Shown here in pieces: positions 1-64,000 of a stretch of DNA of 64,000 bases. The stretch is taken from positions 124,001 to 188,000 of the forward strand of contig BQMF02000114.1 in assembly GCA_027922465.2 (NCBI GenBank), in the 5' to 3' direction. Both the position numbers and the translations under genes were made by a program. Source of the DNA: Turritopsis dohrnii. Lineage: Eukaryota > Cnidaria > Hydrozoa > Anthoathecata > Oceaniidae. Each line of letters starts with the position of its first letter. The stretch's first letter is position 1. The notes beneath the pieces are model-generated. The model worked only from the letters and a program-made list of their open reading frames with translations. It made no database searches and was not told where the DNA came from.

Positions 1-30
1 GCGGTACTAAAAAACCTTCGCCGTACATAG

Positions 31-48
31 ATTAGATAGATAGATAGA
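31..48. repeat. short GATA microsatellite
   Basis: A short run of TAGA/GATA units lies at the left edge, downstream of the Penelope-like fragment in its reading direction. It is too short to interpret further. Confidence 0.5.
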
Positions 49-180
49 ACGCCGCCGAAACCAATATCTTTCGCTTAGCGAAATCTAATAATGATTGAGC
101 AATCGTTTGAAGAAGAGTTTGAATAACTATAACAAGGTTTGTTAGTGAAACGATATGTACTGTGTAGTGAAGTTATCATT

Positions 181-935
181 GATGTTGAGCGGAGTGTGTT
201 AATATATCTTTTAAAGGTTTTTGAATACCTTTATGGGTGGTCGAGTCCAAATTTGTGATATGGTTGTGTCGTGGGATGGCCAATGATTTTGGATGTGGTG
301 TGATAATGTTTTGCCTGCTTCGTTGAAAGTAGTGACGAATGGTAAGGTGCGTGTGTCTTCCTTTTTGCTGTGTTGGTGAATGAGTTCTGCCTGTGTGAAT
401 GTGAGTGCTCGGGTTATTTGTTCGTTTATTAGATGTAATGGGTAGTTCCGTTCGATCAGGGTGCGTGTGAATTGATGCAAGTCTTTTTCGAAATGTTTGT
501 CGTTAGCTGTGACCATGTTGTATCGTAGGGCTTGTGAGTAGATAATGCTTTTTTGATATGCGCAGGGTGATGTGAGTTGTAGTGGAGGAAGCAGGAGCTG
601 TGGGTGGGTTTCTTGTAGAGTTTTGTTTTTAGTATTCTGTCTTCATCTATGTATACGTGGAGGTCAAGGAAGTTTATTGATATCTGTGAATATTCGAACG
701 TGTATTTGATAGTGGGATGTAGGTTGTTCATGTGCTTAAAAAGGTCTTGTAGTTGGGGAGAGATCCGTTGAATATAAAAAAGATGTCATCTATTAGGCGT
801 TTCCAAAATTGAATGTGTGTTTTGAAAGTGTCGTTGTCCAAAATTTCTTTTTCCCGTTGTGCCATAAGTTGGCGTAAGTTGGTGCCATGCGTTTTCCCAT
901 TGACGTTCTGTTAATTTGGTGGTAGTGATGATCAA
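181..935 (-). pseudogene. Penelope-like element reverse transcriptase, fragment
   Basis: The minus strand encodes broken pieces of a reverse transcriptase of the Penelope-like (PLE) type. Visible are a GKRMAPTYA-like segment near 880-905, then FWKRLIDDIFFIF near 769-800, whose Asp-Asp pair fits the RT catalytic box, then INFLDLHVYIDEDRILKTKL and a THSSCFLHYNSHHPAHIKKA segment, both characteristic of PLE RTs. The pieces lie in different frames, at 733-935, 456-731 and 211-516, so there are at least two frameshifts. The GIY-YIG endonuclease that normally follows the RT is not seen before the window edge. The upstream part of the element is also absent. It reads as a dead, 5'-truncated retroelement copy. 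The PLE assignment is from motif recognition only. Confidence 0.75.
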
Positions 936-1030
936 CACTGTACTTTTTCAAGAAAGTTGACAGTGTATTTCGCCCACATTCTTTGCAAAACCGGAGGAAA
1001 ACAATTTCATTGCTGCGCTATACCCCTTAA

Positions 1031-2422
1031 AGGAGTGGTTCGGTCAAAAATATCATATATTGAAATTAACACAAATGAATTCAGTACTATTGATTTACTT
1101 GAAAATCTTTTTTTGACTTTTTAAAAAAATACTTTTCATCCCGAAACAATGCCCAAAACTTTTACCTTTTTTTAAAAGAGAGAAAGACTCATGACGTCAT
1201 TGGCGATGATAAACAAAATTAGCTTTCAAAAAGATAAAAAACACAGTTGTAAAGAGTAAAATGAAATGTTGAAAAGATAATATTATTAGTGAACTTAAGA
1301 AAAAGAAGCAGTTTTATTGAAATTTAAATAATATTTCCACGGAATGGCAGATGAGAGTTACGATTCTTCCTGTTCGTCGTGCATCGAAGATTTTCCTTTA
1401 TCTGGTTTATCTGATGACAGTGATTTAGAGGAAATCAAAGAAGGATTTTATGGAATGGAACTACAACCTTTTCAATTTGAGCCCCTATCAAAAAAAAAAA
1501 AAAAGTGATAATTGAAAAAGAAAAAGTCAGAGTTGGGTCGTTGTTTTGGTGCAAATGTGAATTTTGCAGGATAGAGACTCGAGAAATCGATTGTTTATGC
1601 TGCCAAGAAGTTGATGCAATATCTGATGATAAATTTGCAGGTATTTTATTTGCTAACGTTTAATTTACTACATGGTATAGAATAGTACAGTTAACTTAAT
1701 TGCTTCTTTCACCATGTTTAGGAAGGAAATGTATTACCGAAAATGATGACTTTCAGATGCTTTGTCTTCGAAAGATCGTCTTGTTAAATGTGTTGGTGGG
1801 GTTACGCGAAACAAGAGGTGATCAATTAGAGTCGAATCCAACGAATCGCTTTTTACGATTTGCGGCTTATAAACAATTCACTTGGTTTGTTTATACCAAA
1901 CTTGGGAAAGGAAACCGTCGAGTTATTCCATCATGTGTTCTGTGGAAGATGAGAGACACTTTTCCTGAAGAAAGAACATGGCAAAGATTAGAAAAACTTA
2001 TAAATACATCAAAAAATACCCTAATATATAAACTATACTATACATAAATGAAATACTAAACAAACAAAAAATATAACGCAATCAAATCTTCCTCTCTATT
2101 TAATTTGAAATCTTAAAAATTGTTTTTCTATGACATCTCTTTTGTTTGGTTTAGGCGTAGAAGCGATATTTCTTGGAATTTCTCCTTCTTCGTCAGCTTC
2201 TTCTAGATGGAATGACTTTTTCTCGATGATAGCGGTTATAGATTTGTCAACTTAGTTTAAGTATTTAAGTCGCCAATGACGTCACAGAAAAGAACACACA
2301 AAATAAAAAGTCTTAAAAGATACATAATAAGATGTTTTTGTGAAAAAAGAAAATTTTTTTTATAAGTTATTAAACATTTTCTTTCATTTATTAAAGGGTA
2401 AATTTTTGACCGAACCACTCCT
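1031..2422 (+). mobile_element. TTAA-flanked DNA transposon carrying a P2X7-like domain gene
   Basis: Terminal inverted repeats AGGAGTGGTTCGGTCAAAAA (left from 1031) and its reverse complement (ending at 2422) are flanked by TTAA at 1027-1030 and 2423-2426. A TTAA duplication is the mark of the piggyBac and Kolobok superfamilies. The element is 1392 bp and encodes no transposase; its only recognisable gene is a two-exon P2X7-C-terminal-like ORF. It is therefore a non-autonomous element. Kolobok is the more likely superfamily, by inference only. Confidence 0.8.
1344..2047 (+). pseudogene. P2X purinoceptor 7 C-terminal-like domain protein, two exons
   Basis: Exon 1 (1344-1640) starts MADESYDSSCSSCIEDF, is acidic, then reaches a Cys-rich VGSLFWCKCEFCRIE and DCLCCQEV segment. 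Exon 2 (1722-2047) holds LESNPTNRFLRFAAYKQFTW and RRVIPSCVLWKMRDTFPEE. This order (a WC.CG..C cluster, a CCREI-type cluster, NR.LR..AY.Q, then IPSCVVW.IR..FP) is that of the P2X7 receptor C-terminal domain, a zinc-binding fold also found in many transposon-linked proteins. The donor at 1641 and acceptor ending at 1721 keep the frame. A run of 15 A at 1490-1504 puts a TGA in frame, so the copy is either broken there or the run length is mis-sequenced. No receptor transmembrane part is present. Confidence 0.7.
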
Positions 2423-2426
2423 TTAA

Positions 2427-2907
2427 CAATAAAACGTATATATTGCAACACATAGTGTCTTTTATGATATAAGAAGAACATTCATTGTCTTTTGTTGATC
2501 CAAAAAATCTTTGGAATCACAGTTATGTTCACACAGGAATGCTGCGACGTGGTTTTGTAACAATTTTCAGTTTATTATTATGTTTCTTTGCGGTTTTTGG
2601 TAAATGGTATCTTCATCATCACTGGAGCTAAATTCAATCTCCTCCATAAAATGTTTCTTTCTATGACTTAAGCTTAAGTCTTCTCTCTGATTTCAAGGGT
2701 TTTCCTTTTTTAAAATGATTCAAACAGCGCAGCATATTGGTGCTGCCGTGCCTTTGTTAGACACTTTTTTTATGCTCAAAAGTATGTCGACACAAAATGA
2801 AAAAATTATTTCTGATCTATGATTCATAAAAACTGAAACTTCACATTGCACAACAATTTTCTTCATTCAATTTTCTTCAATTTGGTTCTAAAAACTGAAA
2901 CAACGAA
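2427..2907. other. no gene seen
   Basis: AT-rich sequence between the TTAA transposon and the next decayed gene. Only short open frames occur. A small palindrome with ACTTAAGCTTAAGT lies near 2668. Confidence 0.5.
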
Positions 2908-4140
2908 TTGATAGATGTGTTTCAGCAGTTGGGGAATGACAACATAACCTCATCGTTGCTATTGTTGCTGAAGTGTAAAGAAAGTAACATTAGATTCTAT
3001 CTGATCCTTGACGAGGTTGATAAGGAGTTGCTTACTGCAGAAGATTCGGAGAAAGTTGGAAGTTTGTTGCAAGAAAACAAGAAGTTGAAGAAAAGTCACG
3101 TGGTATTCTTTCCTCGTTGGATGGAAAAAAAGAGGGACATTGTTGATAGTGGAAGATCGTATTCCCGTCACTTGAGTGGATTTGAATTGGAAGAGAACAT
3201 TGGCATGGAAGTAATTGAGCTTACAACTTACATGAGAAATCCAAAGAAAGTTTTTTAACTCGCTCAAGTCATATCGGCTGCCATAAAGGGTAAGACAAAA
3301 ATGCCTTTGCGAGATATGAAAAATGGTAAAGAGTCTATTACAGAATCAGACAGTGAGTCAGAGAGATCATCAATTGACGGACCGTTGAATCAATCACTCA
3401 GCACAGTTGAACAAGCTCAAAATATTGATCCATCGAGAAATAACTAATTGGAAAGTTCCTGTGAATTAAAGATCCTGATGATCTGTAAGCAAGTGCGATG
3501 TATGTATCAAGCAGAATGTCTATACCTATACATCAGAACCACCTACAATTTCAAACAAGCTGAAGGACTTTGCCACTGTATATCAGGAGATGTACCGTCA
3601 ATGGTTTCTTTAAACTACACAGCCAAGCACAACGAAGCTGCTGACAATATTCTTACAAAAGAAAACACGTATGAGTTATATGAAGTTCTGAGAAACGTTT
3701 TTGCAGATCTTGAAAAAGAATCCAGGAGACTCGTTATTTGTAATAACAAAGATGAACTTCTCCTCATTGTGAATGCTATGAAAAGGTTGCGCTCAAGATT
3801 GCATCTTCATTTTCCTGGTTGGAATGGTATAGATGAACTGCAAAAAGACGGCAAGGAAGAATAACAATTAGAAGACGACGGTGACGACGGCGTTGTTATT
3901 ACAATTACTAACCATGCAGAATGCAGAAGAAGAGAGGCGGAACTTGTCATTTTATTTCTTGATCCGAAAGAACATTGCAGACGGCAGAAAATCGAAGAAA
4001 TTACTCGCAAATTACGTATCAATTGATTCTTATGATCCCTTTGATGTATAGCGATAACATTGTGGATCGTCAAAAACATGAAACTGCTGCAGATATCGTT
4101 AAGAAATTGTTAAATGTTTCGAAAGAAAAACGCGATTTTT
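2908..4140 (+). pseudogene. decayed gene of unknown function, possible P-loop NTPase relative
   Basis: Three open stretches follow each other (2908-3258, on to about 3447 after a stop, and 3448-3864), and further pieces run to about 4140. They read as one protein with nonsense codons at 3256-3258 and near 3862. The first part contains RFYLILDEVDKELL, which resembles a Walker B strand (hydrophobic residues then LDE), followed by KSHVVFFPRWMEKKRD. The second part has HCISGDVPSMVSLNYTAKHN and RRLVICNNKDELLLIVNAMK. I have a weak impression of helicase-like innate-immunity proteins that are expanded in cnidarians, but no Walker A is visible and I do not assign a family. Codon use looks normal, so it was once coding. 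Confidence 0.45.
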
Positions 4141-5032
4141 AAAATATTGTGCACTGTGAAAGTCTTGATCCCAGGAAATTACGATTTCAATTAATCCATA
4201 AAGAAATCAGTGCTGGTAAGAACCCTGAAGTTTCTGAAAGGTATAAGTTATTGATTCCTGAAGTCATCATGTGGACTTCAGCATAATAGTAATTCTGTTA
4301 TTCGAGATTAACGTGTGGTAACTTATTTAATGTGATTTTATAAAAGAAGAGCTTGGTGAGGAAAAACAAATACCTTGAGAAACTCGAAAGCTGTAATTAC
4401 TAATTTTCAAATATGTGGCCTTTTCGAAGTGTTATTAGATGTTCATTTTCATCTCCTTCATCTCATCTCGCTCTTCACTTTCTAGAGGTATAAAGCGAGT
4501 TTAAGAAACATAAGGCTCAGAATGCCTTAAACCTAAGAAACATGCTGAGGCTGAGAATTAGGAAATGATATTTTTAAATTGCGTTATTCTAAAAAATAAT
4601 ATTTTCAATCAAAACAAGAGTTTTTCTTTGAATGTAAACAAGTAAATTATACACTGATGATAAAAAACAGTAAAACATAAGAAGATCCCAGGTAACCTAT
4701 GATAAAATAAACTTTAAGATAAACGTTTCAAAACAAGCGAAATTTAAGAAACGTGGCGCTTATTATGTTAAAAGTTAAGAAACATGTAAGGAACATTTGA
4801 GGCTGCTTAGCAAAACTTGTTTCTTAAAAAAAACGTGTAATTGTATTTCAGGATAGTCCATTTACATGGCTATTCTCCCAATGAATACACTTTTATAATT
4901 TAACATTGACTGCTATATTTTCTATATTATAATATTAGGGCATATTTCAAATTTTTTTTCATTTTTATTTATTTTTTTATTTTTTATTACTTACGGAACT
5001 GAAGAGGCCATCCTGGGTAAAACATTCGTAAA

Positions 5033-5082
5033 TAAAAAAAATAAATAAATAAATAAATAAATAAATAAAAATAAATAAATTC
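5033..5082. repeat. (AAAT)n microsatellite
   Basis: About a dozen near-perfect AAAT/AATA units in a row. Confidence 0.85.
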
Positions 5083-5096
5083 ATAGTTCATTAGGG

Positions 5097-5222
5097 GCTG
5101 ATTACATGATCCCGGTTAGTCGGGACGAAATTTCATCCCATCCTGGTCAAAACGTCATAAATTTATCATGATAAAATTTTCATCCCTCCTAACCGGAATC
5201 ATGTAATCATGATCCCGGTTGC
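5097..5222. repeat. small inverted-repeat element (MITE-like)
   Basis: GATTACATGATCCCGGTTAG near 5099 is matched in inverted orientation by CTAACCGGAATCATGTAATC near 5190. About 65 bp separates the arms. A partial further copy (CATGATCCCGGTT) follows near 5208. No target duplication could be fixed. Confidence 0.5.
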
Positions 5223-5798
5223 AGTTTTCCGAAAATTTCACCACCCATTTCCATTTATTAACACCCTTCCCATTTATGATTTTTTTACAAAATGTCGACC
5301 ATCCTGTTTATTGATAACACCACCCAACTAAACATTTCCAAAGTGAGAAATAAAAAGTTTTGTTTTCAAGACTTTTCAATTTCAGAAACTTGTACAATGA
5401 AGCACAGAATAAACAATATGCAACATATTTGTTCTCGTACAACAGACATTCGAACATTCAGGAAGAAAAAAATCGGTTTATTTGTAAAAAATTTCTTACC
5501 CAATTTTAATAAACCTATTTGATTAATATCCATTCCTTCACGAATAAATTAATTGATAAAATATCTAAGGAAACCTATTTTGAAATGTTTCTTGGTATAT
5601 AAAAACTTCGAAAATTCAAAAGGCTGCATTCCTTTATTAGAATTTACATTGTGTTATTAGTTGAGTTTCGCAGACTCTAAATCGTAGACTAACTGCCATT
5701 TCGGCCGGAGGAGTAGTAGTAGTCCAAGGGTGTTTTAATACGGTATTCGCTTTCGCTGCTACCGTAAAAACGATTGACGTCAATATCGTTATCATAAT

Positions 5799-6720
5799 TT
5801 ATATATGCATAAAAGCAAGACCACTCATTCTCGCTTGTCCCATTGACGCACGCAGGTATGTGGTCAATCGCTTTAAAACACTTCCAGATCTTTCACCCTC
5901 ACACAGAGTGACAGCTACTGTAGCAGCAATCTTCAACAATGTGTGAATATTTGGATACATATCCTTGTCGCACTCCTTCAAAGCCTTTTCAATCGAGTCA
6001 GGTCGTTTTGAACTTTCGCATGCATTTCATCTTCTTTTCCAACGAAGAACTTCTTTTTCACAATATATCGGGCTATGCAAGTCATCGCTATATATTTTAA
6101 TCATCTCTTCTATCGATACGTCTTGTTCTGCAACCCCTGAGGGAAGTTACCCAGTTTTTTCTTCTGATACCGCAATAAGACCAATAAGACCAGCAATTAT
6201 TTCTGCATAATCAAAACAACGTGAAAAAAAGTCTTTGGAGATCAAATCTTCTCGGGCTAGCTTGGCCTGTCCAACTTATGACTTTTTGGTTAGGCGAATA
6301 AAGAGGATTCTGCATTACAACTTCTTTTAGTAAGTTCATTTTCTTCGAACCTTTAAAACATTTGAGTTACGTCTTGAACTTTATCTAGTACATTTCTAAC
6401 AACAAGAAGCTTGCAAGCTGTCACTCACTACCACCAGGCTCAAGCTATGTCCACAACAGTGAGTGTAAACCGCTTTTTCACAAAGTGCTTTTATTCGCCC
6501 TTGAACACCTACAGCCTCTGAAGACATGCTATTGGCTCCTTCGTATCTTTGACCATGACAATTTTTGATATCAAGACCAGTCTTCTCGATTATTCGAAGA
6601 ATTGCATGGGCTATAGTTTCACCGGTAACTCGTGTACACTTCCCAAATTCCAAAAATTGTTCTGTTATGTTATTTTTAGAGTCAACAAATCTAATGCACA
6701 AAGGGAGCTGCTCACACTGA
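5799..6720 (-). pseudogene. hAT-type transposase pseudogene (DUF4371/ZMYM1-like)
   Basis: On the minus strand the 5' part (6701-6396) reads MCIRFVDSKNNITEQFLEF, TGETIAHAILRIIEKTGLDI, GQRYEGANSMSSEAVGVQGR and YTHCCGHSLSLVVV. This matches the catalytic core of DUF4371/hAT-like transposases, where a GQGYDGA-type motif and a CHSLNL-type motif recur. The far end (5981-5799) reads MYPNIHTLLKIAATVAVTLC then GSVLKRLTTYLRASMGQARM, the hAT C-terminal dimerisation region. Between them all frames are interrupted, and the N-terminal zinc finger is missing. No terminal repeats were found. This is an old dead copy next to the Polinton insertion site. Confidence 0.8.
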
Positions 6721-6960
6721 CAGTTTTAGCGGAGTCATTGCGACTCCTAAAAGGGAGTCATTGAACAATGATAACCTAAGAGAGTAAATCAGATGATACA
6801 GAGAGCATCTTAAGGGAGTCATTTTGCTTTTAAGAGGTGTCAATTTCAATTTCCTTAAAATGACCACCTTGACTTCTTTAAGTGATCATAAGTGATGTAA
6901 GTTAAATGGCTCTTTAAGGGAATCATTTTGATGCTCGTCGGAGAGTCAAATCGAAAAACA
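6721..6960. repeat. loose GGGAGTCATT direct repeats
   Basis: The word GGGAGTCATT or a one-base variant occurs near 6729, 6753, 6815 and 6916, some copies preceded by AA or TAA. Spacing is irregular. It may be a decayed MITE end. No gene lies here. Confidence 0.4.
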
Positions 6961-7009
6961 AAGCCACTGTTTCGCACGCTTTAAAAAATTTTACGTAAGC
7001 AATTCTTTA

Positions 7010-7015
7010 AATGAG
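7010..7015. other. Polinton target-site duplication, left copy
   Basis: AATGAG immediately before the left terminal repeat is identical to 39919-39924 just after the right one. Six bp is the length expected for Polintons. Confidence 0.95.
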
Positions 7016-7304
7016 AGTAGATATAAAGTGGGTGTTCTGCGCCACCTCTGACGTCACAACCTCACGAACCAATCAGCGTTGAGAATAAGAACCAATTAAA
7101 TCTAATTATTTTAATTGCTTTCACTAATAAATAGCATAAGCTCGTTTTCAAAGTTTATTCTCGCAAATCTTACAACATTCAAAATGGAAGTTGGACAAGC
7201 TGATACTGTCTCTGCTGTTAAGCAACATTATGAGTCCACTAAATGGCATTTCAAAAGTATTTCCAGTGAAAAAATCGTTTGCGCTCGAGATGAAGATCCT
7301 GACG
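7016..7304 (+). repeat. Polinton left terminal inverted repeat
   Basis: This 289-bp sequence matches the reverse complement of 39630-39918 with six differences by eye. It contains the start of an ORF (ATG at 7184), so both ends of the element encode proteins with the same first 40 residues. Confidence 0.95.
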
Positions 7305-7402
7305 ATACAATCATTATACGATGTCTTTATCCTGCTATGAAAGAATATCACAAAGTTTTTGGCTCATCTTTTGTTTGCGGCGATTTTAAAGATAATGAGT
7401 AA
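7184..7402 (+). CDS. TIR-derived Polinton ORF, 72 residues
   Basis: The ORF starts inside the left terminal repeat (MEVGQADTVSAVKQHYESTK) and shares its first 40 residues with the RING protein at the right end. Past 7304 it diverges, reading DTIIIRCLYPAMKEYHKVFG, and stops at 7402. An upstream in-frame ATG at 7115 would add 23 residues. No known domain is visible. It overlaps the next ORF, which starts at 7395 in another frame, as in the compact layouts of virus-like elements. It could also be the first exon of that gene. Confidence 0.5.
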   Translation: MEVGQADTVSAVKQHYESTKWHFKSISSEKIVCARDEDPDDTIIIRCLYPAMKEYHKVFGSSFVCGDFKDNE

Positions 7403-8423
7403 AAATTTGAAAGAATTGAAAAATCTAATTCGTTACGTAAAATTCGAAGATCTACAACAAGTCAAGAATATGCAGTGCCGTAGACACGAAAAGTATCTAA
7501 GGAGGCCTCACCATGGTTGGGGCCGATGGGGCCGAAAATTTTTGGGATTTTATACCTTCTAGATTAGCTAAAACTGCATTTTCGAAAGACAATTTTAAAC
7601 AACAGGATATCCAAAATGACATGAAATTCTAGTATATTTTCAAGTTTCTAAGACTATCTTTGTTATAAACTCTGCATATATCCCATTACATTTTTGATAA
7701 GTACTACGATGGATATTGAAACAAAAATAGTAGCAAATGCTTTATAGCGCGAAGTGTCCAAAGATGTTTTTTCTTGTGTCGTATTTGTCGATGAACTCAT
7801 TCGCAACAGCTTTTAAGTCCAGTTTATCAACAGCATCTTTGTGGATGTGAAGAACGAGTAAGTTATCTTTCCTCTTTATTGTTGTTATAATTCCTTTGAA
7901 TCACCATAATGCAACACTTGCTGCATTGATTTATCCTGTTATTTCGTTGTATCGCGGGTGTCACCACAAATGTGCAGTAAAAGGGGGAAATATTAAACAA
8001 ATATAAAGGAAATAAGGAAATGCAGACAACTCGAGAAGAAAACGTTATTTCTGATCTAAATCTAAAAAAAAACCATAATCTACGGCTAGTGTCTACGGCA
8101 CTGATATGTATACGTTAATGGAAGATATAGCAGCAAGCAATTGTGTCGTATCAACTAACGATAATGGAAGTGATTCGATTCAGCTTCAAATGGAGGATGG
8201 AACATACATTGGAATTCAACTCACAATGAAAGCAGACTTTCCTCAATTAATCTTAACCAATCACGATGACAATGGAAAATTCATTACTGGTATCTATTTG
8301 TTTATTAATGACGGAATCAATCTGTTGAAATATTTGAACACTCGATTTCCATTTCATACTTCAGACTTGCTTAAACATGTTCAGAAAAGAAAACACGATC
8401 TTGTCAATGACAACTTTTTTTAA
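7395..8423 (+). pseudogene. Polinton ORF of unknown function, split by a MITE
   Basis: The first part (7395-7472, MSKNLKELKNLIRYVKFEDL) and the second (8109-8423, starting YTLMEDIAASN and ending near KRKHDLVNDNFF) are in the same frame once the 631-bp MITE and one ATATG duplication are removed. The ORF would then have 130 codons. I recognise no domain. It is acidic to neutral, with a predicted mixed alpha/beta character, and is probably an accessory Polinton protein. It is disrupted now, because the MITE has stops in this frame. Confidence 0.6.
7473..8103. mobile_element. MITE with CAGTGCCGTAGACAC ends, 5-bp TSD (copy 1)
   Basis: Perfect 15-bp inverted ends CAGTGCCGTAGACAC are flanked by ATATG at 7468-7472 and 8104-8108. 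The interior (GGAGGCCTCACCATGGTTGG near 7501 and following) matches 21551-22261 in reverse orientation. It has no transposase. CAGTG-type ends suggest a hAT-like origin, and a 5-bp duplication would fit the hAT5 group; both are inference. Confidence 0.9.
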
Positions 8424-8434
8424 TTGTTATTATA

Positions 8435-10161
8435 CAGGGTGGCTCAAAAAAAAGCCTACCCTGGTTTAAATAGCTAATTCAGCCAAAAATATTTACATTG
8501 AAATTTTGATTCTTATACCATTCGAAAGAAAATTTTATAAGCTTTCTAAAAATATATGATACGTATCTTCAGCATTATTACTTTGCGAGAAAATCAAATT
8601 TTTATCTTTCACTCAAAGTAATTAAGATTTAAAGATCAATTAAAACACTTTCAAAAAAAAATTTATGATACGTTAAATTACAAAGTAATAAACACAACAA
8701 AGAAAACTAATAAAAAAGTAAAACTAAGGGTAATGTCCTTCTACGTGGTGTCCATTTCTTTGAATACACAACACAGATCTCCTTCTCATTTCTCTTATTG
8801 AGTTTTGGATAAATGGAGTTTGTGTGAGTTGTGTACATGCATCTTGAATTCTTCTTCTTAAATCAGCAAGGGTTGCTGCAGGTGTCTGGTAAACTTTGCC
8901 TTTCAGATAGCCCCAGAGGAAAAAATCAAGCGGGGTCAAGTCAGGGGAGCGTGCAGGCCATTCTGTATTCTGCCCAATAGCAATTACATTTCTGCCAAAA
9001 ATTTGACGCAGTCGATTGGTAACATTTCTTGTACGGTGAGCTGGAGCTCCATCTTGGGCCCACCAAACAGAATTGAAAAGAACAGGATAGAATCTCTGCA
9101 AATTTGCAACGCAAACGTATCAACCATCTGTAAGTAGGACCTTCCATTAACGTTCCCATCAAAAAAGTAAGGCCCGACAAGTGTTCCGTTCCCACAAATT
9201 CCTGCCCATACTGTCAGCTTACGACGATCACTTGACACATCAAATTGAAATGCAGGGGGGTTACCTTTTTCTGCATACATTCGGACGTTATGGTTATTTA
9301 CCTGTCCATTTAAAGCAAATGATGCTTCGTCACCAATCACTAGGTTGTACAAAAAACCTTGGGTTATGGCATTGATTTTCAAACCATTGGCAAAATCTGA
9401 CTCTTCTCACAGAATCTCCCTGTTTTAGCTCATGCCGGACATGCATTTTGAAGGGATGCCACCTTAAATCATTTTGAACAATCCTCTGAAAAGTTGAACG
9501 GCTTACTGGAATTCCATTCCTCCGTGTACTTACTCTAGGATTGGCAACGAGAGCATTTCTTACAATATTCACATTCTGAGGCGTGCGAGAAGATCTACGT
9601 CGACCTGAATGTCCCTTATTCATGTTAAGACTGGTACCATTTTGCTGATATTTTTGAATGTTCTTGTGTATCGTTTTCTTGCATGGGGCGGCACGCCCGG
9701 GAAACCGTTGGCGGAATGCTTCCCTAACAGCAATGTAGCTTTTTGTTTCATGATATTTTGTTACCACAAAGACTCGTTGCTCCACTGTCAACTGCATTTT
9801 CAACCTCTTTAACATGCAAAAACATTTGTTTGATTTTTTAAGTCAAAACATTTGACGGACACGTCATATTTCATTGTCCTTTTCATTACTTTGTAATTTG
9901 TGTTTATTACTTTGTAATTTAACGTATCATTAATTTCTATTTTGAAAGTGTTTTAATTGATCTTTAAATCTTAATTACTTTGAGTGAAAGATAAAACTTT
10001 GATTTTCTCGCAAAGTAATAATGCTGAAGATACGTATCATATATTTTTAGAAAGCTTATAAAATTTTCTTTCGAATGGTATAAGAATCAAAATTTCAATG
10101 TAAATATTTTTGGCTGAATTAGCTATTTAAACCAGGGTAGGCTTTTTTTTGGGCCACCCTG
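8435..10161 (-). mobile_element. Tc1/mariner element, DD41D type
   Basis: The element begins CAGGGTGGCTC and ends with its reverse complement, with TA at 8433-8434 and 10162-10163. The inverted repeats are about 265 bp long (8435-8700 and 9896-10161) and include GATACGTATCTTCAGC. A minus-strand transposase fills the middle. It lies inside the Polinton between the left-end ORF and the polymerase gene. Confidence 0.92.
8724..9815 (-). pseudogene. mariner (DD41D) transposase, frameshifted
   Basis: The N-terminal half (9815 to about 9390) has the helix-turn-helix region, including VVTKYHETKSYIAVREAF and GTSLNMNKGHSGRRRSSRTP. The middle (about 9385-9110) has VIGDEASFALNG, carrying the first catalytic Asp. 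The end (about 9110-8724) has WWAQDGAPAH with the second Asp and WPARSPDLTPLDFFLWGYLK with the third. Forty-one residues separate the second and third Asp, which defines the DD41D group of Tc1/mariner. Three frames are needed, so there are two frameshifts near 9385 and 9110. The last ORF ends normally at 8724. Confidence 0.88.
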
Positions 10162-10261
10162 TATGTATAGATAATTAGTAAGAAAATAAACTATACAAAG
10201 TAGCTAATTGATTTTGTCTTTCATCCTGTTTTATAATGTCCATAAGGAATTGAACTACTTC

Positions 10262-10480
10262 CATCCTTTAAGCTTGGTTTCTATTGTGAAATAAGGTGAA
10301 ATAAGGTGAAATAATTTTTGAGAATAATTTCTTATTTCATGTTATTTCACAGTGGAAACATATTCAACCCTTCTTATTTCAAGTTCACCAACGTCTTATT
10401 TCATGAAATAACGTGAACTAAATATCAAAAATGTTTGATATTTAGTTCACCTTATTTCATGAAATAAGAGAACATCAAAG
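10262..10480. repeat. palindromic MITE-like segment with GAAATAAG words
   Basis: The words TGAAATAAG and CTTATTTCA recur many times in both orientations, including a near-perfect palindrome around CTTATTTCATGAAATAAG at 10451-10468. This is a foldback structure of unknown family. No target duplication was fixed. No gene is seen from here to 10820. Confidence 0.5.
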
Positions 10481-10820
10481 GATAGCGACATGCATATGTG
10501 AGTTGAAAATGCTTCGATGAAAACTGTCAGTGTGTCTGTGTGTCGTAAAAAAGTTGATATGACAAGCATTTCTTTACATGAAGAAGAAACTTTAGCAGAA
10601 AAAATAAAACCCTGTCTTATATGAGAAACAGTGCAAAGGATATAAAGAGAAGGATGTAGTTAACAATGCGTGGTCTGCAGTAATTGTAAATTCTCCAAGT
10701 AGATAGTATGGTAAGATTTGTTCATGACTTTCAGCTAATTTTCTATCAACTGATCATAAATAAATATCGTTTATCATCATATGCCGACAAAGTTGTTTTG
10801 TTTTGACAAATAGTGAAAAT

Positions 10821-13675
10821 TTAATGTTTTTGTGATCGAATACCATTCATCTTATGCATATACTTCACATTCCCAAACAAACAATCATAATAATCCTGAT
10901 GTGATATATATTTCTTGATAACGTATTTCTTTACACCTTATGCTTTCGTCATAGTTTTTTTTATCAAATTCTAGAGAATACATCTTTGCACGTAAACCAA
11001 TAAACTCTCGCATTAAACATCCATTCAATTCGTCTTTCATCTTTCCAATCACCTTTTTGTTTTTCGCCGAGTAACACTTATGATCTCGTGAATAACCACT
11101 AAAATCGAACAGGTCTTGATCTTTCAACATATCAACATACAAGTCATCAGTTTGAATTCGATAAGCGAGTGAATCCGTATCGGTAAAAAACAGTTTCGAT
11201 TGATCATCAGATTGTGGATCACGCAAGGTATTTTCACACGCTTAGGATCGATACGATATTGTAGATTACATCTCATGTGAGCAGTCCCTCTGAATTTTCC
11301 AGTGAGATGACAATGATCGCGAGCTTTCTTTTCATCAGACTTAATTTTTTTCTCACACAAATAACATGTGGTACATCTATATGTGCTCTCCACTGCTCAG
11401 TTGTCTATCGTTCAATCGGTATCTTTTTTTGTAGGATCTGTCGAATCTCTGTTGCTTGAAGTTGAACCGTATCAAGAAAGTGCTCAGTAGCATTCTTCCC
11501 GCAATACACTTTTGGTGATTCATAAAATCGTTCATCTGTGCACACAGTATGTAATGCATAACCGCAAGCTTCATGTTTCTGGTATTTTTCTGTCCATGGC
11601 ATATCATCGTTTTGCTGTTCTTGTTCGCACTTCACTAACAAACTTTCGAAATCAGCATACATGACAAAGGGTAATCTCAGTTGATACTCGATCTTTGTAA
11701 ATTTGATAATGTCCTTTCCACTACCCTGCACTGGTACTGACACTTTTTGTGCACCATGTAACTGACATCGTTCGATATGTCGATTAAGTACGTCTTGTGT
11801 TGTACAAGCATGTGTGCAATAAGAACAAATAAACTTTTTGGGTTTGTGTTTAGTGATTTGAGAACCAACTAGTGCGCTTAAATTTCGGATCAGTGCATAA
11901 TGTCCCTTTTCACCATCTGCATAATACAACAAATCCACATGACGATCAGAAATGATATTTTTACTAATACGAAGCGGGAACACTACTTTCTCCTCGAAAC
12001 CATAAACATTCACACTCAAATTATTCTGTCGTTCCACTTTATCAATGTCCTTGATTGATACAGGATATTCAATACCATTCATGTCCAATTCATTTTCATA
12101 AGGTGTGTACTTAGATACTCGGTTAGGATGATTTTCTCTCTGGATGTAACTTTGCGAGAATACACCATAAGAAACATTTTTCATCCTTGTTTTCGATATT
12201 TAAAACAGCTTTCTTCACCTTAATATGTTTCGGAAGGGGTATCCACGAAGATGCTCTCAAAGGATCATAATGTACTATCCCTATATAAAGAACAAAAAGT
12301 TAGATGACATCATCTATCAAACAACGTATAAGTAAGAAAAGTAAAATTCAAATTTACCTAAATCAACATGCATAAAATGATGTACAACCCTACCACTACC
12401 ATTCCTTTGAAATTCATCAATTTGTTGCATCAATTGCGTATAGGCTGTATTGATATATGAATCCAGCTCATCATCGTTTAAGGCTGTAAACACTTCCGAT
12501 CGAAACGTGACTGGTGGATCTGTAAGATCAGTTTTGTCTTTCGCTTGACAAAATACCAAATTCAACGTGTAATAATATTTGATGCCTTTAGTACGTTGAA
12601 TTTCTCCATTAATGACTGAATTGAAGGTTTTCATGGCATTTAAAAGACGATTGAGTAAATCTAGCTGGTAATTCGTATCCAACTCTTTTCGATACGTCAT
12701 GGCTGTACGCTTCAAATCGATTGTACAAGCTGAGGTGCTTTCCACAATTCTGGATGCTCAGTAGATCCACCTTGTTGATTGATTGTTTCAACACGTACAC
12801 GCTTGGGATTATATTCATCCAATGACATTTGTTTCATTTTCCTTTTACCAGTAGTTGATGGTATGTCCATACATCTTCGTTCGTGTAGTTGTTTAGTATT
12901 TTCACGCTCGAACAGTTTTTTACATCGACGACATTGAAAACGTTTCAATCGAGATTCACAAATCTCTACATGTCGTTCAAAATTATCCATTAACAGGAAC
13001 GTGCGATTACACTTTTCACATTTGTGATGATCATTAATTGGGTTTACATCACAATTCAACGGCTCAGACTCCAACACCATCTCTCCATCAGTCTCTTGAA
13101 ACAACCTCTCCAGCTCTAACTCTGACATCATCTCTTTGTCTGTTTCTTGAAACAGCTCCTCTAATTCTTTTTCTTCATTTTTCTCTTCAACAATATAACA
13201 ATCAGGTGAAGATGTTTCAAAATCAACTGGACAAATACAATCCATTAGAAATTCATCAATATCAAAAGAATTATCGATATCAGCATTATTTGTCGGCATG
13301 TATTTGAAGGGATCTGCCAAAATTTCATCCAAGTCGATGTCCTAAATAATTATAAAAGTGAAAAACAGTTTTTTTTAAAAAAGTTGTAAAGGTTTTTGAA
13401 AAGTGGAAAAGCTTTTCGAAAAGTTGTAAAGTTTTTTTAAAAGTGGAAAAGCTTTTCGAAAATGTTGTAAAGGTTTTTGAAAAGTGGAAAAGCTTTTCGA
13501 AAATGTTGTAAAGGTTTTTAAAAAGTGGAAAAGCTTTTCGAAAAAGTTGTAGAGGTTTTGTAAAATTAAAGAAAATTACCTCGGTTATTGTGTTATGTTC
13601 AATTAAAATATGTTCATTACACATTTTTTCACTGATAAATTCTAATCCACAAACACAGCATTGAACAGTAGCCAT
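10821..13675 (-). pseudogene. polB: Polinton protein-primed DNA polymerase B, internally deleted
   Basis: Exon 1 (13675-13580) has a C2H2 finger (CCVCGLEF...HILIEH). A 238-bp intron filled by a minisatellite follows. Exon 2 from 13341 has further zinc fingers (CEKCNRTFLLMDNFERHVEI, CRRCKKLF). A second intron lies near 12354-12283. The exonuclease region starts near LPFVMYADFESLL, and a CHLTGKFRGTAHMRCNLQYR segment follows (11260-11320). The sequence then jumps, near 11200, straight to LFFTDTDSL, the palm motif C, and DFSGYSRDHKCYS. Several hundred residues covering most of the exonuclease, the TPR region and motifs A and B are missing. At least four frameshifts are also present (near 12720, 12140, 11400, 10935). 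This family replicates Polinton DNA from a protein primer. This copy cannot. Confidence 0.92.
13366..13560. repeat. minisatellite in polymerase intron 1
   Basis: A unit of about 40 bp built from AAAAGTTGTAAAGGTTTTTG and AAAAGTGGAAAAGCTTTTCG is repeated four to five times. It fills most of the intron between 13341 and 13580, so the long open frame across it is not exonic. Confidence 0.85.
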
Positions 13676-13882
13676 CTTTATTTAAATCTAGAACGAGATG
13701 TTCCTCACTTGAAATTTTTCAAGAAATGAAAGGTAGCGCAAACGTTTTCACTTGCTTTATACACATTTATACTGATTTCATGTAAAAAGTACTGAATTTA
13801 TAATGATAACATGTAAAGTATGACATTTAAATCTATTTATCAGCATGAATCAGTCATGCGTGTCAGTTGAATGTTAATCATC

Positions 13883-14527
13883 ATGGAAGTAACATTAAAA
13901 CATCCATTTAGTATGTTAGTTGCTGGTGGTCGTCAAGTTGGAAAAACAGAATTTACAAAAAACCTATTATGCTATGCTGAACAATTAATTCATCCACCTC
14001 CACAAAGAATCGTATGGTGTTATGTAAAAGATCAGCCTGAATTATATCAAACACCTATGGAAATCAATACAAATATTGAATATGTTGAGGGAATTCCTTC
14101 ACAACTTCATGAAATGTTTGATCGTAATCAAAGAAACTTAATCATGTTAGATGACATGATGGATGAAGCCAACGAAGATAAACGCGTTTCACAACTATTC
14201 ACTCGTGGACGACATGATAATATGTCAGTTATTTTTCTTACACAGAACCTATTTCATAAACAACAGCGTTGTATCAGCTTAAATTCAGATTACATGGTAA
14301 TTTTCAAAAATGCTCGAGATAAATCACAAATTTTACATCTAGCTAAGCAATTCATGCCCACAAATTCAAAATTCCTTATATGGGCTTACAAAGATGCAAC
14401 ACAAAAACCATTTTCTTATTTACTTCTTGATCTAACACCAACAATGGATGATAAATATCGAGTGAGAACAAACATTTTCCCTCATCAAAATCCACAATTT
14501 GTATGCATTCCTAATAAAATGATATAA
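13883..14527 (+). CDS. A32-like packaging ATPase of the Polinton
   Basis: This is a complete ORF of 214 residues counted from MEVTLKHPFSMLVAG at 13883; an ATG at 13871 would add four. Walker A is GGRQVGKTEF and Walker B is NLIMLDDMMDE. The later RGRHDNMSVIFLTQNLFHK segment with its TQN corresponds to sensor/motif III of the FtsK-HerA clade. This clade of DNA-packaging ATPases is found in poxviruses, virophages and Polintons, where it is proposed to pump DNA into capsids. It diverges from the polymerase gene across about 200 bp that presumably holds both promoters. It is the only core Polinton enzyme here that reads through without a break. Confidence 0.93.
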   Translation: MEVTLKHPFSMLVAGGRQVGKTEFTKNLLCYAEQLIHPPPQRIVWCYVKDQPELYQTPMEINTNIEYVEGIPSQLHEMFDRNQRNLIMLDDMMDEANEDKRVSQLFTRGRHDNMSVIFLTQNLFHKQQRCISLNSDYMVIFKNARDKSQILHLAKQFMPTNSKFLIWAYKDATQKPFSYLLLDLTPTMDDKYRVRTNIFPHQNPQFVCIPNKMI

Positions 14528-14549
14528 CTAACATTCAAAACTTCATTTC

Positions 14550-14894
14550 ATGCTAGAACATCAACGTGTACGGATCGATATGACCAAACGCATTACAAAA
14601 AATTTGGAACTGTTAAAAGCACTTAAACATTGTAGTGGTGCTGAACAAAAATAGTTTCTTAGAACAGCTCGACCTGAATTGATAAACACCATTTGTGATT
14701 GTATTCACAACGTTTTAAAAGGAAACGTACCTATTACAGATCATCAGAGGAAGAAATTACAAACAAAGAAGAAAGTACTCAGAGAATTGGTTAAACGAAA
14801 GAATAAAACAAGAAAGACATTGTTACTTCAACACGGTAACGGCTTCTTAACAAACATTCTCGGTACTGTCATTAACGCATTAACAAGTCTGTAA
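14550..14894 (+). pseudogene. small conserved Polinton ORF with one nonsense codon
   Basis: The frame starts at 14550 (MLEHQRVRIDMTKRITKNLE), meets TAG at 14652-14654, and continues in the same frame through ELINTICDCIHNVLKGNVPI and a Lys/Arg-rich stretch to a hydrophobic C-terminus (GNGFLTNILGTVINALTSL). A basic middle followed by a short hydrophobic tail, beside the ATPase, is typical of a small ORF seen in many Polintons. Its function is not known to me. Apart from the TAG the frame is intact over 114 codons. Confidence 0.65.
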
Positions 14895-14896
14895 AA

Positions 14897-16324
14897 ATGG
14901 ATGTGGGGAAAAATATGTTGTTACTAGCCGCCAAGGCGGCGTCGCTCGCCGCCCATGTCCACCTGCTCTGTATCACTGTATCAATAAACGTCAAATTTCC
15001 TTATAAACGGCTCGTACAACTTGTGTTTAACCAGAAGCAGATTCGAAGTCACAACCTCTGGTAAAACCAATCTTTTAGCAGTGTAACAATACACTCAAAA
15101 CGTATAAAAACTTTAACTTTTTATTAACTTTTGTTTTAAAAAAGTTACGCGCTCTAACATGGGTGCTATCAAACGTAAGGGGGAAATGGTTTCTCTTCTT
15201 AAAAAGATCACACGGGAGGAGAGAAAAAAAGGCACGTGCTAAATGAATAAAGTGAATAAAAAAACGTTCGATCAGATTAAAACAGATTAAAAGAAATCGA
15301 TTAAAACAAACTAAGACAACTATTATGACAAAAGCAAAAAAAAAAATATTTTGTTTTATGATACTCTTTTTTTACCTATCGTTTTTTAAACATTTTGATT
15401 GCTCGAAAAAAAAGTTCACCCGTCTCAGACAATCAGGCAAGGATACTTTAGGATACACTGGCAAACCGAACATATGCTGCCACGTTCTGCCACTGCTGCT
15501 TTTTGTCCAAAATGTTTAATCAGTTAGTTTCTTTGTATTTAGTTGATGTACTGTTTTCAAAGCCAAGTCAACGTGGAATGTAAAACTAACAATAATGATA
15601 AAAACAAAACGTTATTCCTATTAGTTCATCAGCCAAAAAAATTCACGTTCCATTGGGGTTGCAATGTATTTGCTTCGAACTCACGTCGCACTCAAAAAAA
15701 GAAATAATTTCGCTCACAACTTAATCTACCATTTTGCGTGACTTACAAACGAACAAACAAACAAACAGACGGAGAATCGGCTATTAATATATAGATTTCA
15801 CAAGAAGAATATGAACGACTTAAAAGTGGAAAAGTTATTATGCATCAACCAACTCAAACTAACATGCAGAAATCTGAAATGGAAATGAAAAATGTTTGGC
15901 AACGTGACATTCCTATTGATGAAAAAATACGTTTGTTTACTGAAGAATTAAACAATTTCAAAAGTCGTTATGAAGAACTCATCAAACCTAAACCTATCGA
16001 AGTTGTTATGCAGAAAACTGAACAAGCTCATGAGACGAAAGAACGAGATTTATTAAAACCAAAGAAAGTAGAACAAGATGTCATTATAGAATCACTTCCG
16101 AAAACCATTCCCATCCAGATGTTGTTCGTTGGAATGATGATGGTGAAATTGTATTTTATGATAACGTTGTTCATGTTACGGACGTTGCTGATTTGTTACG
16201 TTATGCACTATCAAATAGAAAGTTCGTAAATCTTCCAGCGAATCATAAAACAATATTTCAAAAAGTGCTAAGTGACTTGTCAGTTCCCAAAACATGGATT
16301 AAAAACAAAGAATCAATGGATTAA
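14897..16324 (+). pseudogene. conserved Polinton accessory ORF, split by a Helitron
   Basis: A few codons at 14897-14923 precede the Helitron. After it the frame reads SQEEYERLKSGKVIMHQPTQ, NVWQRDIPIDEKIRLFTEEL (a helical region), and, after a one-base shift near 16107, VVRWNDDGEIVFYDNVVHV and DVADLLRYALSNRKFVNLP, ending at 16324. An extended helical N-half followed by a W...DG.I......D...L...R segment is the shape of a conserved ORF next to the integrase in many Polintons; its role is unknown. A further open stretch of 20 codons (16325-16387, PKKKQKAMKW) directly follows the stop and may be its former C-terminus. Confidence 0.65.
14924..15795 (-). mobile_element. non-autonomous Helitron
   Basis: Read on the minus strand the element starts TCTATATATTAATAGCCGAT at 15795 and ends in CTAG at 14924. 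Directly before CTAG is a strong GC hairpin (CCGCCTTGGCGG). It lies between A (14923) and T (15796) with no target duplication. A 5' TC, a 3' hairpin plus CTRR and insertion into AT are the three structural marks of Helitrons. It is 872 bp long and has no Rep/helicase coding, so it is non-autonomous. Confidence 0.85.
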
Positions 16325-16557
16325 ATGATGGAAACTCCAAAAAAGAAGCAAAAAGCAATGAAATGGGACTCTTCTACTTATAGGTAAATTGTATCATGTT
16401 TGTTTTTGTTTGTTTGAAGTACGTTTAAAAAACTCAAATACTATGTAAGCTTTCAATGTAAAAAGATACCATCGTAAAACCTCAATGAAGCAAAAACAAA
16501 ATAAATAGAATTGATTGTAAAATATGAACTCATTTATCGTCTGACTGTGTTTGAAGA

Positions 16558-16701
16558 ATGCCGTCCTTAAAACTTCGTGTGCGAAACTTATTAAAACGTT
16601 GTCGATGTATCATTGCATGTTGTGGTTCTGAAATAGTTATTAAAGATAGTCAGATTAATGGCAAACCAAATACCTCAGTCAGACAGAAAAGAATACATTG
16701 A
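16558..16701 (+). CDS. small Cys-rich Polinton ORF, 47 residues
   Basis: MPSLKLRVRNLLKRCRCIIA is followed by CCGSEIVIKDSQ. The ORF is basic, with four Cys in RCRCIIACCGS, and overlaps the start of the integrase gene in another frame. Its position just before the integrase and the clustered Cys make it a plausible small virus-like ORF. No function is known to me. It could also be an upstream ORF of the integrase mRNA. Confidence 0.4.
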   Translation: MPSLKLRVRNLLKRCRCIIACCGSEIVIKDSQINGKPNTSVRQKRIH

Positions 16702-17310
16702 TCTTGTACTGCAAAAGTTGTATTATTCTCTTGACTCGCCTTGTGCATTCGCAAGTAAGGAAAAATTAATTCAAGAAGGAAAGAAAAAGTCTCTGACACG
16801 AAATGAAGTTGAGAATTGGTTACAAGAACAGTTATCCTATACGTTACATAAACCTGTGCAATTAAATTTCCTGACACGACCTGTGGTTGTTTATGATATT
16901 GACGAACCATGGCAACTTGACTTGGTTGATTTATCTAAACTTTCGAAATACAATGCTGGATACAAGTATCTGTTGGTATGTATTGATGTCTTAAGTAAAT
17001 ACGCATGGATAGAACCTCTGAAGACAAAAGCAGGAAAAGAACTAAAGGAAGCTATTCAAAAAATATTTCTGTGTGATAAACGTCAACCACAAATGATTCA
17101 TACTGATAAAGGCACAGAATTCCTTAATTCTCTGGTTAAGGGAATGTTAAAACAAAAGGAAATAAAGCTGTTTACAACCAATAGTGAAAGAAAAGCGAGT
17201 GTTGTAGAACGACTTAATCGAACAATGAAGGGGATCATGTTTAAGTATTTCACAAACAAAAACACAAGAAAATACATCGATGTCTTACCTGATCTTGTAA
17301 AACGATATAA

Positions 17311-18112
17311 AGGCTGAAATACACGATCATTTTAAAATGATAAATGACAAATGATAATTTTTTTAATCCTTTAAAAAATGATTAGGACATCTGTTTACAC
17401 GATCATTTATGATTACAACATTTTTTATGGTAAGAGTACTTTTTAGTCATGGAGTCCGGCGGTAGCAAACGTAGTTGTTGCTGTTATGTCCAAATGACGA
17501 AAGAGGAAAATGAAAGGCAGAAACGAAGACATTGGGTGAAACCTTGGCTTCAAAAACGAAACTTCTTAGGAATTTATTACACGCTTGTGAGGGAATTTCA
17601 AGGAGAAGATCATTATGAATATTCAAAGTTGTTAAGAATTTCGCCGGAAAATTTTGAAGAAATATGAAGTTTAATATATAAGTCCATCTATCGAGAAAAA
17701 TTGCACAGTAATGCGTTATACTCTTTCCTCTTTGGTCCTTATGTTTGTAATTTGTGGACGAAACATTCCACAAAAACTCCTCTTCCTGCCACAAATTAAT
17801 AAATTTGTCAGTTGATGCTAACTTAACCAACGACATGTTTATTATGCAAACTATCACTTTGTTTCTCTACTTCATAAGCTGCAAAAACTCATCGCGTGAC
17901 TATACTAAAGTGAGTAAAACAATAGAACTGACGTAATTCAATAGAGAAATTCCATCATTTTTTAAATGAAAACTCAAACATGTTTGAGTTATCATTTTTA
18001 AATGACAGTTGAAAATGACGGGTACTTTTCGTCATTTTTTGAGCGTTTACACGATCAGTTTTAAATGATCATTTAAAAAATGTCATTTTAAAATGATCGT
18101 GTATTTTAGCCT
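17311..18112 (+). mobile_element. PIF/Harbinger deletion derivative
   Basis: The ends are AGGCTGAAATACACGATCAT and the reverse complement of AGGCTAAAATACACGATCAT, flanked by TAA at 17308-17310 and 18113-18115. A 3-bp TAA/TTA duplication is typical of PIF/Harbinger. Removing it restores continuity of the integrase frame. A relic of the same family lies at about 44830-45502. Confidence 0.9.
17449..17667 (+). pseudogene. Harbinger transposase, N-terminal remnant
   Basis: The ORF reads MESGGSKRSCCCYVQMTKEE, RRHWVKPWLQKRNFLGIYYT, then EDHYEYSKLLRISPENFEEI and stops. This is the start of a Harbinger nuclease (basic W.K.W...R...G.Y..L, then an R.SPE.F.E. helix). The DDE catalytic part is absent, so the element is non-autonomous. 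Confidence 0.8.
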
Positions 18113-18703
18113 TAACAGTTCGTATCACCGTTCGATAAAAATGAGACCAATGGATGTCACTAAAGACAATGCTTCGCAAGTATGGATTAACTTGTATGAA
18201 GGTCGTCTTCTGTCAATTACTAAAAACCAAAAGGAATTAAGTGTTAACGATACAGTTCGCATCAGTGTAGAAAAAGCACCATTTCAAAAACGCTATGAAG
18301 AATTATGGATAGAAGAGATTTTTCTTATATCTCACAAGATCGATGGTAATCCCATCACTTACAAATTGAAAGATCAAGCAGATGAAGCTATAAAAGGCAC
18401 GTTTTATTATCAAGAACTTCAAAAGGTTGTTGAACCTTCTACGTATCGCATCGAGAAAATTATTCGTAAAAAAAGAACGGTTGACGGTAAATTGTTATAT
18501 TACGTCAAGTGGAAAGGATATTCAGATAAATTCAATAGTTTTGTGACTGCTGAGGATTTGAAGAAATTATGAATCATCAATTTTATGTGGTTCTTCCAAG
18601 TAACAGTTCCATGAAACTCTATCCAAGCAACACCTGCTCTCACTTTCGTATTAATATCCCCACTATGCTTGACATTAACCCAACACAATGGGAAGTTGGA
18701 CTA

Positions 18704-19757
18704 CCGTAAACGCTCTAATAAGCGCCCACTCTCTAATAAGCGCCCCTCTCTAATAAGCACCCACCTTAAAATCCAAAAAATTGAATAAGCGCCCACTCTC
18801 TAATAAGCGCCCCCTACGTGGCAGGGGGCGTTTATTAGAAATCTTTTACTATACAGGGGGCGCTTATTAGAATTTATATCTATAGGCAACCAAGAAGCGG
18901 GTAAGAAAATAAAAGCGTTTATGAAAAGAAACAACCTTTCTAATAGGTGAGTTTTTAATGATGATCTTTTTCATTTCATAGATTACCTTCATTGAAATTC
19001 GAAAAAAAAATCAAAATTATTTGGGTCTACGGGCTCTTCTACGGCTGCTTTCTGGTTACATAGCGGTGCTGCTATAAAGAAAAAACACCCTTTAGAACGA
19101 GGGTGAATACCCTGATTAAAATATTATCACATTACTCAATATCACTTTCATTGATTTGTCTTCTCCACAAGCGCAAGACATCAACAGCACAAAAGGACCC
19201 TGCTCAATTAATCAATAAGCTTGTAGCGTATATAATGCATGTAAGAAGATTGACTCGATCACAAGAATTCAATGCTGATGGTATTTTAGCAATGGACGAG
19301 ACTCCTGTGTGGGCCGACATGGTTGGAAATACGACAGTTAATCGGAAAGGTTCAAAGGATGTTGTTCTCAAGTCTACTGGCAATGAGAAAGTCCGTGTCA
19401 GTGTCTGTTTAACAGCTAAGGCAGATGGCACAAAACTTAAACCTTTTATCGTGTTTGCAGGAGCAAAGCGCGAATCCCGTAACCTCCACATTGAATTCAA
19501 ATCTAAGTGTGTAGTAAGATCATCGGCAAATGGTTGGATGAATGAGGATCTAATACTCGATTGGTGTAGCAAAGTTGTGGGAGCATTTTCGTTTGGCAAG
19601 CGTCTATTAGCTTGGGATACGTTTGAGGCACACATGACTGACTTTTATGCGAAACAAAAATATTTTAGAACATCAAACGTGTAGTTTTCAAATAAGCGCC
19701 CCCTCTCTAATAAGCGCCCACCCTAATATCTCAAAAATTAAATAAGCGCGTTTACGG
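18704..19757 (+). mobile_element. pogo/Tigger-type element relic
   Basis: CCGTAAACGC and GCGTTTACGG form the outer ends, flanked by TA at 18702-18703 and 19758-19759. The words CTCTAATAAGCGCCC recur several times near both ends (18717-18815, 19690-19745), acting as subterminal repeats. It interrupts the minor capsid gene. Confidence 0.9.
19103..19684 (+). pseudogene. Tigger/pogo (DDE_1) transposase fragment
   Basis: Segments ILAMDETPVWADMVGNTTV, GNEKVRVSVCLTAKADGTKL and KRLLAWDTFEAHMTD carry the first two catalytic Asp residues of the DDE_1 family (MDETP and WD.F.AH). The N-terminal CENP-B-like DNA-binding region and the part with the third Asp are missing or unreadable. This is an internally deleted, non-functional copy. 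Confidence 0.85.
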
Positions 19758-20357
19758 TATCAGAAATACAATTCCCTGGTACATTTGAGAATATACGAAA
19801 AAATAAAAATCGAATTATATTCCATGTGTATGGTATGGATTATGAAGTTGACAAAGAAACCAAACATCTCACGACTGCTTTACATCGCATACAAACCGAA
19901 CTTGACTTTGAATGTGCAGTTTTCAATTATGATGATATCACTCAAAAAACAACTGTCAGAACTTATTTGCCCGAACATTACCACGTAAGACTATTAAACT
20001 CAGATGTTGCTCGCTTTTTTGGATTTGAACCAAACACAGTAATATCAGATGAATTAACATCTCCATATCAAAGTTCACCTCATAATGGATTACATACCTT
20101 GCTGGTTTACTCGGATCTGATACAAAATCAATTCGTTGGTGATCTGAAAGCTCCTCTCTTGCGGTCTGTTCCTATTAATCAAAACAAAGAACATTATCAT
20201 TGCATCATGTATGACCGTCCTCATTTTCTACCTTTGAGTAGAGGATCTATTCAAACAGTAGAAGTCAATATAAGAAATGACGCAGGAGATTTTATGTCAT
20301 TTACATCTGGACGAGTGATCGTGACGCTTGTCTTCAAAAGAAAATCTGCAAAATTTT

Positions 20358-20752
20358 ATGATGATTAATTATCGTATTCAACCAATGTGGCAGTATGGAA
20401 ACGGTTCGAATGTGTTTAAAGGACCAACATTACAAAAGGGCTATGGACTTGGTGGATTATTCAAAGGACTAGCTCGAAGTTTCGCTCCTGTCCTGAAACG
20501 TGGTCTTGTAAGCGCAGGAAAGCATGTACTTAAAACTGGAATGGATGTTTTAGAAGATGTTTCACAAGGTACAAACTTGAAAGAATCTCTTAAGAATCGA
20601 TCTATGCAAAACGCGAAGAGTGTTATTAAAGAGCAAGTGAGTGCTTTAAAAGGTGGTACAAAACGAAAAAGAGTCAGTCCTACGAAGACTTCTAAAGTGA
20701 CAAGACGTAATAAAAGGTGGATAAAAGACAAAAGGTGGATATTTTCGATTAA
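20358..20752 (+). CDS. basic core-like Polinton protein
   Basis: The ORF begins by overlapping the last codons of the minor capsid gene and reads GYGLGGLFKGLARSFAPVLK, HVLKTGMDVLEDVSQGTNLK, then a very basic tail (GGTKRKRVSPTKTSKVTRRN). A Gly-Leu-rich start with an amphipathic helix followed by a Lys/Arg tail resembles the pVI/core-type proteins of adenovirus-like capsids; this is inference from composition and position. Near the end AAAAGGTGGATA is present twice, 17-18 bases apart. The natural stop is probably TAA at 20750-20752, but the duplication places it out of frame, and the open frame instead runs to 20897 across the start of the major capsid gene. Confidence 0.6.
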
Positions 20753-21550
20753 AAAATGGAAAAAAACGAAAGTCATTTGGAATGCACACTCTCGGATACG
20801 GATTTGTTCACTCCCTCGTTTGTACAAAGTGATATTCAGCATGGATTTTATGAAGAAATTTTTCCAATCTCTCAGTTGGATGATAGCGGACCGATAGAGT
20901 TTTCTATAGAAAATGCCACCGATAAATTTATTGATGCTGCTAATACCTAGCTCAAAATGAAAATTAAAATCATCAAAGCAGATGGAACTAATATTGTCGT
21001 AGATGAAAACGTTGCTCCAATTAATTATCTGATTGCTAATTTGTTTAGTCAAATGGATGTAAAGCTTGGTGGATGCATGATTTCAAGTTCTAGCAATACC
21101 TACTCTTATCGTGCAATGTTAGAAACTCTACTTAATTTTGGACCAGATGCGAAACAATCACAACTCGAAATGGGATTATATTGAAAAGATGTAGCAGGAC
21201 ATTTAGAAAGTACCAATCCAGCGGAAAATGTCGGTTTTAGAGAAAGAATGAGTTATTTTACAGAAAGAAAAGTGGTGGAACTTTTGATTGATTGATATAT
21301 TTTTAGTTAAAAAACATTACAAGTCCGTAACAGTTAAAAAATTTTCAATTAAAAGTTTTTATCATATATATAGTAGATATAAGAATGTTTACATAAACTA
21401 TCTGAAATATAGATCGTCCTTGTACATATTGTTTCAAGTAACACGGGAAACTCGTAGAAGATCATGAATGATCTTATCGCCGAGAACCGAGTGATTACAC
21501 AGCGTAAACGTTACAATCTTACAGTTTATCAAACTGTTAAAAAGGAATAA

Positions 21551-21564
21551 CAGTGCCGTAGACG

Positions 21565-21599
<35 letters not shown>

Positions 21600-22261
21600 G
21601 GGGGCCCGGGCCCCCCAAAATTTTTTCAGATTATGTTTTTTTTTAGATTTAGGTCAGAAATAACGTTTTCTTCTCGAGTTGTCTGCATTTCCTTATTTCC
21701 TTTATATTTGCTTAATATTTCCCCCTTTTACTGCACATTTGAGGTGACACGCGCGACGCAACGAAATAACAGGATAAATCAATGCAGCAAGTGTTGCATT
21801 ATGGTGATTCAAAGGAATGATAACAACAATAAAGAGGAAAGATAACTTACTCGTTCTTCACATCCACAAAGATGCTGTTGATAAACTGGACTTAAAAGCT
21901 GTTGCGAATGAGTTCATCGACAAATACGACACAAGAAAAAACATCTTTGGACACTTCGCGCTATAAAGCATTTGCTACTATTTTTGTTTCAATAACCATC
22001 GTAGTACTTATCAAAAATGTAATTGGATATATGCAGAGTTTATAACAAAGATAGTCTTAGAAACTTGAAAATATACTAGAATTTTATGTCATTTTGGATA
22101 TCCTATTGTTTAAAATTGACTTTCGAAAATGCAGTTTTAGCTAATCTAGAGGGTATAAAATCCCAAAAATTTTCGGACCCCTCGGCCCCAACCATGGTGG
22201 GGCCTCCTTAGATACTAAACATCAGGGCCCCCCTAAAAAAAATTTCGTGTCTACGCCACTG
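21551..22261. mobile_element. MITE with CAGTG ends (copy 2), inside the LINE
   Basis: CAGTGCCGTAGACGC at the left and the reverse complement of CAGTGGCGTAGACACG at the right are flanked by AATAA at 21546-21550 and 22262-22266. The interior is the same family as 7473-8103, in reverse orientation. It holds a run of 30 consecutive G at 21567-21596. It lies in the LINE 3' region. Confidence 0.88.
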
Positions 22262-22334
22262 AATAAGTATGTAACTAGACTTGATTTGAAAATTGATCAA
22301 AAATATTGAAGGATATTTTCAAATTTGATTGTTT

Positions 22335-24110
22335 TTAATAATTTCTTAAATTGAGGAACATATTCAATATCTGAAAGAATATTCGATGATGAAACGAGAG
22401 CATTCCACAAGTGTGGTCCACGATATGAAATATTAAATTGACTGAGCTTATTTTTGAACATCGGCTTAAGCAAAATTCTTGAATTTGGAGTTGTATATTT
22501 GTTTTGGGGTTTGAGCGTGTAAAGACTATGAAAAAAACAGATGGCGATTGCTTCGTTTGCACTTTAACATAAAAATTAGAGTTTGGAAGATGTTAAGTTC
22601 GTAGAGTGTTGGTATGAAGGATTCTGCAAAGAGAGGCTTTGTATGAGTAAAACGATCTTTATTGTGTATAACTCTGATGGCATGCTTCTGACGTTGGAAA
22701 AGAGATGTTAGTTTACTTTTTTGTGTGCTAGCCCATATGACATTTGCATAGCTTAAGTGACTATGTACAAAAGAATAATAAAGTTGCTTTAATAGATGTT
22801 TGTTCAAAATGGTTTTAGCTTTATACAATGCGCCAATTCCTCTGGATACTTTTGAGTGCACGTACTCAATTTGATTCGTCCATGTCAGATTTTCATCTAC
22901 GTAAATTCCAAGGAACTTTGTGACTGTTTGTCTGGTTATTTTTGTGTTATTTATTTCTAATAGTGGAAGATTTAATTCTATTGTATTTTTTTTCTTGGAA
23001 GTATGGAAAAGTGTAAAGTTTGTTTTCTTAGCATTTAAAGATAATTTATTTACCTGAAACCACAACGCTACATTTTTTAATTCTTTGTTCATGTTATTAA
23101 AAAGTTTAGGAATATCATTGTCTGAAAGGAACAGATTTGTATCGTCAGCAAACATAACTGGTTTTAGTATTGACGAACAGTTTACAAAATCGTTTACATA
23201 TATCAAAAATAGTAAAGGACCTAATATTGAACCCTGGGGTACTCCGCATGTCATATTTAATGCTTTAGTGATGTTATTGCTGCCATAAGTCACATGTTGT
23301 CTTCGATTTGTAAGGTAATTTTTCAAAATATTGTATGAATTTCCTCTGATGCCATAGTATTTAAGTTTTTTAAGCAAAATTTTATAATCAACTGAGTCAA
23401 ATGCTTTTGACAAATCAATGAATATTCCAAGTGTATATTATCCATTGTTAAAAGATTCAGTGATGTCATTAACCAGTTGAAGTATTGCATGCTCTGTAGA
23501 TACATTTTTCTGAAATCCAAATTGTTTATGGAAGAGTAAATCTTTTGAGGTTAGATGATCGTAAATTCTATTATATAGGATTCTTTCTAGAATCTTTGAA
23601 AAAGCTGGCAGTACAGATATAGGTCTATAGTTGTTTATAGTTGTTTTGTCACCTGCTTTGAAGCTAGGTACAATTTTTGCTATCTTGAAGGGCTCGGGAA
23701 AAACTCCTTCGTTGAAGCAATTTTTGAAAATATTATATAATGGCTTCCTTATCTGTTCATACACGTCTAAAATTATATCACCACTTATGCCATCGATCCC
23801 AGTTGCCTTGTTTCTACTTAAGCTCTTATAGGCAAGTTCAAATTCGTGAAGAGTAATTTCTTTATTTTCTAATCTTGAATCACTTTCTTTCAGATAGTCT
23901 TCAAATGTTTTATTTGTTATTGGAATCTTTTCTGCTAATTTTGGGCCTATATTTTCAAAAAAGGAATTGAATTTTTCTGCGATTTCTTTTTTATCATAAA
24001 AGGTTTCGTCATCCGTTTCAATCATGTTTGGTAAAGAATTTGAGTTTGTCTGACATTTTCCAGTAATTTCTTTCATTAATTCTCAAGTTTTCTTGCTTGT
24101 ACAGTTATTA
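22335..24110 (-). pseudogene. LINE ORF2, reverse transcriptase part
   Basis: From the 5' end: ELMKEITGKCQTNSNSLPNM, SRNKATGIDGISGDIILDVY, KTTINNYRPISVLPAFSKIL, QFGFQKNVSTEHAILQLVND, IFIDLSKAFDSVDYKIL, TCGVPQGSILGPLLFLIYVN and VMFADDTNLFLSDN (the F-ADD catalytic box). A C-terminal region follows, with NKLSQFNISYRGPHLWNAL. Breaks: TGA at the position of a conserved Trp just before ELMKEITG (near 24085), TAA after ESFNNG (near 23436), and a frameshift near 22530. The copy is dead. Confidence 0.9.
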
Positions 24111-24960
24111 ACTCTCCTGCCTAGTTTATATCTTAATTATATTTCATTCTGCTTGTATGTTAGATCCAAACATTCAATAACATAATAAAGTTGAATCGAA
24201 TGATCTTTATCCATGTTTGGATCTTTTAACTCTTGATCAGTGAATATTTTGTTGGCCTTGGTGGAAATGGTTGTCTTGGATTGTCCCATACCTGGTTGTG
24301 GATTCCAAACAAATGATGTTGAGGTCGTTGGTGCTGCTGCTATCCTGAACCTGCATGCACACACCCACACTGCTACACCTACTACTGCCGCCCCAAGCTG
24401 GAGCGTCCAAGGATCGGGCTGAATGCCACCTCAGAGGACTGGAACGCATTCATACGTCGATGGGACACTTTCCGAGTTGGATCCGGGATACCAGCCCCTG
24501 CTGAGTCAACACAACTTCTGGAGTGCGCTCATATCCAACTGATGAATATTATTCTCCGTGCTGACCCCACATTCACCACCCGTCCGATTGCTGACGCGTT
24601 GCAGATCTTCTTGTCCCACGCCGTTGTCCCGGTCGCGCTTGGGGTTCTGCGTTCTGAACTCGCCGCCATGAAGCAAGATCCCGAGGAACCCTTCCGCATC
24701 TTTGCTGCCCGAGTTCAGGGGAAGGCTGAAACTTGTGAGTTTCACACCGAGTTCGCTGGAATCTGCTCTGGATGCAATGCTCCATTTGGTGGGCTCGTTT
24801 ATTATACAGACTGTGCGGTACGGGATGTTTTACTTAATGGAATCGCTGATACCGATATACGGAGGGAAGCACTGAGCGCAGAACGCATACAAGAGAAATC
24901 TGTGAATGAAGTCATCGCGCTCATCGAAGGCAAGGAAATGGCCAGAAACGCAAATAAAAA
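24111..24960 (+). pseudogene. LTR-retrotransposon gag-like fragment
   Basis: The plus strand reads DCPIPGCGFQTNDVEVVGAA and AAILNLHAHTH, then in a second frame RPRIGLNATSEDWNAFIRRW, DTFRVGSGIPAPAESTQLLE, FRIFAARVQGKAETCEFH and DTDIRREALSAERIQEKSVN. A zinc-finger-like start, a W..F..RW block and an F..R..GKA..C block match gag polyproteins of Ty3-type elements common in cnidarians. Base composition is markedly more GC-rich than its neighbours, which supports a separate origin. There is a frameshift near 24365. No protease, RT or LTRs are found. It fills the gap between the LINE RT part and the outer HECT element. Confidence 0.6.
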
Positions 24961-26040
24961 ACAAAGCCATGGAATTGTATTTTGATCAGAAAGGTTGTAA
25001 TAATGTTATGGAACATTCATTGGAGTGCATCAAATCTTTACGTGGACCAAATGGGGAAACACTATGTGAAGACACAAATCTATGGGAATATATCGAAAAA
25101 AAGGGATTTTTTTTTATCAAAAAGTTGGTTTGTCCTATCAACTAAATCTCTGGACTATGAAGATGACGTATCCCCAGATTTCATTTCTCTCAATCCTCAA
25201 CCTGTTGCTGAAAGTGACCAATCTTTGTCTTCAGCATGTGGATTCGAAGATGAAGCTGAGAGGCATATCTGTCCAGTATGTTCTTGTACTTATAACATTG
25301 GAAACACGTGTCTTATCTGCACTCAAAACAATGAGTATAATGCATCATGCATTAATGATAGGAACTTGAGCTTGTTTGACGGACTTGATGAGCCATGTGT
25401 TAACTCTGATAATGATGATATTGAACAGTTACCAGTAGCTGAGTTGCGAGAAAGAAGGCTCCAAAGTTTAGCTGCAGTGACGCCAAGAAATAATGCTGAT
25501 GTTGACGCTTCTTTAGACACAAATATAAACTCAAAAACACACAAGGCAAAAATACATCGCATGACAGTGAAAAAAGATCTAATGAACTTATTCATGACCA
25601 AAGAAGTAAGATTTATTATATCTTTCATTAATTTAGTCTAATCAACCTGAAAATTTGCATAGCATTTTCTCCAGCAACTGCTTTATTTCACTAATGTCAA
25701 GCATAAACATACCAAGATGCTCTTCAAATGAGAAAACTTTTTTGTTTACAATTTGGATGTTAGATTGAAATTTTGTATGCTTTCTGAATAATACAGGAAA
25801 TTGTTGTGAATTATTACATGTGTTTTATTAGATTGTTTTATAAATAGTAAAAACAAAAGCATGCTGAACAAATGTGGATGATCATAACATTTTTCTATAG
25901 ATCCAAATGTCGGATGTTATTCAATACACATGGATTGATCCACGTGGCCAAGAAGAAGAAGGAGTTGGATCAGGTGTATCTCGTGATGTATACTCTTCAT
26001 TATGGAGTGAAGTATATATGGAAGCCGAGAAGGGTCAAGC

Positions 26041-26170
26041 CATGAATATATTATCAAATCTAGGAATATATTTCAAAATCGAGAAATATTTTTCAAATCC
26101 AGAAATGTATTTCAAAATCGAGAAATATGTTTTACAATCTAGAAATATTTTTTAAATCGAGAAATTTTTT
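26041..26170. repeat. subterminal repeats, left side of inner element
   Basis: Units like ATATTTCAAAATCGAGAAAT are repeated about five times. The same words occur inverted at 33330-33540. They are likely transposase binding sites, by analogy with other DNA transposons. Confidence 0.75.
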
Positions 26171-26469
26171 TACTGGTAAATTCGTTTACCGGCAAACAAG
26201 CGAAAACAATCTAATTAAAGATGGCTGCACCCGCAAGCATGCATTGCACCTCCTGTGGCAAAAAAATAGGGTCTTCTGACCTATTCTGCATGTATTGTGG
26301 CAGAAAAAAAGAAAAAAACGATGAACACCCCAAAAATGATGAACCTCTGCTGACTTTAATGGACTTTCAAAAAATGAAAACTGAAGAAAGAACTTCAAGA
26401 TTTGTTGGTAAAAGAAGAAGGAAGGACAGCCCCTCTCCTCCTCTAGCATTTCCAAAGATTGCCGTGTAA

Positions 26470-27450
26470 AATCCTGACGTCATAAAAAAAATTCGAAAAA
26501 TAACTCAACTTCAACAGTTATTATCTTTCTGTAGGATCGCGCTAGCCGATTCCAGTTTTTTTTATTGTTTTCCTTGATTTTTTGGCTTTCCGGCAATATC
26601 TAATTTGCCCAGTATGCTATTCGGTGAAATACTTAATTTACGGCTGAGAAATGATCTGATTTGCCGGTTTTCCCGCCTGTGGCCACGAAAATATTCGACC
26701 AGGAATCACTTTGATGTTCAGCGCGGTGGATTGGCTTGTTGAATTGATGTCAAACTTTGTAGATTATGTAAAAAGGGCTGGGAAATCCAAAAATCACCCG
26801 CAAAAGTTGTTTCCGATAGCCCTTCTATGATATTTCATTAATTTTCTGTTATATCAGTTTCAATTTTTTCGCTCAAAAAAATTTTTTTCTCTTGCGGTCC
26901 AAAAACTATCACTTCAATCCTTCCTCTTTCCAACTGTGTAATTATTTTCCTGTAAATATCACTCAATCCAAACTGTTTTAGGGGACAAGAGGAAAGGCAC
27001 CTCAAAGTTGGATATGTCACCCCTGATTTCAATGTTTTCCTTTTCCGAAAAAATATGAACGATTGAAGTTTCAAAATGGCAGATTTTGGTATAAATAAAC
27101 ATTTGACAGGAGTAAAATAAGTTGTATATTCATCACCTTTGTTTTTAAATGATCCATTATTGGTATGTTTTATCATTCACAAAGCCTTTACTTTCCTTTT
27201 AAATATATAACAGTTTCTTATATGAAGATAAGGTATTTCTATTATTAATGATTATAATAAAAAATGTTGTTTCTTAATTAATTTAATATCTTACCGAAAT
27301 TAACTGTTTATTGTCTGTAGACCCAGATGTATCTATTATCAATGATTATTTGTCTAATAGTCAGTTTGCCCAATGAAACACAGAAACCAATGGAATTGGA
27401 TTTTGATATTATAATATACATGTTTTCATGATACCTCTTGTTTGTCGTCT
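26470..27450. other. intron 1 of inner HECT gene, no other gene seen
   Basis: Sequence between the zinc-ribbon exon and the minisatellite. Only short frames occur, and no splice-consistent coding exon was recognised. Confidence 0.5.
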
Positions 27451-28160
27451 CTTGATTTTACCCTGTTGTTAGGGAAAATTTGGAATAAATCTTGAAATTT
27501 ACTAGTATATATAAGCACCACACACCATATTTACTTATTTTCTGTTTAAACAGAGTCAAAAGTTGTCAGTTGGCCTCATTTCTTGTATTGTAACTACTTG
27601 AAATGTGCATTTTGTCTTGATTTTACCCCGTTGCTAGGGAAAAATTTGGGGTAAATCATGAAATTCACTAGAATGTATAAGCACCAAACCTCATATTTAT
27701 TTATTTTCTGTTAATCAGAGTGAAAAGTTGTCAGGTGCCACTTTTCTTATATTGTAACAACTTAAAATGTGCATATTGTCTTCATTTTACCTCGTTGCTA
27801 GGGAAAATTTGGGGTAAATCTTGAAATTTACTAGTATATAAAAGCACCACACACCATATTTACTTATTTTCTGTTTAAACAGAGTCAAAAGTTGTCAGTT
27901 GTCCCATTTCTAGTATCGTAACTACTTGAAATGTGCATTTTGTCTTGATTTTACCCCGTCGCTAGGGAAAATTTGGGGTAAATCATGAAATTCACTAGAA
28001 TGTATAAGCACCACACCTCATATTTACTTATTTTCTGTCAACCAGAGTCAAAAGTTTTCCGTTGCCCCATTTCTAGTATTGTAAACTACTTGAAATGTGC
28101 ATTTTGTCTTCATTTTACCCCGTTGCTAGGGAAAATTTGGGGTAAACCTTGAAGTAATGT
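27451..28160. repeat. 164-bp minisatellite in the inner HECT intron
   Basis: The phrase TTTTACCCCGTTGCTAGGGA recurs near 27460, 27625, 27790, 27952 and 28115, each followed by GGGGTAAAT-type and TATAAGCACCACAC-type words. Spacing is 163-166 bp over about 4.3 copies. Copies differ by several per cent, so it is not a recent expansion. Confidence 0.88.
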
Positions 28161-31100
28161 GTAATTTGGTTCCGCAAACTTAATGTTTCTTTGCTCCACC
28201 TTAGTTTGAAGTAGTAAAGTATATGTTTTTTGGAGCTTCTGCCTGTAAATTCTTGTTTTAGCCCTATTTTATGTGTTGTTGCCATGGGGGAGATCCCTGT
28301 TGCTATGGATAGTATTAACAGAAAATAAATATTGCTCTTTGTAGTAAATGGTTATTCAAATATACGCTGAAAATATTAAGTCCAAATTATGAAGTGTTAA
28401 AAAATTATGACAATATTCTTTAACCTTATTTTCAAGAAAAAATCCAATGTTTTGGTGCCATTAGACATATTATTACAGTTGAAAACTATAGGGAAAATAT
28501 CTAACAGAATGTCAAGAATTGCCCCAAATTTCCAATACTAAATTTCCTATAACTTCGGAACGGCTTATCGTTGAGAGGTGTATGACCCCTCATTTTTTTT
28601 CTCTTGAAAAGATCTATCCAATCAGCATAGTTTCATGGCTTTTTGACAAATTTGATTTTTTGGTTTGGAAATGCTACCTCCTCCTCCACCTCCTTCCTCC
28701 CATTCTGCATATGGTCATAAATCGAAAGTGAAGGGTTTCATGAACAAGAAATCCACGGAGACTGCACTCATTAATGTTGGTATTATCAGAGAACATGAAA
28801 ACACTGGGCAATTACAAATAGTTAGAGGAAGCAAGCTACCTTTACAGGTTTCAAGAAAAGCCAATGCCAACACAATATTGAATCTCGCTTTAAAGAAACA
28901 TGCTAATCAGGACCAGTTTTTTTGTGGATTGGAAAAGTACATACTGCGTTACCCAGACCAAAAGTTGGTAGAGACTATCAGGGTCTGATTTACCATTTAC
29001 ACTTGAAAGATACAAAAAAGACCTTGGCAAACCATACTCCAAAATTGATTTGTACATTTGTAAAAAGCATGACTTGGATGCAAGAAAACTGAGTGTTTTG
29101 AAGTATCAGCTGCAAGCTCCATTAGAAGAAGACCCACAGTATTTTAATGACAGTGGTAATGAGCATGAGTTAGGACACTTGTTGTTCAAAGAAACAGATT
29201 TCCATGATCCAAATTCATTACTAATAAACAGTTGTTTCGATATAGGTGCTAATGATGATAACTCTCCTGTAACTTCTGTGCTTTCAAAACAAAATATACA
29301 AAGCAAAGATACTGTTACACCATCATGCTCTGTAAATTTGACAAACTTAAAAAGCATTGATATTAATTGTGGTATGTGCCTAATTTGTAACAAAAAGTTT
29401 CCATTTTCAGTGATTGAAAAGCATGCTGATGGCTGTTTGCAGAAAAAGCAAAAACCAATTATCTATTCTATAGACGATGAAGATGATCCTTTTGATGAAA
29501 GCGATTCCATTGACCCTGTTGTTGAAGATGAAAATACTACTAGCAATATAGACACTAACATATAATTTAATATGAAACAAGTTCAAGCAGTTTTAAAAAA
29601 ATGCCATATAGAAAATGGTGAAATTCTTTTAAATGTACGACGTCATTATGAATTTGAAGACTTCATGAGATTTTTTGGGAAAACTTGGAATAAGAATAAG
29701 ATTGATAAAACTTATAGAATCGCTTATATTGGTGAGCCCGCAATAGACACTGGTGGAGTTTCAAGGGAATTTTATTCAGGTATACAAAAACATATGTTTT
29801 TTTTAGTGTATTAAGAATTTAAATAACCTTGTTTTCATGTTAATCTAACTTCTTTATTTCTATTTAGTCTTTTTTTTTTCATTTCTTTTTATACAGTGTT
29901 ATTGCTTCTTGATTTAGAAGCAATAAAATCAATCAAGCAAATTTATTTTACTGGAAATGATGTCAGTGATTATATATATACCAAACTTTGGTACTTTAAG
30001 TGTAACAGACGGTACTGCCAAAGCGGTTGGACATCTTTTTGCTGCTACACTAGTTAATGGAGGGCCAGCTCCTGCATTCTTTGCTGACTGGATATTTGAT
30101 TATATAACTTGTGGGCTAACAGCTGCATTAAAGTCTTGTCCAAAAGAAATATCTGAAATATCACCACTGAAAGCAACATATGATAAGGTATATTATATAA
30201 ATTTTACATTTTTCAACTAAAATAGTTGTGGCTATTTCACACTAGATTTTCTTATATCAACCATCTTTCAAGTTTATTTAGTTTTCTATTTATGTGATCA
30301 TGTACATGTGTCAACTGCAATGACCATCGATTTTAGTGTTTTTTTGGCTTAGTGACTTTAAGTACTGTCATGATAGAAATGAAAAGAGAAAAGAAAATAT
30401 ATTGAACTACTGTGCACTTCTCTAATGAAAGGGGCGGTTTGTCTGTTGATCTAATAACATACTGAAATTATGTCTTAATGAATAAGTAATTTGATTTAGG
30501 TCTTTCTTGCAAAATCTGATTTGGAATTAACATCGATACTTTCAACAGATGAGGGTTTAGATTTATTAGAGCGTATTGGATATAGAGGAGATCCAAGAAA
30601 GACAACAATGCAAAAGAAAAATTCTATTTTAGAGTAAGAAATACTGACATTTCTTGATTTAATAATCTAATAATCTCATCTAATGTATATGTTATGGTGT
30701 AAGCACTTGTAAATTTCTATGGAAATGTTTCCTCCTGTTAAGATAGTATGTACTGATAAAAACTTCTATTAATCTGTCTTAATTGGTTCTACTTAAAATA
30801 TCCATTCATTGTATTTTGTGCTTTCTTTATAGGTCAATTATAGTAAAAGAAACACTGGAACCCTTACTTCCAGTTATTCAGGAGATAAGTAACGGTTTGC
30901 AGTGCTATAATGTGTGTCAATTACTAAAGCAAAATGGAGCAATTATGCACCCTGTATTTTGTCGCAATCAGAAGTTTGTTTGGCAATATGATGATTTCAT
31001 CAGTTTTCTTAAACCACAATTTAGTGAAGATGCCACCAATAAAAAAACATTAGAGGTAACAACATACAAGGCCCTATTAGATGTTGCTGAATATTGTTTT

Positions 31101-31968
31101 AATTCTGGTATGTATTTAATTGCTATATTTTTTGTTTTGTCTTAAAGATAATGTATTCTCCATATTGTAAATTCGATTAGTTAGGGAAGAAATTTTGTGG
31201 GAAGAAAATATATTGGAAAATGTATCCAATTCAAAGTCCCTCAAAGAAAGGAAAATTGCTAATTCTGCAAAAAAAATCTGCTACTTTTTGATACCTAACT
31301 AACCAAATTACATATTTGTTGTTTAGATAATCCAGAGCTTTCATCTGAACAGTTAATTCAGTTCATAACTGGTTCACCAACATTGCCAGCACTAGGATTA
31401 CACAAAGATATAACTATTCACTTTATCCATGGATGTAACTCAACTAATGGTAAACCATGTAAATGTTTGCCAAGTGTCAGCACTTGCGATGTACAAGTAA
31501 ACCTTCCTGTACACATAGCATCAGAGGAATCCATGATGCAGGCTTTTTCAATGGCAGTGAGAGATGGTAGTTGGTTTGGACAACTGTAAATGTTTTACAA
31601 AATACCTTTGTTGTTGCATGACATAGTTATTTCGTTAAAGTTTTATTCATACCGTTCTGTTTTGTTAAGATTTTTCTGTTACTCTAATATATTCTAATAT
31701 AGGATGATATTTTGTTGATATTTGTTTTTAGTTCTTTTGTTTTTTGATAATAAAATGAGGGGGTGAGTCTCATCGTCAAATTTCGATAAATTGATTTTGG
31801 GGGTGAAAATTTAGAAAAAGTGGAATTTGACCTTCTTTCTATTACTGCTGTTATTATTTTATAGCACTGCATCTTTTACGTTACTGATTATGTTTGAGAT
31901 GTGAAAACGTTGTTTTTATTGTTTCAGGTTTTTAGATCTAAGCTATTTTTTCATTTGAAATATAAATT

Positions 31969-33237
31969 TTATTGTGCTGCAGAAAAGATAGTGTCATAAA
32001 TTGTTCTTGCTTCTATCCAATCACGTGGCGGCATTAAAATTCCTAATGCATTTACCAAATACTTGAAATAGTTATTCAATTCTTCATCAACTTCATTCAA
32101 AAGATTCTCTGCTTCACCATGAATATCCCTCTGGTTAATAATCCAATCAGTAACATTAGTGTTAACCCTCACACCACATTGTTGATAACCATAGAGTTCA
32201 GGAATACAATACATTTCATCAGGTATTCCACAAACTTTGGCTTGACGTGATTTTCTAATTAAATGAGAGTTCCACTCTAACTTCGCCTTATCCAGTTCAG
32301 CCTGCAAAAGATCTGAATATACAAACCAAGCGCATTCCATATGCAATCGGTTTCCAAGACGCAGAATGTCGTTTTGCACCATGTTTTTAAAATAATCTAT
32401 TATCCAAGAGGTGTAGGTTCTCTTATAATGGGACCAAAGGTTTTCGATTCTTTGGTTTGCCTGTGATGTACCATATTTGTGTGCATTGGTATCATTATGA
32501 AGAAAAGCGTGAATACTTGCCATTAACTCATTTTCTGTACCGCAATCTGTTTTAAGGACGTCTGGGCTAACTTGGACATTTTCGACGGCATTGAGATAAA
32601 AATGAGCCGGGATGACTGGGTTGTTATTACTTCGTCAAACTTTTAGCCAAATAACCTTTCGTGAAAATCCATCGACACAACCATGTATAGGAAATCCATA
32701 TGGCTTAAGTTTGTCGTAGCCGTCCGTATGCCATACTGCATTCGGTCCAGGAGATGTATAAATCCTTCGGTAAAGTTTCCTGGCTCTTCTGTTTAGAGAC
32801 TCTCGTGGATTAATATCTCGTACAATGTTCATAACGTCATCACGATTAACTATTATACCATAAGCAACACGTAATTTATGCCAAATACTACGATATCCCT
32901 TTATTCCTGATGAAGTACTTAGCTCTGACTCTATAATTTTGCGCACAGAAGAATCGATTGCCGGTCTCCCTTTTCTTTTTAATCCAGATGCTTTTAGGTA
33001 ACGTTTTAACGTACTTAAGCTAATTTCTATGCCATGGTATCTCTTGAGAATCAGTATAATTCTCTTATATTGAGTACCTTTTATAAAGAAATGACGGATA
33101 AGTTCTTCTGTTGTGGTGTTTTCTTTCACAAGTATTTCCTCGTTTGCTAAATGTCTTCGTTGTGTACCACAATTGGTACAAAACAACTCAACTTGAAAAA
33201 ACTCTCTTCCACATCGAAAGCAAAATCTAACGTGCAT
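31969..33237 (-). pseudogene. rve-type integrase/transposase of the inner element
   Basis: The protein starts MHVRFCFRCGREFFQVELFC with a zinc ribbon, then a helix-turn-helix region (GTQYKRIILILKRYHGIEIS, STLKRYLKASGLKRKGRP). The core is VWHTDGYDKLKPYGFPIHGC (first Asp), VLKTDCGTENEL (second Asp) and ANQRIENLWSHYKR (Glu), with 33 residues between the last two. A C-terminal domain follows, with SRQAKVCGIPDEMYCIPELY. One in-frame TGA (near 32635, after FSRKVIWLKV) is the only break in 422 codons. The enzyme would cut and join element ends. It converges on the HECT gene, with about 380 bp between stops. Confidence 0.88.
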
Positions 33238-33329
33238 TATGATGATTAACTCCTGTAAGTAAAAATTACTTACAAGAAGAAAAGCACGTGTTTAATAAAT
33301 TCAACCAGCAAAAATTCAAATATTGAATC

Positions 33330-33540
33330 TTAAATTATTTTTCTAGATTTGAAAAATATTTTGGAACATAATATCTCAAAAACATTTTCTAGCCCTAGCT
33401 TTCAAAAAAAGACAATATTAAAAATATTTTTCTGGATTTCAATTTATTTATTTTTCTTGATTTTAAAATATATTTCTTGACTTTGAAAGATATTTCCTGA
33501 TTTCAAATATATTTCTGGATCTCAAAATTATTTATCGAAT
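33330..33540. repeat. subterminal repeats, right side of inner element
   Basis: Words like GATTTCAAATATATTTCTGG and GATTTTAAAATATATTTCTT repeat about eight times with drift. They are the inverted counterpart of 26041-26170. Confidence 0.75.
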
Positions 33541-34861
33541 GACCCTTGTCGGCTTCCGTAAGTATATGATTCTTTTTTATATGGGGAACAAGAGCGAGTG
33601 CCGCAAGTGCTTCATTATCTCTACAAAAAAGAATGGTATGCCATTGCTGTGATCATTTTGAAAGGTTCTATCGACACTGGATATTTCCCTATAGTTTTGT
33701 GTAAAGCCTTCTTGTATTTTTGTTTGTTTGGAGATGTATCAGAGGATTTGTTAATATCCTCATTCCTGAAATACTTGTCACCAGATGAAAGTGAATTGGT
33801 GGCAAAAGTTTTTGATGATTGTGAAAATAAAGATGTCATTCAGAGTGAAGAATTTGCTGAGTTTTTAGAACAATTCAATTGTAAAACGTTAGTGAAAGAA
33901 TCTAATGTTAAATTGGTTATCACAGAAATAGCTCGTCAAGAGCTTATTCAGAAAAGTCATCTGATGGCTGCATGCTGGCAAGATCAGTTCTCAGAGCTGC
34001 GTACAAAACCTCAGTTTTCCTCCGTGGATAATGTTATAAAGTTTTACAATGACATGGAGCCGACTACGAAGAAAGTTGTTGGCCTGTTTAAAGATTCTCA
34101 TCCAGCAAATGGTGCAGAACGAGATTCCTTAAATTATTTGAAAAGATACATTCGGGGATTGGAAACTGTTTTGCTCAAAAAGCTGTTGAAATTTTTAACA
34201 GGGTCAGACATAATGGTAGTGGACAAAATAGAAATTGTCTTTATAAAACCAGAATCAAATTTTTCTCGAAGACCAATTGCCCACACATGCACACCATGTT
34301 TAGAACTTCCATCAACATATAACAGTTACTGTGAACTACGTGAAGAGTTCAGCAATGTTTTGCAGTTATCAGAATGGGAAATGGGAATTGTTTAAAATTT
34401 TCTTTAAAATCTTATTTGCTTAGTACATAGTTATGTTTTCAATAGTTAACCATCAGGTTTTGGTTGGTTTTTCTTTCTGTTCACGTCTAAGTAAAAGAAA
34501 TGCATTTTAATAATGAAGAGAAAATAGTGGATCTGCTTTTTTGTTATTGTTTGTAACAGGCAAATATCTTGTAACATTATTTTTGTCTTTTTATGTTCTT
34601 CTGTATTAATCTCACATATCAAGCTCTTATATAGTTCTAGTTCTTCAGTCTTTATATTTTATCGAGTATTATTTTTACCAGGATGATTTGTTGTTTATGA
34701 AAGAATTACGTGGAATATCATGAGTTATGCTTGCGCTACTTAATCTGCATTGGAAAACTTACTCTGTAGGGGACTATACACGAAAACTAGATTGTTTGTG
34801 TTTGTTGAGCATTAGAGTTATCTTTACATCAGTAACAAATTTCATACAAACCATTTGCTAT

Positions 34862-35989
34862 CTACGAATACTGTTCAATTTTCGATAACAAATGAATATA
34901 AAGACCTAGCGCTTCTGAAACATCGCACGGTGGGTGTAATCCATCTTGACGCATTAAGATTTCTGCGAATTCTTGGAATTCTGGAGAAACATCTGCTGCT
35001 GTTGTTTGGTTAACACATGGATAAAATTGTTCGATTTCATCCACTTGATATAAGTGCGGTAAATAATACATTACGTCAGGACGTCCCCGAGGACCACGAT
35101 TCCGGCTTTTAGATATTATATGCGCGTTCCACTCATCTCGGACAGATTTTAACTCCTTACGTATCAAGGTCATGAAACAAAAACGAATACAATCGACCAG
35201 TACAGGATCAGTGCTTGTAAAAATGTTAAGATCCACCATATCTCTGAAGAAAGACTTCCACCATCCTATCCGATCACGTTGGAGAACAGACCAATAGGAC
35301 TCGATTCTCTGATTTTCAGGAGATGAAATTACGCTGAAAGAGCCAATGCTATCTTGACAGTTATTAAGACTACGAAGGTAGACATGCATTGGTTCAATTA
35401 AGGAATGCTCGGTTCCATCATCTGCTTTAATCTGGTTAGGTATGCCATTTAGTTCCCTCGACGAATCCAAATAAAATTTTGCAATTATTTCCGGAACTTT
35501 GTTTGAAGGACCTACTTCAAGCCATATTAGCTTTCTCGAAAAACCATCGATGCAGCCATGTATTCAGAAACCGTATGGCTTCAGTTTATCATGGCCATCT
35601 ATGTGCCACGCATAATTAGGACCTCTCGAAACATATTTACGTCGACTAAGTCTCCTCATTCGTCGTAAACTCACCCCTTCTGGATCCAGACGATTCATTA
35701 TTTGTCTTACATCTTCGTGACGACAAATTATTGATTTTGACATCATGACAGCCCTCATTCTTCGATAGCCTATCACCGAACCACTACCACTCAGCTCCGT
35801 TTGAATGGCCTGGAGAAGCTCTTGATGAGAAGTGCGAATCCCAAGCAATGATCGTCGTTTTAATCCATGTTGACGAAGTCTTCTTTTTAGGGTCGACAAA
35901 CTTATAATGATTCCATATACATGTTTTAAGAGCTCTATGATCTCAGAATATGAAAACCCTCTCGTAAAATAATCTTTTATCACATCCAT
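34862..35989 (-). pseudogene. rve-type integrase/transposase of the outer element
   Basis: From 35989: MDVIKDYFTRGFSYSEIIEL, then STLKRRLRQHGLKRRS, YAWHIDGHDKLKPYGF (first Asp), IKADDGTEHSLIE (second Asp) and ENQRIESYWSVLQRDR (Glu), ending LLSKIEQYS at 34862. It aligns over its length with the inner integrase but is clearly diverged. A TGA near 35564, right after KLKPYGF, breaks the frame once. The N-terminal zinc ribbon seen in the inner copy is not visible. The protein otherwise reads through. It lies convergent to the outer HECT gene, the same layout as the inner element. Confidence 0.87.
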
Positions 35990-36109
35990 CCTAAGTGTTG
36001 TATTTTGTTTGCTGATGTTGTGCCTGTCGTGTGGTGGTGGGTTAATACAACGCTAAAGGCTGAATGATGTTTATTGAAAGTTTTATCACTAAAATTTTTA
36101 TTTATTTCT

Positions 36110-36240
36110 AAAAGGTTTATTATAGAAGTTCCAAATATTTTTTGTGGAAATCTTTATAAAAAATTTTTATAGAAGCCTGGAAATTTGTTATAGAAGTTTG
36201 GAAATTTGTTATAGAAGTTTGACCCTTCAGTGCCATCGTA
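36110..36240. repeat. outer element right end with subterminal repeats
   Basis: Units of TTATAGAAGTTTGGAAATTTG repeat three to four times before the terminus GACCCTTCAGTGCCATCGTA ending at 36240. The arrangement matches the inner element's ends although the repeat sequence differs. LINE coding resumes at 36241. Confidence 0.7.
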
Positions 36241-37160
36241 TGTTTGTTATAGAGTTCAGTAAAAACTTCAATAAAACCTTCATATTGAGCATTAGCATTT
36301 AAAAGATTATCGAGAAAGTCCCAGTTTGTACGTTCTAAATCTTTTTTAAAATTAATTCTAGAGGATTTCTTATAGAGACGTTTTTTTATTTGTACGGAGT
36401 CTTTATTTTGAATGGAATAGTTGAACGAGACGAATATGGGAAAGTGATCTGATATATCTGATTTTATTATGCCTTTAGTTAAATATTTGTCATAGAGACG
36501 GTTTGTGAAAATATTATCGATAAGTGTGGCTGATTCTTTCGTAACTCTCGTAGGTTTATTTATCAATGGTATTATGCTGTGAGAAAAAGCATTATTACAA
36601 AAATCAGTGACTGTTTTGTCTTTCTGATAGTTTAAACAGTTTAAGTTAAAATCACCAATAACAAATAGCATTTTATTTTCTTTACTTGATGCATTATAGA
36701 TTTTTTCAATGTATTCACTGAAGAACTTTGCATTTCCATTTGGAGGTCTGTAACAGGAAGTAATTAAGGTGTTTTTAAAATTTTTAACAATTTCGATAGT
36801 TAAGATTTCTTTGTCGGCATCAGAAGCCGAAAGCTCGTTGCGCATTCGGTAATTCAAATGATTTTTGATGTAAATTAAAACACCGCCACCCTTTTTATTT
36901 GTTTTTCTTTCAAAAGGAATAGAATTATAATGCTTCAAATGATATAACGAATTATTTCGCAATTCGAGATCATTACACCAGGTTTCAGTTAAACAAATGA
37001 TATTAAAACAGGAATTTGATTCTTCTAAAAGCTCTCGAAAATTATCAAAATTTTTCTTTATGCTTCTAATATTCATATGAAACATAGTTAGACTATCTTT
37101 TTGAATAACTTTCTCCAACGTATTTTTGACCTGATTCTGTAAAATGTAGGGTGTTTCCAA
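36241..37160 (-). pseudogene. LINE ORF2, apurinic endonuclease part
   Basis: FHMNIRSIKKNFDNFRELLE, NIICLTETWCNDLE, RKTNKKGGGVLIYIKNHLNY, SCYRPPNGNAKFF, FVIGDFNLNCLNYQ, SATLIDNIFTNRL and SDISDHFPIFVSF are the ordered motifs of an APE-type LINE endonuclease, including the N, E, D-N and S-D-H active-site elements. The frame runs out into foreign sequence at 36240, where the HECT plus integrase element begins. The part between endonuclease and RT has been lost or cannot be recognised. Confidence 0.88.
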
Positions 37161-37248
37161 ATTAAGTTCATCAAAGAAGTTAAGGTCTGGATCATGAATA
37201 TCTTTGAAAATTGAGCCTTTCTGTAGAAAAGGATTTAAAAACCCTTTT

Positions 37249-37796
37249 TCAAAATTCTTCTCTTTCCAATACCTTTGCCTTTTCTTTATAGTTAAGAAAT
37301 TTAACTATTATCGTTCTGCTTTTCTTTTCTCCATCTTCATCTTTTACAGTCTTCCCGGTACGATGTGCTCTTTCAATTACGAATTCTTCCGTCATTCCTA
37401 TTTCATTCAAAATCACCTCCTTCACAGCTTTTTCAGTTTCTTCCCATGTCTCGTTTTCTTTTTCCTTCACTCCTTCAATTCTGAGATTGTTTCGTCTTCT
37501 TCTGTCTTCTAAATCAGACAATTTTTCCTTTATAGTTTCGTTTTCTTTTTTTCTCTCCTTAGTAATTTCTTTCTTAATTTGACAATCCACTTCTTCTAAT
37601 TTGCTTTCCACCATTTGACTGTGGAATTGCATCGAGCTTTTTAGTTCTTCTATTTTTTTTTTCTGCAGCGCGTTTTCGATTTTCATTTCTTCCATTCTCT
37701 TTTCCATGCTTTCCATCCTTCCGTTAAATACGTTTAAAATAGTTTGTTCATGAATTTTTATAATCTCTTGCACTTGTGCAAAGGTGAAAAATTCTG
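37249..37796 (-). pseudogene. LINE ORF1 (coiled coil plus RRM-like)
   Basis: The sequence starts EFFTFAQVQEIIKIHEQTIL, followed by a long charged coiled coil (EKRMEEMKIENALQKKKIEE and ESKLEEVDCQIKKEITKERK). Then comes RRRRNNLRIEGVKEKENETW, IERAHRTGKTVKDEDGEKK and RTIIVKFLNYKEKAKVL, the pattern of a Transposase_22/L1-ORF1-like RNA-binding domain. The initiating Met is lost at the LINE/capsid junction or lies just upstream, and a TGA ends the frame after EREEF near 37249. Such proteins coat LINE RNA. Confidence 0.8.
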
Positions 37797-38581
37797 CTTT
37801 TGGAGGTGGACGAATTCATCATGATATTTTTCCTCAAGGGAGATTAATCATCAACTCTTTACCGTTGAGAATTACTTTACATAGAAACAAAAATGATTTT
37901 TCGTTAATGTCTGGAGCAGAAAATCCACAATACAAAATTGTAAATACAGAATCTGTGTTACGTATACGAAAAGTTCAATTGACACCACACAAGTTTATGG
38001 AAATTCAACAAAATCTCGAAAAAGAACCTATAGTGTATCCCTTGAATCGTGCAGATGTGCGTATGCACTCTGTTGCCGCTGGTCTTACTTTACTCAATTG
38101 GGATAATGCATTTCAAGGACAATTACCAAACCGTGTTTTTATCGGAATGGTGGATAGTGTGAGTTACACAGGACGATATAATCGCAATCCTTTCAATTTC
38201 AAACCCTTTTCAGTAAGCAAACTGGGAGTATTTATAAATGGAGAATCTCTACCTGCTCAACCTATGAGATTTAATTTTGAACAAGATCATTATTTGGAAG
38301 GTTATCATAGTTTATTCACAACAACTGGCAAATCTGCTCGTGATGAAGGAATTGATATAAATAGAAGAGAATGTAAAAACGGTTATACGTTATTTGGATT
38401 TGATGTTTCACCAGCTACGTGTCATGGAGGACATCAAGAAATTGTGAAAAGAGGAGCACTTCGAGTTGAAATTGAATTTTCCGTACCACTTCCGAATACG
38501 ATTACCGTGTTATTGTATGCAGATTTTGATAATTCATTGTCAGTGGATAAAGCGAGAAACGTATTGAAGAACTATTAAAAA

Positions 38582-39049
38582 ATGAACACCAAAGAACTGC
38601 GATGTATGTTAACGCGTGACTCGAAAATCCGAAAATTACTTATAGACGTTTTTGATTTGGATCAGTTTAAAGAGTTTGTTAAAAGAAATCAACTTGTAAA
38701 TGGAATATATATCCTAAACAATTAAGAATCTTCAAAAAGTGGAGAACATTGGTTTTTAATTTATGTAAACGAACACTATGTTAATTTTGTGGATTCTTTT
38801 GGTAAATCACCTGAATCTTATAAAGTTTACGATGAACTTTACTGTGAGAAACCTATTCTACAAAATACTGTACAAATACAATCGAGTTTTGCTAATACTT
38901 GTGGTGGTTATTCGATATTCTTTAGTTTTCATTTTGCAAGAGGAAAAAATCTAACACAAATTCTTAGTTATTTCACTAACGATTGTCAAATGAATGATGA
39001 TCGAATTAGAAATTTTATTTTTAAGGTATTTCCAGGACACTTTTTGTAA
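38582..39049 (+). pseudogene. Polinton adenovirus-like cysteine protease
   Basis: The ORF starts MNTKELRCMLTRDSKIRKLL and has a TAA near 38723 in an otherwise open frame. Then come SGEHWFLIYVNEHYVNFVDS (catalytic His, then the Asp of FVDSFGK) and SSFANTCGGYSIFFSFHF (catalytic Cys in the TCG motif), the adenain/Ulp1-like triad order. It stops at 39049 after about 155 codons. In the family this enzyme matures capsid proteins. It directly follows the major capsid gene, the usual Polinton position. Confidence 0.88.
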
Positions 39050-39098
39050 CTTTATTTCTGAAGAAAAAAAAAATTTACCTTGATCGTCTTATTCAAAT

Positions 39099-39246
39099 GA
39101 ATGTAACAGAAAAGAGAGTGAAAATGAAACGCGAGAATTTTTATAGCATAATTGAATGTCGGAACTCTACAAAGAGTATCATGAGAAAACTATAAAAGCA
39201 CTGTTAACAAGTTGGGGAATTGAATGGAGTAAAAATAATTGTGATT
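39099..39246 (+). other. possible small Polinton ORFs
   Basis: Two short overlapping frames occur between protease and the right-end gene: MNVTEKRVKMKRENFYSII (from 39099) and MSELYKEYHEKTIKALLTSW (from 39154). Both are charged and helical. Their position is suggestive but support is weak; they could be one ORF with a frameshift. Confidence 0.25.
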
Positions 39247-39315
39247 AGTTAACATTTGTTATTCTAAAAAATATACATAAAATACACACAAACGTATGAA
39301 ATAAATACAAAACTA

Positions 39316-39750
39316 TCAAACATAAACCTCTACACAATTATCGATTTTCTTTCTACACATAGGACAAGACTTGAACTTATGCGCACACGTAACACAACAC
39401 GACAAATGACCACAGGGTACAAACACAACACTCCTATACTCTACAAAACATACAACACAATGTTTTTCTTCCGATATTTCATTTTGTTCATCATCGTCCC
39501 GGATGTTTAGTGATGAATTTAAACTAAATAAAAGTAATGGTAAATATGTTATAAAATGTACATTAATCATAAAATAAAGTTTGAAATTATATCTACTTAC
39601 CGATTGCAAATTCCACATTTGCATCTTAACGTCAGGATCTTCATCTCGAGCGTAAACGATTTTTTCACTAGAAATACTTTTGAAATGCCATTTAGTGGAC
39701 TCATAATGTTGCTTGACAGCAGCGACAGTATCAGCTTGTCCAACTTCCAT
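39316..39750 (-). CDS. RING-finger protein at the Polinton right end
   Basis: The gene starts inside the right terminal repeat (MEVGQADTVAAVKQHYESTK) and ends with a C3HC4 RING of the IAP/MDM2 style, CVVCFVEYRSVVFVPCGHLS then CCVTCAHKFKSCPMCRKKI. Between them is a hydrophobic stretch (NVHFITYLPLLLFSLNSS) that could span a membrane. A GTAAG at 39600 and an AG near 39524 look like an intron there, but that splice would shift the frame, so the unspliced ORF (145 codons) is preferred. An in-frame ATG at 39819 would extend it by 23 residues. RING proteins bring E2 enzymes to substrates; baculovirus-like anti-apoptotic or host-control roles are inference. Confidence 0.75.
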   Translation of the reverse strand: MEVGQADTVAAVKQHYESTKWHFKSISSEKIVYARDEDPDVKMQMWNLQSVSRYNFKLYFMINVHFITYLPLLLFSLNSSLNIRDDDEQNEISEEKHCVVCFVEYRSVVFVPCGHLSCCVTCAHKFKSCPMCRKKIDNCVEVYV

Positions 39751-39918
39751 CTTGAATGTTGTAAGATTTGCGAGAATAAACTTTGAAAACGAGCTTATGC
39801 TATTTATTAGTGAAAGCAATTAAAATAATTAGATTTAATTGGTTCTTATTCTCAACGCTGATTGGTTCGTGAGGTTGTGACGTCACAGGTGGCGCAGAAC
39901 ACCCACTTTATATCTACT
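39630..39918 (-). repeat. Polinton right terminal inverted repeat
   Basis: Reverse complement of 7016-7304 with six differences by eye. It ends CT-3' on the plus strand as required for Polintons, and carries the first 40 codons of the RING protein. Confidence 0.95.
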
Positions 39919-39924
39919 AATGAG
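39919..39924. other. Polinton target-site duplication, right copy
   Basis: AATGAG, identical to 7010-7015. Confidence 0.95.
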
Positions 39925-40155
39925 AGTCTCAGATGTCACATAACGGTATAAAAGATTTTACACCTTTAAACAATAAAAATATCTTTGCTTTCTACTAAAT
40001 AATTATTCTTTTGTATAGATATTTGCCTGTACAATCAAAAAATTGTAAACTTATTTAATACGACGATCGCATTGAATAAAAAAAACATCTATAATTTATC
40101 AACTTCATTGGTTCACTGGTTTCATTGGTAACATATGCATATTTTATATTAGGAG

Positions 40156-41870
40156 TATGGAACGCCATAGCTGCCTTATGTGATAATTTCATTCGCTCAT
40201 TCGATATTTTCATTTGATTATGCGACAAATTCAATCGATTATGTGACAAATTCATTCGATTATGCGGTGAATTCATTCGATTATGTGATAAACATATTCG
40301 ATTATGCGGTGAATTCATTCGATTATGCGACGAATTCATTCGATTATGCGATAAACACATTCGATTATGCGATAAACCTATTCGATAAAATATTCGATAC
40401 GATAAACTCTTTCGATAAATAATTCGATGCGATAAACTCATTCGATAAATCCATTCGATGCGATAAACTCTTTCGATAAATTCATTCGATGGCGATAAAC
40501 TCATTCGATAAATTATTCGATGCGATAAACTCGTTTGATAAATTATTCGATGATAAAAAATCCATTAAATGCAATATGTATGATGAACAATGATAACCTA
40601 TGTGACGTTACTTTAAGTGCAAAAGTTTTTTCTTCGCAGGTGAGGAGAAGACATTAGCAGGGGGCATCCATAAAGTACATACACAGAAAACGCTACGCTT
40701 TTCAATAACCCCCTGTGTACGTAGCATATTTTCAGCAAAAGATTTTAACCCCTCCCCTTTACCTAATTTTGAAAAAGAAAGCACCCCATTGTTAAGACGT
40801 TTCAAGGAACATTTGGAGGCCGTGGTGTAAAATAAATAGGAGAGAAATCATTTGAAAGAAATTCAGTATGCAACTACAATTTTTCTATGAACACGATTCA
40901 CTTACTCAGTATCTCTATCTAGTCCAGTCAACATGAGGGTCAACCTGGACAAAATTTGGATAAAGATGCATTTGGTACCATTAGAAGCGCAATTTTATGT
41001 ACTTTTATGTGGAAAAAAGTCTGCAGCAACAAATCTTTGAGGTTTCTGGTTACCTTTTCCACAACATCTAGTTCTCAAACTCATTATTACAAAGTTATCA
41101 CTGATACCTAGACTCAAAAAGTCCTTTTCTTCCAGCTTAGGAATCAAATCAGACGTTACATTCTCCTCTGAGAATCTCCTGATCACAGATTCACAACAAC
41201 CCAGGTCTTTTAACACTTCACATAGTGTCTCGTCACACATTCTGTTTATTGATTATTCAGTTATTTCCGAAATTACATAAATAAATACATGAAAATAAAG
41301 AAGTGATTTAGTTAAGACAATAATTCATCTACCAATTTAATCAAATATTTCTCCCTAAGTCCTTGAGAGACTTCTATCACCACATAACAAGACTATAAAA
41401 CGTGATTAATGCTACCATTTTCGTTGATCCGTCGTGACGGGGCGCCGTTTCTATTTATCGAAAGAGTTTATCGCATCAAATATTTTATCAAATGAGTTTA
41501 TCGCATCGAATGAATTTATCGAATGAGTTTATCGCATCGAATGGATTTATCGAATGAGTTTATCGCATCGAATGAATTTATCGAAAGAGTTTATCGCATC
41601 GAATTATTTATCGAAAGAGTTTATCGCATCGAATATTTTATCGAATAGATTTATCGCATAATCGAATGTGTTTATCGCATAATCGAATGAATTCGTCGCA
41701 TAATCGAATGAATTCACTGCATAATCGAATATGTTTATCACATAATCGAATGAATTCACCGCATAATCCTATGAATTTGTCACATAATCGATTGAATTTG
41801 TCGCATAATCAAATGAAAATATCGAATGAGCGAATGAAATTATCACATAAGGCAGCTATGGCGTTCCATA
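40156..41870. mobile_element. foldback element with TAT ends and 6-bp TSD (IS3EU-like relative)
   Basis: Arms of about 400 bp are inverted copies. Ends are TATGGAACGCCATAGCTGCC on both sides, and TAGGAG is duplicated at 40150-40155 and 41871-41876. The arms consist of 18-21-bp units (ATTCGATTATGCGATAAAC-like). TAY ends, a 6-bp duplication and subterminal repeats are the same structural set as the HECT plus integrase elements, although no transposase is present. The centre carries a SAM-like ORF. Confidence 0.8.
40995..41240 (-). CDS. SAM-domain-like ORF inside the foldback element
   Basis: MCDETLCEVLKDLGCCESVI, RRFSEENVTSDLIPKLEEKD, FLSLGISDNFVIMSLRTRC. The pattern (L..LG......F..E.I....L..L...D...LGI......L) fits a sterile alpha motif, a helical interaction module. 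The ORF has 81 codons and a short tail. It may be the first exon of a larger gene or a captured host exon. Confidence 0.55.
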   Translation of the reverse strand: MCDETLCEVLKDLGCCESVIRRFSEENVTSDLIPKLEEKDFLSLGISDNFVIMSLRTRCCGKGNQKPQRFVAADFFPHKST

Positions 41871-41879
41871 TAGGAGGTT

Positions 41880-42340
41880 TGTAGTTGTACTATTCTTGGA
41901 TGTCCGTGTGACTGACAGTTTCTTTCGTTTGTTTTCTTGTTCTAAATTTGTTTCTAGAGAGTAGATCTCCAATATCATAATCACGATGCGGAGAAGAATT
42001 ATATTATGAAAAGAAGAGTTTTCAGTCGTTCAGTGTTATTAGACTCTTCTGATGGATGATGGTGTTGCGACGGAGTCAGATGATGGTGTTACAGGACCCT
42101 AAAAATTATATGGACGTTCACATACCGGGTATTCTTACATGATTTGTTCTTACAAAGAAATTGTACAACTCAAACTCCAAGCCATGTAAATCTTTATAAC
42201 AATTTGAGCAATTTTACACTTTTTTATCGGCGTGTAAACCTGCAAGATCTACTAACGGTTGTTCGCATTGTTCTGTTTTTTTTTTTCCAGACACACTGTA
42301 ATAAACAACTTACAACTGTTTCGTCTTAATGTGTTGTAAC
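41880..42340. other. no gene seen
   Basis: AT-rich sequence between the foldback element and the next ORF. Nothing recognisable. Confidence 0.5.
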
Positions 42341-42907
42341 TTACAACGTGCTCAGTCGCTTCAAAATACACAGACGATCCATTGTACTACATTCCATATT
42401 TACCTTTTTCATGATCTTCCAGATAACTCTTTTCTCAATGTCAGCAACTGAATATCTCCAAAAATAATCCCGTGATTTGCTAAAAACAACCTTCAGACTA
42501 CTGGCTGACATTTTCTGGAAATGCTTCGACAGGATATGATTTAACTTACTACCTTTCCGTATGTTATTTTGATAAGTGATGTATGTTGTAACAGCCTTAT
42601 CATCGTCTCCTGTAGGATATTGACTCGACTGATAAACAATCCATGGTGTGAAGCCATGCTGCTCGTTTTTCGAATCTACAATGCTTGTAGTAAAAGGTAA
42701 TGTGAATGTTCCACTTAATAATTCCCTTTCATCGTGAATATGATTTATCCATCGTGCCATACTTGACCGCATGTTTGGACTCCAGATTAAAAAATCGAAA
42801 TGTTCCCAATCAGCCCGTTTGTTATTTTGACCCATTAAAAACCACACTTGTCTGTGGTCATACTCTCGATAAACTTTCTTGATGTCAACATCAAAACGCA
42901 CATTCAA
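42341..42907 (-). CDS. hypothetical protein, 188 residues
   Basis: An uninterrupted ORF on the minus strand: MNVRFDVDIKKVYREYDHRQ, VWFLMGQNNKRADWEHFDFL, RWINHIHDERELLSGTFTLP, and a basic C-half (SKSRDYFWRYSVADIEKRVI). I do not recognise the family. There is no signal peptide and no clear membrane segment; aromatic residues are frequent. The length and amino-acid composition look like real coding. It could be an exon of a larger gene, or a transposon protein given the surroundings. Confidence 0.45.
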   Translation of the reverse strand: MNVRFDVDIKKVYREYDHRQVWFLMGQNNKRADWEHFDFLIWSPNMRSSMARWINHIHDERELLSGTFTLPFTTSIVDSKNEQHGFTPWIVYQSSQYPTGDDDKAVTTYITYQNNIRKGSKLNHILSKHFQKMSASSLKVVFSKSRDYFWRYSVADIEKRVIWKIMKKVNMECSTMDRLCILKRLSTL

Positions 42908-42959
42908 ACGTTCTTTATTTTTGGAATTTATGGAAAGAAGATTTTGGAGAGTTTAATTT

Positions 42960-43383
42960 TGTTAAGTCGAGAAATACTCAACTGTGTGGAAGTTAATCTT
43001 CCTTAGATTAGATACAGTTTGAGTTCATCAAATTTCTCGTATGAAAACCTTACTAAAAAGGCTCGATGTAATTTCATGCTTCCTGATCTGTAATAAGGTT
43101 TTCACCATGTATTTTTGGTGATCTGAAATTTCGAAATAAACTGTATGTTTTTTGAGACATTCTACTGCACCATCGCTATCAAAAATGAGACATTACCATA
43201 TTGCTGCCCAGGTTCATTGCCATCGTTTTTTTATGCTTTCCACATTCATTGCTAATACAACAAAAGCTGATATATGATGCACGAAACCGTATGCATACTG
43301 CTGAGAAGTAAAAATAAAAATTATGGCACCAATATTTTCAAGTTGTTCTTCACAAGAAATTCATGAAGTGAATCATTGATTAG
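42960..43383. other. no gene seen
   Basis: Only short frames. No repeat boundary was found. Confidence 0.4.
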
Positions 43384-43387
43384 TTAA

Positions 43388-44038
43388 AGGGAAATTAAGC
43401 CTTAAAATTTCTTTTCTGATTTTGAGCATGAAATACTTCATTTATCCTAGAGGAACTTCTTTTTATGTATAAAAGGTATTCCAAATGAAAAAAACTGCTA
43501 AAAAAACAACTTAGTTAAATCGCCATTACAGCTTTCGTTATAAATATCATGACGTCACAGAGCGAATTCCATTTGCAGAAACATCAGACGTAGGCATTAA
43601 GAAACATTAAGAAACAGCAAAATGTAAAATAAGTTTATCGTTAACGATTCAAGAAAAACAAAAACAGTCATACTGAAGATTTCATTTTTTATACATCTAA
43701 AATATACACATTTGTCCAAAAACTCACTTACGCACATATACCTGCTATAAATCTAAAACGAAATACTTTTTAATAAAGGTTTTATATCACAAAGAACACA
43801 AGAACTTTCATCAACAAAAACAAAATATTGTAGTTTATGTAATCCTTACAAAAAGAACGATCGCGCTGTGACGTCAAAATTTCCATCGCAGAGCACTGCA
43901 ATGGCGTCTGTTGTTAGATACTAAATAACGAAAAACTGAGAATAGTTATCATTAAAATAATTTATAATGGTCACAGAAGATTAATGAGACCTTTCTGCAG
44001 CTAATATAAAAAGTTTTTGATAAAGGCTTAATTTCCCT
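43388..44038. mobile_element. TTAA-flanked MITE, 651 bp
   Basis: AGGGAAATTAAGCCT at the left and its inverse at the right end are flanked by TTAA at 43384-43387 and 44039-44042. No coding. Its ends differ from the P2X7-carrying element at 1031-2422. Confidence 0.85.
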
Positions 44039-44042
44039 TTAA

Positions 44043-44829
44043 AGATTCTAAATAATCTTTCTTACAGCATAGATATCTACAACCCTCCGCGATATATATT
44101 GGGAAAACTTAAAATACTGGTTTTAAAAAGGAAAATGCCCCTGCAAGTTGATAAGCCAGCCCCCCCTTGCCCCCAAATTCAATGTTGCTTATTTTGAAGG
44201 ATAACAGAACGTTTCTGGGGGTAAATAAAAGCAGATGAGGGCCTAGCAGCACTTTATACAACATTGGGATCAGGGGGAAGGGGCTTTTCCCAAATATTTT
44301 GTGGGGGCTTGTAGTTTACTTATATAATGAAACACTAACGTTACAAATTTCAAGCTGCAGGTGCTTTGATAGAGGCTTTTTTGTGTAACACATCAATCCC
44401 AAATATTTTTGCTAAAGGACACCAAAGATTGTCTATAAAATATCTAGGCTGGGAACGACTTCAATAGACCTTTCCTGACTTTTTTGTATAAGCACCGTGT
44501 CAACCTTTCATAATAAACGATTGTTTCTATGAATCCTTATGTTTTTGTTTTTCTAATGACATAAAAGGACGATCAAAACCCTCTTGCAAAGCTTGCGAGA
44601 GTAAAGATTTGATTGTTTTACATTTGACACTTGTATACAGATACTATTACTAAAATACTAATACTATTGCGGATCTTTTATGCGATTTGTTCAAACGCAC
44701 AGCGTTATTGTTTGAGCTACAGAACAAGTACATGAAATTTAGAGATAACTCACTCTCAGAACGCTGTTTTTTTAAGAAACTGTCGTAAAAAGAAAACTGA
44801 ATACTCTACGAAGTTACCATTCCAAAGAA
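44043..44829. other. no gene seen
   Basis: Low-complexity C-rich and G-rich patches (44156-44175, 44270-44285) in AT-rich sequence. Nothing coding was recognised. Confidence 0.4.
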
Positions 44830-45502
44830 TTAGCTGAAACTTATGCTGGAATTGGGTCACGCATTACTGTGCACTCTTTCTTGATGGATGGACTTATTGA
44901 ACTAAATATTTCTTCAAACTTTTCTGGTGTCATTCTTAACAACTTTGAATATTAATAATGATCTTCTACTTAAAGTTCGCTCACAAGCGTGTTATAAATT
45001 CCAAAGTAGTTTCGTTTTTGAAGGCTAGTCTTCGTTTCTGCCTTTCAATTTTTCTCTTTCGTCGTTTGGTCGTAAGAGCAACAACTATGATTAATGCCGC
45101 GTATTCTTCGTCGGAGTTAAGGCCGATTTCCTTTCAGAAAAATATCCGCGCGGACGTAGGTAATCCACGCTGAGTGACGTAGAACGCATGCGCATGGGCT
45201 AATTCATAAGCGTAGATATGTCCGCTCAGCGATCAAAAATAAAGTTAAAAAATTTTAACTTTTTTTTAAGCCCGCCGACGTCCGCTGATAATTTCAGCCA
45301 ATCGTGTGTTTTAATTTCCATTTGCAGCTGTTTGGCCGCTCGAAAAATTCTACGTCCGCGCGGGAATAGGCGTTGAATGGAAATCGGCCTTTAATGGTTG
45401 AAAAGAACTCTTTTACCATAGAATTAATGATCGTATCATAAATGATTGTGTAAACAGATAATTTATCATTTATCATTTTAAAATGATCGTGTATTTTAGC
45501 CT
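44830..45502 (-). mobile_element. Harbinger relic, second copy of the 17311 family
   Basis: The end ATGATCGTGTATTTTAGCCT at 45502, followed by TTA, equals the terminus of the element at 17311-18112. On the minus strand the transposase start is readable in decay (GAAAGGCAGAAACGAAGAC, then words for NFGIYNTLVSE-like and MTPEKFEEIFSSIS), aligned with 17449-17667. The left terminus was not found. A smaller MITE (45120-45390) lies inside it. Confidence 0.7.
45120..45390. mobile_element. Harbinger-type MITE, 271 bp
   Basis: AGGCCGATTTCCTTTCAG at the left and the inverse of AGGCCGATTTCCATTCAA at the right, flanked by TTA at 45117-45119 and 45391-45393. A GCGCGGACGTAG word is inverted inside both arms. 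It is inserted in the older Harbinger relic. Confidence 0.85.
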
Positions 45503-45505
45503 TTA

Positions 45506-46198
45506 CAAAATAAAATTGAAGAATAATCTGGATCACGTAACGCTTCACCGGGTGATATAAAGTAAAAAAAAGTTTGATGCATTACGTTTGCCTTTAATAA
45601 CTGCGATGTAGATTTAATTTGCGTGTTATTATAATTGAATTAATTGATTTTTATGTTTCTTATGACAAAATAACAAACATCATTATCGATAGTTTGAGCT
45701 GCTTATGGATTGAAAATGGACGCTACAAAGGTAAACTTTGACATTTAATGTTTGTTCTTCTGAATTTTGAAATAAAACAGTAATAAGCGTTTAACATAAA
45801 CACGGGCAAGGTATCAAATGGTTTAATGAGAAAATAAATTTTCAATATCTATGTAGTGTAAATATATGCGCAGTCAAACAGGAAGATTTTTTCTTCTGTG
45901 GTTGTGATGGGCTTCTGTTAATTTCTTTCCCACATTCTTATTATTTCTTCACTCATACTTGTTGTCAGCAGGCTTGTTCAGGCAATAGGCTTGTGATCGA
46001 TTACTAGTTATTCCGAAGACAGTCTTGTAAGAAAATCCTATCATTTTTTTTTTCCGATAATTTTTCATCAAAATTTCTCATCTCATGGTCCTACCGTGTG
46101 TCTGGGGAGGTTTATCAGGTAGTCAGAATCATAAAATGATATACAAAAGTTGTTCAGTAACCAAACGACCGGGATCAACGCTGTAATAAATCCTTTTC
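45506..46198. other. no gene seen
   Basis: Sequence between the Harbinger relic and the tandem duplication. Nothing recognisable. Confidence 0.4.
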
Positions 46199-49100
46199 AC
46201 CCTTAAGTGAAGATTTTTTCTATGTTTTTCTGTTTAATATATATATACATATAAATTAAAACTTGAAAGCCTTGCTACTTGCTCGTAGAATCACTTCTCT
46301 TCACAATTGCATTAGTTTGACTCAAATTACGTATGTGCGGTGATATCGATTTATTTATTTTATTTTCATTTATTTCGTGAATGTTTACACAGGATAGCCT
46401 CTTCAGTTCCTTAAGGTATTGTTATCAATGAGGGTCCTGCGAAGGAGGTCCTAGAGCATTTAAAGCCATCATTTGGGCTACGGAAGCTGTAATGACAGGA
46501 ACCGCTCAACTAGACAACCACCCTTGACATCATTCCTACTCTCTTGCTGAGAATTACTAGAAATGATATACTAAAACAATACAGAAAATTCGTGCGTAAA
46601 TTCCCAGCTGATCGTTACTTAATAGAGTTTCGTGCTATTCACTGTCCCATAACGTAGAATCGTAATTAATCAAAAGTTGACATCACTACCACGAGGGAGA
46701 GTTTGCCATGCTTTCTATTACAACCACTAATATTTCAACGAGATTCCATCAAATTCTGATTTAAGGAAATTTTGTGCTATTCACTGTCTCTTGAAAAAAC
46801 GTATAAATATGTGATAATCACTGTCCAATAACTTAGAATAATAAGTAATCAAAACTCGACATCACTACCACGAGGGAGAGTTTGCCAGGCTCTCAATCAC
46901 TGCCACTGATTTCAACGAGATTCCATCAAACTTTGATTCTAGAAAAGTATGTGTTATTCACTGTCCATAAGAAGAAATATAGGAAGAAAACTTGACTATT
47001 ACATGTTAAAAAGTAAATTACATTTTTCGAATGGCAATTCATTTGTTAATTAACTCTCCAAATGTTTTGGTTGGCGGTAACGAAACTATCAGGAGAGAGA
47101 GTTTAGAGAGAGAGGAGAGAGTTTAGAGAGAGAGAGTTTAATTACATACGAAAATCACAATTGCTTCACAAACAAACTTTCCTTTTTTCAGGAAATTTGA
47201 TTCCATAACGCACGCAATTGTATTTTTTTTTTTTTTTTTTTTTGCTGGAATGTTCTAAATTACTATGTAAAATATATGTTGAAGTGTCATAACCCTATAA
47301 AAATGACTCGGAACAATATATCCAATATTATCATTCAACTAATATAATATAATAAAACCAGGCCAATATATTTTGGATTACATGCTTAAAAACGTCGCAT
47401 ATAGCGATAATGATGGGAAACTTTTTTACGAATTGGACCAAATCAAGTGCGAATCTTGAATCATATAACCCAGCGGGCACAAAGACGTCGTAGAGACGTC
47501 TTGGAAAGTCGTCTCTCAGACGTCGTTTAATGGTCGGGAAGTGGGGATCTCAAAAGACGTCCTAATCACATCTTCACTGAGACGTCTCGACAACATCCCA
47601 ATAACATCGTAACGACGTCACAGGATTACAAAAATTTACTCCTTCATCATCGTAAAGTCGTTGTAGAGACGCCTTTCCAAGACATCCCAAAGACGTCGCT
47701 CAACAGTCGTGAAATGGGAATCTCAAAAGACGGCCCAAGGACATCTTCACTGAGACGTCTCTACGCCATTTCAACAACATCGTAATGACTTCTTAGGGAT
47801 CTGAAATTTAATCTTTGGTCGTCGTAAGGACGTCGTAAAGACGTCCGATTAACAACCTCCTTTTTGTGAGATCATAGGTCAACTATGTTGGGATCATCAA
47901 AACAACCAAACATACGAATTCAAGATGTCTCCTTTTTAATTCTTTTTAAAGATTTACAACGCAACAATTTACAATTCAACATATACTAGCTAATTTGTTA
48001 TCAAGTTATGAAATTTTAAATCACATGCATTTCCACATTTAAAAGTACCCTCGGCAAGCCTTTTCAAATTTCGTCAACCTCCTTGTCGATCAGGAGAATC
48101 TTTGAGCATGATTGGAAATTTTTTCTTCAGTGTTATTTTTTATGCTGGAGTACTGAAACTAAAAACAGAAACTCATCGAACAGTATTGTATTTTTACGAG
48201 GTGTTTTTCCATTTCCACGATGCCAGTTTAACTTTAACAAAGCGCCATGTCTAATGAATTCTTTTAAGTTTTATCTTAACCTCTTCTTATCTTAACTTAT
48301 GTTACATGTATCATTATTAGTAGTACGCCTTTTCTTATGAGAAAGTCATTTTATACTTTTGAAACTTGTTATATCACACGTGAATTTTTTAACTAGGGAA
48401 TTTCTCTTTGTCTTATGTATTTGAGATTTATCTACGACGTCGCAAAATGATCTCATGACCAAACGACCATTTTTCGATTATAATGAGACGTCTCAAAAAC
48501 GTCGTGTATCCCTTCCACCGCGGTACAAAAGTAGTTTATTAGCTACACTCTTGCATCTGTGAAAGTATCCTCCGAATTTGTTTATATTTGTATAATACTA
48601 AACGTGTTTAGTAAAAAATATACTTAAAACATAAAGGATTTGCTCTGAACCAATACTGCGTTACTTCGATACTAAGTAAGTAAGTACTAAGTAAGTACTA
48701 ATTCAGTTTTGCAGTAGCGGATCCAGGCCTTAGTTGAATTTGTGGAGAGGAGCAACCCATTCACCCTTAAGTGAAGATTTTTTCTATGTTTTTCTGTTTA
48801 ATATATATATACATATAAATTAAAACTTGAAAGCCTTGCTACTTGCTCGTAGAATCACTTCTCTTCACAATTGCATTAGTTTGACTCAAATTACGTATGT
48901 GCGGTGATATCGATTTATTTATTTTATTTTCATTTATTTCGTGAATGTTTACACAGGATAGCCTCTTCAGTTCCTTAAGGTATTGTTATCAATGAGGGTC
49001 CTGCGAAGGAGGTCCTAGAGCATTTAAAGCCATCATTTGGGCTACGGAAGCTGTAATGACAGGAACCGCTCAACTAGACAACCACCCTTGACATCATTCC

Positions 49101-51326
49101 TACTCTCTTGCTGAGAATTACTAGAAATGATATACTAAAACAATACAGAAAATTCGTGCGTAAATTCCCAGCTGATCGTTACTTAATAGAGTTTCGTGCT
49201 ATTCACTGTCCCATAACGTAGAATCGTAATTAATCAAAAGTTGACATCACTACCACGAGGGAGAGTTTGCCATGCTTTCTATTACAACCACTAATATTTC
49301 AACGAGATTCCATCAAATTCTGATTTAAGGAAATTTTGTGCTATTCACTGTCTCTTGAAAAAACGTATAAATATGTGATAATCACTGTCCAATAACTTAG
49401 AATAATAAGTAATCAAAACTCGACATCACTACCACGAGGGAGAGTTTGCCAGGCTCTCAATCACTGCCACTGATTTCAACGAGATTCCATCAAACTTTGA
49501 TTCTAGAAAAGTATGTGTTATTCACTGTCCATAAGAAGAAATATAGGAAGAAAACTTGACTATTACATGTTAAAAAGTAAATTACATTTTTCGAATGGCA
49601 ATTCATTTGTTAATTAACTCTCCAAATGTTTTGGTTGGCGGTAACGAAACTATCAGGAGAGAGAGTTTAGAGAGAGAGGAGAGAGTTTAGAGAGAGAGAG
49701 TTTAATTACATACGAAAATCACAATTGCTTCACAAACAAACTTTCCTTTTTTCAGGAAATTTGATTCCATAACGCACGCAATTGTATTTTTTTTTTTTTT
49801 TTTTTTTGCTGGAATGTTCTAAATTACTATGTAAAATATATGTTGAAGTGTCATAACCCTATAAAAATGACTCGGAACAATATATCCAATATTATCATTC
49901 AACTAATATAATATAATAAAACCAGGCCAATATATTTTGGATTACATGCTTAAAAACGTCGCATATAGCGATAATGATGGGAAACTTTTTTACGAATTGG
50001 ACCAAATCAAGTGCGAATCTTGAATCATATAACCCAGCGGGCACAAAGACGTCGTAGAGACGTCTTGGAAAGTCGTCTCTCAGACGTCGTTTAATGGTCG
50101 GGAAGTGGGGATCTCAAAAGACGTCCTAATCACATCTTCACTGAGACGTCTCGACAACATCCCAATAACATCGTAACGACGTCACAGGATTACAAAAATT
50201 TACTCCTTCATCATCGTAAAGTCGTTGTAGAGACGCCTTTCCAAGACATCCCAAAGACGTCGCTCAACAGTCGTGAAATGGGAATCTCAAAAGACGGCCC
50301 AAGGACATCTTCACTGAGACGTCTCTACGCCATTTCAACAACATCGTAATGACTTCTTAGGGATCTGAAATTTAATCTTTGGTCGTCGTAAGGACGTCGT
50401 AAAGACGTCCGATTAACAACCTCCTTTTTGTGAGATCATAGGTCAACTATGTTGGGATCATCAAAACAACCAAACATACGAATTCAAGATGTCTCCTTTT
50501 TAATTCTTTTTAAAGATTTACAACGCAACAATTTACAATTCAACATATACTAGCTAATTTGTTATCAAGTTATGAAATTTTAAATCACATGCATTTCCAC
50601 ATTTAAAAGTACCCTCGGCAAGCCTTTTCAAATTTCGTCAACCTCCTTGTCGATCAGGAGAATCTTTGAGCATGATTGGAAATTTTTTCTTCAGTGTTAT
50701 TTTTTATGCTGGAGTACTGAAACTAAAAACAGAAACTCATCGAACAGTATTGTATTTTTACGAGGTGTTTTTCCATTTCCACGATGCCAGTTTAACTTTA
50801 ACAAAGCGCCATGTCTAATGAATTCTTTTAAGTTTTATCTTAACCTCTTCTTATCTTAACTTATGTTACATGTATCATTATTAGTAGTACGCCTTTTCTT
50901 ATGAGAAAGTCATTTTATACTTTTGAAACTTGTTATATCACACGTGAATTTTTTAACTAGGGAATTTCTCTTTGTCTTATGTATTTGAGATTTATCTACG
51001 ACGTCGCAAAATGATCTCATGACCAAACGACCATTTTTCGATTATAATGAGACGTCTCAAAAACGTCGTGTATCCCTTCCACCGCGGTACAAAAGTAGTT
51101 TATTAGCTACACTCTTGCATCTGTGAAAGTATCCTCCGAATTTGTTTATATTTGTATAATACTAAACGTGTTTAGTAAAAAATATACTTAAAACATAAAG
51201 GATTTGCTCTGAACCAATACTGCGTTACTTCGATACTAAGTAAGTAAGTACTAAGTAAGTACTAATTCAGTTTTGCAGTAGCGGATCCAGGCCTTAGTTG
51301 AATTTGTGGAGAGGAGCAACCCATTC
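46199..51326. repeat. tandem duplication, two 2564-bp copies
   Basis: 46199-48762 and 48763-51326 appear identical on reading, including the poly-T run, the AGACGTC-rich segment and a 70-codon open frame found at 48083 and again at 50647. Unit length is 2564 bp from matched landmarks. Each unit contains an internal pair of roughly 170-bp repeats with the phrase CACTACCACGAGGGAGAGTT (46687 and 46864 in copy 1). There is no convincing gene in the unit. Confidence 0.93.
47466..47860. repeat. AGACGTC-rich segment (copy 1; copy 2 at 50030-50424)
   Basis: Words AGACGTC and GACGTCGTA recur more than a dozen times in both orientations, starting at CCCAGCGGGCACAAAGACGT. A second short cluster occurs near 48436-48505. 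It resembles a MITE built from palindromic GACGTC motifs; termini could not be fixed. Confidence 0.6.
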
Positions 51327-51395
51327 GCCAATCGCTGGTTCAGCTCTTCTACACAGGGTTCGACTGAGGCCTGGATCTGCACCTGGTCTTGCAAC
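51288..51395. repeat. short inverted repeat with hAT-like word
   Basis: GCAGTAGCGGATCCAGGCCT and, inverted, AGGCCTGGATCTGC enclose about 60 bp. CAGTRGCGGATCCAGG-type ends are common in hAT MITEs. A hAT MITE remnant is possible, by inference. Confidence 0.4.
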
Positions 51396-51762
51396 ATTTC
51401 TTGAGTGGTCAATTTACTCGATTCAATTTTCGTAGTCCAATCAATTTTGATTCAATTTTCGCCAATTTTTCCTTTCATGTCGACTTTGTTCTTAACTATG
51501 CACGTATATTTTTATAGAATAAAATGTTTTTACCTGTGTTTTTTAGGACTGATTTTATATTTGAATTTTTTTTTCTTTTTTTTTTGTTATGTACATATAT
51601 ATATTGGGAGAATAGCCATGTAAATGGATTACCCTGAAATACATTTATTATTATTATTATTAAGTAAGTAAGTAAGTATTTATATACCACATAAACAAAA
51701 ATAAAAATTAATTACAAGTACAATTCTATTAAATTTATTATAAATTACTAATATCTTTTTAG

Positions 51763-54700
51763 ACTCCTCCTGGAGAAGGTATCCAAGGGAATCTTCCTAG
51801 CTGGCTTCTTGATCCTATACCTTCAACTATTAGAAAGTCAGAAGTACAGAAACTTGGCATATGGACTGAAATCCGTCTCTTCATTTCCTCCACGTTTGTT
51901 GATACACATGCCGAAAGAGATATTTTGATCAAACATGTTATACCCAACATTAATCGAAAGTTAGCTGGGCGTTTAATTCGCGTAGTTCCAGTAGATTTGC
52001 GTTGGGGCGTTCTTGCTGAAGAAAGCAAAGACTGCAAAACAATCCAGAAGACATGTTTGAATCAAATCGACAAATGCAGACGATCAGTAGCAGAAACGCC
52101 GTGGTTTATTGGTTTGCGCACTGAAAGATATGGATGGGTTCAGAACGAACTGATGCCAAGCAATGGTTTTGAAAAGCCTGAACTTTATTCTTGGATTGAC
52201 AAATTTAATAACAATGTCAGTATTACTTCTCTAGAATGTATGCATGCTGTACAAGTTCCAAAAGAGTTACCACCTTCTCCCACTGTTTTCTTTTATGAAA
52301 GAGTTCTTGAGAATCCAGAAAACATCGAAGAAAACTTAAAATGGTTGCTCGATTTCGAGTATGTGGGACCAAACACCGAACTAGATAGCAATGTACAATT
52401 TCAATATGTTCGTACGGAAAACGCTGAGAAGTACAAAGTAGATCAAAGTGAATTAAATCAGATCTTAAGTAATTTATCCTACACCAATTATTCACAATAT
52501 CAATCTCGTTACAATAAAGGAGGAGCTCGTTACACTTGCAAAAGAGAAAACGCTAAAAGCTTTGGCGTTGCTTACGTGGATGGCCTTCAAAAGTTTCAAG
52601 ACAAAGTCGAAGCAGATCTTTTGCACGCAATTCAGATGAATTTTGAAAGAGCTGATAATGGGGAAGTACCTCAATGTAAATTGGATAACATACATCATGA
52701 AGTAAACATTCAAGACAAAGCATCCACATTTGTTGGAAGGACACAGCTGCTTGAGACTGGAATAGCTTACTGCACTAACAAATCGTCTGAAAGTAACCAT
52801 AACGTTATGGTCATTCATGGAGAGCCAGGTTGCGGAAAGTCTGGATTGTTGTCTGCGATTTCACAAGTGTGCTTGACAGAAATACCAAAGAATGGAGATT
52901 TCTTATTTACACACGTCGTAGATTCTTCTCCTGGATCCAACATTTTGGAACAAATGCTGAAACGACTTCAACTTAATTTACGGCATTATCGTAAAGAACT
53001 TGGTGAGGTTGATCTGCCACTAGAATGTTCAGCTTCAGCCTATGAGTTGAAAAGACAACATCATGAATTTCTAGAGGAGACTGCAAATAAGTATCCCGAT
53101 AAACAGTTTGTTGTAATTGTAGACGCAGTTAATCAGATGCATGAGTCCCTACAAGCTTGGACAATGTGGTGGTTGCCACGTCAATCATACCCAAAAAATG
53201 TTCGGTTTATGATTACCACCTTAAACGAGGAACACGGAACATTTGAGAATGCCTGCAAAATATCACATAATGTCATCTGTGTTCCAGTAAAAGAAATGTG
53301 TGACGAAGACCTTCAGGAGATGGTTACCGCAACATTAGGCAGATTTAATAAGAAGTTAACAGTCACAGATGATCGAATACTAGGTAATCAGATGGAACTT
53401 CTTATATCAAAAAACAAATCACCAATATACATCACTGCAGCATGCGAGGCATTGCGAAAATTTGGTATTTTTGAGAAAGTTTCTGGATATATACAAAAAC
53501 TCCCAAAAAATGTACAAGATCTCTTCTCGTTTTTGCTTGATGAATGGAGTGAGGAATATGGAAAAGAAATTGTTGAAGATATCGCTGGATTCTTTTATGT
53601 TTCAAGAGAAGGTTTGCTAGAAAATGAAATTGATGATCTATTGCGATTCAAAGAAAATGCATTAAAAGGTCCCGATGGGCTCCTTTACCAATCATCGTTC
53701 AGCCGATTGTATGATTCTCTCAGCAGCTTTTTATCATCTGGTGGTGGTGGATATTTGCGCTTTTTCCATGATCAACTCAAGTATACTGTAAAGAAAAAGT
53801 ACATGGATGCAGAGGGAGCTGAACAATTGTTCCACGAGTGGTTGTTTAAGTTTTACTATGATATGATAGAAGAGCAGATCCAGTTGAAGCCTAACAAGGA
53901 ACCATGTGCTTACTATGAGCATGCACTGCAACAGATTGTCTATCATCAATTGCAATCAGTTCCACCAAAAGAATCGTTATCTTCTCTGCACCTTACACTT
54001 CGCAATTTATATTTTGTAAGAGAGCGTGTCACAAACAAACAAAAACACGTTTTGAATCAAGAATATATGGTTGCTATTGAAAAGAGCAATAATGACGAGG
54101 AGGTTTTGGCATTGAGGGAGTGGGCTCGGTTTGCTCAGATATACGCTTATGGAATTAATGAGTTTCCTGATTTCTGTTACAATATGGCAATCAACCAAAG
54201 TGCGACTTCCGAAGTTAGAATGGACACAGAGCAACTACCAGCACCAGTTTGGCAGACTAGTTTTCCATTCATATGGGAAAATAACCCTAATGAAAAAGAC
54301 CCGATGGTTTTAACGTATTCGTGTGGAATAAGGCCATTTTACAGTTATGTGAATTGTGTTGCGAGCACGCCGGCAGCTGATATATGCTGCGCTGCTACTG
54401 ACGATAGCGTTACAGTGATATTTGATCAGAGCAGTGGTGAAGTTTTACAGGAGTTGGAAGTTGAATGCTACTCTTTAGCATTATCTCCTTGTTTTGAAAG
54501 TGTCTGGATCGGAGAAGAGGAAGGTTTTGTTTCTCTCTGGGATGTTAAAATAGGAACGATGATTTCAAAGACAGAAGATCATTTAGATGGTTGCATTGTG
54601 TGGCTTGAACTGACAGATGAATGGCTGTTATGTGGAACTGGTTCTAAGAACCACGCAATATGTTGGGATAAATGCAAGAAACTTTCACAAATAGCCTTGT

Positions 54701-57487
54701 TCAATGTAAATGAGAAATGCTTCGTAAAGAAATGGAGCACACAATCGCCGGGGTTTTGCTTTTGTTATCATATAAATACAAAGTTGATATTCTCAGGCCA
54801 TAAAAGGTTCATTAAAGCTTGGAATTTGGAAGGAGATCTTCAATTCACTCTTGAGAGCGCTGGTGAGTGTGTTTACAGTCTATGTGCGCATCCAAATGAG
54901 GATATACTTTTGTCAGGATCAAGTGATTCAAATATCAGGCAATGGTCAATCACAAACCGAGAGCTATGGCATTCATTTTCCGATCCGTCTGAATCTAAGT
55001 GGGCATTTGGTGGAAATTGGTGCGTACAATATGATGCTCAAGGGACCTGCATCCTATCTACGGAATCTGATAGTCATAGCTTGAGAGTATACACTTTAGA
55101 AGGGATCCTTCAAGATGAAATGAAAGGACATAATGATTGTATAACATCGATTTTCCTCGTTCCAGGTACTTATAAATTTGTTTTGTTCTGATTTATCATC
55201 TCACAACTATTATGAATCATGTTAGTTTTCATATAACCTTAACTTTGCAGGTATTAACCGAGTGTTAACTGCTGACAGAACTGGAAAATTGATTTTGTGG
55301 AATTTGCCACCACTGCAAGAAAACAAATTCAAAAATTACTCGGAAAGTGTAAGTCCAGTTGACAACTAATAAAACATGCTTGATTTGGTAACACGTTGTG
55401 AATTCAATTTTTTTTATTTTACAGTTTGTTTTTTGCGAATTTCTGTCAAATGGTGATGAATACATAACGCTGTCAAAGAATTTCATTCGTGTATGGGAAA
55501 CGAATACCCATACGTTGGTGAGATCTGCTAGTCTCAAAAGTGAATCGGATTTCAGTTCTGGAGCTGTTCACCCATCAGAAGAGTACTTTGCCTTGGGAAA
55601 ACAAATGGATATTTACTGGTACAAGCTGTCTGATTTGGTCATGTCCCATTCCTTTAGAGGTGTCTTTTTCATGTTACTTTACATCCACATACATATGTGT
55701 ACGTGCATAACAGTCATAATAATCCAGTCATATATGACAACTAGCATCTACTTGTCCAAAAAACAAAGCGCCCCTGCTGAGCGGGTAGAGTAGTTGCACA
55801 GTCTGCTATTATACTAATTTACCTACTTTAACATAAATAATGATGCGATTTCATATATTGGATTACAAGGTGGTCTAAATGTTCATCTTAAAAACTGTTC
55901 ATCACTATCGTTACTTTACACTTTATAATCCGAAAAATGATAGTAATGCACGTACATAAGGTAACGAATAAACGCCACAGTGTATAACAAAATAGTCATA
56001 GTCCATCTTTTCCGTTGAAACTAAAATGCTAATATCAAATATAAAATTTTGAATCAACAAGTTACTTCAAATCGCAAATTATACAAAACCATGGATTATA
56101 CATTTGCAATGTAACAAACAGCTCAAACTGAAAATTGACGCACAAGTTTACACCAAAGTAAAAGAATTTAGTCGAAAACACCGCAGCTAAATTGATATAA
56201 TGTCAGCTTGACACAAATGTGAGTATGAAACTGTGAAACAAGAAGTTAAGAATTTGTATTGAGAAGATTTGAAACTTGTAACTCGAATGCTTGATGTGTT
56301 TATCCAGAAATTTATTCACTATTACGACATGGACGTACGAATACCAATATAAAAAAACAATCATCATCGAACTTGTTCTTATCTATTCTTCATTATAGCC
56401 CTTGACGTATCGACAATAGGAGATTTTGTCAGAGGTGCACTAAGGGAGATAGAATGTTGGATTCAAAAGATGCAGTTTTCGCCAGATGGCTCAAAGCTTG
56501 TAGTTTTGGAATTGAGAAATTTGGAACAAGAAAAAAGCCATGTGATAGTTTTTGATGTTACAGATATCATGGAGGCTAAACATCTTCTGTACAGGTAAGA
56601 ACAATAAAGTACGAAGAGCGTATCAATGGTTACATATGAAATGTTAAAGAACAGTTTGAAGGACAATTGAATAGCAACCTCAAAAGTTAATTATCTGTAG
56701 CTTCTACTATTGCAACGAATGACGTTATTCTTTGCTGCATGTAACTGTGTTTTTCCGATGTGTGTAAAGCCCCACAGTCATTCAGTTTATAGGAGTGCTA
56801 AACATTTGTTCGTACTTTATCGTGTCATAAATAATTTCCTCTCAATTAATCCATTTTATTCGTTGCTTTGAATTTTAGAGAGGGAGCTTTTGACTTCGAT
56901 ATCCATTCAGATAATATTCAAGTTGCAACATATGAAACATTCGGCATTCGGGTTTGGAATATTGTAACAGGAGATACATTTCATCATTTTGAAGATGGAC
57001 GTGGTCCCGTTCGATTCTTTCTGCAAACTCAAAGACTTTTATGCGGTGGTAATACCTTATTGGTATTTTTCTTTCAGAATTTCTAAATGTTTGAATTGTG
57101 TATTAAGTTATGTCATGCTACATTCAAAGAACGAATCAGTTCCTTTGACCAACAAAAAACTGTTGATACTTATTCTATTAAGATAATGGTGCCACATGGG
57201 TGATACGCGATTTGGACGACAACAGTAACATCATTACCTTAGCTGGTCAAATAGGTAATCACGTTAGTCCATACGAAAACGAATCATTGTTGGCATCAAC
57301 CGGAGAGGATCGCATCATTCGTGTATTTGATACGACTACTGGAAAATGTCTATACGGCTTTTTTCATTCCCAAGCAGAAAAGTACACATCTCTTGTCATT
57401 CATCCGTCAAACAAATTGATTCTGGCAGCTAACAGCAACGGAATTATCTATGCTTTGAAACCAGAACAATACTGCACTGATAACTAA
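51763..57487 (+). CDS. STAND NTPase with DUF4062, NACHT-like and WD40 regions (TEP1/NWD1-like), 5' partial
   Basis: Six exons join in frame: 51763-55165, 55251-55348, 55425-55659, 56399-56594, 56879-57048 and 57183-57487; all have GT/AG borders, and the summed length (4407 nt) divides by three, giving 1468 residues. DUF4062 opens it (IRLFISSTFVDTHAERDILI, PVDLRWGV, TPWFIGLRTERYGW). The P-loop is VIHGEPGCGKSGLL at about residue 350, and the Walker B is QFVVIVDAVNQM at about 450. A winged-helix-like stretch follows, then WD40 repeats from about residue 840 (EEEGFVSLWDVKIG, LLSGSSDSNIRQWSI, TGEDRIIRVFDTTTGKCLYG). This order is that of TEP1/NWD1-type signalling ATPases, in which WD40 propellers sense and the NTPase oligomerises. 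The first visible exon starts without a Met, so upstream exons lie outside or left of the tandem duplication. It is the only clear host gene here. Confidence 0.9.
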
Positions 57488-57489
57488 AT

Positions 57490-58255
57490 TCATTTATCTG
57501 TATATTTGTTTGTTATTGTTGCTTATTTCAACTTTCAACAGTCCTTTTATAGTCCTTAAGCAGCTTTGTTGTCGTCGTCTATGATTTTTAAGATTATTTC
57601 TGGTCAGTACTATGCACGTGCAAGGTAGACTTTAAGTCATCAGATTAACAAAAATGCCGCTGACTTGCGGCCATAATCACCTTCATTTTTTCATTTTTAA
57701 ACAATAACAGACGGAATAGACTGTATTTAAATGTTGAAACCATACTGGCCTTCGGGCAAGTTAGAGCAATGCTATACGTATCTCTGGCGGTAAGTCAACT
57801 AATAGTTGCAAGTCGGCGGGCGGAAGAACCAACCATTACGGATGGAAGCCCAAGGACTAAAAACTCCCAGTTAATTACCTACTACTTACTTACTTACTAT
57901 TTCAACTGTTTTTTAACATTTTTCTAACCGAAGTCATCTTGTACTTTACTTATATTAAAATCACGAAGAGCCTCATGTATAACTCTGCGGACAAGGTATA
58001 TAAGCTTTTCTATAGTAGGTATATGATGTGTTTGCACCTTGTATGAGTATACATAATACGAATACCTTCTTTTTTACTGGAAACTAAAATTATTTTTTCC
58101 CCTGAATATCAAGCCCTTATTAGCATTTACCTCGAAACATTCATCCGAAAACCGGAATGAATTTATTCCTTTTTGTATTACCATGCAACAAGGAATTTGT
58201 AATGGCAATCACATTTTTCTTAGGGTCACTTGGGGGTAAACTTGGGGGTAAACAA
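57490..58255. other. intergenic with SINE-like remnant
   Basis: A GC-richer segment near 57745-57870 (AGTCGGCGGGCGGAAGAACC, TGGAAGCCCAAGGACT) followed by ACTT repeats at 57876-57898 looks like the end of a short retroposon. The rest shows nothing. Confidence 0.35.
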
Positions 58256-58258
58256 CCA

Positions 58259-58512
58259 TGGACGTATATATACGTCTTCACGCATTGTGATCGCCGACCG
58301 ACCGTGTTTCATCTGAGCGACCAAATTTCTCTTCTTAAATTCGCTTGGTTGCTGAGTGTCATTCATTATGGCCGCTAAGATGTTGCGAATTGGACGTATA
58401 TATACGTCATTGGTCGTTGACATAAAAAGGTATCGGATTCTGCAAAAAGTTCCGATGACGTATATATACGTCTTTGGTCGCTGGGCGAAAAAGCCTTGGC
58501 ATTCAAAGGGTT
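58259..58512. repeat. three GACGTATATATACGTC palindromes before a TTAA
   Basis: The 16-bp palindrome GACGTATATATACGTC occurs at about 58261 and 58457 and one base shorter near 58393. The block ends with GGCATTCAAAGGG then TTAA (58511 on). CCCTTTGAATGCC next to TTAA resembles a piggyBac-type end. The opposite end was not found. Confidence 0.5.
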
Positions 58513-58514
58513 AA

Positions 58515-60330
58515 TCAAACTAAAGCACAAATTTTTGTTATGTATGGATGTATTTTGCATGATCAAAATCTACGATTTACTTTTTGTGCTTGTGATTTAG
58601 TAAATCTGTTAGGAAGATTCACAAGAAATTTAATATAATTGTGAAAATGATTCAACCTCATACGTCATAGTCTTTCTTTTTTCATAATACAGCTAATTTT
58701 GCAGAAATCCTTATGCCTGTAAGGGCATCTTGTTCATATTACTTTTGTGTTGTTTTAGTGAAATGAACGATAAGGATTTTGAAGCACAGCTTGAAATCTG
58801 AAATTTGGCCAACCATACATTTTATGATATGTTTTAACTCTAAATCTTTCATTCAATTAATTTTATTCAATGCACTGATTATTGGCGGATCTTGCCTTAA
58901 AAATATTTAAATTGGATTTCTGTGTATGTAAGGAAGCCATATTTACAAACTGTCGTTCTTCGTGTTTTTTTTCTTTAACTGTCCTCCAAACTTAGTGTGA
59001 TCATGATCAATAAAACCTTTCTACAAGTGCTGGTCAACGAATTAGAATAATTTGAAATAGTGCAGTCATTAAATTCTTTGAATGCATTTTTTGTACAGAA
59101 AGCAAATCAGGTGTTCACCGCACCTGTCCTACTCGTTAGACTAATCACAGAACTCGTTACCTGTAAAAAATGAGTTTTCAAATCTGATCTCCCATTTCAA
59201 AATGATCATGCTCACAATTCTTCTTGTTTTTATTGTATTTATACAATGTTATCAAAAGTTAAAATGTATATATTTGTTACTGTGAAAAGTTTTACAAAAA
59301 CATCCATCTTAATGTTTTTATGTTTTTATCCTTTCACCCTTAACAATAGAAATGACGTCATAAAACATTGCTTGTTCTTTAAATGACCGTTGGCTGATTA
59401 AATAGTTTTTCAATTATCGAGATGCCATCATGTCAACTCTTTGAATGAAGGGTGTTATTGTATGCCTGTTTCGATGCATTAAATGTTACAAATTAAATGT
59501 TAAATGCTACTCGTCTCGTGATCATAATGCGAGACTGTTCTAAAACGATTTTGAGTGAGTGTTGAGTAGCTTCGAGGCTTCCTAAATAACTGGCTTTGTC
59601 GAAATATTTAAGCATATAAGTATGCCACTTACCAGGCCCACAATAAACCAAAGCATTTGTTTTCGAACAAAACTTATTCTTATTTCCGTTGTATAGCTTG
59701 CAATGTATAGCTTGCTGTGTATACAAATTGAAATGCTTGAGTGCGGGGGCATTTTTTAGCTAAAGCTACATGCTAGTTTAAAGTTGTTAGGTAAAACTGT
59801 ATTTTATTGTATTGTGTTGTATTTAAATATTTTGAAAGGATATTTACATTTCAGATAAAATCTGCTATCGATATGTGTCCTTTGTCGTATGGTTACAATT
59901 GAATATACAAGGTAATAAAAAAACAAAAACAAAAACAAAACAACTTCATAATAAATTGCTTAATATGAATAAAGTTTTTTGAGGGTAGACGTTTCAAAAT
60001 ACTGAACAGAAGGAGGCTGGTCGTGTAAGAGAAGCGTTTCGTTACATATGCGTACTAAATTTAGCCCATTCTGTGCATCTTGTTTTTTGCTCTAAATCAA
60101 GGTTCAAGTTTAAAAATCTTGCACAGACTTAATGAGATCAACCTGATACAAACTGTAAACTCTAATTAGAGGACACCATTGGAGAAAAAAGATTTTGTCC
60201 GTTAATTACAGTGGCCGCCATTTAGAAACTTTTCTATAAGAGTTTGACCAGAATTCTGCCGGGGAAAAGAATTCCTTCTGCCTTTTAGAGTGTCCGTTAA
60301 TTAGAGGTCATACTGTAAAATCGCAATGAG
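58515..60330. other. no gene seen
   Basis: About 1.8 kb of AT-rich sequence with only short frames and an (AAAAC)n-like patch near 59920-59942. Confidence 0.4.
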
Positions 60331-60339
60331 ACGGTATGA

Positions 60340-61390
60340 TTTCTACTTTTGAAAGCTTTTTTCAAATTTCAAACTCCCATAATGTCCTTGATCACAGGCG
60401 GCTTAATAAAATCTATAAATAAACGTGACAAACTCCTTCAACTATATATCAAGACAAAAAGTCCTGATGTTAAGTCTCAATATCACGAACCGAAATCATA
60501 TTGTAGCCTTATGTAAGCAAAGCGAAATTAATCACTTCAGTCAGTACTTTCAAACTAATTCAAACAATATTCGTAAAATTTGGACTGGTGTTAGAGATCT
60601 AATCCAACGCAAATCTGAAACCACTGCTTCTATCTCTCTGTCTGTTGATAACACTATTACTTCTGATCTTCCCCTTGTACCACAATGTTTCAACGATTAC
60701 ATTTCCTCTATAGCGGATACTATTAGAACCAAAGTTGGATTCACCCTTACAATTTCAAACATTATCTCGGTAACCCTATCAATCACTCCGTGTTTTCACG
60801 TCCTGTTACTCATGAGGAAATTTTATCCCAATTAAATCAATTAAAATTCAGTAAATCCTCAGGTCCTAATTGTATCCCGCTACAGATCTTACGCCTTATG
60901 CCTCAAGACATTTCTAACATATTTTCTGATCTTTTCAACCTGTCTATACCTTCCGGTAAATTTCCATCCATTCTGAAAATCTCCAATGTTATGCCTGTCT
61001 TTAAAAATAAAGGTTTACCTCTTCCCTCTAACTACCGTCCAATATCTTTGCTCTAGAAAAATTAATTTACTTCTCTTTGTAAACTTTCTTGACAAACACA
61101 AACTCACTTACAAACGCCAATATGGTTTCCGGAAAAATCATTCTACAACTCACGCTCTATTGACTATCATTGAGCGTATTCGCCGGTCCCATGGCTATTT
61201 GATTGTGCAGTTTTTGTCAATTTACAAAAAGCATGTGACACTGTTGATCATAATATACTTCCAAACTTTAGCACTATGGAATCAGAGGCATTGCCAACCA
61301 ATGGTTTCAGTCTTATTTATCCAGTAGATCTCAATCTGTTACTGTTTCCAACATATCCTGCAAACCTGCGCTTATCAATGAGTGACGAAA
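60340..61390 (+). pseudogene. LINE reverse transcriptase fragment, degenerate
   Basis: Pieces in alternating frames read HFSQYFQTNSNNIRKIWTGV, LIQRKSETTASISLSV, SRPVTHEEILSQLNQLKFSK, SSGPNCIPLQILRLMPQDIS, LPLPSNYRPISLL and RQYGFRKNHSTTHALLTIIE. These are the first RT blocks of an APE-type LINE (K-S-GPD-IP, NYRPISL, Q-GFR-NHST). The catalytic box is not reached. Many frameshifts and stops are present. Its family differs from the LINE inside the Polinton. Confidence 0.75.
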
Positions 61391-62476
61391 AACTTTCCCC
61401 GACGAAATTATCTCCGATAAAGTAAGCCTCTTTTCCAACTCTCATTTAGTTGAAATGGAGAGGATTTCTCATATTGTCCGTCAAGAGTTCAAACAGTTTT
61501 CGTTCATCTCTCAGGTTTGGTGTAGAGTTAAGATTGTAAACCCCGTTTTATAGAGGTCTTCTATTAATTGAGTTCTTGAAACTGTCATTAGCTTCGGTGA
61601 TGTTGACAAGATGGCATTCTTAAAGTAAACTTAAAGTAAATTTACGACTCTGCTTTGTATTTCCCACTTACCGCTGTCTTATAAAGAAACGTTTTATCTT
61701 AAGTATCTTGAATATCCCTTAACAATAGCCCGTGTCTAATCTTTAAATTTTATCTGGGTGTCATGTTGGGCCATTGACATCATTGATTTTAGAATTTTTG
61801 GTGGCCCGAAGGAAATTTTAATGGCCTGATATTCAATAACACCCTACAATTGCATTTAGCACAAAATAGAAAGAAAGAGCTGAAATTGCAAAGACAAACA
61901 TAAAACTCAAATCTCGTAATGAAACTTCTTCAATCATATTTACAATTTATAAACTTTTTTTTCGCCTGTCCACTCGGGTCATCATAACACTCAGACAGTT
62001 GGGCCACCCTGAAATCCCTGACAACACACATAGAACATACAGCGAAATCTATCACTCTGTATCCAACTACACTTTAGCATATCCCTGTCTAAATATTTTG
62101 TCTCTTTTTCCTATCAAACCACTTAATTGAAAATTGATTAATCGAGGCATCCCTCAAAATAAATTCCCGCTAAATATAAAGATTTTCCTGAGTCGCCAAA
62201 ATGTCTTCCCGCCAAAATTTCTTCCTTTAAGGTATACTGTTGATATAGCAACAGCTAAACAATCTACCAAACAAATCTCGGCTGCCGGCAATCTTTGATT
62301 TTGGACATTTTGAAAAGACTTCAACTTCGCTTTTGTTTGGAGTGTAGTAGTCAACTTTCTTAGAAACAATACACCTTTCCCGAATTTCTGTTTAAATGCC
62401 GAGTTAATGCTTAGTTATCAAGTTTCGCCTCGTTTCTATGTTTTTTATTGTTTTTATAATTGCATAATGTTTTTAG
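61391..62476. other. no gene seen
   Basis: AT-rich sequence without a recognisable gene or repeat border. Confidence 0.4.
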
Positions 62477-62480
62477 TTAA

Positions 62481-62917
62481 GCCTGGTTCAGACCTGACGA
62501 TTACGACGATTAAAATTTAGTGTAATCGTCGTAAATGTTGGTTTTCTTGTTTCTCGAATATTTATACAGGATGAAAATCTACAGTAGTATCATATTCACA
62601 TATATATTCACTATATACACATCTAAGATGTCCTGTATGCCTGGCGTTTACGACGACAAAATATTTATCGTCGTAGTCGCTCAATTGTATGTAAAAATCT
62701 ATTGAATTTTACGTCAATTCCGTTGTTTTAAGATCGTGAGGGCACGTGCTTCAAATTTTACAAAGATTTTCAAACTTAAGGGAAAAAAGTATCGTGTGTT
62801 TGAAACAATTTTGAAATTGGTATTTTGAGATACTTGAGAGTGTTCAGACCTGGCGATTGGCGATTACGACGATTGATATTTTTTATAATCGTCGTAATCG
62901 TTAGGTCTGAACCAGGC
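62481..62917. mobile_element. TTAA-flanked MITE, 437 bp
   Basis: GCCTGGTTCAGACCTGACGA at the left and the inverse GGTCTGAACCAGGC at the right, flanked by TTAA at 62477-62480 and 62918-62921. ATTACGACGATT/AATCGTCGTAAT words are inverted inside both arms. No coding. This is the third TTAA element in the window. Confidence 0.85.
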
Positions 62918-62921
62918 TTAA

Positions 62922-64000
62922 TTGTCGTGATGTTTCATTGTTTTCATTGACAAAACATAAAGAGTAGCACAAGGGATATTTGAAATCCGTGCAGATGATG
63001 TCTGAAGGTCTCTAGAGTATGAAATGCCCTTTATTCTTCTAGTGATCATAATCATTCATGTATTACAAATTGATGAATTCATGCAAGAACGTGGAAAACG
63101 TTAAAATCGCAAAGAAATGACTCGAGTGTGGCAAGTATATTTTTTTGTTATTTTTTGAGGTTAGTTATATTATTATGTTTCTATCATTATTTTCCAATAT
63201 TATATTATGATCTATAGTTGTTTCATGTTACTTTTTGAACTAGTTTAACAGAGTTTTGTCAGTGTTTGTGGTTTGTGGTTTGTCGTCGTTGAACTGGAGA
63301 TTTGTGATGGACTTGGTGGTTGCAAAGAGTGACAATGATGATGGCAGTCCAAGAGATTTTTGATCTTTCAGATTATTAAATATCTGTTCTACTAAAATTT
63401 CATTGGAATAACAAAATCACTATTCTTATTTCAATAAGCATTTTTTCTTTGTTTTTGTTTCTCTTCTTACTTACTTATTTAAAACAGGTCTTTAGTTTTC
63501 TTACCGGGAATAGGCTCACAAAAGGATGTAAAAGGATGAAACTATTTCATTGAAGGATCTAAGCTGCTATTGTGCTGAGTAATAATGTTTTATCTGCAAC
63601 AGTGAGTTTGACTCAGGCATTTCCAACAATAGGCAGTTGTTGGATATCTCATTCCTCCTCCCAAAAGTGCAGCATTTTGTATGACTCGGTCATGGCCGTG
63701 TTAGCTGGTTGCATCAGTACTGTGTTTACTGGCACTTCTCTCCTGGGTGCAAAGAGGTGTCTTCGGAACGACTCTGCACGGCGAAGAAAGGGATAGCTTT
63801 GTGGAGAACGGCGTGTATCCAGGGCCCACAAGAGTGTTTCGGTGCGCAGACCCAAATATCAATTAATATGTTGCATCAATTCATATTGTCTTCGTTGGCT
63901 GGATTTTTGATTGCTCTTGACCTACGATTTGCTTTCTTGAAGTAGCGAGGACGGAATAGCCCCTATCGGGACGTCTTATAACCTGCTGCTCTTCAGATGG
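62922..64000. other. no gene assigned; GC-richer segment at the right edge
   Basis: From about 63640 the sequence becomes GC-richer, with open frames on both strands (minus 63855-63649: RRAESFRRHLFAPRREVPVN; plus 63572-63796). The composition jump suggests part of a retroelement or a gene entering from the right. I cannot tell which. Confidence 0.3.

Follow-up and report, generated by a model that had tools for sequence, protein, structure and literature searches.

Nested transposons at the locus

The window analysed here, a 64,000-nt stretch of the Turritopsis dohrnii genome (contig BQMF02000114.1), contains two transposons, one inserted in the other (Table 1). Both carry a HECT-type gene on the plus strand and a convergent integrase gene on the minus strand, the common layout that an earlier note on this DNA had described. 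The inner element is delimited by 21-bp inverted repeats (TIRs) of the TAY type, TATGGAAGCCGAGAAGGGTCA on the left and, on the minus strand, TACGGAAGCCGACAAGGGTCA on the right, which agree at 19 of 21 bases. Flanking these is an exact 6-bp target-site duplication (TSD), AGTATA, as the same note had reported. A 5494-bp copy of this element, L041, is 98.7% and 99.6% identical to it across the two main blocks, and 99.0% and 92.5% identical across two short blocks at the left end. The additional 2.2 kb found in the window copy are a foreign insertion and no part of the inner transposon.

In a structure model of the open L041 exon, exon 1 of the HECT gene encodes a zinc ribbon, a ubiquitin-like domain, a C2HC finger and the start of the HECT domain. 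In the window this exon is split by the foreign insertion, and a small loss near 28980 shifts the frame. The HECT profile matches the inner protein with a Pfam E value of 6.3e-10. On the opposite strand, the read-through protein of the transposase matches PF24764 (E 2.9e-31); alignment places its core residues at D172, D231 and E265, and its zinc ribbon gives a weak Pfam score.

The outer element is related to L042, an uninterrupted copy to which similarity begins at window position 24952. Its first 667 bp are gone, and a gag-like retroelement fragment adjoins the truncated left end. The left remnant holds what is left of HECT exon 1 (to about 25605) and the start of exon 2 (from 25901); the gene has lost its start and goes off frame near 25110. 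When the flanks of the inner copy are joined with a single AGTATA, 59 of 60 bases equal those of L042, confirming that the inner copy sits in the HECT gene of the outer one. Pfam recognizes HECT in the open reading frame at 33562..34395 alone (5.1e-6) and in the intact L042 protein (1e-6), and the L042 exon matches HECT domains in fold comparison. The read-through protein of the outer transposase matches PF24764 at 6.8e-30. Both window copies are damaged, each integrase having one in-frame TGA and both HECT genes being broken. The right end of the outer element, TACGATGGCACTGAAGGGTCA, is kin to the inner ends but not identical to them. Related TAY termini had been claimed for both copies; the relationship holds, for the three of four termini that lie within the window, the outer left end having been lost.

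Table 1. Positions of the features of the inner and outer elements in the window.
Feature	Position	Strand	Details
Outer transposon, left remnant	24952..26016	+	99.3% identity to positions 668-1732 of the L042 element
Left TSD, inner element	26011..26016		AGTATA
Inner transposon	26017..33560		7544 bp, foreign 2.2-kb insertion counted in; defined by TIRs and TSD
Left TIR, inner copy	26017..26037	+	TAT...AAGGGTCA
Inner HECT exon 1 (coding)	26221..29779	+	Delimited against the open L041 exon (440 aa)
Foreign insertion	26444..28676 (approx.)		Ends TAGCATTTCCAAA; within inner HECT exon 1
Inner HECT exon 2	29897..30187	+	Splice sites as in L041
Inner HECT exon 3	30500..30633	+	By comparison with L041
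Inner HECT exon 4	30833..31107	+	By comparison with L041
Inner HECT exon 5	31327..31589	+	PSVSTC catalytic-cysteine motif; C-terminal WFGQL
Inner transposase	31969..33237	-	Zinc ribbon, HTH, rva_4/rve core; one in-frame TGA
Right TIR, inner copy	33540..33560	-	TAC...AAGGGTCA
Right TSD, inner element	33561..33566		AGTATA, exact match to left
Outer HECT exon 2, remainder	33562..34395	+	HECT domain, RRPIAHTC motif
Outer transposase	34862..35989	-	DDE core; one in-frame TGA
Right TIR, outer copy	36220..36240	-	TACGATGGCACTGAAGGGTCA, same sequence at either end of L042 and of L043

Pairing of HECT and transposase genes across the genome

Of 150 integrase matches listed for the 436-Mb genome and akin to the outer copy, 80 lie no more than 10 kb from a related HECT exon, and 75 of these 80 pairs are convergent. 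About one such pair is expected by chance, the observed number being about 80 times the random mean. Nine integrases without HECT in the first similarity search all proved to have one once the loci were read. Conversely, a Pfam search of the genome gave 139 HECT matches, 113 of which lie more than 10 kb from any listed integrase; two HECT genes that had no integrase among the matches listed were read, and both had a convergent one.

An end finder requiring TA termini and 6-bp repeats, and covering duplications of 6 bp alone, identified eight elements in six families with matched inverted ends and exact duplications (AGTATA, GATATT, GTTTTC, AAAAAT, GTTTTC, GTGACG, ATGCAT and AACCTG); it gave no clean ends for L046-L048 and L054-L057. 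A HECT gene lies inside the ends of all eight, reduced to its N-terminal half in one (L044). The earlier note held HECT to be a fixed constituent of the transposon, a claim that would fall if most related integrase elements lacked HECT or if HECT genes lay mainly outside element borders. In this genome the claim stands: convergent HECT adjoins the related integrases far above chance, bordered elements contain it, and the sampled misses, whether integrases or HECT genes, all had their partner. Chance does not account for the pairing of HECT ligase and convergent rve/DDE transposase genes.

Conservation of the element-encoded ligases

HECT is recognized by Pfam in L028 (2.7e-12), L054 (5.5e-7), L055 (8.4e-6), L057 (4.4e-12), L061 (6.5e-16) and L062 (3.2e-16); L040 falls below the cut-off (E 0.02), as do L039 and L056, which gave no match. 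The catalytic cysteine is at the expected place in all 25 C-lobes read, some of which were first recognized through the cysteine motif itself. It is preceded by threonine in 23 of them, by alanine in L061 and by valine in L060, a copy with an in-frame stop upstream of the C-lobe. Twelve of the 25 have a phenylalanine four residues from the C-terminus, a residue that is needed in E6AP; it is missing from the other 13, which comprise the whole outer-type lineage, L057 and L060. Like Smurf1, E6AP and NEDD4, the element proteins have the HECT fold and the catalytic cysteine, together with the phenylalanine at -4 in about half of the C-lobes. They differ in being transposon-encoded, in their low identity (9-16% in fold alignments) and in a short N-terminal region that contains ubiquitin-like and zinc-finger domains.

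Between families the HECT exon is under purifying selection resembling that on the transposase; constraint is weaker in near pairs within families (dN/dS 0.28 and 0.62 for HECT, 0.33 and 0.68 for the transposase). The distance correlation was 0.95, falling to 0.51 when one near pair was removed. In one family, formed by L044 and the related L037, the ligase gene is reduced to its N-terminal half. Since the ends of L044 are nonetheless intact and flanked by a 6-bp duplication, the HECT lobe is not needed in cis.

In two lineages the HECT protein and the transposase start with the same type of module, either a zinc ribbon or a SAM domain. The SAM match on the L054 transposase, at 21.0 bits, is just below the Pfam cut-off of 23. 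Inspection by eye revealed no common N-terminal module in the outer, L056 and L060 families. The sharing of one kind of module by both proteins, in two lineages, suggests that the transposase-DNA complex may be where the ligase works.

Discussion

IS3EU elements are defined in the available text of PMC10045372 by TA..TA termini and usually 6-bp target-site duplications, and their DDE transposase, related to those of IS3 and IS481, is described as lacking an HHCC finger upstream of the core. The TAY ends and 6-bp duplications of our eight elements agree with these descriptions, as the earlier note had supposed. The transposases found here have a PF24764/rve core with invariant D, D and E and a finger of the CCCC, not the HHCC, type. 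The elements would fit with IS3EU, as judged from published accounts of ends and duplications. What sets them apart from that published description is the regular HECT second gene; the available text of PMC10045372 nowhere uses the word "ubiquitin". Fungal TET+ IS3EU elements, as far as described in the accessible parts of PMC12730594, resemble ours in their 6-bp duplications, in their ends (TAYGG..CCRTA in fungi) and in having an enzyme gene, the alpha-kinase, opposite in orientation to the transposase. They differ in their hosts and in their partner genes, an alpha-kinase and a TET/JBP dioxygenase instead of a ubiquitin ligase.

Homologues exist in other cnidarians. A Hydra vulgaris transposase shows 63% identity to that of the inner element. 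HECT proteins from Hydra vulgaris, Hydractinia symbiolongicarpus and Clytia hemisphaerica share 37-58% identity with either the inner or the outer HECT, and a transposase homologue was found in an octocoral. The hydrozoan proteins are named only "uncharacterized protein" and were compared at the level of single proteins. Literature searches yielded no published account of the HECT-transposase pairing, and no description of a DNA transposon that regularly carries a HECT-type ubiquitin ligase of its own is known to us.

We consider it probable that these are autonomous two-gene transposons of the IS3EU kind with an old, maintained ligase that is recruited to the transposase-DNA complex. The gene reading inward from the right end encodes the rve-clan DDE transposase, which would cleave at the TAY ends and link these to target DNA over a 6-bp stagger. 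The gene reading inward from the left end encodes a predicted HECT-type E3 ligase, in which a ubiquitin-like domain and zinc fingers precede the HECT domain. Once at the transposase-DNA complex, which it would reach in some lineages by way of the zinc ribbon or SAM module that both proteins have at the N-terminus, the ligase could ubiquitylate proteins bound there; the complex would then be dismantled, or host proteins cleared, and repair could complete the insertion. Recruitment, the targets of the ligase and the step of the cycle at which it would act are the conjectural parts of this scheme; the two genes and their orientation, the ends and duplications, the HECT fold with its conserved cysteine, the conservation between families and the common type of module are observed. 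A broader proposition, to which we give slightly less than even weight, is that HECT is the defining second gene of an entire, deeply branched clade of rve-type DNA transposons, with ubiquitylation by a ligase that is tethered through the common N-terminal module to the transposase being a normal part of transposition or its control.

The ligase might instead act apart from the transposase, ubiquitylating host silencing or repair proteins, as the earlier note suggested it may, and thereby allowing the element to evade repression. We regard this as less likely. It requires only that the ligase be maintained through selection on the element, and the fungal TET+ IS3EU families carry partner genes as well (PMC12730594), an escape-from-repression role having been proposed for their TET/JBP dioxygenases. 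It leaves unexplained the presence of zinc ribbon or SAM modules on the two proteins of one and the same element. A non-catalytic scaffold or regulator, with dispensable ligase activity, would accord with the L044 element, which retains only the zinc ribbon, the ubiquitin-like domain and the C2HC part, and with the frequent absence of the phenylalanine. This is improbable given that the cysteine is retained in every C-lobe across very deep divergence and that purifying selection acts on the HECT exon between families as it does on the transposase. A chance neighbourhood of host HECT genes and integrases, or repeated capture of such genes by individual elements, is hardly credible. The many HECT matches distant from any listed integrase speak for it; the excess of co-location over random expectation, the integrases found beside both sampled HECT genes and the position of HECT within the ends of eight elements contradict it.

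Since the accompanying HECT ligase keeps its catalytic cysteine in such varied elements, the data suggest that ubiquitin tagging is part of the life of these elements in the cell. If the pairing is present beyond this genome, it would provide a natural system for ubiquitin control of transposase complexes and of host repression. Some of the "uncharacterized" hydrozoan HECT proteins would then be mobile-element proteins and not host ligases, with consequences for gene counts and ligase family trees.

Pairing of HECT and Integrase Genes across the Genome

The genome containing the window (435.9 Mb, 891 contigs) was searched in full using two queries: the outer integrase, C-terminal half only, and the outer HECT exon. 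These gave at least 150 and at least 140 matches, respectively, the window's own copies included. Scoring convergence within 10 kb, a check proposed in the earlier note, we found that among the 150 integrase matches listed, 75 have a convergent HECT match, five have one on the same strand and 70 have none; in 65 of the convergent pairs the spacing lies between 376 and 1181 bp. As randomly placed sites would give a mean of 0.97, the 80 matches with a neighboring HECT uphold the claim that the association is not fortuitous. For 91 of the 140 HECT matches listed, an integrase match also on the lists lies no more than 10 kb away. The inner HECT protein gave at least 100 matches, forming 38 clusters (listed integrase within 10 kb: 30 convergent, one same-strand, seven none), and 38 of 101 listed inner-type integrase matches have a listed HECT within this distance, 35 of them convergent. 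Unpaired matches are expected since the lists hold best matches only.

Loci that looked unpaired bear on whether the pairing is coincidental. In a set of 38 loci with 1.5-kb flanks (L003 to L040, two of them the window itself), BLAST detected HECT parts in 31, with N-terminal parts only in L005, L035 and L037. A convergent HECT-like frame was recognized on reading the sequence of L028 (Pfam E 2.7e-12), L039 and L040; the Pfam HECT E value was only 0.02 for L040 and there was no match for L039, but both rank above 2000 shuffled sequences with a profile built from other families (E 1.3e-3 for L040 and 7.9e-4 for L039). HECT lies 4.2 and 2.0 kb off in L010 and L032, respectively; by eye, L008 adjoins a LINE-like frame, and an internal deletion seems to have occurred in L033. 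The Pfam integrase model gave at least 150 more distant matches, and among those listed only 17 lie within 10 kb of a listed HECT match. Six integrase loci for which the lists show no HECT (L054 to L059; four from the Pfam list, two from the outer integrase list), picked to represent different lineages rather than at random, all proved to have a convergent HECT gene. Those of L054, L055 and L057 are above the Pfam cut-off; those of L056, L058 and L059 have profile E values of 8e-10, 2e-16 and 1e-17, the latter two being close to a member of the profile's training set, L054. Likewise, both HECT genes taken from the Pfam list for having no listed integrase (contigs C533 and C788) are flanked by a convergent integrase (PF24764 E 3.3e-32 and 1e-51).

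Separately, PF24764-type integrase pieces occur in two contigs recorded as those of a sponge's bacterial symbiont (LWTN01000118.1 and LWTN01000133.1; L001 and L002); they are probably host DNA in the assembly.

The HECT Gene Lies between the Element Ends

A finder accepting only TA ends with 6-bp repeats identified eight elements of six families with matched ends and exact 6-bp duplications (see table). L041 groups with the inner element of the window and L043 with L042; the other four each represent a family of their own. A HECT gene lies between the ends in all eight, as a half-gene (N-terminal) only in L044, in keeping with the proposal that HECT belongs to the mobile unit. In L060, which had already shown as paired in the lists, an in-frame stop precedes the C-lobe. 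L058 is the least sure of the eight: its ends agree at 17 of 20 bases, and the duplication, ATGCAT, is palindromic. With this finder, no clean ends were found for L046 to L048 or L054 to L057.

L044 (contig C63), which has an exact 6-bp duplication, and L037 (C79) lack the HECT lobe and retain just the gene's N-terminal half. Such a half could serve as a competitor, or these elements may be moved in trans.

Nested Organization in the Window

In the inner element the HECT gene is on the plus strand and the convergent transposase gene on the minus strand, and exact AGTATA repeats stand at both borders, as the earlier note had described. Joining its two flanks restores 59 of 60 bases of an uninterrupted copy, L042, confirming insertion into the outer element. 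L042, the reference for the outer type, has perfect ends and the duplication GTTTTC; compared with this whole copy, the outer element of the window is incomplete, keeping element positions from 668 on, and it is older in position than the inner one. Its right end is contained in the endonuclease frame of a non-LTR retrotransposon, whose two pieces appear to be one LINE, and its broken left side is joined directly to a gag-like fragment.

L041, a near-identical copy of the inner element on another contig (duplication GATATT), has an intact HECT gene of five coding exons with GT-AG introns, encoding a 759-aa protein. The window copy is longer because its first HECT exon is interrupted by a foreign insertion of about 2.2 kb. 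This is a third level of nesting and probably represents a non-autonomous DNA element.

Features of the window and lengths of the complete elements
Feature	Position	Strand	Length	Remarks
Outer element	24952-36240			Split by inner element
Inner element (complete)	26017-33560		7544 bp	Ends TATGGAAGCCGAGAAGGGTCA and (opposite strand) TACGGAAGCCGACAAGGGTCA
Insertion in first HECT exon of inner copy	26444-28676		2.2 kb	Ends TAGCATTTCCAAA / TTTGGAAATGCTA; internal repeats
Non-LTR retrotransposon	22526-24115 and 36241-37160	minus		Endonuclease right (Pfam Exo_endo_phos 1.1e-11), reverse transcriptase left (RVT_1 5.4e-18)
Gag-like retroelement fragment	24320-24951			Weak Pfam Gag_p24_C, E 0.067
Open frame	37784-38578	plus	264 aa	No Pfam match; presumably resembles proteins of Polinton/adintovirus-like elements
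Open frame	51925-55191	plus	1088 aa	NACHT/STAND-type ATPase region and WD40 repeats
L041 (complete)			5494 bp	
L042 (complete)			4503 bp	
L043 (complete)			4750 bp	
L044 (complete)			3247 bp	
L045 (complete)			5146 bp	
L058 (complete)			5317 bp	
L060 (complete)			5077 bp	

Relation to IS3EU

IS3EU elements are described as having TA..TA termini and usually 6-bp duplications, without an HHCC finger (PMC10045372); fungal TET+ members have TAYGG..CCRTA ends and an alpha-kinase gene oriented against the transposase gene (PMC12730594). The termini and 6-bp duplications of the present elements fit these descriptions, as the earlier note had suggested, and IS3EU membership, judged from published descriptions, is likely. 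No account of an IS3EU element paired with a HECT ligase was found among the open-licence papers listed; it may be described elsewhere or in Repbase notes. In that literature, the papers matching IS3EU and ubiquitin deal with other subjects, none matched HECT together with transposable elements and Hydractinia, and the word HECT is absent from the main text of PMC12062965. One paper matching HECT domains and DNA transposons shows a giant-virus HECT protein and another concerns apoptosis domains. Homologues occur in Hydra, Hydractinia and Clytia and, in the case of the transposase, in the octocoral Dendronephthya; all are named "uncharacterized protein". This distribution points to a cnidarian, perhaps hydrozoan, host.

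Maintenance of Both Genes and Shared N-Terminal Modules

Between families, dN is 0.28-0.46 for the HECT exon (seven loci; L048 and L051 were left out by a script filter), with dS saturated or 2.0-3.9, and 0.26-0.44 for the transposase (eight loci), with dS saturated. Near pairs within families, which differ by few changes, give dN/dS ratios of 0.28 and 0.62 for HECT and 0.33 and 0.68 for the transposase. The correlation between distances in HECT and in the transposase is 0.95 (15 pairs, six loci) and falls to 0.51 without one near-identical pair. Both genes have thus been maintained over comparable spans, which argues against recent, repeated capture of HECT while leaving room for rare exchanges.

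The same type of zinc ribbon starts both partner proteins in L022, L029, L041 and L044, the four loci with a ribbon on the HECT side among 17 inner-type loci scanned; in most others the HECT gene start lies outside the DNA scanned. In L054 (contig C81) a SAM domain starts both proteins (HECT 3.1e-7; transposase 4.5e-4, slightly under the Pfam cut-off). The transposases of L058 (C170) and L059 (C310) also have SAM; in L058 it was looked for in the HECT partner and not found. By eye, neither partner has a module in the outer, L056 and L060 families. Pairing between SAM domains is common, and zinc ribbons are DNA- or protein-binding modules, so a shared N-terminal module would recruit the ligase to the transposase; this recruitment, like any target of the ligase, is inferred.
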